Positions 1 to 35,628 of a stretch of 35,628 nt of DNA are shown here, piece by piece. The notes below the pieces were generated by a model. The model did no database searches and was not told where the DNA came from. It worked only from the letters and a program-made list of their open reading frames with translations. The DNA is from a virus. The translations under genes and the position numbers were made by a program. The stretch lies in the IMG/VR virus record IMGVR_UViG_3300035192_000045, positions 1 to 35,628 of that record. One strand, 5' to 3'. How positions within the stretch are numbered: the stretch's first letter is position 1; every line of letters begins with the position of its first letter.

Positions 1-1
1 A

Positions 2-154
2 TATGGTGAGGCGTTTCCCGAAGAGCATGATAGATTATATTGTAAATATTATAGCTCACTTTGCCATTGGTGTGAGAATGACAGGAAGAGCTGTATTGTT
101 AACCGAGTATGTGAAGAGGAGCAGCAAAAATGCTTGATGTTAATAACTGGATGA
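2..154 (+). CDS. Partial Cys-rich small protein (C-terminal end)
   Basis: An open frame runs from the left edge to TGA at 152-154, giving about 50 residues with cysteines at positions 14, 21, 24, 31, 37 and 44 of the visible part. The start lies outside the window. The Cys spacing resembles the zinc-binding mini-proteins that follow. Its last codons overlap the ribosome binding site and start of the next small gene, a tight packing seen throughout this block. I do not recognise a family. It could also be a chance open frame, since it is short. Confidence 0.45.
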   Translation, partial: YGEAFPEEHDRLYCKYYSSLCHWCENDRKSCIVNRVCEEEQQKCLMLITG

Positions 155-240
155 TTTGGAACTACAGAAATGTGATACTTATTATATATGCAAGTTATAT
201 AGGATCCTTAGACAGTATCGCATATTATGAAGAGGAGTAG
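130..240 (+). CDS. 36-aa hydrophobic small protein
   Basis: ATG at 130 follows a good ribosome binding site (GAGGAG at 116-121) and the frame ends in TAG at 238-240, three bases before the next gene. Residues about 13-27 are hydrophobic (VILIIYASYIGSL region), so it may be a short membrane peptide. It ends in a run of three Glu, and those codons also form the ribosome binding site of the next gene. No family recognised. Support comes from the site spacing and packing only. Confidence 0.45.
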   Translation: MLDVNNWMIWNYRNVILIIYASYIGSLDSIAYYEEE

Positions 241-243
241 CAA

Positions 244-798
244 ATGAGTGATAAACTGCGGAAAGAGTTTGAGAAAGAAATGAAAATGAAAAGTACCATT
301 AGTTATGGTGGCCCTGAGATAATAGGAAGGTTCGAGGGGCAGTACACATTATGGATCGAATCCGCCCTTCTCCGCGAGCGGGAGTTATGGGTAAAAGTTT
401 GGAACTCGCGGGAAGGTTGCAGGAAGGAACTTCAAACCGCCAACGACCGGATCAAGGAACTGGAAGCGCGGATCGAGGCGATGCGGTGCGCACAAACCGC
501 GCTGGCAACCCAAAGGAGTGAAGCAATGAGCGAATCGTTCAAAAAATATCTGAAAGAAAACGATCTTGGCAATCCATCAGATTGGCGGGAGGAAGGTGAG
601 TTTTGGGATATGGGCCGCGATTCCATCCTCACCGAACTGGAGCGGGAGGTTGAGGAGCGGGTAAAAAACCATAACGATGTATCGCTTGAAGAACAGGTGC
701 ATGGACATACAACTGCAAGATTGATGTCGGACTGTTACGCGATTGAAGGCAAGGCTCTCCTCACCCTCATCCGATCCAAGAAAGGCGGTGGAAAATGA
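244..798 (+). CDS. Hypothetical coiled-coil protein, 184 aa
   Basis: Starts at ATG 244 after GAGGAG (232-237). The sequence is strongly charged. Residues about 62-85 (ANDRIKELEARIEAMR region) and 125-140 look like short amphipathic coiled-coil helices. It ends in a basic Gly-rich tail and its TGA overlaps the ATG of the next gene (ATGA). An internal ATG at codon 95 (position 526) is preceded by AAGGAG, so a shorter second product is possible. I recognise no domain. Its place in a cluster of tiny accessory genes suggests an early, non-structural role, which is inference only. Confidence 0.75.
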   Translation: MSDKLRKEFEKEMKMKSTISYGGPEIIGRFEGQYTLWIESALLRERELWVKVWNSREGCRKELQTANDRIKELEARIEAMRCAQTALATQRSEAMSESFKKYLKENDLGNPSDWREEGEFWDMGRDSILTELEREVEERVKNHNDVSLEEQVHGHTTARLMSDCYAIEGKALLTLIRSKKGGGK

Positions 799-923
799 GC
801 AAGAGACAAAAAGAATGCGCCCATATTTTTTACAGTTTTCACAACCAGCCTTATAAATATTGTCCGTATTGCGGATTGTCGAAGAAGGAATATGATAAAT
901 CAAAAAAGAAAGGCGGCGCGTGA
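795..923 (+). CDS. 42-aa zinc-ribbon-like mini-protein
   Basis: Begins with ATG overlapping the previous stop (ATGA) and ends with TGA directly abutting the next ATG at 924. It contains C8, H10 and the CPYCG knuckle (about residues 23-27), which together could ligand one zinc ion. The tail is Lys-rich. Too short for a family assignment. The double coupling to its neighbours is the main evidence that it is translated. Confidence 0.6.
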   Translation: MSKRQKECAHIFYSFHNQPYKYCPYCGLSKKEYDKSKKKGGA

Positions 924-1094
924 ATGAGCAATAAAATAAAGGTAATTCTTGCAATTGAATATGATGATAATATTTCCGACAACGATATGAAATTGATAGA
1001 AGCCCGCGTTAGCGAGATAATAAATCAAAACTCGTTTTCTGTAGAAAGCAACTGGATGAAAACTGTCACATTTGATGTCAAGCGGGAGGAGTAA
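924..1094 (+). CDS. Hypothetical 56-aa protein
   Basis: ATG at 924 immediately follows the stop of the previous gene and TAA lies at 1092-1094, three bases before the next ATG. The pattern of a hydrophobic strand (KVILAIEY), an acidic helix, then two more strands (VESNWMKTVTFDV) looks like a small alpha/beta fold. No Cys pairs. No family recognised. It belongs to the same translationally coupled cluster. Confidence 0.6.
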   Translation: MSNKIKVILAIEYDDNISDNDMKLIEARVSEIINQNSFSVESNWMKTVTFDVKREE

Positions 1095-1097
1095 GCC

Positions 1098-1562
1098 ATG
1101 ACCGAGAGAAGGACAATATTCTGCGCGACATGCAATAAAGATATTGAGGCCAGATTGACAGACGGAAAAGAAATATATCCGCAATCTCTATCTTTTCATC
1201 ATCTCCCTTTTTGGAAATGCGACATTTGCGGTAATTATGTAGGATGTCATCACAAGACGAAAAACAGAACAAAGCCGCTCGGGTGCATACCATCAGAAGC
1301 GGTTAGAAACGCCAGAAAACATATTCACAAACTACTCGATAGCATATGGAAAGAAAACAAAATGGCGAGAAAAGAAATATATGCGGCGATAAGTGAAAAA
1401 TTAGGATGGAAATATCATACCGCTAATATCAGAACCATTGATGAGGCAAGAAAAGTATATAGAATTTTGCAAGAAATTGTCGTTAAAGGAGTGAATCATG
1501 AAAGAAGGATGGGTTTGTCCAAGATGCGGAACGGTACACGCACCCTGGGTTCCGTCATGTAG
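1098..1562 (+). CDS. DUF3268-type zinc-finger protein
   Basis: The 154-aa product has C9-x2-C12 near the N-terminus and C41-x2-C44 followed by a YVGCH motif (C50, H51). This matches the pattern of the DUF3268 zinc-finger family known from phages and prophages. Helical residues 66-130 contain the family's typical second half, with an IDEARKVYRIL helix. The molecular role of DUF3268 is not established; nucleic-acid binding is likely. The start has GGAGGAG at 1085-1091. The last 65 bases overlap the next gene, so the true domain probably ends near residue 132. Confidence 0.8.
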   Translation: MTERRTIFCATCNKDIEARLTDGKEIYPQSLSFHHLPFWKCDICGNYVGCHHKTKNRTKPLGCIPSEAVRNARKHIHKLLDSIWKENKMARKEIYAAISEKLGWKYHTANIRTIDEARKVYRILQEIVVKGVNHERRMGLSKMRNGTRTLGSVM

Positions 1563-1683
1563 TTGTAAAAACAGTCTACAGCTATATCCATCTAACGGGG
1601 CAGCTATATATGGAGAATTTGATCCGCAAACAAGTGATCCGGGTCTGCCGCCGAAGTTAGAGAATACATGCGAAGGAGGGTGA
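1498..1683 (+). CDS. Zinc-ribbon mini-protein, 61 aa
   Basis: ATG at 1498 follows a strong site (AAAGGAG, about 1487-1493) within the 3' end of the preceding gene. The N-terminus has C7-x2-C10 and the APWVPSCSC segment (C21, C23), a layout common in small phage proteins annotated as zinc ribbons. The remaining C-terminal part is low in structure and Pro/Gly-rich. The function is unknown; such proteins are often early host-takeover factors, but nothing here proves it. Confidence 0.7.
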   Translation: MKEGWVCPRCGTVHAPWVPSCSCKNSLQLYPSNGAAIYGEFDPQTSDPGLPPKLENTCEGG

Positions 1684-1686
1684 ATC

Positions 1687-2031
1687 ATGTCCGAGAAAAT
1701 ACCTGAGATGAGCGAAGAGCTACTTCACAAGGCAATGGCACTGCTAACCATGTCGCTTGGAAATCGTGATGAAGATTGGCAGGCAGACTACAATAAACTT
1801 TACGACCAATATTGTGATTTTTGCGGAGATCACCCGGAAAGCAAGCTTGAAAAAGCGCGGAGGTTGCGTGAGCATGTGCTGAATGCTGATTTCTACGCCG
1901 GAGTACCAGGCAAAAACTTCAACTGCTCACCACATAAAGTTCATGATGTTTTTGATCTGTACGAAAATTTGCTGTATCACACCGATAAGTTCATCGCCCA
2001 ACTCAAAGCGGAGAAAGGAGCCCGCCCATGA
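1687..2031 (+). CDS. Hypothetical 114-aa protein
   Basis: Begins at ATG 1687, three bases after the preceding stop, with GGAGG in the upstream gene's last codons. It is mainly helical, with one CxxC (C43, C46) and one later Cys-Pro-His (C80, H83) that could bind zinc. Two amphipathic helices follow (about 52-66 and 86-108). Its TGA overlaps the next start (ATGA). No family recognised. Confidence 0.7.
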   Translation: MSEKIPEMSEELLHKAMALLTMSLGNRDEDWQADYNKLYDQYCDFCGDHPESKLEKARRLREHVLNADFYAGVPGKNFNCSPHKVHDVFDLYENLLYHTDKFIAQLKAEKGARP

Positions 2032-2306
2032 AACCTAAAAAATGCTACTGGAAACGTTGTGGTGATGCTAACTACAAACCATCATGCAAATCGATCATTT
2101 ATTTGGGGTTCAATCTGCATGCCGAAAAATGCCCAAATTGCGGCCGTCCCATCACCATCATCGACGAAACGCTATGCTCCACTTGCCCGGTCCGCAGTTG
2201 CCCGCGCAGTTGCCCGACGTATGAGCGGCGTCATCCGGGCGGGCCGCCTAAGAGGCCGAAGATCTGTTTGCGGTTATTCTGGGCGAAGTTGGCGGGGAAA
2301 AGATGA
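2028..2306 (+). CDS. Cys-rich protein with ten cysteines, 92 aa
   Basis: The start overlaps the upstream stop (ATGA at 2028-2031) and the stop overlaps the next start. Cysteines sit at residues 6, 11, 20, 35, 38, 50, 53, 58, 62 and 80. C35-x2-C38 is followed by C50-x2-C53, the standard treble-clef or zinc-ribbon pairing, and the basic C-terminus (GGPPKRPKICLRLFW) could contact nucleic acid. No exact family recognised. A second frame in the same bases is judged a shadow because only this one is coupled at both ends. Confidence 0.65.
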   Translation: MKPKKCYWKRCGDANYKPSCKSIIYLGFNLHAEKCPNCGRPITIIDETLCSTCPVRSCPRSCPTYERRHPGGPPKRPKICLRLFWAKLAGKR

Positions 2307-2461
2307 AAAAGACGTGTAACAACTGCCGTAAACCATCGTGGTGTTATTGGCGTGATGGCGCTATGTGGAATGGTCGATTTTGCAGCGATTGGCGCCCCCG
2401 CATCTGGCCATACGTTCTGGCCGGGGCGGTGGTTCTTCTTTTGATTGGAGTGTGGGTATGA
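2303..2461 (+). CDS. 52-aa Cys-rich single-span membrane protein
   Basis: ATG at 2303 overlaps the preceding TGA and its own TGA at 2459-2461 overlaps the next ATG. The N-terminal half has C5, C8, C14 and C27 among many Trp residues. The C-terminal half (about 35-52) is a hydrophobic segment ending in GVWV that should span the membrane. A cytosolic zinc knob tethered to the inner membrane is a reasonable model. No family recognised. Confidence 0.55.
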   Translation: MKKTCNNCRKPSWCYWRDGAMWNGRFCSDWRPRIWPYVLAGAVVLLLIGVWV

Positions 2462-3006
2462 CACATGCCGAACTTTGCCATTTAACCGCCCGACGGTTTG
2501 GGAAAAAAGCTCTCGTAACATTAGTCGAATATCAAAGCTATGTAACAGGCGAGTTCCCAGATGTGTTAGTTTTTAATGGCGTTACCACTCTGTTCGAAAT
2601 AAAAACAAGTCGTTCTGATTTCCTATCTGATGCCAAGAAGGATTGCAGAATAAAATGGGCACCGAAAGTCAGTTCATATTTATCAAAACGCGCACTATCT
2701 GGATATAATAATGATGTATATTTACAGATAAGGGCGGAAAGGCCGGAATTATATTACAGGGAATGTCCGCATATGGGAAGAAGCCGTTATTATGTTTGTG
2801 AATGGGGGCTAATACACGTTGATGAATTGCCTAAAGGGTGGGGCCTTTATTGGGTGAAAGGAAAAAGATTTTATCAGCAAAAAAAGAGCGGGAAGTTTAA
2901 GAGGGATATCAATACAGAAATAATAATTCTTGCTCACGCATTCAGGAAATATGCACACGGGAAATGTGATCAAATATATATTGGCGAGTATCAACAAATA
3001 TATTGA
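2458..3006 (+). CDS. MmcB-like PD-(D/E)XK nuclease-fold protein
   Basis: The 182-aa product starts at ATG 2458, chosen because it makes the usual ATGA overlap; an open frame extends further upstream but would overlap the previous gene. Residues 1-67 show MTHAELCHLTARRF, then an EFPDVL strand (D35) and the FEIKTS strand (E47, K49), followed by a SRSDFLSD motif. This is the pattern of the restriction-endonuclease-like fold seen in MmcB-type and related phage proteins. The catalytic triad appears intact. The role could be DNA repair or host DNA degradation; the substrate cannot be inferred. Confidence 0.7.
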   Translation: MTHAELCHLTARRFGKKALVTLVEYQSYVTGEFPDVLVFNGVTTLFEIKTSRSDFLSDAKKDCRIKWAPKVSSYLSKRALSGYNNDVYLQIRAERPELYYRECPHMGRSRYYVCEWGLIHVDELPKGWGLYWVKGKRFYQQKKSGKFKRDINTEIIILAHAFRKYAHGKCDQIYIGEYQQIY

Positions 3007-3032
3007 TTGATTGATAATTGGAGGATGAGGGG

Positions 3033-3206
3033 ATGATACCACAAATAATTATGATTTTATTTATCGGTCTTGGGGTAGGGATAGCGATTGTAGAACATGG
3101 CAAGCCAAAAACAGGAAATAATAATGTATGGTTGTCTCTGATAAGCACTGCAATACTGTTAGGCTTGCTTATTTGGGGAGGATTTTTTAATTGTTTCGTC
3201 AACTAA
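3033..3206 (+). CDS. Two-span small membrane protein, 57 aa
   Basis: ATG 3033 is preferred to an upstream TTG at 3018 because GGAGGATGAGGGG lies just before it. Residues 2-20 and 36-55 are hydrophobic, separated by a polar HGKPKTGNNN loop, giving a hairpin membrane protein. Such small two-span proteins can be holin-like, but it sits far from the lysis genes and on the opposite strand, so another role is more likely. Its end overlaps the start of the next gene by 16 bases. Confidence 0.6.
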   Translation: MIPQIIMILFIGLGVGIAIVEHGKPKTGNNNVWLSLISTAILLGLLIWGGFFNCFVN

Positions 3207-3454
3207 AACTCCGCTTTGCCATATTCTTTGCCGTCTCGGCTTTTGCCGTCTACATCATGGGTCTGTACAAGCATGAAAGAGCGTTACAAAAAGAACGAGC
3301 GAAGGAACGCGAACCGATTGCTACTGACTTCCTCGTCGATTTTGACTACAATTGGCTAAAGTTTGAAACCTGGGAAGATGGTAAATTAATCGCTATCAGC
3401 AGGCTGTCCTATAAAATTACCGGAAGACCGGTTGTTTGGACTGTATGGAGATAA
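3191..3454 (+). CDS. Single-span membrane protein, 87 aa (TTG start)
   Basis: The only sensible start is TTG at 3191, preceded by GGGGAGG at about 3176-3182 with suitable spacing. Residues 8-24 form a transmembrane segment after a basic N-terminus, followed by a charged helix (KHERALQKERAKERE) and a soluble strand-rich domain. An N-in, C-out topology is predicted. No family recognised. The TTG start and 16-base overlap suggest low, coupled expression. Confidence 0.55.
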   Translation: MFRQLKLRFAIFFAVSAFAVYIMGLYKHERALQKERAKEREPIATDFLVDFDYNWLKFETWEDGKLIAISRLSYKITGRPVVWTVWR

Positions 3455-3455
3455 T

Positions 3456-3659
3456 ATGTGTATGCCCCTGATTGACTGGTTTTTGTATTCCGCAGCGTTA
3501 TTCCTCGCCGCCTTCTCCCTCCCTATCGGCTGGCGCTGGCTGCGGCACATCCCACTTAAGCGCGGACTCGGAATGTGGTGCTTTATTACCGCCATATTCG
3601 CGTTCGCCTTGACAATCGCAATCGGACTCCCGCCCTTGTTGCGGGAACTATGGAGGTAA
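3456..3659 (+). CDS. Two-span small membrane protein, 67 aa
   Basis: ATG 3456 has GGAG at 3447-3450 and follows the previous TAA (3452-3454) at once. Two hydrophobic segments (about 7-25 and 38-58) are separated by a basic RWLRHIPLKRG loop. This gives three adjacent small membrane-protein genes (3033-3659), probably cotranscribed. Function unknown. Confidence 0.55.
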   Translation: MCMPLIDWFLYSAALFLAAFSLPIGWRWLRHIPLKRGLGMWCFITAIFAFALTIAIGLPPLLRELWR

Positions 3660-3662
3660 GAA

Positions 3663-3905
3663 ATGGCTACAATCCACGTCTGCGACTGTTGCCGGAACGG
3701 ATTCAAATCCCCGCTCCGTCACAAGTTCGAAGAACCGCACGGAACCCTAATCGAAGTCTGCGACTCGTGCGCCGGCATCCACTACGAAGTCCTCAAAGTT
3801 CTCACGGAGGAATACAACGAGAAACTCGCGGAACTCCGACAGTGGCTCAAAGACGAGACCACTGCCCGCTTCCGCAAATATCAGAAGAAAGGAGAAAGAG
3901 AATGA
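3663..3905 (+). CDS. Zinc-knuckle protein with helical tail, 80 aa
   Basis: Starts at ATG 3663 after GGAGG. The N-terminus has CDCC (C7, C9, C10) and C33-x2-C36, a plausible single zinc site, followed by a long amphipathic helix from residue 40 to the end (EVLKVLTEEYNEKLAELRQ region). Its TGA overlaps the next ATG. From this gene onward codons end mostly in C, unlike the AT-rich genes before it. Confidence 0.7.
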   Translation: MATIHVCDCCRNGFKSPLRHKFEEPHGTLIEVCDSCAGIHYEVLKVLTEEYNEKLAELRQWLKDETTARFRKYQKKGERE

Positions 3906-4492
3906 CCCCCAATTTCATTTCGGAAATCACCTACGGAACCCTCTCGGGAGGAAGCAAAAACGGTCGTGTTATGTTTGAAATAACCTGTAATGGACAAGAA
4001 CCGGAGAACGCCACCGATGGGGTACTCGCCGAGGTCGTGGACCTGTGCCGCTCTTACCCCGGGGCGAACTGCCGCTCAGTCCACTTCCGAGGACCGTTCC
4101 CCATCGAAAACACCAACGCTGTCTACTCCCTTCTCGCTGGGTTCAAATCCATTGGCTTCTCAACCTACATCACTCTCGACGGGAAATACTACTACTCGTG
4201 GCTCGCGGAGAGGCTTGTCGACGCCATAATTGTGCATCTCGCCTCGCCCAAGTTCCTCGGCATGGCCTTCAATGAACTCATCTATGATATCGCTGACCCG
4301 GCCGTCGGGGAACCCAAAATGCCCGACACATACGACGGACGTCAATTGCTCTACCTAAACCCAACCGGCGACCTTGCCAAAAGCCCGACCAAAGTCTTCA
4401 ATTTCATCCACCAAGCCAAGCTTCGCTGGAACATCAACGCCAAAATAAGACCGATCAAGGAAAAACTTTATCCGCGAGAGGAGACCGAATGA
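3902..4492 (+). CDS. Hypothetical 196-aa protein, possible radical-SAM-like remnant
   Basis: ATG 3902 overlaps the upstream TGA. The frame is open further upstream but that would run through the whole zinc-knuckle gene. Residues 57-105 show a strand (VHFRGPFP), a helix (AVYSLLAGFKSIGF) and a strand (TYITLDG), then a VDAIIVHLASP strand. This order resembles the middle of QueE/NrdG-type radical SAM barrels (GGEP strand, helix, strand). No CxxxCxxC cluster motif is present, so activity as a radical SAM enzyme is not supported. The resemblance is weak and by eye. It is coupled to the polymerase gene by ATGA. Confidence 0.6.
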   Translation: MTPNFISEITYGTLSGGSKNGRVMFEITCNGQEPENATDGVLAEVVDLCRSYPGANCRSVHFRGPFPIENTNAVYSLLAGFKSIGFSTYITLDGKYYYSWLAERLVDAIIVHLASPKFLGMAFNELIYDIADPAVGEPKMPDTYDGRQLLYLNPTGDLAKSPTKVFNFIHQAKLRWNINAKIRPIKEKLYPREETE

Positions 4493-7062
4493 TCTTCCCC
4501 CGTACCAAGAGCGATTGCGCCTCGTGCCCGCTCCGTGATAGAAAGCGTGTCTGGGGGACCGGCCCCTCCAATCCACACCTTACTTTCATAGGTGAGGCTC
4601 CCGGCTACGACGAAGACCGCACCGGGACCCCGTTCGTAGGAGCGGCCGGACATTATCTTAACTGGGGCCTCACCTCGGCGGGAATCCTACGCCATCGATG
4701 CTGGATAACAAACATTATCGCTTGCCGCCCGCCTAATAATAACTTCAAATCCCCGGAGGCGGCAGAAGCCCTTACCTGTTGCCTCCCCGGCTTCGAACAA
4801 GAACTCGCCTTCCTCAAAGAGAGTGGTATCAGAGTAATCTGTAAACTGGGGGGTGCCGCTCTCGACCTTTTAAGCATCCCGGATACAATCACGAAGGCTC
4901 GCGGCAGCGTCTATCTCCATGATTCACTCCCCGTAATCCCCACCTTCCACCCCTCATATCTCAACCGTATGGTAAACGCTAAAGGTCCCGAGAAACCCAA
5001 ACCAATCTTTAAGTACGTGTGGGTGGCGGACCTAAAAAAGGCCAAGCGCGTGTCCGAGGAAGGTTGGCAACCGCCCGAAGAGAACTTCAACCTCTCCCCC
5101 ACGTTGTCCGAACTCGAAGACTACGTCTCCTTCCACACCTCCCACAAATCACTCATCGCCGTCGATATCGAAACAACCGGCCTCGACCCACTCACCCACG
5201 AGATAGTGGTAATCGGCCTCGCGCACGGCCCCACCTCCGCGATCTCCGTCCCCCTTCTTGCTCAACACGGGGTCGAATATTGGCCACGATCCCAGCAGAC
5301 TCATGTGCGATCTCTCCTCGATCACCTCTTCACCTCATGCCCTCTTGTCTTCCAAAACGCCCTCTTCGATGTCCCATACCTTCAAGCGAAAAACTATAGC
5401 ATCGAATGGAAAAACGTCGCCCACGATACCATGCTCCTTCATCATGCCATCTCTCCCGAACTCCCCCACTCACTCGGTTTCATCGTTTCCCTCTACGGCG
5501 CAACCCCCTACTGGAAGGAAAATTTCCTCTCCCGCAACGGCTCGATCCTTGATCTCGAAAATGACGCCCTCCGTACCTACAACCTCCGTGACTGCGTCAC
5601 CCTCCATCAAGTCCTCCCCGGCCTCTGCGCTGACCTCTCTGAGACCGGGACCAGCTCTATCTACCTCTCGGAATCCCTCCCCCTTCTCGCCCCCGTCGCC
5701 GCCATGATGAAGAACGGCATCCAACTCGATAAGAAAAAACTCGCCTCCTACGCCGCCAAACTGTCCCGAGACAAGGCCGCCCTGGAGAAGGAGTTGAGAG
5801 CCGTCGCTTCCCTCCCTCCGGCCTTCAACCTCGATTCCGATGATCACCTCCGCTATTTCCTATACGGAATCCTCTCCAACAAACTAAAAAACGCGGAAGA
5901 GGAAATCGCCTCGAAAAAGCGCAAAGACACGAAAGTCTACAAGAAACTCGAAGGACTACTCGAAATTAAAACTAAAACCAAGCCCCTCGCCCCGCTTCCA
6001 TCCGCATACCGAGGCCGGAAGACGGACACCGGCAAAGCTAAAGTAGATGAACAAAGCCTCCTCTCGCTCCAACGCGCCTACCAGAACCGCCTCGCCACAA
6101 TCAACGCGCAAAAGAACCCGAAGACCCAAGAAGCCGCCTCAATACAAAAGCTCCTCCAGTGGTTATCCGCTTATCGCCGCTATTCCGAACTTGAGAAACT
6201 CCGTTCCACCTACTCCCATTTTCCAGCCGCTCCCGACGGCCGCGTCCACACCTCTATCCTCATCCACGGTACCGCCACAGGCCGTCTCTCCTCGGCCTCC
6301 CCGAATCTCCAAAACATCCCCAAAGAAAACCTCGAAATCCGCAAATGTTTCGTCGCTCCCGACGGTCGCATCCTCGTCTCCGCCGATTACGAAAACCTCG
6401 AAGCTCGGGTGCTTGCCTACGAAACCGGAGATGAACCCCTCATCAACGCCTTCGAACACGGACTCAACCTCCACGACGAGAACACTAAAATCCTCTTCGG
6501 GATCACCCCCACTCACCCCCAATGGAAGGTAGCCCGGCGCGCCGCCAAAATCTTCGCCTTCGGTAACAACTACGGCGGGGGAGACAACGGAATCTACGAA
6601 AAAATCCTCCTCGCTTGTCCGGAACTCGGTCTCACCTTCGCGCAATTTCGTGCGGTCAAGCAACGCTTTCTCGACGCTCACCCCGCTTACCACCGTTGGG
6701 CTGAGACCGCCCGCAAACGAGCCCGCGAGACTCGCCGGGTCTCCACCTTCTCGGGCCGAATCCGCATTCTTCACGGTCTCGACCGCGACAATGAAAAGAT
6801 CGGCTTGAACACCCCAATCCAGGGCGGAGCCGCCTCCATCATCAACTTGGCTCTGATCCGCATCCACTCCCGTATATCACCCCCAACCAAGCTCCTTCTC
6901 CAAATACACGATGAACTCCTGTTTGAGACCGTACCATCCTTCCTCCCGCGTCTGAAAACTATCATCAAAGAAGAAATGACCCGCGAAGTCGACTTCTACG
7001 GCCGCAAGGTCTCGTTCCCTATCAAGATCAAAACCGGCCCGTCATGGGGGGAGTTGAAATGA
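4489..7062 (+). CDS. Fusion: Fe-S uracil-DNA glycosylase + 3'-5' exonuclease + PolA DNA polymerase
   Basis: 857 aa in three domains. Residues 1-195: family 4/5-type uracil-DNA glycosylase with C10-x2-C13, GEAPGYDED followed by GTPFVGAAG, ITNIIACRPP (C79), C97/C98 and HPSYLNR (H154); the four-Cys Fe-S site looks complete. Residues about 220-390: DnaQ-like proofreading domain with D226-x-E228, D294 and Y364-x3-D368. Residues about 395-857: family A polymerase with TGRLS (597-601), motif A DYENLE (D633), the O-helix R683, K687, F691, Y695, and motif C HDE (D808). All catalytic residues seem present. This is the phage replicase. The start overlaps the upstream TGA. No 5'-nuclease domain is present. 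Confidence 0.95.
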   Translation: MIFPRTKSDCASCPLRDRKRVWGTGPSNPHLTFIGEAPGYDEDRTGTPFVGAAGHYLNWGLTSAGILRHRCWITNIIACRPPNNNFKSPEAAEALTCCLPGFEQELAFLKESGIRVICKLGGAALDLLSIPDTITKARGSVYLHDSLPVIPTFHPSYLNRMVNAKGPEKPKPIFKYVWVADLKKAKRVSEEGWQPPEENFNLSPTLSELEDYVSFHTSHKSLIAVDIETTGLDPLTHEIVVIGLAHGPTSAISVPLLAQHGVEYWPRSQQTHVRSLLDHLFTSCPLVFQNALFDVPYLQAKNYSIEWKNVAHDTMLLHHAISPELPHSLGFIVSLYGATPYWKENFLSRNGSILDLENDALRTYNLRDCVTLHQVLPGLCADLSETGTSSIYLSESLPLLAPVAAMMKNGIQLDKKKLASYAAKLSRDKAALEKELRAVASLPPAFNLDSDDHLRYFLYGILSNKLKNAEEEIASKKRKDTKVYKKLEGLLEIKTKTKPLAPLPSAYRGRKTDTGKAKVDEQSLLSLQRAYQNRLATINAQKNPKTQEAASIQKLLQWLSAYRRYSELEKLRSTYSHFPAAPDGRVHTSILIHGTATGRLSSASPNLQNIPKENLEIRKCFVAPDGRILVSADYENLEARVLAYETGDEPLINAFEHGLNLHDENTKILFGITPTHPQWKVARRAAKIFAFGNNYGGGDNGIYEKILLACPELGLTFAQFRAVKQRFLDAHPAYHRWAETARKRARETRRVSTFSGRIRILHGLDRDNEKIGLNTPIQGGAASIINLALIRIHSRISPPTKLLLQIHDELLFETVPSFLPRLKTIIKEEMTREVDFYGRKVSFPIKIKTGPSWGELK

Positions 7063-7361
7063 CCCTACATTGCACATCTTGTGGAAGATTTATAAGACGA
7101 CCTCCATATTGGGAACAAGAGAGGTTTTGCCCGCGCTGCAAAAAAATCATCAAGACGCAACGGAAAAACTGCAAACATCGTTGGAAAGTACATAGCGATT
7201 GTGAGATCGGCTACGCGAGATGTATTCATTGCGGATTAGAAGACTTCGTCCTCCTCGATTTATTGAATATTGTAATTGACCACGCTTACGACGAGGGATG
7301 GCTTAAGGAAGAGAAGACGAGGGAACACAAACGGCTACGCAAAAAAAGAGGTAACCATTGA
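7059..7361 (+). CDS. Double zinc-ribbon protein, 100 aa
   Basis: ATG 7059 overlaps the polymerase stop (ATGA); an in-frame ATG 15 bases upstream is less likely. C5-x2-C8 pairs with C24-x2-C27, and C38, H40, C48, C55 and C58 could form a second site. The C-terminus is basic (KRLRKKRGNH). Position between polymerase and ATPase suggests a replication accessory or nucleic-acid binding role, which is inference. Its TGA overlaps the next ATG. Confidence 0.7.
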   Translation: MTLHCTSCGRFIRRPPYWEQERFCPRCKKIIKTQRKNCKHRWKVHSDCEIGYARCIHCGLEDFVLLDLLNIVIDHAYDEGWLKEEKTREHKRLRKKRGNH

Positions 7362-8677
7362 CCCCCACTCCGTTCGACGACTCACGCCTCACCGACAAGT
7401 TTTGGACCCCGGAACCTTGGGACTCCAACATCCCTTCTCCCGGTTTCATCTCCGACTTCGTCCTCGCCTTCCGGGGAATAGAGGCTTGCACCAAGTATCA
7501 AGTCTGGGCCGTCCTTCACGCCATCTCCGCTCTTCTCAAGCGTGATACATGGCTCGAATGGGGACCACTCGGACGCTTCTACTTAAACCTCTACGTGTTC
7601 CTCGTCGGTCCCCCGTCCACCAAGAAATCATCCGTCGTTCTCCGCGCCGAGGAAATCCTCGAAGCCGTCCCGAAACACCTCTACGACGAAATCGAAGTCA
7701 TACGCAAAACTCCCAACCTCCTTCACTCAAAAGCCACTCCCGAAGCCCTTATGAAGTTTCTCGCCCCCTCCAAGCGCCGCAAAAACGGCCAAGACATCGA
7801 TCTCGGTTCCAACGGTACCATCGCCGCCTCGGAACTCGCCACTTTCCTCGGAAAACAGCAATACAACACCGGCCTCATCGAAATCCTCACCAACCTCTAC
7901 GACTGTAAACCCTCCGATGACGTAATGACTCTAAGCCGAGGCAAAGAAGTTCTCCGTGATATCTACGTCACCTTCATAGGATGCTCCACCCCCTCCGGTC
8001 TATCCGAATCCATCCCGGAACAAGCCTTCGGTGACGGGTTCCTCTCCCGCGTTATCCTCGTTTACCAAGAGCATCGCACCCGCAAATTCCCCGTACCGCG
8101 CCCGGTCACCGGAGGCCCCACCCCCACCGAACTCGCCCAGAGACTCGCTTGGATAGCCCACAACGCCCAAGGCCCGTACCTTCTCTCCCAAGAAACCATC
8201 AACGCTTACATCAATTGGTACGACACCTTCTGGGAAGCCGAAGTCTCCAACCCCGACATAAACCAACGCGGCATGTCACGCTATGACATCCATCTCCTCA
8301 AACTCGCCACCCTCATTCGTATCCAACGCTATGAACCCGGCAACGTCGTCGAACTGCAAGACTTCGACGACGCCCAACGTCTTCTCAAAGCCACCGTTCG
8401 CGAAGGATTCAAAGCCACGAAGGAAGTCGGCACCACTAAGGAAGACCGCATCACCCAACAAGTCATGGATTACATCCGGCGTAAAGGCGAAACAACCCGC
8501 CGCACCCTCCTCACGCGCAACTCTGGTCGCGGCTTCAAATCGGACCTCGTATCCGCCGCCGTCCGCGAACTCTACCAACGCGGTGAAGTCGTTATCCTCA
8601 AAAACGGTAACCAGCAAACATACCCCACCACATCGGGAGACGAAATATACAAATGGATTGGAGGAACCGAAGAATGA
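7358..8677 (+). CDS. DUF3987-like ATPase-related protein with degenerate P-loop
   Basis: 439 aa. Residues 78-91 hold FLVGPPSTKKSS, the position of a Walker A loop, but the Gly before the Lys is replaced by Lys (G84-PPSTK-K90-S91). AASELATFL (about 150) and YVTFIGCSTP (about 205) match the later strands of RecA-like DUF3987 proteins, which occur in mobile elements and phages near primases. Residues 360-430 look like a winged helix (ITQQVMDYIRRKGETTRRTLL). A helicase or loader role is plausible because no other helicase is visible here, but ATP use is uncertain. Coupled at both ends. Confidence 0.75.
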   Translation: MTPTPFDDSRLTDKFWTPEPWDSNIPSPGFISDFVLAFRGIEACTKYQVWAVLHAISALLKRDTWLEWGPLGRFYLNLYVFLVGPPSTKKSSVVLRAEEILEAVPKHLYDEIEVIRKTPNLLHSKATPEALMKFLAPSKRRKNGQDIDLGSNGTIAASELATFLGKQQYNTGLIEILTNLYDCKPSDDVMTLSRGKEVLRDIYVTFIGCSTPSGLSESIPEQAFGDGFLSRVILVYQEHRTRKFPVPRPVTGGPTPTELAQRLAWIAHNAQGPYLLSQETINAYINWYDTFWEAEVSNPDINQRGMSRYDIHLLKLATLIRIQRYEPGNVVELQDFDDAQRLLKATVREGFKATKEVGTTKEDRITQQVMDYIRRKGETTRRTLLTRNSGRGFKSDLVSAAVRELYQRGEVVILKNGNQQTYPTTSGDEIYKWIGGTEE

Positions 8678-8748
8678 AGAAGAGAACCTATAAACATCGT
8701 GGGAAATGGTCGTTGAAGGAGACATCTGAATGCCCCCGAAGCGCTTAA
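8674..8748 (+). CDS. Possible 24-aa basic peptide
   Basis: ATG at 8674 overlaps the preceding TGA, and the frame runs 24 codons to TAA at 8746-8748, overlapping the next gene by 19 bases. The product is basic (MKKRTYKHRGKWS start). It may only serve to carry ribosomes toward the next start. Support is limited to the ATGA coupling typical of this genome. Confidence 0.3.
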   Translation: MKKRTYKHRGKWSLKETSECPRSA

Positions 8749-9290
8749 CCGAAAAAGGCATCTATTCCGAGAAGCAACTCCTTTCCCTCTGGGAAAAGCA
8801 CAAGAAAATCCTTCCCGTCTCCCAAGCCCTCGGAGTGAATCGCAAAACAGTCCGCAGGCATTTACTTCGCCTCGGGATCACCTCAATCCGTCCCCCAGGA
8901 AGGCCTAAAGGTCTCCCGGGAAGACACCACAGCTCACTTATCAAATGGGTCAAAGAACACCCAACCACTCCTCTGCCACGGTCTCCTGAGAAAATCGTCG
9001 CCCTGACAGGATGCTCCATCCACGCCGTCCTCGCTTACTTAAAGCGACGCCGCGAGAACTTCCGTAAAGAACTCGCCTCCTTGCCCGATCTCCGCCAAAC
9101 ACCCCTCAAACTAAAAACCCCGTCCGGAGTCGGTATCCCCTTACGCGTTGTAGACTCCTACAACTACGTCATTGACGACTGGACGCAGAAAGCCAAACTC
9201 GTCATTCAACTCAGAGGCGGGAAGAAACTATCATTCAAGATCAAATCGTTGAAGGATTTCAAGAAGGCTATTGCTGATTCTTATCAATAG
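8730..9290 (+). CDS. HTH DNA-binding protein with AT-hook-like motif
   Basis: 186 aa, start ATG 8730 with GGAG at about 8717-8721. Residues 14-50 form a homeodomain-like helix-turn-helix (LPVSQALGVNRKTVRRHLLRLG), typical of the HTH part of transposases and phage regulators. PPGRPKG (about 55-61) resembles an AT hook. A second helical, possibly HTH-like segment (SPEKIVALTGCSIHAVLAYLKRR) follows, then a beta-rich C-terminus. Likely a transcription regulator or DNA-binding replication factor. It is the last + strand gene and its 3' end overlaps the convergent 1498-aa gene by 23 bases. Confidence 0.75.
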   Translation: MPPKRLTEKGIYSEKQLLSLWEKHKKILPVSQALGVNRKTVRRHLLRLGITSIRPPGRPKGLPGRHHSSLIKWVKEHPTTPLPRSPEKIVALTGCSIHAVLAYLKRRRENFRKELASLPDLRQTPLKLKTPSGVGIPLRVVDSYNYVIDDWTQKAKLVIQLRGGKKLSFKIKSLKDFKKAIADSYQ

Positions 9291-12200
9291 GAACCGAAGT
9301 CCAAGAGAGAAATGCCTTATGAAGATCGCCCGCGTTCGCATACTCCAATCCACGCACAATTGACCGGAACTGGTACGAACCGGGCACCACACTCGTAAGC
9401 AAAGTGGAGTTCATCAGCTTCCCGATGTCGATCTGAGGTTGCCCATTCTTCGTAGTATACCCGAAGAGCCGCGCCCTGATCTGCGGCGCGTCCGGGCTGT
9501 TAGAAAACGCTTCCATGAAATCATTCAGCAAGTGGTAATACGGACCACCCGAGAAAGTCAACGGCCCGGGGAAGTAATCCTCCGTCCGCATCCCGATATA
9601 GGAAGCCGCCGCCGAAAACGCTAACCCGGTTCCCACCCAACGCGACACGAAAGCCGCCTTCTGGCCCAAGGTCCGCGCCCGCATGAACCCATTTCTAATG
9701 TTGGCCACGAAATAAGTGGGATAAGTCCCGAACTGTCCGAACACCTTTCCCATCGTTCCCTTGGCCCAAACCGGCATCAATCCGGCTTTGTAGTCGAATT
9801 GAGTCTCACGAACCATCTGCACCGCGAACAACTCTCTCGCCAATTCCGGTTTCCCCTCAAGCATATGCTGCCTACAACGCGCCTGAAGATCATCCGCCAA
9901 GTTCCACACCCCCGAATCCCGCTTAAGAAACCGATCCAGATCAATCGCTCCGGCGTTGTACCGCTTCAAAGCATCATCGAACCGCAACCGCGAGGCCATG
10001 TAAGAGACCGACCGGTTCCATGTATCCGAGGTCTTGATCCAACGTAATGTCGCTTGCGACGTTTTCTCCAACTTGCCCCCGCGTCCGAATATCTCACCGG
10101 ACTTGTAGAAGGGCAGATCGGGAGGTATTATTCCCGATTTCCGAATAAGGGCCGCCACCTCTCCGGTTTTATCTTTCGCTAATAAGTCCATCGCGTCCGC
10201 TACCCAACTCTGCCCGATACGGGTACCGGTAGTAAGAAACGGTTGGGTAAGGTTCCTAAGCGCAGTTCCGGGCCTAAACCCCAGCCCGGACATGTACCCT
10301 AACTGCAACACGGCGTCCACCACACTACTCGGATTGTGCTTCACACCGATCCCCTTAAACAACCTATGCGAGAAGGTCCGCACCAATTCCTCGTTTAAGT
10401 CGCCGGGAATCCCGGCGAACTCCTGCATGTAAATCTTAAATCTCGTCCGTAGCGCGGGATCATACTGCCCTGAGTTCGCCTTGAACCACTTGTCTACATC
10501 GTCGAGAATGGGGCCGAGGAACCGTTCCCTTTGGCCCGCCGCGATATATTTCCGCAACTGAATCAAGGGATCGTCCTCAAGGGCGAAGTCAACAATATCC
10601 GAAACCCGAGAATGCCTGAAGAAAGCATCCACATCGGTTGGAAGTCGGTCCGTCTTAAAGGCGTCTTTAAGGAAGTCCACCGTGTCGGAGTCGAAATATT
10701 TCCCCATCTCGGCCGTCTTCCGGTACAACTTAATCTTCGGGAGATATTCCGTGAGGAACTTGTCCGCGTTAATATCATAAAGCTGGAACAACTGATTATA
10801 CATCGTCCGTACGTTTTTGGCGGCGTCGATGTGTTCTGCCGTCAGGCCCAACCCCTCGGCGATTTCCCTGATCCCCGGATCGTCGAGATTGTTCCTCAAC
10901 AATTCCCCGAACCTGATCCTCTCCGCTTTCTTCATCGTCTTCCCGTCGATCTTGAACGCCGTCGAGGCGATCTTGTCGGCGTCCGCAAACGTCCCCATCA
11001 CGAACCCTCTTCCCGCCTCAATCCTCCTCATAGACTTGAGTATGTATTCCGGGGCACCTTGCTTGACCGCGTTCTCGAAGGAAATCTCGGTTGGCCATAA
11101 GAAGTTCTTCAGATTCCACCCGGCCGACATTTCCGCCACCTCGCCCGGCTCCAACTTCCACTTCGTATCGCCCGTAGAAAGGTCCGGAACCCTCCTCATA
11201 TCGCGGAACCATGCCTCCTCGATACCAGTCAACTCGGGCATGTATTCGGCCAGAGGAGCCTCTCTGATGATACCCATGAGTTCCTTCTTACTCCGCGCCG
11301 TCAAAACCCGATCCTTATTATACACCCACCACTGATTATCCCGCACCTCGATGTTGTAGCCTTTACGTTCAGCCGCTTTCCGCACGATGTCGTAATCGTT
11401 CGCTCCGCGCTTCAAGAATTTCTTTGCCGCCTCCAAGCTCTTGAACTCCCGCGAGAACCCCAACTCAGGCACGTCCACTGTGTACACGCTCGTCTCCCGG
11501 TCGAATCTCACCCTGTTCCCAAGCCGGGCCTGCTTTGCTTGCCGTGTGGAATACTTGGAATACTTGTCGAGTTCCTCCATCAAAGTCTCGGCGGTCCCGA
11601 AGGCGATCTTATTCTGCTGCACCACTCCCCCAGTCCCGGTGAAATCCTTGTCCACCAAGAAGGTGAATTCGGGCGCGTACTCAGCCGGAATCTTAGGAGT
11701 AAGCTCGGGGTTATTCCGTAAAAGCTCGTCGATGGACTCCGCCTGCGCCACTTTAACCCCGCCCTTGTATACAAGGTACCCACGATTTGTCTTTTGAAGA
11801 TCGAGTCCTTGGTAGGTTGCGAGATATGTCTTCACCAGCTTGTCGTCGATGATTTTGTTCTTGAGAATGAAGTTTCCAACATCCTCGATAGAGTCAAACA
11901 TTTGCGCCGCCTGGCCCGGAAACGCCACCCGCAATTTCCCCCCGGCAACCTGTTCAATATTCGCCCCGAAATCATTCAGAGCCGTATCGACAATCCAAGA
12001 AGGAGTATAGTGCACCTGGGACTTCTTAAGCATCTCTTGATAAGCTTGCTGGATTTCGGGACCGCCCGCCCCCACCCCAGGATGCTTGGTCATCTTCCCC
12101 AAGTCACGCGACAGCTTGGCAATGGCATCTACCTCGTCGAGAGGGTTTGAGATTGCGGCCGGGACCTCTGATATTGACCTATTCCCGACTTGCACCACCA

Positions 12201-13764
12201 ACTTGTCTCCGCTTGACAGCACCCGCACCGTTTCCCGGTCGATGTCTGTTCCTCGGTAGAATTCCTTGGCAAACATCTCGACGTTTTTTCGGTTGAACTT
12301 GCCGCCGACCGGGGCCACCGTAGCGGATAGCAGTTTCGCCTTTTCTTTGGCGTTGTCGGGGAGGTATTGTTTGACGGTCTCGGAGATTTGAAGCTTTCGC
12401 GAACCGACGGCCATCATTCCGGCATCTCGCGTCTTGGTCTTAGGGAGCTGTAGCGCTCTCTCATCGAGAAAGGCTTTCGCGGAGTCGTAGTCTTTCAGGT
12501 GCTTCACCAACTTCCCCGTAAGGGGATCGGTAGCGTTCCACGCCCCGCTTGCGGCTTTCTTCATCGCAACGGCGTTATCCGGTCCGAGAGCCATTCCGTA
12601 AGTGCGTAGCAGATCATCAGGATCCGGTTTCCCGGCGAACCTCAACACTCTTCCGTGGCTCTCAGCGATATTGAACATGGTGGTAAGTTGCTCATCGCCG
12701 AACTTTTCAATGAAAGCCCTTGAATACCCGCCTCCGGATACGGCATCTACAAAAGCGTTGTTGAATGAAGCCCGGAGGTTTTGAAGAGGTTTCCCGGCGG
12801 AGGCCTCGCTCACAAGGGAAATCTCCTTCGGTGGTCCCTTAAAGGTCCATTTAAGTGCTTGGCCCCCGCGCTTAAGCCCTCCCAGTACGAAAAAGCAGGC
12901 GAGGTCTCCTAGGGCGTATTCCCCGAAATAGCTCGCGCTCTTGAAAGCTATCTCCTGAAAGCTCTTATTCTCCCACCCGCGATTCATGATGTCTTTCAGG
13001 TCTTCGCGAAGAACCCCAACCACCCCGCCGGCGGCCGCGTGAACCCCGCTCCGCGCCGCCAAGTATCCCCAACGCGGAAGTTTGGCGATCTTCGGAATCT
13101 TCATGAGGAGTTTCGCTACTCCCGCCGGCTTCGCCATCGTTCCTACAAGGCCTGTGTACCCAATCGACGTCTCTAGCCCGAACCCCGATATCATCCCGGC
13201 TGTCTCCAACACACTCCCGAGGGAAGCTTGCTTCATATCTTTGTTTTGGGTGTAGCGTAACCAATCGAGGAACTTTTCTTGGTTCCTCCCGATAGCCTCC
13301 GTCTGCGTGGCTCGTTGCAAGAGTCCGTTGAAAGCCTTAATTAGCCCCGTCCCCTCGTAGAACCCGGCCCCGAACCGCGACGCTTGCCCCAGAAGCTTGG
13401 TTACATCTTTGATTATCGCCCCGGCGCGGGTAGGAGATTCCCGCGTCAGCATAAGCTTCTCGAAATGCTCTTGCATCCCGACCGCTCCTTGTTTGTCGAT
13501 TTTTTCCTTGAGGAGGTTCATCGCCCCGAAGTCGGGCGTGAGGCCTTTTATCCCAAACAATTCCGGTGACGGTTCAAAGCGTGGGGCCGCGAAAATAAGC
13601 TTGTCGAAGAGGAGTTGCTTCTGCTCAGGGGGGAGTTGGGCGAACTTCGGATCAAGCTGAAGTTGCTTCTTCAGCACCTCCGCCCGGAGGCGAATCTGTT
13701 CGTCGTATGGAAGTTTGGCAAACCTGGGATCATTTTCAAGTTTCTGATAATAGTTTCCATTCAA
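9268..13764 (-). CDS. Giant internal virion / DNA-ejection-type protein, 1498 aa
   Basis: The longest gene and last of the late operon. The N-terminus has two copies of a DP[RK]FA[KQ]LP motif (residues 12-19 and 38-45), common in podovirus ejection proteins. Gly/Ala-rich hydrophobic stretches lie at about 188-255. Residues about 588-840 hold at least four related modules of 45-50 residues (see findings). The C-terminal 250 residues are helical with FGTYPTYFVANIRNG near 1360 and a conserved-looking SYIGM segment. Size and position match the large ejected proteins of P22- and T7-like phages, but no lytic transglycosylase motif is evident. Start ATG 13764 overlaps the previous stop. Confidence 0.8.
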   Translation of the reverse strand: MNGNYYQKLENDPRFAKLPYDEQIRLRAEVLKKQLQLDPKFAQLPPEQKQLLFDKLIFAAPRFEPSPELFGIKGLTPDFGAMNLLKEKIDKQGAVGMQEHFEKLMLTRESPTRAGAIIKDVTKLLGQASRFGAGFYEGTGLIKAFNGLLQRATQTEAIGRNQEKFLDWLRYTQNKDMKQASLGSVLETAGMISGFGLETSIGYTGLVGTMAKPAGVAKLLMKIPKIAKLPRWGYLAARSGVHAAAGGVVGVLREDLKDIMNRGWENKSFQEIAFKSASYFGEYALGDLACFFVLGGLKRGGQALKWTFKGPPKEISLVSEASAGKPLQNLRASFNNAFVDAVSGGGYSRAFIEKFGDEQLTTMFNIAESHGRVLRFAGKPDPDDLLRTYGMALGPDNAVAMKKAASGAWNATDPLTGKLVKHLKDYDSAKAFLDERALQLPKTKTRDAGMMAVGSRKLQISETVKQYLPDNAKEKAKLLSATVAPVGGKFNRKNVEMFAKEFYRGTDIDRETVRVLSSGDKLVVQVGNRSISEVPAAISNPLDEVDAIAKLSRDLGKMTKHPGVGAGGPEIQQAYQEMLKKSQVHYTPSWIVDTALNDFGANIEQVAGGKLRVAFPGQAAQMFDSIEDVGNFILKNKIIDDKLVKTYLATYQGLDLQKTNRGYLVYKGGVKVAQAESIDELLRNNPELTPKIPAEYAPEFTFLVDKDFTGTGGVVQQNKIAFGTAETLMEELDKYSKYSTRQAKQARLGNRVRFDRETSVYTVDVPELGFSREFKSLEAAKKFLKRGANDYDIVRKAAERKGYNIEVRDNQWWVYNKDRVLTARSKKELMGIIREAPLAEYMPELTGIEEAWFRDMRRVPDLSTGDTKWKLEPGEVAEMSAGWNLKNFLWPTEISFENAVKQGAPEYILKSMRRIEAGRGFVMGTFADADKIASTAFKIDGKTMKKAERIRFGELLRNNLDDPGIREIAEGLGLTAEHIDAAKNVRTMYNQLFQLYDINADKFLTEYLPKIKLYRKTAEMGKYFDSDTVDFLKDAFKTDRLPTDVDAFFRHSRVSDIVDFALEDDPLIQLRKYIAAGQRERFLGPILDDVDKWFKANSGQYDPALRTRFKIYMQEFAGIPGDLNEELVRTFSHRLFKGIGVKHNPSSVVDAVLQLGYMSGLGFRPGTALRNLTQPFLTTGTRIGQSWVADAMDLLAKDKTGEVAALIRKSGIIPPDLPFYKSGEIFGRGGKLEKTSQATLRWIKTSDTWNRSVSYMASRLRFDDALKRYNAGAIDLDRFLKRDSGVWNLADDLQARCRQHMLEGKPELARELFAVQMVRETQFDYKAGLMPVWAKGTMGKVFGQFGTYPTYFVANIRNGFMRARTLGQKAAFVSRWVGTGLAFSAAASYIGMRTEDYFPGPLTFSGGPYYHLLNDFMEAFSNSPDAPQIRARLFGYTTKNGQPQIDIGKLMNSTLLTSVVPGSYQFRSIVRGLEYANAGDLHKAFLSWTSVPIDKNQQ

Positions 13765-15752
13765 GGAGATTCTCCCTCGATGAGTTCGTTGAGAAGCAAC
13801 GCCCCCTCACGACTGATTCCGGTCTTGGTTTCCTCGCCTCCCGCTTCAGCATAGCCCTTCCGCCTTGCCTCCTCAGGGGTGAGATAAGCTTTCACCTTAC
13901 TTGGAGTGTGGAGTCCTTGAATCGGGAGCAGATTCCCAATCTGCTGAAAAATACCCAACTCCATTTGCTTCTCATACGGCTTGATGAGTTGCTTCGCTTG
14001 CGCGTAGGTGTATCCTTCAGCCATGAGACTACTTGTGAGGTAATCCTTATAGACCGTTTGGTATCCTGGGTCTTGCAACCACTGGTCGTCGTTCCACTGC
14101 GCCTTCCCCGGGTCAGCTTTAATCAGCGAATTTTTGTAGTCCGTGGCGCGTTTCTGGAAGTCTCCCATAACCTTCTGCATACTTATCGCTTGACCACGTG
14201 AGGCTAATTCCACATCCACCATCTTTTTCTGTGCGTCGATTTGCAGTTCCCGTGCTTTCAGCGCAAGCTCCCGCTCTTTGAACACAACCCCAGCACGCTT
14301 GGCCTCGATGTCGGCTTGAATACGGGCCGCTTCCAAGGCAAGCTTCTGCTTCTCAAGATAGTCCTTATCAGCGGTTTGCATCTGCCCGAGGAGAGCGTCG
14401 TACCCGCCGAAGTTTCCCGCTACGCGATCCAAGTGTTTTTTCACCCTTGCGTAGCCTTCGGGAGTATTGATAACTTTCGCTAAGTGGCCTATTCTCCCGA
14501 GGACCTGATCTCCCTCCGCTTTTATCTCCTCAGGGGTCATAAATCTCCTTCCGGAAGAATTCCGTTGGAGAGTATTCAGCGCCCCGCTTGCGGCCCGTTC
14601 CGCTACTTCCGTCCGCTTAACCGTAGTGGTATTCGCCCCGTCCATCTGAGCGACTTGGCTTATAGTGAGATCGACTGGTTCAGCTATGAGGAGTCTTACT
14701 CCGCTCTCCTGAGTGAACGCGTCCCCGTTCTCGAAGGCTTTACGGGCGGCGTTCACCCCTCCGTACCGTTGAGTAAGCTGTTCCTTATTCATGTTCCATA
14801 CGGACTCTTTGAACTGCTTGTCGCTCATGTCGGGATAAATCTGGTTCTTCAGCTGGGAGAAAACTTCTTTCCGATTGACGGCGTTCTTCATATCTGCCTT
14901 GGGACGAAATACCCCATTCTCCACGGAAGCAAGCGGAACATTCTCCCGCTCAACCGTCCGGGTCTGAGTGCGCATTCCCGCGTCTTCTTTCCGCATTTGC
15001 TGGTACTGTGGAGGAGTGGGTCCGATTCCCTTGGTCCCCGCGAAAAATCCCGTCACCTCCTCCGGCGCGGCCTCGTTCGTCTGATAGAACTTGTATGCTT
15101 GCCACGCTGGGTTCCGCATCATCTCATCCGCAGAGGCATTCGGATTATATTCCTCCGGCGATTGTTGGATGGCTTGGTAGTATTTCGTTCCCCAGGCTCC
15201 TGGCTCAAGGGGGTATTTCGCTCCCTCGGAAACATCCTTCATGAGCAGCTTGCGAAATTCCGGGTATGACATCTTCCCGCCAGTTTGTGTGGTAACCTCT
15301 TCCGCCGTCTTCCCCGATACCTCCGCTTGCGTAGGTTGCACGGGAGGCGGTTGCCTAACTGGAGGCTGGGTCCGGTCCTCCATAGGACGCGGGGCGGTGG
15401 TGGTAAGCTGTATCGCCTCCCCGGCTGCGATCCTCGCCTGCAACGCTGGGTCCTGCAACGCTGTCGACCACTGATTGTAGATGTTTTCGACTTCTTGCGA
15501 ATCAGGTCGAAGATTGTACTGCAACCCAATAAGGCGCTTGACATCCTTCGCGCCGCTCTTAATGTAATCAGGGTACGCTTTCAACTTCTCAAGGAGAAGC
15601 TCCTTACTCAGTCTCGCTTGTTCCTCTCTCTGCGCCTTAAGCTGATTGCTTAAGGTAAGCATCTGCGTGCTGACTTGCGCCCCGGCCGCTATGTAATCGA
15701 GAGGATCACGTTTCGCCGGACCTCGTACCGCTTGCGGACTCGAAATAGGCAT
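13761..15752 (-). CDS. Coiled-coil internal virion protein, 663 aa
   Basis: Sits directly before the 1498-aa gene and overlaps it by four bases. Helical throughout, with coiled-coil stretches at about 30-60 (NQLKAQREEQARLSKELL) and 450-520 (KLALEAARIQADIEAKRAG). A Pro/Gln/Thr-rich linker lies at about 115-150. A second ejection-type protein, analogous in position to P22 gp20 or T7 gp15, is the best guess from context; I see no enzyme motif. Start ATG 15752 has GGAGG upstream. Confidence 0.75.
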   Translation of the reverse strand: MPISSPQAVRGPAKRDPLDYIAAGAQVSTQMLTLSNQLKAQREEQARLSKELLLEKLKAYPDYIKSGAKDVKRLIGLQYNLRPDSQEVENIYNQWSTALQDPALQARIAAGEAIQLTTTAPRPMEDRTQPPVRQPPPVQPTQAEVSGKTAEEVTTQTGGKMSYPEFRKLLMKDVSEGAKYPLEPGAWGTKYYQAIQQSPEEYNPNASADEMMRNPAWQAYKFYQTNEAAPEEVTGFFAGTKGIGPTPPQYQQMRKEDAGMRTQTRTVERENVPLASVENGVFRPKADMKNAVNRKEVFSQLKNQIYPDMSDKQFKESVWNMNKEQLTQRYGGVNAARKAFENGDAFTQESGVRLLIAEPVDLTISQVAQMDGANTTTVKRTEVAERAASGALNTLQRNSSGRRFMTPEEIKAEGDQVLGRIGHLAKVINTPEGYARVKKHLDRVAGNFGGYDALLGQMQTADKDYLEKQKLALEAARIQADIEAKRAGVVFKERELALKARELQIDAQKKMVDVELASRGQAISMQKVMGDFQKRATDYKNSLIKADPGKAQWNDDQWLQDPGYQTVYKDYLTSSLMAEGYTYAQAKQLIKPYEKQMELGIFQQIGNLLPIQGLHTPSKVKAYLTPEEARRKGYAEAGGEETKTGISREGALLLNELIEGESP

Positions 15753-15766
15753 CTTTTACCTCCTTA

Positions 15767-16423
15767 TCACTGCAACCCGGGCGCTACCCTGTTCCCGCCA
15801 GGAATTTGGTTCGCTAACCCGAGAATACCCGTCCCCAATCCAAGGATACCTCCTAAGCCCCCGGTAAGCTGCTCGAAGAATCCAGGCTGATATGTGGAGC
15901 TATACGTCGGCTGCCAATATTCAGCTTGCCCCAAGCCACCTTGCAACCCAAGCACGTTGTTAAGTAAGTTCGCTTGTGTTCCGTAGGCACCTCCCATCTG
16001 ACCGAGTAGCGATTGCGCTAAGCCGCCCCCAAGCTGAGACTGCATCCCGGCGATATTGGTAACCGCGTTCGAAATCGGTTCCGCCGCTCCACGGGTCATC
16101 GCGCTCAACGCCGCTCCTGAGTTCAACGCCCCGGCCCCGGAATACTGATTCGCCACGTCTCTCATGGCTTGTTGAGAAAGAATATCCGCCGTATTCATGA
16201 GATTGGCCCCGTAAGGGGAAATCAGCGCCCCGGAAATGTTCTGTATTCCCGGCAACGCTCCCTCCAAGGAAGCGATATTGTTGGTGGGGGCGAACTGCCC
16301 CATTCCCGACGTGAACCCTTGCTGAAGCCCTTGAAGATTGTTCCAAAGTTGCTGGGTATACGGATTAACGTTGGTTACATCGGAAGGGTCACCCAACTTT
16401 TCATGTACCGTCTCGCCACCCAT
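15767..16423 (-). CDS. Gly/Ala/Gln-rich internal protein, 218 aa
   Basis: Start ATG 16423 has a strong AGAGGAGG site and overlaps the GNAT stop (TGATG); a longer in-frame extension would lie inside the GNAT gene. Rich in Gly, Ala, Asn, Gln and Leu, with a long hydrophobic Gly-rich C-terminus (GGLGGILGLGTGILGLANQ). It fits the smallest of a three-protein ejection set, comparable in position to P22 gp7 or T7 gp14. Low complexity prevents a family call. Confidence 0.7.
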   Translation of the reverse strand: MGGETVHEKLGDPSDVTNVNPYTQQLWNNLQGLQQGFTSGMGQFAPTNNIASLEGALPGIQNISGALISPYGANLMNTADILSQQAMRDVANQYSGAGALNSGAALSAMTRGAAEPISNAVTNIAGMQSQLGGGLAQSLLGQMGGAYGTQANLLNNVLGLQGGLGQAEYWQPTYSSTYQPGFFEQLTGGLGGILGLGTGILGLANQIPGGNRVAPGLQ

Positions 16424-16908
16424 CAAAGTACCTCCTCTTTGAGAATCGAGTGAATAAAAACATCGCAAAGATTACCTTTATAGAACATCCTGTTCCTCAT
16501 CCGGCCCTCGTACTTGAACCCGATCTTGTTCTCCATGACTCGCTTGAGGGTGCGGGCGAACTCAGGGATAAACGTCTCGATCCGCTGAAGGTTGAACTGG
16601 AGAAAGGCCCATTCGAGACAAGAGCGGATCAACTCAATCTTATCCGAAAGCCTGTGGTCGAAAAAGATTACATGCGCCGCCGCTTTAAGGTTTTCATCGA
16701 TATCAGTGAGGAATAATATCCCCGTCTCGGTCTCCAATACCACCGTCTCCCGTGTCAGCATCCGTTTGAAGAAAAGTCCCTCATCCCACCGGATGGAATC
16801 GTTAAAGAGTTGGTCATAATTCCTGATCTTTTCCCACAGTTCCTCCAGCTTCCGCTCATTTACAGTGTAGAGTTTCGCTCCTTTCGGGGGTTCGAGAATC
16901 CTAATCAA
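16423..16908 (-). CDS. GNAT-like acetyltransferase, 161 aa (TTG start)
   Basis: TTG 16908 is selected: GAGG lies seven bases upstream and it overlaps the stop of the 605-aa gene. A longer frame would run inside that gene. The C-terminal half (LQFNLQRIETFIPEF, then RVMENKIGFKYEGRMRN) matches the alpha-beta ending of RimJ/RimL-type GNAT proteins. The acetyl-CoA pyrophosphate loop is not obvious, so activity is uncertain. GNAT-like genes are known in tail modules of podoviruses; the substrate is unknown. Confidence 0.75.
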   Translation of the reverse strand: MIRILEPPKGAKLYTVNERKLEELWEKIRNYDQLFNDSIRWDEGLFFKRMLTRETVVLETETGILFLTDIDENLKAAAHVIFFDHRLSDKIELIRSCLEWAFLQFNLQRIETFIPEFARTLKRVMENKIGFKYEGRMRNRMFYKGNLCDVFIHSILKEEVL

Positions 16909-18718
16909 AGTGTACCTCGATCCCGCGTCCGGCGGTCCGCAGAACGAATTCCGAAATCGTGTACGGCTCCACGGCGGTCTGTTCAACAAGCCTGAACCGC
17001 ACCGCTGATCCGGTGAGAAAGAAATCAACCTTTCCCTCGATATGATCAGTGTCGATCTCCAGCGTCCCCAACGACTTCCACGTGTTCCCGGAATCCACTG
17101 ACCCAGTGATTACGAAACTCAAATCCGCTGAGGGACGGGCTGCTAACCGCATTGAGAACCTCGTCACGGTCTTATCATCATCCGGCGCGTTAAGATCCAT
17201 ATCGCCGGTTTCAATAGTGGAAATTATATTCCCGCTTTCATCGGTGTCGGCGGACTGAGAATATATGTAAATATAAAGCCCGTTCAGCATGAATAATCGT
17301 CCACCCGTAGTCCCCGCTCCGATAGCGTCCCAACTCCCGAAAGAGGCCATGCCCGTGTCCCAATTATTACTCCCGCCCAGCAAAGCGGTAAGATCGTCCC
17401 ACGTTAACCCCAAATCAAGCTCCGGGTTAGTGAGGGCATCGGCGTTGATGTCGTCATAAGCCCACGCCTTGGTGCGGTAGTTATACGTCCACGCTTTCTC
17501 AATAGAGGTTCCTCCTTCGGGAAACCCCAAAATAACTCGGTCATTTACCGAATCACGGGCAAGGTAAATCCTCCCCATCGTGGAACAATTGCGGACCATA
17601 TCGTCCCTCACCGGACACGTGAGCGGTTGTAGCTCTCCTGTCGCCGATAAGAAATAAACATCATCTTGCCCAACGAAGATGTGTCCGTTCAACGCGGGGA
17701 CGACGGCTTTGGTTCCCACTAGACCGATGCCGCGAGATTCCACTCTGACATCGAACTGGTACGGAAGATTAACATAATTCGACCGTCTTCCGATATAGAT
17801 GGCGTCTTCAAAATATGCCACAAGATATTGCCCCAGCGGGACCAACCTCCGCAAAAACCCACTCGAATACGGGATATCGTAGTAATCGGCGGAATTAAAA
17901 TCAGTATGGTCCGTGGCATTTGACCAACGTATCCGTTGCCGGCACTTCACCCCGCTCTCAATCGTGTTCCCCATCCAAAGCCGGTCGTTAAAAAATACTA
18001 CGCATCCAGGTATATAGGGCAACGCCGCGAAAGTATCCCAATACGTAAACGAAGTCCCATCGAATTTGTACGGGGTCCGATTATGGTCCGCGATTACTAC
18101 GGCGTTATCGCAAACGGTCCAATCGAGCAAAGTATCTGTGTCCGCGTGCAGCGCCCGCCTGATCTCGTAGTCCGTCCCGGCACCGTACGTTCCCGTAGGG
18201 GTGCTTGTAAGGATAATCTCGGTGTCGCTATTTATAGCTGATACCTGTATCTCCTCTGGTCCGTCCCCGGACCCGTCCGCGTCAAGGACGATATAGTCAC
18301 CTTCCAAGAGCAGACTCGCGTCGGTATCCCACAGGGTTCCCCCTGCCCCTGTAACCGTCGTCCCGGATACGCTGCACGTCCCCACGTCGTATACCCAATG
18401 ATACGCGGTAGGAGCAGCGTATCCCGAAACCACATACAAGTACCGGCTTGTCAGCAATACCGCGTTCTGCGTCCCGTTCGTCTTCCAAAGAGGAGCGATA
18501 TCAATCTGCGGGGTATCTAAAGAAGCCACCCCATTCCCTCCAGAATAGAAAACAATCCCCGGTCGCCTCTTCAACCCGGCGGGAGTAGGCATGTAGTTGG
18601 AAAGGGTCCAGAATCCCCCCGCTGGAATCATATTCGGACTGATATCCCGAATCATTCCCTTGGTAAGGGGCCTCACAGGAACGTTAACCGGACCTTTAGG
18701 GATAAACAAATCACTCAT
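16901..18718 (-). CDS. Podovirus tail hub/stabilisation protein, P22 gp10-like
   Basis: 605 aa, rich in beta strands with Gly-Asp turns and many Trp/Tyr, consistent with a beta-propeller. The opening (GMIRDISPNMIPAGGFW, then GLKRRPGI at about 49-56) resembles tail proteins that close the portal channel in P22-like phages. Placement between lysis and ejection genes supports a tail role. The assignment rests on sequence style and context, not on a diagnostic motif. Start ATG 18718 overlaps the upstream TGA by ATGA. Confidence 0.7.
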   Translation of the reverse strand: MSDLFIPKGPVNVPVRPLTKGMIRDISPNMIPAGGFWTLSNYMPTPAGLKRRPGIVFYSGGNGVASLDTPQIDIAPLWKTNGTQNAVLLTSRYLYVVSGYAAPTAYHWVYDVGTCSVSGTTVTGAGGTLWDTDASLLLEGDYIVLDADGSGDGPEEIQVSAINSDTEIILTSTPTGTYGAGTDYEIRRALHADTDTLLDWTVCDNAVVIADHNRTPYKFDGTSFTYWDTFAALPYIPGCVVFFNDRLWMGNTIESGVKCRQRIRWSNATDHTDFNSADYYDIPYSSGFLRRLVPLGQYLVAYFEDAIYIGRRSNYVNLPYQFDVRVESRGIGLVGTKAVVPALNGHIFVGQDDVYFLSATGELQPLTCPVRDDMVRNCSTMGRIYLARDSVNDRVILGFPEGGTSIEKAWTYNYRTKAWAYDDINADALTNPELDLGLTWDDLTALLGGSNNWDTGMASFGSWDAIGAGTTGGRLFMLNGLYIYIYSQSADTDESGNIISTIETGDMDLNAPDDDKTVTRFSMRLAARPSADLSFVITGSVDSGNTWKSLGTLEIDTDHIEGKVDFFLTGSAVRFRLVEQTAVEPYTISEFVLRTAGRGIEVHFD

Positions 18719-19182
18719 CTTCTACTCCGCTCCACTAAGGCCCAAATGGTGGTGACTACCGCTACCGTAATCGTAACCCCTACTCCAACCCATAAGCATG
18801 TATTCTCAGTCTTAAGGCGCTTCATCTCCGCGTCCGCTTTGTTTAAGGACTCTTCTAAATTCTCTTGTTGCTTGGACAAACTCTCCAACCTGCTTACCAA
18901 GCTCCTCGAAAATCCCCTCTCCTTCTCCAAATCCTTTAACAATTCCTCGTAATCGCTCTTCCAGTTTTTCAGCGCGGTCTCCATTTTCTTCTGCCACTCG
19001 CTTCCAGTTCTCACCGTCCTTACGAGCCGCGTCGAGAGTTCGTCGTATTTCTTTTGAATAGAGCTTAGCGTTCTCCATTGCTCTACTGTAATCGTCATTA
19101 CTCTTATAGAGGATTCCGGTTGCGACCACGAGCCCAACAACGATCCCGCTAAGCACCACGATAACAACATTACGCGCCACAT
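18715..19182 (-). CDS. Coiled-coil protein with C-terminal membrane anchor, spanin-like
   Basis: 155 aa from ATG 19182, placed very close (4 nt) to an AGGAGG site. The N-terminus is signal-like (residues 5-19, VMLLSWCLAGSLLGS) but has no good lipobox. The middle is a heptad-rich coiled coil (70-125) and residues 130-148 are a transmembrane segment followed by a basic tail. A signal plus C-terminal anchor resembles u-spanins, yet the missing lipobox leaves doubt. Internal ATGs at codons 29 and 67 are alternatives. The stop is coupled (ATGA) to the next gene. It shares 369 bases with the frame below. Confidence 0.6.
   Translation of the reverse strand: MWRVMLLSWCLAGSLLGSWSQPESSIRVMTITVEQWRTLSSIQKKYDELSTRLVRTVRTGSEWQKKMETALKNWKSDYEELLKDLEKERGFSRSLVSRLESLSKQQENLEESLNKADAEMKRLKTENTCLWVGVGVTITVAVVTTIWALVERSRR
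18812..19180 (-). CDS. i-spanin-like protein (GTG start), nested out of frame
   Basis: 122 aa from GTG 19180, six bases after AGGAGG, a better spacing than the ATG two bases earlier in the other frame. Residues 4-24 form an N-terminal transmembrane segment, followed by a long charged periplasmic helix (about 28-85). This is the topology of Rz-type inner-membrane spanins. It lies wholly inside the 18715-19182 gene. Lambda Rz/Rz1 also overlap out of frame, though there the outer-membrane partner is the nested one. It follows holin and endolysin genes, which supports a lysis role. Confidence 0.6.
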   Translation of the reverse strand: MARNVVIVVLSGIVVGLVVATGILYKSNDDYSRAMENAKLYSKEIRRTLDAARKDGENWKRVAEENGDRAEKLEERLRGIVKGFGEGEGIFEELGKQVGEFVQATREFRRVLKQSGRGDEAP

Positions 19183-19190
19183 GCGACCTC

Positions 19191-19430
19191 CTACACGCTA
19201 TCCAGCGGCTTCGCCCCGCCGTTCGCCTTCTCCCGCTGAATCGCCACAAACTCTTTCAACGGCTTGCCCAGAAACGCGGCGGCGATCTCGGGAATAAGAA
19301 TCCCCGTCGCCACGGGAACGTACTGAACATAAGCGGCGATAGCGTCCGGCTTGAACAACACAATACCCAGCCCAGCGAGAAGGATAACCGCGACCAATCC
19401 AACAGTAGCACCTTGAAGTATTTTAAGCAT
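19191..19430 (-). CDS. Putative holin, two transmembrane segments, 79 aa
   Basis: ATG 19430 has AAGGAGGA eight bases upstream and overlaps the endolysin stop; a longer frame from 19475 would sit inside the endolysin gene. Hydrophobic segments at about 6-26 and 30-54 are joined by a short KPDA turn, and the C-terminus is charged (KPLKEFVAIQREKANGG), as in class II holins. Location between endolysin and spanin-like genes makes holin the best call. Confidence 0.65.
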   Translation of the reverse strand: MLKILQGATVGLVAVILLAGLGIVLFKPDAIAAYVQYVPVATGILIPEIAAAFLGKPLKEFVAIQREKANGGAKPLDSV

Positions 19431-19965
19431 CCTTAGAATCCTCCTTTTGGGGCAACTGAAAATATCGTGGGCCAATAAGGCCCCACTTTAAAAATGAATC
19501 ATACGCGCTTCGCACCCCGTGCGTCTGCTTAGAACCAGCTTGCCCGATAAGCGGCCCTTTCTTCGCGTTCCACGGATCGTCAGTCGGGTACACAATCCCC
19601 ACGTGAGATGATCCCTTGTCACCTTTCCGACGTGCCGCCGCCAGGATCGGTACGCCAACATTCGCGGCCGCCTGCGCTTGGTATCCTGTCAATTCAAAAA
19701 CACCGGTATTGCTTTTTATCGCTTCAACCGCCTTGTCGAACATCATCGTAGCGCCAGTCCAACCGATCCGGCCTTTGGGTTCAAGGATCGGTGTCATGTC
19801 ATATCCAAGTTCCATTATGATTGCATAGGCTGCCTCGTTGCACCACGTGGCCGGGGTACCGTTCCATCGAGGCATTCCCGGTTGGAACTTCTCCCGAGCG
19901 ATTACATCATCGATCTTCTTCTTCAACAGCATCGTGGCATAGATCAGCATCACGCTTCCGCTCAT
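19423..19965 (-). CDS. Endolysin, Cys/His peptidase (CHAP/NlpC-like)
   Basis: 180 aa. The TWCNEAA motif gives a nucleophilic C42 and SSHVGIVYP a catalytic H121, the order seen in NlpC/P60 and CHAP cell-wall amidases and peptidases. A following IGQAG segment may supply the polar third residue. No signal peptide is clear, so export through the holin is expected. No separate wall-binding domain. Start ATG 19965 overlaps the upstream stop by four bases. Confidence 0.75.
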   Translation of the reverse strand: MSGSVMLIYATMLLKKKIDDVIAREKFQPGMPRWNGTPATWCNEAAYAIIMELGYDMTPILEPKGRIGWTGATMMFDKAVEAIKSNTGVFELTGYQAQAAANVGVPILAAARRKGDKGSSHVGIVYPTDDPWNAKKGPLIGQAGSKQTHGVRSAYDSFLKWGLIGPRYFQLPQKEDSKDA

Positions 19966-20240
19966 GGCTCACCTTTCCATTGAAGCATCAAATTAAGAAT
20001 CCTCTCGACCTTGTCGTTCAAGGTCGATAGCCCGCGAACTACGGTTGCTATGTTCGCCGTATTCACCTTAATATCCGTCGTATTCATGCTGATATTTTTC
20101 TTGTTCTCCTGAATCTTTTCCTCTGCTTGCGTCCTCGGCCCGATGAAAGCGTAGAGAACCACGAACAGAATAACCGTTATCCCATTGCTGATAGCCGGAG
20201 GCAACCAATACCGCTTGGAAATCCCGTCCTTCTTTTCCAT
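19962..20240 (-). CDS. Membrane protein with coiled-coil tail in lysis cassette, 92 aa
   Basis: ATG 20240 (TGATG overlap with the fiber gene) is chosen over 20276, which lies within that gene. A basic N-terminus precedes a transmembrane helix (about 16-34), then a regular coiled coil (40-87, with NTTDIKVNTANIATVV heptads). It could be a pinholin or antiholin, or a second i-spanin-like protein. Context at the head of the lysis genes favours a lysis role; the exact one is open. Confidence 0.65.
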   Translation of the reverse strand: MEKKDGISKRYWLPPAISNGITVILFVVLYAFIGPRTQAEEKIQENKKNISMNTTDIKVNTANIATVVRGLSTLNDKVERILNLMLQWKGEP

Positions 20241-21046
20241 CAGTGTCCTACCTCGAACCAATAGTTCCCCGTGCACACAAGCGTTACTCCGCCGTAATTC
20301 GATAGCGTTATATCAGCCGTGTCCGCTGTGATTATCTTCTGCGTTCCCGTCGCTTCGCTATGCTCAATAATGACGTTGTTTGCTATGCTGTTTTTAAAAA
20401 GGTAAACAACTTGCCCACTAACCCCTCCACTCAGCCCTCCTATAGTGATGTCTCCTCCATTGGAATCAATATTTATGCTAGATGCTCCGCTCACATCGAG
20501 CGCGTCAGTGGACGATGTACATGCTTTCCGTCTAACAACAAAAGTTCCTTCTACATCGAGGGTTCCTGTAGGAGATGCCGTCCCGATCCCAATCTTCCCT
20601 TCCTTTACGACTAAATGCGTTGTAGCCAGCGTAACTCCCGCTTCAGCGTGAGATATCTTTACGCTGTCTTCTGGTGCGTAATAACCTATAATCGCTTTCT
20701 GAGTAGAATCGGAGTATAAACTGATTGCGGCGTTATCATCTACCCCGCTCTCCGCTCGTATGGTCACTTGGCCTGTCGAATCGACTACGTGTAACTCTAC
20801 ATCGGGAGAGTCTGTCCCTACTCCCACTTTATGATTGGACGCGTCAACGACAAGCGTGTCCGTATCTACGAAGAAGCTGGCACTTACGCTGAAATTATAC
20901 CCGCTCACCATTCTTAACGCGGCGTTTTCCAAGTCAATCTCGAACCACTCAAACGGAAATATTCCCGCGTCCAGCGCCGGTCCCTCGACCGACCCCGGAG
21001 GAATCCGCGCCCCTTCAAGTAACCCACTCCGTTCAATGTCGGACAT
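20240..21046 (-). CDS. Tail fiber / receptor-binding-type protein, 268 aa
   Basis: Beta-rich with two copies of a K[VI]G[VI]GT.SP motif (about 74-82 and 150-158) followed by L.V.S/EG segments, a repeat typical of phage fiber and spike shafts. The C-terminus alternates strands and Gly/Asn turns. Probably a trimeric appendage. Start ATG 21046; a 13-base gap separates it from the upstream fiber gene. Confidence 0.75.
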   Translation of the reverse strand: MSDIERSGLLEGARIPPGSVEGPALDAGIFPFEWFEIDLENAALRMVSGYNFSVSASFFVDTDTLVVDASNHKVGVGTDSPDVELHVVDSTGQVTIRAESGVDDNAAISLYSDSTQKAIIGYYAPEDSVKISHAEAGVTLATTHLVVKEGKIGIGTASPTGTLDVEGTFVVRRKACTSSTDALDVSGASSINIDSNGGDITIGGLSGGVSGQVVYLFKNSIANNVIIEHSEATGTQKIITADTADITLSNYGGVTLVCTGNYWFEVGH

Positions 21047-21059
21047 TCTCCACCCCTCG

Positions 21060-21947
21060 TTACACTTCCGTCACAATCTCCGCGACCGTATCTAAGGCAT
21101 CTGCCCCGAACACACCGGCAATCACAAGACTAAGCGTTCCGCCACCGAAGGCGTCGCCAGACAGGCGGTAATAACCAGGGTTAAGCATCAAAACCGATGA
21201 TGTTCCCGCAGCCACGTCAAGCGATACAACTTCCTCCCAAGAGGAATCGAAATACACGTCCAAATCGCCGGTCCCTCCTCCGATTCCGCCGCTCGTATAA
21301 CCTTTAATGAAAGCCGTTACGGGTTTAAGCAAGTGAAACGTATCGGTTACGCTCTGAAGCACGGTTACGACCTCCAAGTCGTTCGCGTCGCCATCCACGT
21401 CGGACGCGCAAGCAACCACCGTCCAACCGGCACTCGCTGTAATCGCCCCTGTCACCTCAAGCGTACCCCCGATGGTTGAGTTCCCCGTAATATCACAAGT
21501 CCCGCCCAACGTCGTATCTCCGGTTATGCTCAAATCTCCAACCGCTGATATATCCCCACCGAGGAGCGTAAGGTCTCCGCCTCCTGAAAGGGTAATATCA
21601 CCACAGGAAATGTCGTCCACGGAAAGGTCTAAAGCGACCCACGCGGTTCCGTTGTAAATCTTCTTAAGAGTAACATCGTCGGAGTCTACCCAAAGTCTAC
21701 CAGAGTCACTCGCCCCTAATGCGGTAACCCCATCAGGACGCAACGTAGGTTCCGCCGCTTGATAATAGACCCGTGCGCTCCCAGCCCTATGCACACTCTG
21801 ACTTGTCGTGGTTGTGTCATGAAAGACGTGTTCCTGATTAAGTCTCCCATCAATCTCGACTTTCAACTCCCGAATCCGATCATCCCCCTCAGCCGGATCG
21901 TCGCTCCCAGCCGGTTGCTGATTAAAAGCATCATTCCAAGTAGCCAT
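21060..21947 (-). CDS. Tail fiber protein with conserved N-terminal attachment region, 295 aa
   Basis: The N-terminus (MATWNDAFNQQPAGSDDPAEG, then DRIRELK) is a widespread phage fiber opening that probably attaches to the tail. Residues 110-175 form a shaft of short GDITLSGGGDLTL-like repeats. The C-terminal part (about 175-295) is a compact beta domain that may bind the receptor. Coupled to the adaptor gene upstream by nine bases. The two fiber genes together may form a stalk and tip. Confidence 0.8.
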   Translation of the reverse strand: MATWNDAFNQQPAGSDDPAEGDDRIRELKVEIDGRLNQEHVFHDTTTTSQSVHRAGSARVYYQAAEPTLRPDGVTALGASDSGRLWVDSDDVTLKKIYNGTAWVALDLSVDDISCGDITLSGGGDLTLLGGDISAVGDLSITGDTTLGGTCDITGNSTIGGTLEVTGAITASAGWTVVACASDVDGDANDLEVVTVLQSVTDTFHLLKPVTAFIKGYTSGGIGGGTGDLDVYFDSSWEEVVSLDVAAGTSSVLMLNPGYYRLSGDAFGGGTLSLVIAGVFGADALDTVAEIVTEV

Positions 21948-21956
21948 ATCCGCTCC

Positions 21957-22919
21957 TTACTCGTATCTAACCGACCCGCCTAAGTCAAGCCGGTCCTTAC
22001 TTACGTCGTACTCTTCAATAGTCCTCCGCATAAAATCCTCCAAGTCGCGCTTCACCGAATACGCCCTCGGATTCTCGTGCTTGCTCCAGAACCCCCACCA
22101 AGTCCCCCAAAGCACGATTCCCCAATGGAACTGCGGAGGTAAATCCGGCTCATCATCATCATCGGACATATCCAGTGGAGCGCGGTAATACTCCATCCGA
22201 AAATTCTTCACCGCATCCACGGCAACGTCGTAATAGATCGCGTTCCCGTACCGGTACCATTGCGAAGGATCACCTGTTTGTAGAATGTTTCCCGGAAACT
22301 TCTCCTTCCGCGTACAAGGAGTAAGCTCCTTCCCACTATCCACGTCCACGATGGAAAGCACCTCAAGCAGGTTCCCCGTATTCCTCGAAACATCCGTTGT
22401 CGCGGGTAATGATATATGTTCGCTGACCCAATCATGCGTTGACGGAAGAAGCATATCGAAATTCTTGTATAATGCGATGGAATCACCTACCGTCGGTGTA
22501 GCGGTAAGCGCTTTCGCGAAGTAGATATTCGAATTAACGAAATCAATAATATAGCCTTTTTGTCCCGCCGCGTCCCCATCAAGGATTTCAAACATCCAAC
22601 CATTATATCGGTCGGCATCTAAGAATAAGAAGGGATCGAGCGGCAACCCGAGGCGGTTTAATGTGCTTACCTGACTCGTATCGGCTATTGTCGTCTCGAT
22701 TGTAGACGACTGATAAAACAACGGCGACCCGTAAAGATCACTGATCCTCACCGGCCTACCCGACTGCGGGTCTTTCCAGGAAGCCACTCTCCTCTGAGCG
22801 AGATTCGCCACGTGAGTCAACCACGGCCCGCCACCGAATGAAACATCCGTATCCGGGTCGAGGTTGGTATCCTCACCCAACGCCCTCCAAATATGCAACC
22901 GTATCTCTGATAACGTCAT
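21957..22919 (-). CDS. Head-tail adaptor / connector protein, 320 aa
   Basis: Starts MTLSEIRLHIWRALGED, a helical opening typical of podovirus adaptors, followed by a strand-rich middle and a C-terminal helix region (about 268-312, HWGIVLWGTWWGFWSKHENPR). It is encoded before the fibers and after the capsid genes, where P22 gp4 or T7 gp11-like connectors are expected. No catalytic motif. The start overlaps the HNH stop by ATGA. Confidence 0.65.
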   Translation of the reverse strand: MTLSEIRLHIWRALGEDTNLDPDTDVSFGGGPWLTHVANLAQRRVASWKDPQSGRPVRISDLYGSPLFYQSSTIETTIADTSQVSTLNRLGLPLDPFLFLDADRYNGWMFEILDGDAAGQKGYIIDFVNSNIYFAKALTATPTVGDSIALYKNFDMLLPSTHDWVSEHISLPATTDVSRNTGNLLEVLSIVDVDSGKELTPCTRKEKFPGNILQTGDPSQWYRYGNAIYYDVAVDAVKNFRMEYYRAPLDMSDDDDEPDLPPQFHWGIVLWGTWWGFWSKHENPRAYSVKRDLEDFMRRTIEEYDVSKDRLDLGGSVRYE

Positions 22920-23140
22920 CGCTTGCTCTTCCTCCTATTTACCCCACGCGAAACAACTCTTCTATTCCCCTTCCCATTCGACCCGCCTTTCGAAAGAGGC
23001 CTGATATGATCCACTTCTCTCGGATCACCCTTCCGCAAACCCGACTCCCGTCGGGCCTTATTCCGCGCCGCTCGATTCTTCTTCGCCTCCCGCGACGCAT
23101 GATCCCGTAAATACTCTTTACGATAATCCCGCTTCTTCAT
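22916..23140 (-). CDS. Small HNH-like endonuclease, 74 aa
   Basis: ATG 23140 has GGAGAAG upstream and overlaps the preceding stop. VDHIRPLSKGG (D44, H45), then N55, N59-R60 and N68-RRK give the beta-beta-alpha HNH core. The flanking zinc cysteines found in many HNH enzymes are missing. The N-terminus is very basic. Small HNH proteins are often linked to terminase-driven packaging, but this one lies amid tail genes; it could also be a homing remnant. Confidence 0.7.
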   Translation of the reverse strand: MKKRDYRKEYLRDHASREAKKNRAARNKARRESGLRKGDPREVDHIRPLSKGGSNGKGNRRVVSRGVNRRKSKR

Positions 23141-23274
23141 CTCTTCTCCCGCTTCGGCTTCCACCCGGCCTTCCGCATGGTCCCGTAGATATACTTCCGC
23201 GCCCTCTTGGAAGTCTCCGACTTGAACTTCTTCCGATCCCCTCTCTTCAACGCCTTCTCCATCGCTTTCGGCAT
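23137..23274 (-). CDS. 45-aa basic small protein
   Basis: ATG 23274 follows AAGGAGG and the stop overlaps the HNH start (ATGA). The product is very basic, with a RKYIYGTMRKAGWKP segment that I have seen in many short phage proteins of unknown function. Possibly a DNA-binding or packaging-associated peptide. Confidence 0.6.
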   Translation of the reverse strand: MPKAMEKALKRGDRKKFKSETSKRARKYIYGTMRKAGWKPKREKR

Positions 23275-23283
23275 CCCGCCTCC

Positions 23284-23556
23284 TTACTCGTCAATAAACA
23301 CGATGTTCGTAGGGATGGTAGCGTTATTCAACAATCCCAATAAGGCATCGAGCTTGTCGACCTCCCGCTGAGCATCCTGTTTCACAAGCGAACTGTCTCC
23401 GATATTAAGTTTCCGTAGAATGGTATCCGACATGTTGGCGATGAAAGCGTAATCCGACCGAGCATCTTGCAACGCTTGCTTATTGGTCAACCCATCGTCC
23501 CGCAACCACTTCCGCATGTTATTCGAGTCGACCTTTTCCCACTTCGTCTCCATCAT
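23284..23556 (-). CDS. Hypothetical 90-aa helical protein
   Basis: Starts at one of two adjacent ATGs (23556 or 23553) after GAGGGG, seven bases downstream of the LamG-like gene stop. Helical, with a coiled-coil-like segment (about 58-78) and a short hydrophobic C-terminal strand. Lies in the head-to-tail transition block and could be a minor structural or chaperone protein. No family recognised. Confidence 0.6.
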   Translation of the reverse strand: MMETKWEKVDSNNMRKWLRDDGLTNKQALQDARSDYAFIANMSDTILRKLNIGDSSLVKQDAQREVDKLDALLGLLNNATIPTNIVFIDE

Positions 23557-23562
23557 CGCCCC

Positions 23563-24537
23563 TCAATCTATGTAGACATGTACATACCCGTGGTCCATTG
23601 TGACCGTCTTCAACCCTTTCACAATCCGCGCCGGAATGAACTCCTTAATTTCCCCTGTATCATCGGCTTTGGCCCAAGTATGAAAAACCCTGTTCCCGTC
23701 CCAATCGGTGATATCAAGCTCGTCTCCGTCAGCGATAGCCTCACCTTTCCAATCAATCTGCTTAATCTTCAACAGTTTCGCGGTATTCTGCCCGACTCCC
23801 GTGAAATCATACGAAATCCCCCCACTCCCGTTATAGTCATGCTTCGCCAACGGATCGACCGTATTCACCCACGTAGGAGTTCCTTGCCCCGCCCCATCCA
23901 ATCCGTCATTGATCGCGTTATCATAAGTGGTTCCAGAGTTTTCTTCAAAGCTGATCGCGTCGTCAAGGCCGGTAATAGCTTCAATAGTATCGGCGTCGTA
24001 GACTCCGCCATTCCACGCGGTAAGAGCGTCAGCGGCGCTGATCGCGGTATCGGCGCTTTGAAACCACCCGCAAATATTCCCCTTCAAGAACTGCCCCGTC
24101 GTGGTGTCGTAATCCACCCCAACGTAGAGCGCGGTATCGGTATCGGAAGGCATACCCCCAGTCAACTCGATAGTCGCCGCCACCGCCCCATCCACATACA
24201 GCACCAACGTCGTATCGGTGTCCTCAGAGCCGGTGAGAATCACGCAGTGATACTTCTCAGGCGTAAGCCTAACCCCGGTCCGCCACGTCTGCGCTCCCCC
24301 GGCACCGTTGAAGTAATAAACCAACTTCCCGCTTTCCAATCGCATCGAGTGTTGATTCTCCCTACTCCACAGGTAAGGATCCTTCGTCTGATCCGTGATA
24401 AAATCGCTATCCAATCGGAAACACAACCCGAAAGTGAACGCGTCCCCGGTCGCGTAGTCATGCGAAACGTCGTCCGCCACGGTGAAATACTGCGTCGTCC
24501 CGTTAAGATGTATAGCATAGTTTACAGTGGTCCCCAT
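23563..24537 (-). CDS. LamG / concanavalin-like lectin-fold structural protein, 324 aa
   Basis: Residues 5-190 show the sandwich pattern of LamG domains: NGTTQYFTVAD opening, FTFGLCFRLDS, LYVDGAVAATIEL and ALYVGVDYDTTTGQF, closing with FLKGNICGWFQS. The rest is beta-rich. Such domains decorate capsids or tails and can bind surface glycans. No enzyme motif. Start ATG 24537 has GGAGG upstream. Confidence 0.7.
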   Translation of the reverse strand: MGTTVNYAIHLNGTTQYFTVADDVSHDYATGDAFTFGLCFRLDSDFITDQTKDPYLWSRENQHSMRLESGKLVYYFNGAGGAQTWRTGVRLTPEKYHCVILTGSEDTDTTLVLYVDGAVAATIELTGGMPSDTDTALYVGVDYDTTTGQFLKGNICGWFQSADTAISAADALTAWNGGVYDADTIEAITGLDDAISFEENSGTTYDNAINDGLDGAGQGTPTWVNTVDPLAKHDYNGSGGISYDFTGVGQNTAKLLKIKQIDWKGEAIADGDELDITDWDGNRVFHTWAKADDTGEIKEFIPARIVKGLKTVTMDHGYVHVYID

Positions 24538-24551
24538 TCAACTCCCCCTCC

Positions 24552-24764
24552 TCACAAAAGGTCCTTATAGCACCCGTGCCGCTTGCAATACGCAACCCCA
24601 TTCTTCAGCGTCACCTGATCCTCTCGGAACCCCCAACCGCAGATGTGACAAACATACCACCGCTTCCCGGAAGCCGGACCCTTGGTCGCGTATTGCGCCT
24701 CATACATGAGGTGATCGACGCCCTCGGCGTCGGTATACGTCCTCGCGATATGCTGGGCGCTCAT
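24552..24764 (-). CDS. Zinc-binding small protein, 70 aa
   Basis: C39-x2-C42 pairs with C60 and H63 or C65 to form a likely zinc site in the C-terminal half. The N-terminal half is polar. The start overlaps the preceding stop (ATGA). Unusual as a zinc mini-protein inside the late operon, whose other members are structural. Role unknown. Confidence 0.65.
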   Translation of the reverse strand: MSAQHIARTYTDAEGVDHLMYEAQYATKGPASGKRWYVCHICGWGFREDQVTLKNGVAYCKRHGCYKDLL

Positions 24765-24955
24765 TTTTTCGCTTTCTTCTTCTCCGACTCCATGTCCTTG
24801 AGCCAGTAGTCAATCTCCTGGGCCGCTACCGTATTCGCATTTAACGCCCCAACCGTTTTCTTCAACTCGTTCTGCAACCCCTCGATCCGCTTCTTAAGCA
24901 TATCGGACCCCTTCAACAGGTCCTCTTTACGGGCGAGCAATTTTTCTTTCGTCAT
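24761..24955 (-). CDS. Small coiled-coil protein, 64 aa
   Basis: Almost entirely one amphipathic helix (KLLARKEDLLKGSDMLKKR, then LQNELKKTVG) with a Lys-rich tail. Good ribosome site (GGAGG at about 24960-24964, reverse strand). It is the first gene after the terminator-like hairpin at 24971-24993, so it may rely on read-through or a promoter I cannot see. Confidence 0.6.
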   Translation of the reverse strand: MTKEKLLARKEDLLKGSDMLKKRIEGLQNELKKTVGALNANTVAAQEIDYWLKDMESEKKKAKK

Positions 24956-24970
24956 ACAACCTCCAAAAGT

Positions 24971-24993
24971 AAGGGGACCTCGCGGCCCCCCTT
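24971..24993 (-). terminator. Hairpin terminator after the 703-aa fiber-like gene
   Basis: On the - strand transcript an AAGGGG...CCCCTT stem encloses a GCGA tetraloop, with one wobble pair and one bulge, followed by ACUUUU. It lies just after the stop of the gene at 24998. The U tract is short, so termination may be partial, lowering expression of the tail genes relative to capsid genes. Confidence 0.55.
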
Positions 24994-24997
24994 TTAA

Positions 24998-27109
24998 TTA
25001 CGTAACAGTAATGAATTTCTTCAAAGCGGGATCGCGGTCCGCCAAGGCGAACACCAGCTTCTCCATATCAACCCGCAACCGCCTTCCGCTCTCGGTATTC
25101 ACCGAGTCGAACACCCAATACCCCTCTTCATCGTGAGGCGAAAGCAACGTTGAGTTGCCTCCGGAATCCATGACTCTCCCTTCACCGGCAGCCGCGTAGA
25201 ACGTCACCGTATTGGCGGCCGCCCCGACAGGAGCGGTTCCATTCACGAGATTCAAGGCATTTGTGGGATCAGTGGTACCCCGCGCTCCAGGAGTCCCCCC
25301 AGCATTCAGATTCGCCCCATTCGCAACCGTCACGTCTTCATCAAACAGACTAAGACCCGCATCGACATGCAACGCTTCGTTGTTGGTGGAAGAAATCTTC
25401 ACCGCGTAAGAAGTCGCCTGAGCGGCACCGCTCTCGTTGACCGATATGCAGATACCGTCATTAGCCGCTGCCGGTTGCCCACTGGAACTCAGATACACCA
25501 TCGAGGAGTCAGCTACACATGCTCCATCATTAAGAACTCGAATGATACCGCCGTTTGCTTCTCCAAGCCAACCATCACCGCTCGTCGCGATAATGGAAAG
25601 TGCCGGCTTTGTCGCTTGTGTCGCGGTTAACACATATACTCCCACGGTATCGGTTTCTTGTGGAGCAACATATACCCCAGCTCCCGCTCCGCTCGGTGTA
25701 ACCACAACAGCGTTCGTGTCTCCCGTAACATCCGGATTGGTTATCACTAGCGCCGGTCCCGTATCGTCCGCTACGGATATATCAACCCGATCATCGAAGA
25801 GAGACCGTCCCGCATCAACATGGAGTGCTTCATTATTAGTCGACGAGATATTTACAGCGTAAGTAGTCGCTTGTCCCGCGCCACTTTCAATCACGGTCAA
25901 CACAGCCCCATCGATAGCCGCAGCGGGCTGCGTCTGACTCTCAAGACGACAGATAGCCGTCCCCGCTGCCAAAGCCCCATCAGACACCGCAGTAATCAGA
26001 CCGATACCATTCGCACCGACCCAACTTCCGGTCGCTCCATCGGCATAGAACCCGATCCCGGTTCCGCTCGCAGCGGCGATAAATTCATAGCCCTCACCGC
26101 CCGCAGCCCCGGCCGTAGTCGTAACCGCGTACCCGGTTCCCGCGTTCTCGATGCTCACCGCATCCACATCCCCGGTAGCGTTCTGGTCAATCGTCACCGC
26201 CAACCCACCGGTCGCATGCGTCTGCTCGACTTCGAGAACCGCGTTGGTCCCGGTGGCGTTGTTCCTCTTCACATAACTGGTAATATCCTGAGTGGTATCC
26301 ACCTCGAATTTACCGTTATCCAACTGGAAATTACCTGCCGTTACCGTAATCATATCAGAGGCCGCAGCCCCCGTGATCTCGATCTCGCCGTCTTCCTTAA
26401 CCCCAAAGACAGTCGCCGCTCCGGTCTCATCATACGCCTCAAAATAATACCCGCCGTTAAGAGTACCCTCGGTGAGATTAACCTTAAGAGCGCTCCCCGT
26501 AGTCAGCGCCGCCGCGTCGATGGTGAAAACGTCCCCGGTCACGACCGAGTCCGCTGTCATCGTATACGCGCTCGAAGTCGATGTATACGTTTGCGTCACC
26601 GCCCCGGTGATTGTGGGGTTATTCAGCGCCCCCCCGAGAAGACTCTGAAGAGTACACTCCGCAGCGACTTGCGAATCCCAGAAAACCAGCGCGGTCCCGT
26701 TGTGGTAAATATACCCGTCGGCCGCTCCGCCGCTTGCCCCGAAGCCCAACTTCGTCGTATCCGAAAGGATATTGATATATCCACCAGCGGCGTCGATATT
26801 GATGTTCGCCCCCGCCGAGGTATCCAACCGGACATCGTTAGCGCCTTCCTGCCAAACAGAAAGGTAATCGGTCGCCCCGCCGAGCCGTACCGCCGTCGCC
26901 TCGCTGACAGCTCCGTCAATCGCTTGCCCTCCATCGAAGGCCCCGTCCAACGTGCCACTTCCACCGGCAACCAACTGCGTCAACGTCTTCGTCGCCGCAA
27001 CCGTGGCGTCGTAGAAAGTGAGGTTACTCGAACTCTCGGTGATATACGCCCCATTCGGGCCGATATACAATTTGTCCCCGTCGCCTACAGTGAGATTGGA
27101 ATCACCCAT
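24998..27109 (-). CDS. Repeat-containing fiber-like virion protein, 703 aa
   Basis: ATG 27109 follows AAGGAGG; an upstream in-frame ATG lies within the capsid gene. The protein is Ala/Gly/Thr/Val-rich with short beta strands, as in fibrous trimers. Two copies of about 82 residues (359-440 and 509-590) share QPAA..DG, ES[G]A.QAT.YAV and ISSTNNEALHVDAG blocks. The C-terminus (about 655-703) is different and charged. Its place immediately after the major capsid gene suggests a head fiber or decoration rather than a tail fiber; this is inference. Confidence 0.75.
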   Translation of the reverse strand: MGDSNLTVGDGDKLYIGPNGAYITESSSNLTFYDATVAATKTLTQLVAGGSGTLDGAFDGGQAIDGAVSEATAVRLGGATDYLSVWQEGANDVRLDTSAGANINIDAAGGYINILSDTTKLGFGASGGAADGYIYHNGTALVFWDSQVAAECTLQSLLGGALNNPTITGAVTQTYTSTSSAYTMTADSVVTGDVFTIDAAALTTGSALKVNLTEGTLNGGYYFEAYDETGAATVFGVKEDGEIEITGAAASDMITVTAGNFQLDNGKFEVDTTQDITSYVKRNNATGTNAVLEVEQTHATGGLAVTIDQNATGDVDAVSIENAGTGYAVTTTAGAAGGEGYEFIAAASGTGIGFYADGATGSWVGANGIGLITAVSDGALAAGTAICRLESQTQPAAAIDGAVLTVIESGAGQATTYAVNISSTNNEALHVDAGRSLFDDRVDISVADDTGPALVITNPDVTGDTNAVVVTPSGAGAGVYVAPQETDTVGVYVLTATQATKPALSIIATSGDGWLGEANGGIIRVLNDGACVADSSMVYLSSSGQPAAANDGICISVNESGAAQATSYAVKISSTNNEALHVDAGLSLFDEDVTVANGANLNAGGTPGARGTTDPTNALNLVNGTAPVGAAANTVTFYAAAGEGRVMDSGGNSTLLSPHDEEGYWVFDSVNTESGRRLRVDMEKLVFALADRDPALKKFITVT

Positions 27110-27120
27110 AATCCACCTCC

Positions 27121-28032
27121 TTACGCGCCGGCGTTTCCGTAACACCCCGTAGGATCATTACAGTAAACCAGGAACCTCTCCATGACGTTGTGCATAAAAT
27201 TCCCGGTCGAGAAATCGTCGGTATTGTTATGAGTCGCCTTCATCTTCCACTTGAGACTGAAATCGTGCTGCTCAGCCACCAAGAACCACGCGTCCGTCGA
27301 GGTAACATACCGGCAAGGAAAATGAGTCAACCCCATCTCCGGCACCGTCGATTTATCGTTGTTCATCGATCCGGGCTTACCGGAAGTCCCGAGAAGAACT
27401 CTCGCGTTCCAAAACGCGGTCCCGTTATTGGCGGTAATCAAATACTTCGGCTCCATCAGGATCGGAAATCCTTCCGGTCCTTTCAAGGTGGCAAAGTAGT
27501 CCATACCCGCTTGCAACGTAGTCTCACTCAAAGCCCCGTCGGAAGACGGCCTGTTATTCTGACTCGTTCCCGTCTCCTTAAGCAGCGTCCTACCGCTGGC
27601 AACGAAAATATAATTCCCGTCCCACGCGGTATGCGTTGCGAACCCGGAATTGAACAGATCCCAGAACGAAGTGTCCGGCTTCACCGAAGCGCTCCGCCCC
27701 AGCGAGTTCGCCATCTTCTTGATATTCCCGAACCGCTCATCCTGCACCATCTCCAATGAGTATTGGAACCCTAACGCGAACATCGTATATGTCCGGGTAG
27801 CGGGAGACCGCTCAGTGGGAATGTCATAAGTGATCTGCTGCCCTTCCTTCTTCTCAAGCAACGCTCCTAAACCGGAAACCTCCGCCTCAACGTAATTCGT
27901 CCCCGGAGGAGCCATCTCGATCTTGGCGAGCTTCGTATACTCGGTGGGAGTATTCACCAGGTTAAACCCCACCATCTTGTCAATCAGCTTATTGGTCTGC
28001 TGAACCAAATTCTTTGTATTTGCCAGTGCCAT
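27121..28032 (-). CDS. Major capsid protein, 303 aa
   Basis: Preceded by scaffold and cement genes and followed by a fiber-like gene, the usual place for the capsid gene. The N-terminal helix (LVQQTNKLIDKMVGF) leads to an extended-loop-like region (about 45-75) and strand/helix segments (TYTMFALGFQYSLEMVQDE, PILMEPKYLITANNG) consistent with an HK97 fold. Strong GGAGGG site before ATG 28032. The length is within the range of small HK97-type shells. Confidence 0.8.
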   Translation of the reverse strand: MALANTKNLVQQTNKLIDKMVGFNLVNTPTEYTKLAKIEMAPPGTNYVEAEVSGLGALLEKKEGQQITYDIPTERSPATRTYTMFALGFQYSLEMVQDERFGNIKKMANSLGRSASVKPDTSFWDLFNSGFATHTAWDGNYIFVASGRTLLKETGTSQNNRPSSDGALSETTLQAGMDYFATLKGPEGFPILMEPKYLITANNGTAFWNARVLLGTSGKPGSMNNDKSTVPEMGLTHFPCRYVTSTDAWFLVAEQHDFSLKWKMKATHNNTDDFSTGNFMHNVMERFLVYCNDPTGCYGNAGA

Positions 28033-28043
28033 ATGTTCCCTCC

Positions 28044-28505
28044 TTACGCCTCGGCGTCCTCAAGGTCAGTATAAGACGACCTCGGGAAAGTCACATAGAC
28101 ACGGGCGTTCGCGCCTACCTCCGACCCGGACTTCAGCTCCATAATCTTGACCACTTTTTCGGTGGTAGAGTCCTCGTTAACCTCCTGAATACCGGTCGTA
28201 CCCTCAAGATCAACAGCTACCCCAAGATGACTTGCGGTCGCGTATGTGCCTGAACACTGAGCCTCGAAAATGTTTGTGGGAACCGCCGGATAAAACATGA
28301 TCTCATCGCCATCCACACCGGCTTCGGCGGCGACTCCGTGAATCTGACCGGAATTACTCAACGCAATGGTACACTCGCCGCTTGCGAAGACCAGAGCGTC
28401 TCCCGCAGCGACCGTACCCCCCAACGTCACCCAATCGACGTAAGGCGTATCGGACCCCATAGTCTTGACCCATTTAAACCCGTTAGGACTGTCAACATTA
28501 GCCAT
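28044..28505 (-). CDS. Capsid cement / decoration protein, 153 aa
   Basis: Small beta-barrel-like sequence with VTLGGTVAAGDALVF, IHGVAAEAGVDGDEIMFYP and ARVYVTF strands, a pattern common in head-stabilising decoration proteins encoded beside the capsid gene. ATG 28505 has GGAGGA upstream. Identification depends on position and fold-like pattern. Confidence 0.65.
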   Translation of the reverse strand: MANVDSPNGFKWVKTMGSDTPYVDWVTLGGTVAAGDALVFASGECTIALSNSGQIHGVAAEAGVDGDEIMFYPAVPTNIFEAQCSGTYATASHLGVAVDLEGTTGIQEVNEDSTTEKVVKIMELKSGSEVGANARVYVTFPRSSYTDLEDAEA

Positions 28506-28537
28506 ACTGGATTTCCTCCAAAACTAAAACTCCCGCG

Positions 28538-29161
28538 CTATGCCCCAAGCCGCTTCTTAACCTCATCGGGTTTACCGCCAAGCTGCCGCATCTCTTCCGT
28601 AGCGGCCTCTTCAACCACCCCGTTATTATGCTTCGACTTCCGCTCGACTTCCCGCAGCATTTGCATATGCGCTCCTTGAGGAATCTTCATCAAGTAAAGT
28701 TCCTCGTGGCCGTGAACCCCCACTACGTGACGGTCACGTTTCTTGTCGTAGGCGTATGTCTTAACGCCATCGGCACCGGTTACGAATGAATAACCCATGC
28801 TCAAACAGGTCTGGAGTTGTTCCGGTCTCTTCCAGCATGTATGATACTTCTTCTTAAACCCCTCGGAAGCCTCAACCTCGATCCGTTTCCCTGCCTCAGC
28901 ATAGGAAAGATCGACCTTAATCCCTTCCAAGGGATCAACCTCTTCCCGCTTGCTCTCCATCTTGAACGAATGAAAAGCGGCGAAGTAGTTACTCTTACTT
29001 CTCGCGGAAAGCTTCTCAATAATCCCCTGCGGAAGCTCCAAAAACTTCCCCGGGGCGCTTTCAAAGAACAATTCGTTCTCCTGATCCAACTCTACCACAT
29101 CCTCGACCTTGTTGTCAAGGGAAATTGTGCACTTTTTCATACTACCAGTCTGATTTTCCAT
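28538..29161 (-). CDS. Hypothetical 207-aa protein of the capsid block
   Basis: ATG 29161 lies just after the scaffold stop with GGAGGAG in place; a start 18 bases earlier is possible but would overlap. The N-terminal half is mixed, with a basic/acidic helix near 40-60; the C-terminal half has YSFVTGADGVKTYAYD and a HGHEELYLMKIP segment, then a Lys/Glu-rich tail. No family recognised. Location between scaffold and cement suggests an assembly role. Confidence 0.65.
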   Translation of the reverse strand: MENQTGSMKKCTISLDNKVEDVVELDQENELFFESAPGKFLELPQGIIEKLSARSKSNYFAAFHSFKMESKREEVDPLEGIKVDLSYAEAGKRIEVEASEGFKKKYHTCWKRPEQLQTCLSMGYSFVTGADGVKTYAYDKKRDRHVVGVHGHEELYLMKIPQGAHMQMLREVERKSKHNNGVVEEAATEEMRQLGGKPDEVKKRLGA

Positions 29162-29162
29162 A

Positions 29163-30008
29163 CTACTCCTCCCATCCATAGTTCCATCGCAAGAAATCCG
29201 TTTCCTCGATCCCGCGCTTAAAACACTCCGCCTTCTCTTCGGCAGTCAACTTCGGCTTCGACGGCTTTCTATTCGGCCGAGGATTACTAACCACCCCGGC
29301 CGTCACTGTTCCACCGCCCGTACCCGCTTCTTGCGCCTGTTTCTCAACAATCTTCCGCGCTTCCGCCTCAACCAACTCCTGAAAATGGTTCGCCCGTACC
29401 CGCTTCGCCGCGCTCTTATACACATTCGGATCAAGCTGCGCCCCAGGAGGAAGCCCGTTTACCTCGGCATCTACCTCGGCCCCGTAATCCCGCATCACCT
29501 GCCCCAACTCGGGATCAAGTTCCGCCAGATTCCGGTACACCGGCATATTCCTCGCCAAAAGCTGCTGCGTCACCGGCTCCATCTTAAGTTGCTGAAACCT
29601 ATCCAACAACCCATCAGGATCGTCGAGAAAATTCTCCTTGATCTCCTTCCGCAAGGAAGCCTCTCTCGCTTTGTAATCTTCAAGCCACTTATTGTACGCT
29701 TCGCTCCCCGAAGGTTTTGAAACAGGTCGCGAAAGCTTCTCACCCAACCGATCCACACTTTCTGAGAGAGCCTTCGCCGAGTCGCCTCGCTGCGCCAACT
29801 CCTCTCTCTCCCGACGCATCGCCTCCATCTCCGCGATCAACTCCTCTTTCGTCTTGCCGCGATGCTCCTCCGGCAACCCCTCATCGGGATCGACCGGAAT
29901 CTCCTTATGCTCCACTTTCAGCGCCGGGTGAATAAACTCCACCTCCGCCTCGCCATCCTCGAACTTAAGCTCCTCGTTCTCAACCTCATTCCGCGTCTCA
30001 TCACTCAT
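29163..30008 (-). CDS. Scaffolding protein, 281 aa
   Basis: Very acidic N-terminus (ETRNEVENEELKFEDGEAEVE), central coiled coil (about 52-100) and a basic region near 245-255 before the C-terminus. This charge layout and the position between portal and capsid genes are characteristic of phage scaffolds that guide shell assembly and then leave. Start ATG 30008 overlaps the upstream gene's end. Confidence 0.75.
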   Translation of the reverse strand: MSDETRNEVENEELKFEDGEAEVEFIHPALKVEHKEIPVDPDEGLPEEHRGKTKEELIAEMEAMRREREELAQRGDSAKALSESVDRLGEKLSRPVSKPSGSEAYNKWLEDYKAREASLRKEIKENFLDDPDGLLDRFQQLKMEPVTQQLLARNMPVYRNLAELDPELGQVMRDYGAEVDAEVNGLPPGAQLDPNVYKSAAKRVRANHFQELVEAEARKIVEKQAQEAGTGGGTVTAGVVSNPRPNRKPSKPKLTAEEKAECFKRGIEETDFLRWNYGWEE

Positions 30009-30273
30009 CTTTAACCTCCTTCATCATATACCGCGAGATATCCTCAAAATCGTATTCAAGCGATCTGATACCTTGCGCCGCGCCTTGCGCCCGATAAAGG
30101 GCATTTCCCTCGGCCCGTACGCACTTCTCAACATAAGGCCTCGCTCTACTCCGCAACATTTCCCGGAGCGCCCGCCATGTCGGCGGGTTGAGCGCCAGCC
30201 CCGCCAGTATTTCCATATCCTCCACCGGCACCTTGAACCGCGCCGCCAGTTTCACCAATCGCTCTTGGTCCAT
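30001..30273 (-). CDS. 90-aa protein overlapping the portal gene
   Basis: ATG 30273 has a strong AGGAGGAGG site and the first 128 bases lie inside the portal gene in another frame. Helical, with a HTH-like pattern (VKLAARFKVPVEDMEILAGLAL) near the N-terminus and an Arg-rich middle. No family recognised. Its stop overlaps the scaffold start. Confidence 0.6.
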   Translation of the reverse strand: MDQERLVKLAARFKVPVEDMEILAGLALNPPTWRALREMLRSRARPYVEKCVRAEGNALYRAQGAAQGIRSLEYDFEDISRYMMKEVKDE

Positions 30274-32140
30274 TTCCTCCTCCTGTCATATTCATTTCCC
30301 TTACCTGAGTCATCATCTCCAACATCATCTCGATATCCTTCACGTAAGGAAGCATTCCCTTCTTCTCCATGGTGAAGAACTCCAAAACCTTCCCCATCAA
30401 CGTCTGCGATCCCACAATAAATTGCTGTCCGAACTCGAAATACTTCTGCATGAACGGAGTGGCCGCTTGCGGCTGTCCCGTCTGCTGTGCCACTTGCATC
30501 ATGGAAGTCAGCAAAGTCAACGTTTGCTGGCCGTACATGTTATACAACTGCGAAAGCGTTAGAATCGCTTGCCGCCTCGCTTCTTCGGTCTGCTCCACCT
30601 TAGTTGAGGAGATCGAAAACGCGAAATTAAGGTGAATATCCTCCACCTTCAAGTTGAATATCTGCCGAAGCAGTTCCTCCTGCTCAGGGCCGAGCAGCGA
30701 CGTATCCACCCGGCCCTTATTACGGATCGACTGAAACACCACCAAGGCCCCGACTTGTGAGAATCCCTCCTCGACGTTCGCCACCGCTGAGTTAAACAGC
30801 CTCGATTTCTGCTGCGCGAGAAACATCGTCCCCGAGGCGGTCGCCCGCGTCTTCGCATACGCATCCGGCTGGCCCATGAACGAGTTTCCCGCCCCGCCAA
30901 CCTCATCGGCGAACTGCTTCACAAACCCCATCATGCTCATATTCGGCATGGCCGTGTTCGGGAAAACTAAAGGAAATATATCTTCTCTTGGATTATCCAT
31001 CTCAAACTGCTTCAACGGCCTGAACTCCTCCTCAGGTCCTATGTTCGACCCGCGCCTTGTGGCGAACATCTGCAACGAACTAACATGCGTCGAATTGACC
31101 GCCATGTTGAAGAGAGCGTCCATGGCATCTTGAAGATGTTCTGTCATCTGCCCGACGCCTTCCCCGTAGAGTCTGTTTGGGTATGGGATATAGGTAATTC
31201 TCACCACCGACCGTACCCCGAGATCGTTCACCTCTTCCCGCAAGATGGTCCGAGATTCGAGTTCAATCCACAGCTTAATGTCCTCCGCTACCCCATCATC
31301 ATCAATGTCGGTAAACACGTACACCTCGAATATCTCATACAGCTTCGCGTCTGAGGGGTCGAACCCTTGTCGCACCGCTTCATCCTCGCGGTTGTCATCC
31401 TGCTTGGACCTGTAATCGTCCTTGATCCGGTCAATCCCTTCGAAGATCCCTTGCGCCTCGCGCTGTTTCAACTCGTGCCAGGTGAGATTGTGCCGGATCG
31501 CCAACCACTCCGCCGTCTGTAGGTCGGTCACGTGTTGTCGGCAGTAGAAGTCTTCAATCATTATGGGGACTACTCCGGGACCCTTACGCCGGGTCACCGA
31601 GACCGTCTCCAATCCGCCCGTGGCACCCTTTCTCTTGAACTGCATGACATCCTCGATCCAAGGGACCGACACAAACTGCGTACCGAACGAAACAAGATCG
31701 AACAGCATCTCCCCTAAGACACTCCTGAGATTTAAGTGAAACTTGCTTTCCACTATGAGGTTCAAGTATTTCTTCAACGCTTCCGCCGCCGGAATATTTG
31801 ACTCGTTGTTCCCCTCGACGTGGAAGAAAGGCCGCTTCTGATCGAAGGCTGCCTTCATGCTGGCCGCTATCCCGTTCGTATTCGTCTTCGCAAGCGGGAT
31901 GCAAACATTACTCGCCTTCTTCCAAGGGAAGTTCTTTACTTCCTCTTCCGGCCGGCCCTCTCGCTGCCGCCTCCACTTGTCCACTTTTTTCAGGAAGGGC
32001 TCCCGTTCGGACTTCGCTGTTTCAATCTCGCTCGTAATGAGATCGATTACTTCTTTACGTTGATCTTCGTCCTTCAGCACCGCTTCCGTATAGAAGGGCT
32101 TCTGCTTCTCAACTTCGTTATCGGTTTCCAAGTCGGACAT
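30146..32140 (-). CDS. Portal protein, 664 aa
   Basis: The typical size and order after the terminase. N-terminal helices (EVIDLITSEIETAKSEREPFLKKV), a central region with ITYIPYPNRLYGEGVG and GVGQMTEHLQDAMDALFNM, and a helical stem with TRATASGTMFLAQQKSRLF are all portal-like, closest in style to P22-type portals. The C-terminus (about 615-664) is a Gly/Ala-rich tail that overlaps the next gene. It forms the ring for DNA entry. ATG 32140 directly follows the previous TAA. Confidence 0.85.
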   Translation of the reverse strand: MSDLETDNEVEKQKPFYTEAVLKDEDQRKEVIDLITSEIETAKSEREPFLKKVDKWRRQREGRPEEEVKNFPWKKASNVCIPLAKTNTNGIAASMKAAFDQKRPFFHVEGNNESNIPAAEALKKYLNLIVESKFHLNLRSVLGEMLFDLVSFGTQFVSVPWIEDVMQFKRKGATGGLETVSVTRRKGPGVVPIMIEDFYCRQHVTDLQTAEWLAIRHNLTWHELKQREAQGIFEGIDRIKDDYRSKQDDNREDEAVRQGFDPSDAKLYEIFEVYVFTDIDDDGVAEDIKLWIELESRTILREEVNDLGVRSVVRITYIPYPNRLYGEGVGQMTEHLQDAMDALFNMAVNSTHVSSLQMFATRRGSNIGPEEEFRPLKQFEMDNPREDIFPLVFPNTAMPNMSMMGFVKQFADEVGGAGNSFMGQPDAYAKTRATASGTMFLAQQKSRLFNSAVANVEEGFSQVGALVVFQSIRNKGRVDTSLLGPEQEELLRQIFNLKVEDIHLNFAFSISSTKVEQTEEARRQAILTLSQLYNMYGQQTLTLLTSMMQVAQQTGQPQAATPFMQKYFEFGQQFIVGSQTLMGKVLEFFTMEKKGMLPYVKDIEMMLEMMTQVREMNMTGGGNGPRAIGETGGAVQGAGGGYGNTGGAGAQPADMAGAPGNVAE

Positions 32141-32497
32141 TTATTTCCTCCCTTTAATCAGTCGCTTGACATCTTTTCCGTGAAGCTCTGCGTATTCCCG
32201 TACCCAACCTCGCGGTACTCTTTGCACCATCCCCACTTGCCCGGTCCGCAAGCACATACGGGCCGCGATAAATACCTCTTCGTTGGTTTTCGCGATAAGA
32301 TATCCGACTTCCTCGCACAGCCACGATCTCTCATCGTTCATCCACTCGACTATCTCTTCCTCGTCGAACCAATTCGTGTTCGAGTGCGCGTCGTCCCAAA
32401 TAATACACACCTTTTTCCAGGGTTTCGGGAGAAGGCTAATAGCCGGCGGCGTTGGCGGTTCTTTTCGACCAAGCCTCGTCTTGCTTTTCTTTTTCAT
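32141..32497 (-). CDS. Hypothetical 118-aa protein between terminase and portal
   Basis: Starts at ATG 32497, overlapping the terminase end by 62 bases. Has KVCIIWDDAHSNTNWF, then VGYLIAKTNEEVFIAARM and VGMVQRVPRGWVREYAEL segments. Small phage proteins of this pattern often sit beside terminases; their function is unknown. The N-terminus is Lys-rich. Confidence 0.65.
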   Translation of the reverse strand: MKKKSKTRLGRKEPPTPPAISLLPKPWKKVCIIWDDAHSNTNWFDEEEIVEWMNDERSWLCEEVGYLIAKTNEEVFIAARMCLRTGQVGMVQRVPRGWVREYAELHGKDVKRLIKGRK

Positions 32498-34157
32498 ACA
32501 TCTCCTTTTCCGACAAGGGCCGGATGGTGTTGTTTATCCCGAGACAGAGCATATCAAGAATATCTTTCCGGTTGCTTGCCGGGAATGTGGTCACCTCATC
32601 GAGGAGCTTCTGCCGGATGCTCTTTTCCGCATACAGATTCCTCTTCTCCAACACGGGCTGGAGGGTGTTGCGGATCACAGCGTCCTTCTCTCCCGTTTTC
32701 GATATCGGTCTCAGATTGAGGTAGTAGACCTTGGATTTTGAGCTAAGGGCCGCCTGCGCCCGTCTCCGCTCCTCATCCTTAATCACCGGACCGAGAATTT
32801 TGTACGCCCCCTGAGCTTCAAGCAACGTTCCCCCGAGATACCCGTAAAAGCGTTTGGCGTTGGCAAACAGCCAATCAATAATTGTGGAAGGCGGTACGAA
32901 GTCGACATCGAGTGAGAGAAGGAAAATCTTATCCGAGCTGTGATGTGCCACGACCCCGACCGCCGTACGGGAGGTCTTGGCGGAGATGTACTTCTCCGTG
33001 GAGGCGGGATCGATGGCTTGCTTGGTGTCACATTCAGCGAGATTCACCTTCGTCCGCACGCTATTCCCGAACTCGTCGTTGTCGAAGTAACTTATCCACC
33101 ATCCTCCCCCGTCGTAGATAAGCTCGCACTCATTGACATCGTAATGGACGAGCTCACTTAAGCCGCTCTTCTGTGGGTGATTTTGAATCTGCGTCCAATA
33201 GGTCCAAGGGTCCTCTTTCTTCGCCGCTTCGATCATTGCCTTCGTGTACCGCTCCGGCATGGTAATCTTATCATCCTCAACCACCATCCGGTAATAGACC
33301 CGCCACTCACCGTTAGAAGAAAACTTATACGTACGGTCGTCGAGTTCCTTCCAGTACCCGATTCGCTCCCGGATCGAGTTGAATATGAAGGCGTGGGCAT
33401 CGTCTACGGCATACCTCGTCCCCACATACATGATGCTTGATTTGAAGCTCTTTACCAAAGTGCGCAGATTCGACTTGAGCCAGTTGGAAATGCGGTACAT
33501 ATCGGCGCTCGACTCACGATTCGCGTTGAGTTGTTGATCTCCCACAGGATCATCGATGTAGATACGGTTGGCGTGGATTCCGGCGGTTGAGCATCCGACC
33601 CCGTGGGCCGAAATCGAGGCGGATGTCTGGTATTTCGAACGGTTTGGCAGGACGGCTTCTTTAGCATTCCAACGCGGGGCGTTCTTCGCGGGCACGTAGT
33701 CGGGATAAAGCGCCGCAAACAACTCGTTCGAGTCGAAAACACGCTGCGCGGTCTCCAAAAATTCTCCCGATCTCTCGGCGGTGCAGGAAAACAGCCCGCA
33801 CGACTCGTCGGGATCACGCAAAAGGGTCCAAACGCAGTCTCCGATGGTGAAGATTGTGGATTTGAAGCAAAATCTCCCCGTGAAGGCGGCGGATCGGTCC
33901 CCGGGGCGGTGGGATTCCATCGCGAAGTCGCACATGGAGTCGTTTAAACCCGTGTTAAGTTCGTCGAACGGGCCCGCATAGCCCGCGATAAACTTTAGGA
34001 AGAACCAAAGGGACACATATCCGGCCTGGACGAGGATGGGAAAGAATTGCCCCTCAACAAAATGCCCGCTTATGAAGGTGTCGATGATTTCAAGGAGTAT
34101 TTTCTTCGGGTCCGAGGCGAGAAAGAGGGGCGCTTTCGGGTGCGGGAGTATCCTCAT
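32436..34157 (-). CDS. terL: Terminase large subunit
   Basis: 573 aa packaging motor. Walker A variant GRFCFKST at 94-101 (the FKST form seen in related terminases), Walker B IYIDDP with D202/D203, and a C-terminal RNase H-like nuclease with D382 (AIDPAST), E446 (LLEAQG) and D534 (ILDMLC) all visible. Cuts concatemers and drives DNA into the prohead through the portal. Start ATG 34157 overlaps the small-subunit stop. Confidence 0.9.
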   Translation of the reverse strand: MRILPHPKAPLFLASDPKKILLEIIDTFISGHFVEGQFFPILVQAGYVSLWFFLKFIAGYAGPFDELNTGLNDSMCDFAMESHRPGDRSAAFTGRFCFKSTIFTIGDCVWTLLRDPDESCGLFSCTAERSGEFLETAQRVFDSNELFAALYPDYVPAKNAPRWNAKEAVLPNRSKYQTSASISAHGVGCSTAGIHANRIYIDDPVGDQQLNANRESSADMYRISNWLKSNLRTLVKSFKSSIMYVGTRYAVDDAHAFIFNSIRERIGYWKELDDRTYKFSSNGEWRVYYRMVVEDDKITMPERYTKAMIEAAKKEDPWTYWTQIQNHPQKSGLSELVHYDVNECELIYDGGGWWISYFDNDEFGNSVRTKVNLAECDTKQAIDPASTEKYISAKTSRTAVGVVAHHSSDKIFLLSLDVDFVPPSTIIDWLFANAKRFYGYLGGTLLEAQGAYKILGPVIKDEERRRAQAALSSKSKVYYLNLRPISKTGEKDAVIRNTLQPVLEKRNLYAEKSIRQKLLDEVTTFPASNRKDILDMLCLGINNTIRPLSEKEMYEKEKQDEAWSKRTANAAGY

Positions 34158-34564
34158 TCTGCGTCTCCCGCTGAATCAGCCCCCGCGAGGTCATTTGCAG
34201 GGGCGGCGTCGGGGGTAGGTAAGGAAGATTGAATAGGGGTAACGTTTTTTTCACGTATCTCCTCCTTGATGGATTTGAGATCGGCTCCGTTTCCGGAGAG
34301 GGCGAACTGGAGAGTGATTCCCGAGGCGGCCTGTTGTTTCTTGGCTACCCCGTTTCGATCACATATTTCGGTAGCGGCGGAAACAGCTATTTTGTCGTCG
34401 GAAGATTTTAGCTTGCTGTGTAGGGTCTCGACGGCGTCGAGGGTGGCGAAGTCGAGGGCTTCTTGGATCTGTTCGGCGGTCGGTCGGGAGCGCTTCTTCC
34501 CAGGGTCGATGTAGGGATTGACTTCGTCTTCGGACTCGAACTGGAGAGCGTCGTCTTCACTCAC
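34154..34564 (-). CDS. terS: Probable terminase small subunit, 136 aa
   Basis: Located directly before the large subunit with ATGA coupling. Helical centre (AEQIQEALDFATLDAVETLHSKL, then IAVSAATEICDRNG) matches small-terminase style, while the C-terminus is Pro/Ala-rich. A clear HTH is not obvious, so the call rests largely on context. Confidence 0.65.
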   Translation of the reverse strand: MSEDDALQFESEDEVNPYIDPGKKRSRPTAEQIQEALDFATLDAVETLHSKLKSSDDKIAVSAATEICDRNGVAKKQQAASGITLQFALSGNGADLKSIKEEIREKNVTPIQSSLPTPDAAPANDLAGADSAGDAE

Positions 34565-34845
34565 ACTTCGACCTTTCCTAAGAGTTCATCTACCGTGAAG
34601 AGGGTATAGGACTCGCCCTCGTGAGTGATGGGGATTCCGCCGTGTTTCTCGTAGATAACGAGATCACCGGGAGAGAGGGCGGAAGGGAAATCGGGTCCGA
34701 TCGCGAGGACGCGGGCCTTGGAGGTGTGGTGCTGGGTGGGGAGGTAGATGGAACCATGCTTAGGGGGAGATTTGAGAAGTTTGCAGAGGACACGAGATCC
34801 GCAGACGCGGAGAGGAGAAATCGTTTTCGTTGTGGAGTCTGACAT
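34561..34845 (-). CDS. Phage GroES-like co-chaperonin, 94 aa
   Basis: Near-standard Cpn10 length. LRVCGSRVLCKLL (12-24) matches the first strand, HGSIYLP (30-36) sits where the GroES mobile loop carries its hydrophobic tripeptide, ARVLAIGP (44-51) and LSPGDLVIYEKHGG (57-70) match the later barrel strands, and the C-terminus ends like GroES. It would cap host GroEL while folding capsid proteins. First gene of the late operon, four bases overlapping the small terminase. Confidence 0.85.
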   Translation of the reverse strand: MSDSTTKTISPLRVCGSRVLCKLLKSPPKHGSIYLPTQHHTSKARVLAIGPDFPSALSPGDLVIYEKHGGIPITHEGESYTLFTVDELLGKVEV

Positions 34846-34929
34846 TCCGGCCCCTTCCTGTATGGTTTTACGGACACTGTATGGGGAAGTAGACTTCCCT
34901 TGTATACTTTTTCACACAGTGTATGCTGA
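34846..34929 (-). promoter_or_regulatory. GroES leader with operator-like inverted repeat
   Basis: About 80 bases between the -10 box and the GroES start. A 7-bp inverted repeat (arms 34884-34890 and 34893-34899, GGGAAGT/ACTTCCC, two-base spacer) lies in the transcribed leader. CTGTATGG occurs at 34858-34865 and 34877-34884, and GTGTATG at 34919-34925. These may bind a repressor or activator; no protein is known for them. Confidence 0.5.
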
Positions 34930-34958
34930 ATTGTACAGTATTTGGGGCGCGGTGTCAA
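34930..34958 (-). promoter_or_regulatory. Consensus sigma70 promoter for the late operon
   Basis: On the - strand TTGACA (34953-34958) and TACAAT (34930-34935) are separated by 17 bases, an almost perfect host-type promoter. It points at the GroES-terminase-capsid genes. It is the strongest promoter-like sequence I found in the window. Confidence 0.85.
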
Positions 34959-35155
34959 GGACAATTTTTTGATTTATTTTTGGGTTGCGGAAGGGAGTAG
35001 TGGGTTCTACAACCCCCAGCCCCCGCTTTCCATAGTCGGAGGGGGTCCGGCGGCCCGCTCCCGCTTGCAATCCCCGTCCCATCCCGCTCGCAAGGCGGCC
35101 CTATCTCCCCACAAACCACACCAGGCCGTGTGGAGTCGGCCTGAGGAATACCTAA
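34959..35155. other. Non-coding stretch upstream of the late promoter
   Basis: No convincing gene on either strand. It starts AT-rich (34961-34990) and turns into C-rich sequence with scattered GGCGGCC-type tracts. A small hairpin lies at its right end (separate entry). No tRNA fold was seen. It may be a binding or upstream-element region for the promoter. Confidence 0.5.
35123..35142 (-). terminator. Possible terminator after the zinc-finger gene
   Basis: AGGCCG and CGGCCT form a 6-bp stem around an 8-base loop, 14 bases past the stop of the 35156-35413 gene. Only a weak U-rich stretch follows, so termination is uncertain and transcripts may continue toward the late promoter. Confidence 0.35.
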
Positions 35156-35413
35156 CTACAGAGTAGCGGGGTCGAACAGCCCTAGCTGCGTGAGGGTCTT
35201 GTGATTAGGACACAGCCACGCGACGCGCCCCGCGACCTCCACCGGCTCGGTGCGATGCACGAACCCACACGCGGCGCAAGGGACATGCTTTGCGTGGGCG
35301 TACACTCTCCGCCTACGGCGACGGTGTTGGGCCTTGGCGCACGTCTCGCTGCACGTCACCCGTGAGGTCGCGGTTTCGAAAATCCTCCGGCAAATCACGC
35401 AATTTTTGATCAT
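35156..35413 (-). CDS. Two-zinc-site, Arg-rich protein, 85 aa
   Basis: ATG 35413 has AGGAGGA nearby; an earlier in-frame ATG lacks a site. C5-x2-C8 with C21-x3-C25 forms a first zinc finger of the type used in small phage DNA-binding proteins, followed by an Arg run (31-36). C46-x2-C49 and C68, H71 form a second site. It has its own promoter and could be an early regulator of the nearby late promoter; this is inference. Confidence 0.65.
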   Translation of the reverse strand: MIKNCVICRRIFETATSRVTCSETCAKAQHRRRRRRVYAHAKHVPCAACGFVHRTEPVEVAGRVAWLCPNHKTLTQLGLFDPATL

Positions 35414-35448
35414 AAATCCTCCTGGCGGCATAATCGCCGTCAAGTATG

Positions 35449-35476
35449 TATATACTACGACCGGTGTATGTGTCAA
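35449..35476 (-). promoter_or_regulatory. Sigma70 promoter of the zinc-finger gene
   Basis: TTGACA (35471-35476) and TATATA (35449-35454) on the - strand with a 16-base spacer, placing transcription start just upstream of the 35413 ATG. A GTGTATG motif (35464-35470) abuts the -35 box, shared with the late promoter region. Confidence 0.7.
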
Positions 35477-35497
35477 GTGCTGTCGGAGGTGGTAATC

Positions 35498-35525
35498 GTA
35501 AAAATAAACGGCCCGCTGTGGCGGG
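35498..35525 (-). terminator. Rho-independent terminator for a transcript from outside the window
   Basis: CCCGC (35512-35516) and GCGGG (35521-35525) form a 5-bp stem with TGTG loop, and the - strand continues with a T-rich GTTTATTTTTAC run. A gene to the right of the window probably ends here. Its coding end may be one of two short open frames at 35544-35628. Confidence 0.55.
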
Positions 35526-35543
35526 AACGGAATTATGCTGCCT

Positions 35544-35628
35544 TCAATCCGTCCTAGTATGACTCATTATGCTGTATGCTGCGACTTCTCTCTTCATTTT
35601 TGACTTTTTGGAGTAAAACCACAGGGGG
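35544..35628 (-). other. Right-edge sequence, possible 3' end of a gene
   Basis: Two - strand frames are open from the edge, ending at TGA 35544 and TAG 35554. Each is under 30 codons, so I cannot say which, if either, is coding. ATTATGCTG occurs twice here (35532-35540 overlapping the left boundary, and 35566-35574), and CTGTATG once (35572-35578). Confidence 0.3.

Follow-up and report, generated by a model that had tools for sequence, protein, structure and literature searches.

A single gene joining a uracil-DNA glycosylase domain to a DNA polymerase

The window considered here, which is the whole analysed stretch of 35,628 nucleotides of the virus record IMGVR_UViG_3300035192_000045, contains on its plus strand a gene at 4489–7062 that encodes 857 amino acids in one open reading frame, with an ATG start and no internal stops. 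The start overlaps the stop of the preceding gene, and a Shine-Dalgarno-like GAGGAG stretch lies just 5' of it. From the N-terminus to the C-terminus, and all on the plus strand, the product combines a uracil-DNA glycosylase (UDG) domain of apparent family-4 type (residues 8–171; 4510–5001), a linking helix (residues 173–191; 5005–5061), a DnaQ-like 3'-5' exonuclease (residues 205–373; 5101–5607) and the palm and fingers of a family A polymerase (residues 526–855; 6064–7053). The first domain is recognised by PF03167, TIGR00758 and an alignment with the structure 1ui0. All three Pfam matches lie above their cut-offs: UDG (PF03167) at residues 23–171 with E=2.5e-25 and 89.6 bits against a cut-off of 24.3, DNA_pol_A_exo1 (PF01612) at 205–373 with E=1.9e-10 and 41.3 bits, and DNA_pol_A (PF00476) at 526–855 with E=2.7e-68 and 231.1 bits.

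The residues expected of a proofreading family A polymerase are in place. The exonuclease carries a DEDDy set (D226/E228/D294/Y364/D368), and polymerase motifs A, B and C are present, with D633/E638 in motif A, R683/K687/F691/Y695 on the O helix and H807-D808 in motif C. Among 45 fused homologues the five exonuclease residues and D633/E638/K687/Y695/H807-D808 occupy invariant or near-invariant columns. A 5'-3' exonuclease (FEN) domain was not found in the 857-residue protein, which, as one polypeptide of UDG, 3'-5' exonuclease and PolA, belongs to the viral UDG-exonuclease-PolA fusions (phrog_17; SPO1/PaBG type).

An AlphaFold2 model built on a 45-sequence alignment agrees with this division (mean pLDDT 93.7, pTM 0.89). 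Its least certain stretch is a loop at about residues 161–170 (mean pLDDT 64), and the modelled helix, assigned by DSSP, runs from the UDG into the exonuclease. Foldseek matched the C-terminal part to Klenow fragments (1kfs, TM 0.84 by target length) and also retrieved full-length viral polymerases, including that of Achromobacter phage Motura, over about 920–1010 alignment columns. The earlier note had read the locus from its letters as a single 857-residue frame with an Fe-S-type UDG, an intact exonuclease and a PolA core, and both the reading frame and the Pfam matches bear this out. No stop or frameshift interrupts residues 195–220, where that note had allowed for one, and relatives on other contigs are equally continuous.

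The virus and its relatives

Among the genes of the 35.6-kb record are those for a terminase, an SU10-type portal, the capsid and the tail. Three of its products find their best annotated match in vir526 (BK063670.1, assigned to Methanomicrobiales), with 41% identity for the polymerase, 35% for the terminase and 37% for the capsid. Judged solely by that assignment, the hosts are probably methane-producing archaea. The order polymerase, DUF3987/primase, a gene of about 190 residues and a long minus-strand gene is common to the window and vir526, and it is also mostly kept in the loci L013–L015 and in Mel-JY34. The DUF3987/primase-helicase-like neighbour, kept beside the fused polymerase in this clade, lies at 7358–8677 on the plus strand (phrog_14296, 9.3e-31; PF13148, 1.3e-12).

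When the 857-residue protein alone served as query against viral contigs, no relatives were returned, and alignments were required to retrieve them; the gene is therefore divergent and, on these comparisons, a divergent member of the clade typified by vir526. No near DNA match of the window to known phages was found, nor were Rfam matches or tRNAs within it. An assembly or frameshift artefact was considered and is ruled out by the same unbroken frame on many independent contigs, among them relatives from different metagenomes whose polymerases are 96–100% identical to that of vir526 (L172–L175) or 36–39% identical to the 857-residue protein (L013–L015).

Several further features of the record deserve mention. 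The listed 305-residue frame at 3575–4492 probably starts later, as the frame of a small CxxC protein (3663–3905) overlaps its first third; an internal ATG overlapping the stop of the CxxC gene would give a protein of about 196 residues, resembling the 175-residue gene product that precedes the polymerase in vir526. On the minus strand, 9268–15752 holds very long genes (1498 and 663 residues) lacking a Pfam match, and the only annotated-phage match of the 1498-residue product is the vir526 gene at the equivalent place (22% identity over 30%). The record is probably incomplete, since its relatives span 44–50 kb (vir526 44,208 nucleotides; L013–L015 47–50 kb) against 35,628 here. Intein splicing/Hint matches occur inside the polymerase region of two close relatives (L016:6001-9435 and L017:3612-6698), and none occurs in the 857-residue gene.

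Distribution and earlier descriptions of the fusion

The earlier note had called for a search for fused relatives and held that such domains are usually found on separate polypeptides. When a UDG-only alignment (A2) was used as query, many viral fusions were retrieved: 55 of 80 viral loci encode a UDG joined to PolA in one reading frame, a fraction that leans towards an upper value because the rows of A2 are themselves fused viral domains and favour fused matches. Cellular loci retrieved in the same way contained only unfused UDGs (0 of 80 fused), and a scan of cellular genome contigs for the full fusion found none. The contrast between viruses and cells thus remains large despite the bias of the query, and the separation of the domains holds for cells and fails for viruses. 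In some of the viral cases counted as unfused (L122, L124, L125, L134) a polymerase frame lies directly 3' of the UDG frame. Fused members are found in many phages of bacteria as well.

The novelty that had been suspected for this arrangement falls away with the literature. A UDG-PolA fusion was described for the SPO1/Shbh1-type DNA polymerase (PMC5135824), and in 2020 the order UDG, 3'-5' exonuclease, polymerase was described in PaBG gp205 and all 11 'Lupandier' phages, with a role in fidelity proposed for the fused UDG of these PaBG-like jumbo phages (PMC7412058). The 857-residue gene is best seen as adding a divergent, apparently catalytically complete member to a known viral architecture. 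In a tree of UDG domains it falls in a group of ten rows, all fused (SH-aLRT 99). Across the tree 17 changes of the fused label are needed, and well-supported branches force at least 6 of these, with gains and losses indistinguishable; a single origin of the fusion finds no support in these changes.

A family-4-type UDG with its active site in place

The best PDB match to the UDG part is UDGa of Thermus thermophilus (1ui0, E=3.4e-28). Residues C10, C13, C79 and C98 align with the Fe-S cysteines C13, C16, C84 and C100 of that enzyme, while C97 lies opposite residues that do not bind the cluster (Ile99 in the T. thermophilus protein, Ala in Tma), which identifies C98 as the cluster ligand. The set proposed in the earlier note, with C97 or C98 as its fourth member, is accordingly complete, and the choice settles on C98. 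Residues E36, F49, N75 and H154 align with E41, F54, N80 and H155 in the numbering of the 1ui0 alignment; we take their catalytic roles to be those generally known for family-4 UDGs. The family-4 motifs GE[AG]PG and HP[SA] and the Phe and Asn that contact uracil are retained (GEAPG at 35–39, F49, N75 and HPS at 154–156). The TIGR00758 score lies below the curated NCBIfam cut-off of 125.3 bits both for the isolated domain (E=1.2e-32, 113.0 bits) and for the whole protein (108.9 bits), and the label family-4-type is therefore preferred to family-4. Such a domain appears catalytically complete.

Identity with UdgX was examined and rejected: the KRRIH loop for covalent uracil capture is missing, and TIGR03914 scores 84.5 bits against a cut-off of 189.95. 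The names of UdgX entries in the PDB, 'Phage SPO1 DNA polymerase-related protein', reflect an old link between UDGs and polymerases. A weak match to the UDG part was also obtained with PDB chain 9qhs, a 'putative DNA-directed DNA polymerase I' of 1142 residues (3.1e-5).

Conservation and loss of the active site

How general is this apparent completeness? Among 106 distinct fused viral UDG domains, E, N and H are kept in 83, and 64 of these also keep all four cysteines, leaving 19 with an active site lacking the full cysteine set. In the remaining 23 at least one of E, N and H is gone, as in L015 (H to Q) from the window's own clade, and a fused UDG can therefore be retained when normal catalysis is lost. 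In the vir526 group dN/dS is 0.04–0.08 for the UDG part, 0.04–0.05 for the exonuclease and 0.02–0.04 for the polymerase, values which indicate that the UDG part is under purifying selection in close relatives.

These losses bring in the main rival to excision in cis, namely that the UDG domain mainly holds DNA, aiding processivity or guiding the template, and excises uracil only secondarily or not at all. The poxvirus UDG D4 is the analogue invoked for such a role. A processivity role has been put forward for polymerases of this kind (Kazlauskas & Venclovas 2011, as cited in PMC5135824), and fused domains survive without catalytic or Fe-S residues, for example in the SPO1-like phage phi18. Against this, no catalytic or cluster residue is missing from the 857-residue protein, although pure DNA binding would not require them, and E, N and H are retained in the majority of fused domains counted above. 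We regard a mainly DNA-holding domain as rather unlikely for this protein; among fused UDGs at large both roles may exist.

The altered domains are diverse. They include those of SPO1-like phi18, LysYB1, PMBT14, YenP744 and STP12; the loci L009, L010, L011, L012 and L005 show changes of E to D or of N to P, G or S. Thymidylate synthase-like genes lie near the fused polymerase in LysYB1, PMBT14 and YenP744, and YenP744 also has a pyrimidine hydroxymethylase synthase gene nearby. These genes suggest that base specificity has shifted in phages that modify thymine; this is a lead rather than a rule, as ctfzr933 has thymidylate synthase-like/pyrimidine-modification genes yet a canonical fused UDG. 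In another set (L039, L055, L057, L064, L066, L067, L071, L072, L079, L083, L085, L089, L090) the His of HPS is replaced by Asn and the Fe-S cysteines are incomplete; by its residues this group is a distinct subtype, either degenerate or repurposed.

What the fused domain may do

Excision of uracil in cis appears likeliest, given a complete and conserved set of residues in a domain carried by the replicase itself. We lean, by somewhat more than an even chance, towards a protein that serves as the replicase of a vir526-related tailed virus and whose fused UDG excises uracil in cis; removal of uracil from the template or from newly made strands, as the earlier note had suggested, would be the most plausible function. 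The domain would act at the replication fork while the polymerase works on viral DNA, removing uracil that stems from cytosine deamination or dUMP incorporation and so keeping the viral genome uracil-poor. Since the virus yielded no AP endonuclease match, processing of the resulting AP sites would fall to the AP endonuclease and repair enzymes of the host; among 38 fused-polymerase records the families PF01261 and PF03372 have no match. PF00692 dUTPase is present in 2 of these 38, a count that covers viruses with a fused UDG only and a single dUTPase family, to which the dimeric dUTPases do not belong.

Some points speak against excision in cis. If uracil were cut from single-stranded template before the polymerase arrived, blocking AP sites would result, a difficulty for the timing of excision and for the strand that is scanned; added to this are the fused UDGs that persist after loss of E, N or H and the TIGR00758 score below its cut-off. 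In another reading the domain is a uracil sensor, which would recognise uracil in the template and halt the polymerase but leave the base in place, as a PolA analogue of the uracil read-ahead of archaeal family B polymerases. In favour of a sensor are its position on a PolA, which has no family B uracil pocket, the close relative vir526 as an archaeal virus, and the ordered helix that the model places at the junction. We consider this improbable for a domain that retains its excision residues, lacks the UdgX-type loop for tight uracil capture and has fused counterparts in many bacterial phages.

A more speculative idea still, and one to which we give little credence, joins both thoughts: the archaeal viruses in this clade could use their fused UDG as a template-uracil checkpoint in PolA, with a pause coupled to excision or hand-off, as an independent counterpart of family B read-ahead, and where several thymine-modifying phages have lost catalytic residues, this module could have been kept with an altered base specificity. 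The earlier note had also raised an attack on host or rival DNA that contains uracil. Apart from general plausibility this has nothing in its favour and is highly improbable, as the domain is covalently tied to the virus's own replicase, the gene is placed in a replication module and nothing in the window points to a uracil-DNA genome or a UDG inhibitor.

The gene is one instance of a recurrent viral arrangement, absent from the sampled cells, in which uracil removal is physically tied to the replicase. Its 857-residue product, compact and to all appearance complete, comes from a clade of probable archaeal viruses and could help to test the coupling of base excision to DNA synthesis in one polypeptide. 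It also bears on why some lineages retain a fused UDG after losing UDG chemistry.

Comparison with known systems

The family-4 enzymes TthUDGa (1ui0) and TmUDG (1vk2) have the motifs, the four Fe-S cysteines and the active-site residues in common with the 857-residue protein. Both are free-standing, whereas the UDG described here is fused to PolA and is longer after C79 and after HPS. The polymerase of vir526 is a full-length UDG-exonuclease-PolA fusion that aligns from end to end; its sequence has diverged, and it is annotated as 'DNA polymerase' only, with its UDG part unmentioned. The SPO1/Shbh1-type polymerase, represented by phi18 (locus L005), likewise has an N-terminal UDG-superfamily domain followed by exonuclease and PolA, but the phi18 domain lacks the Fe-S cysteines and has Ser in place of N75, in contrast to the canonical domain found here. 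Identical domain order is seen in the PolA of PaBG gp205 and the 'Lupandier' phages, whose UDG was modelled on 1ui0 (PMC7412058); these are jumbo myoviruses of bacteria, whereas the virus described here is smaller and falls in a different clade.
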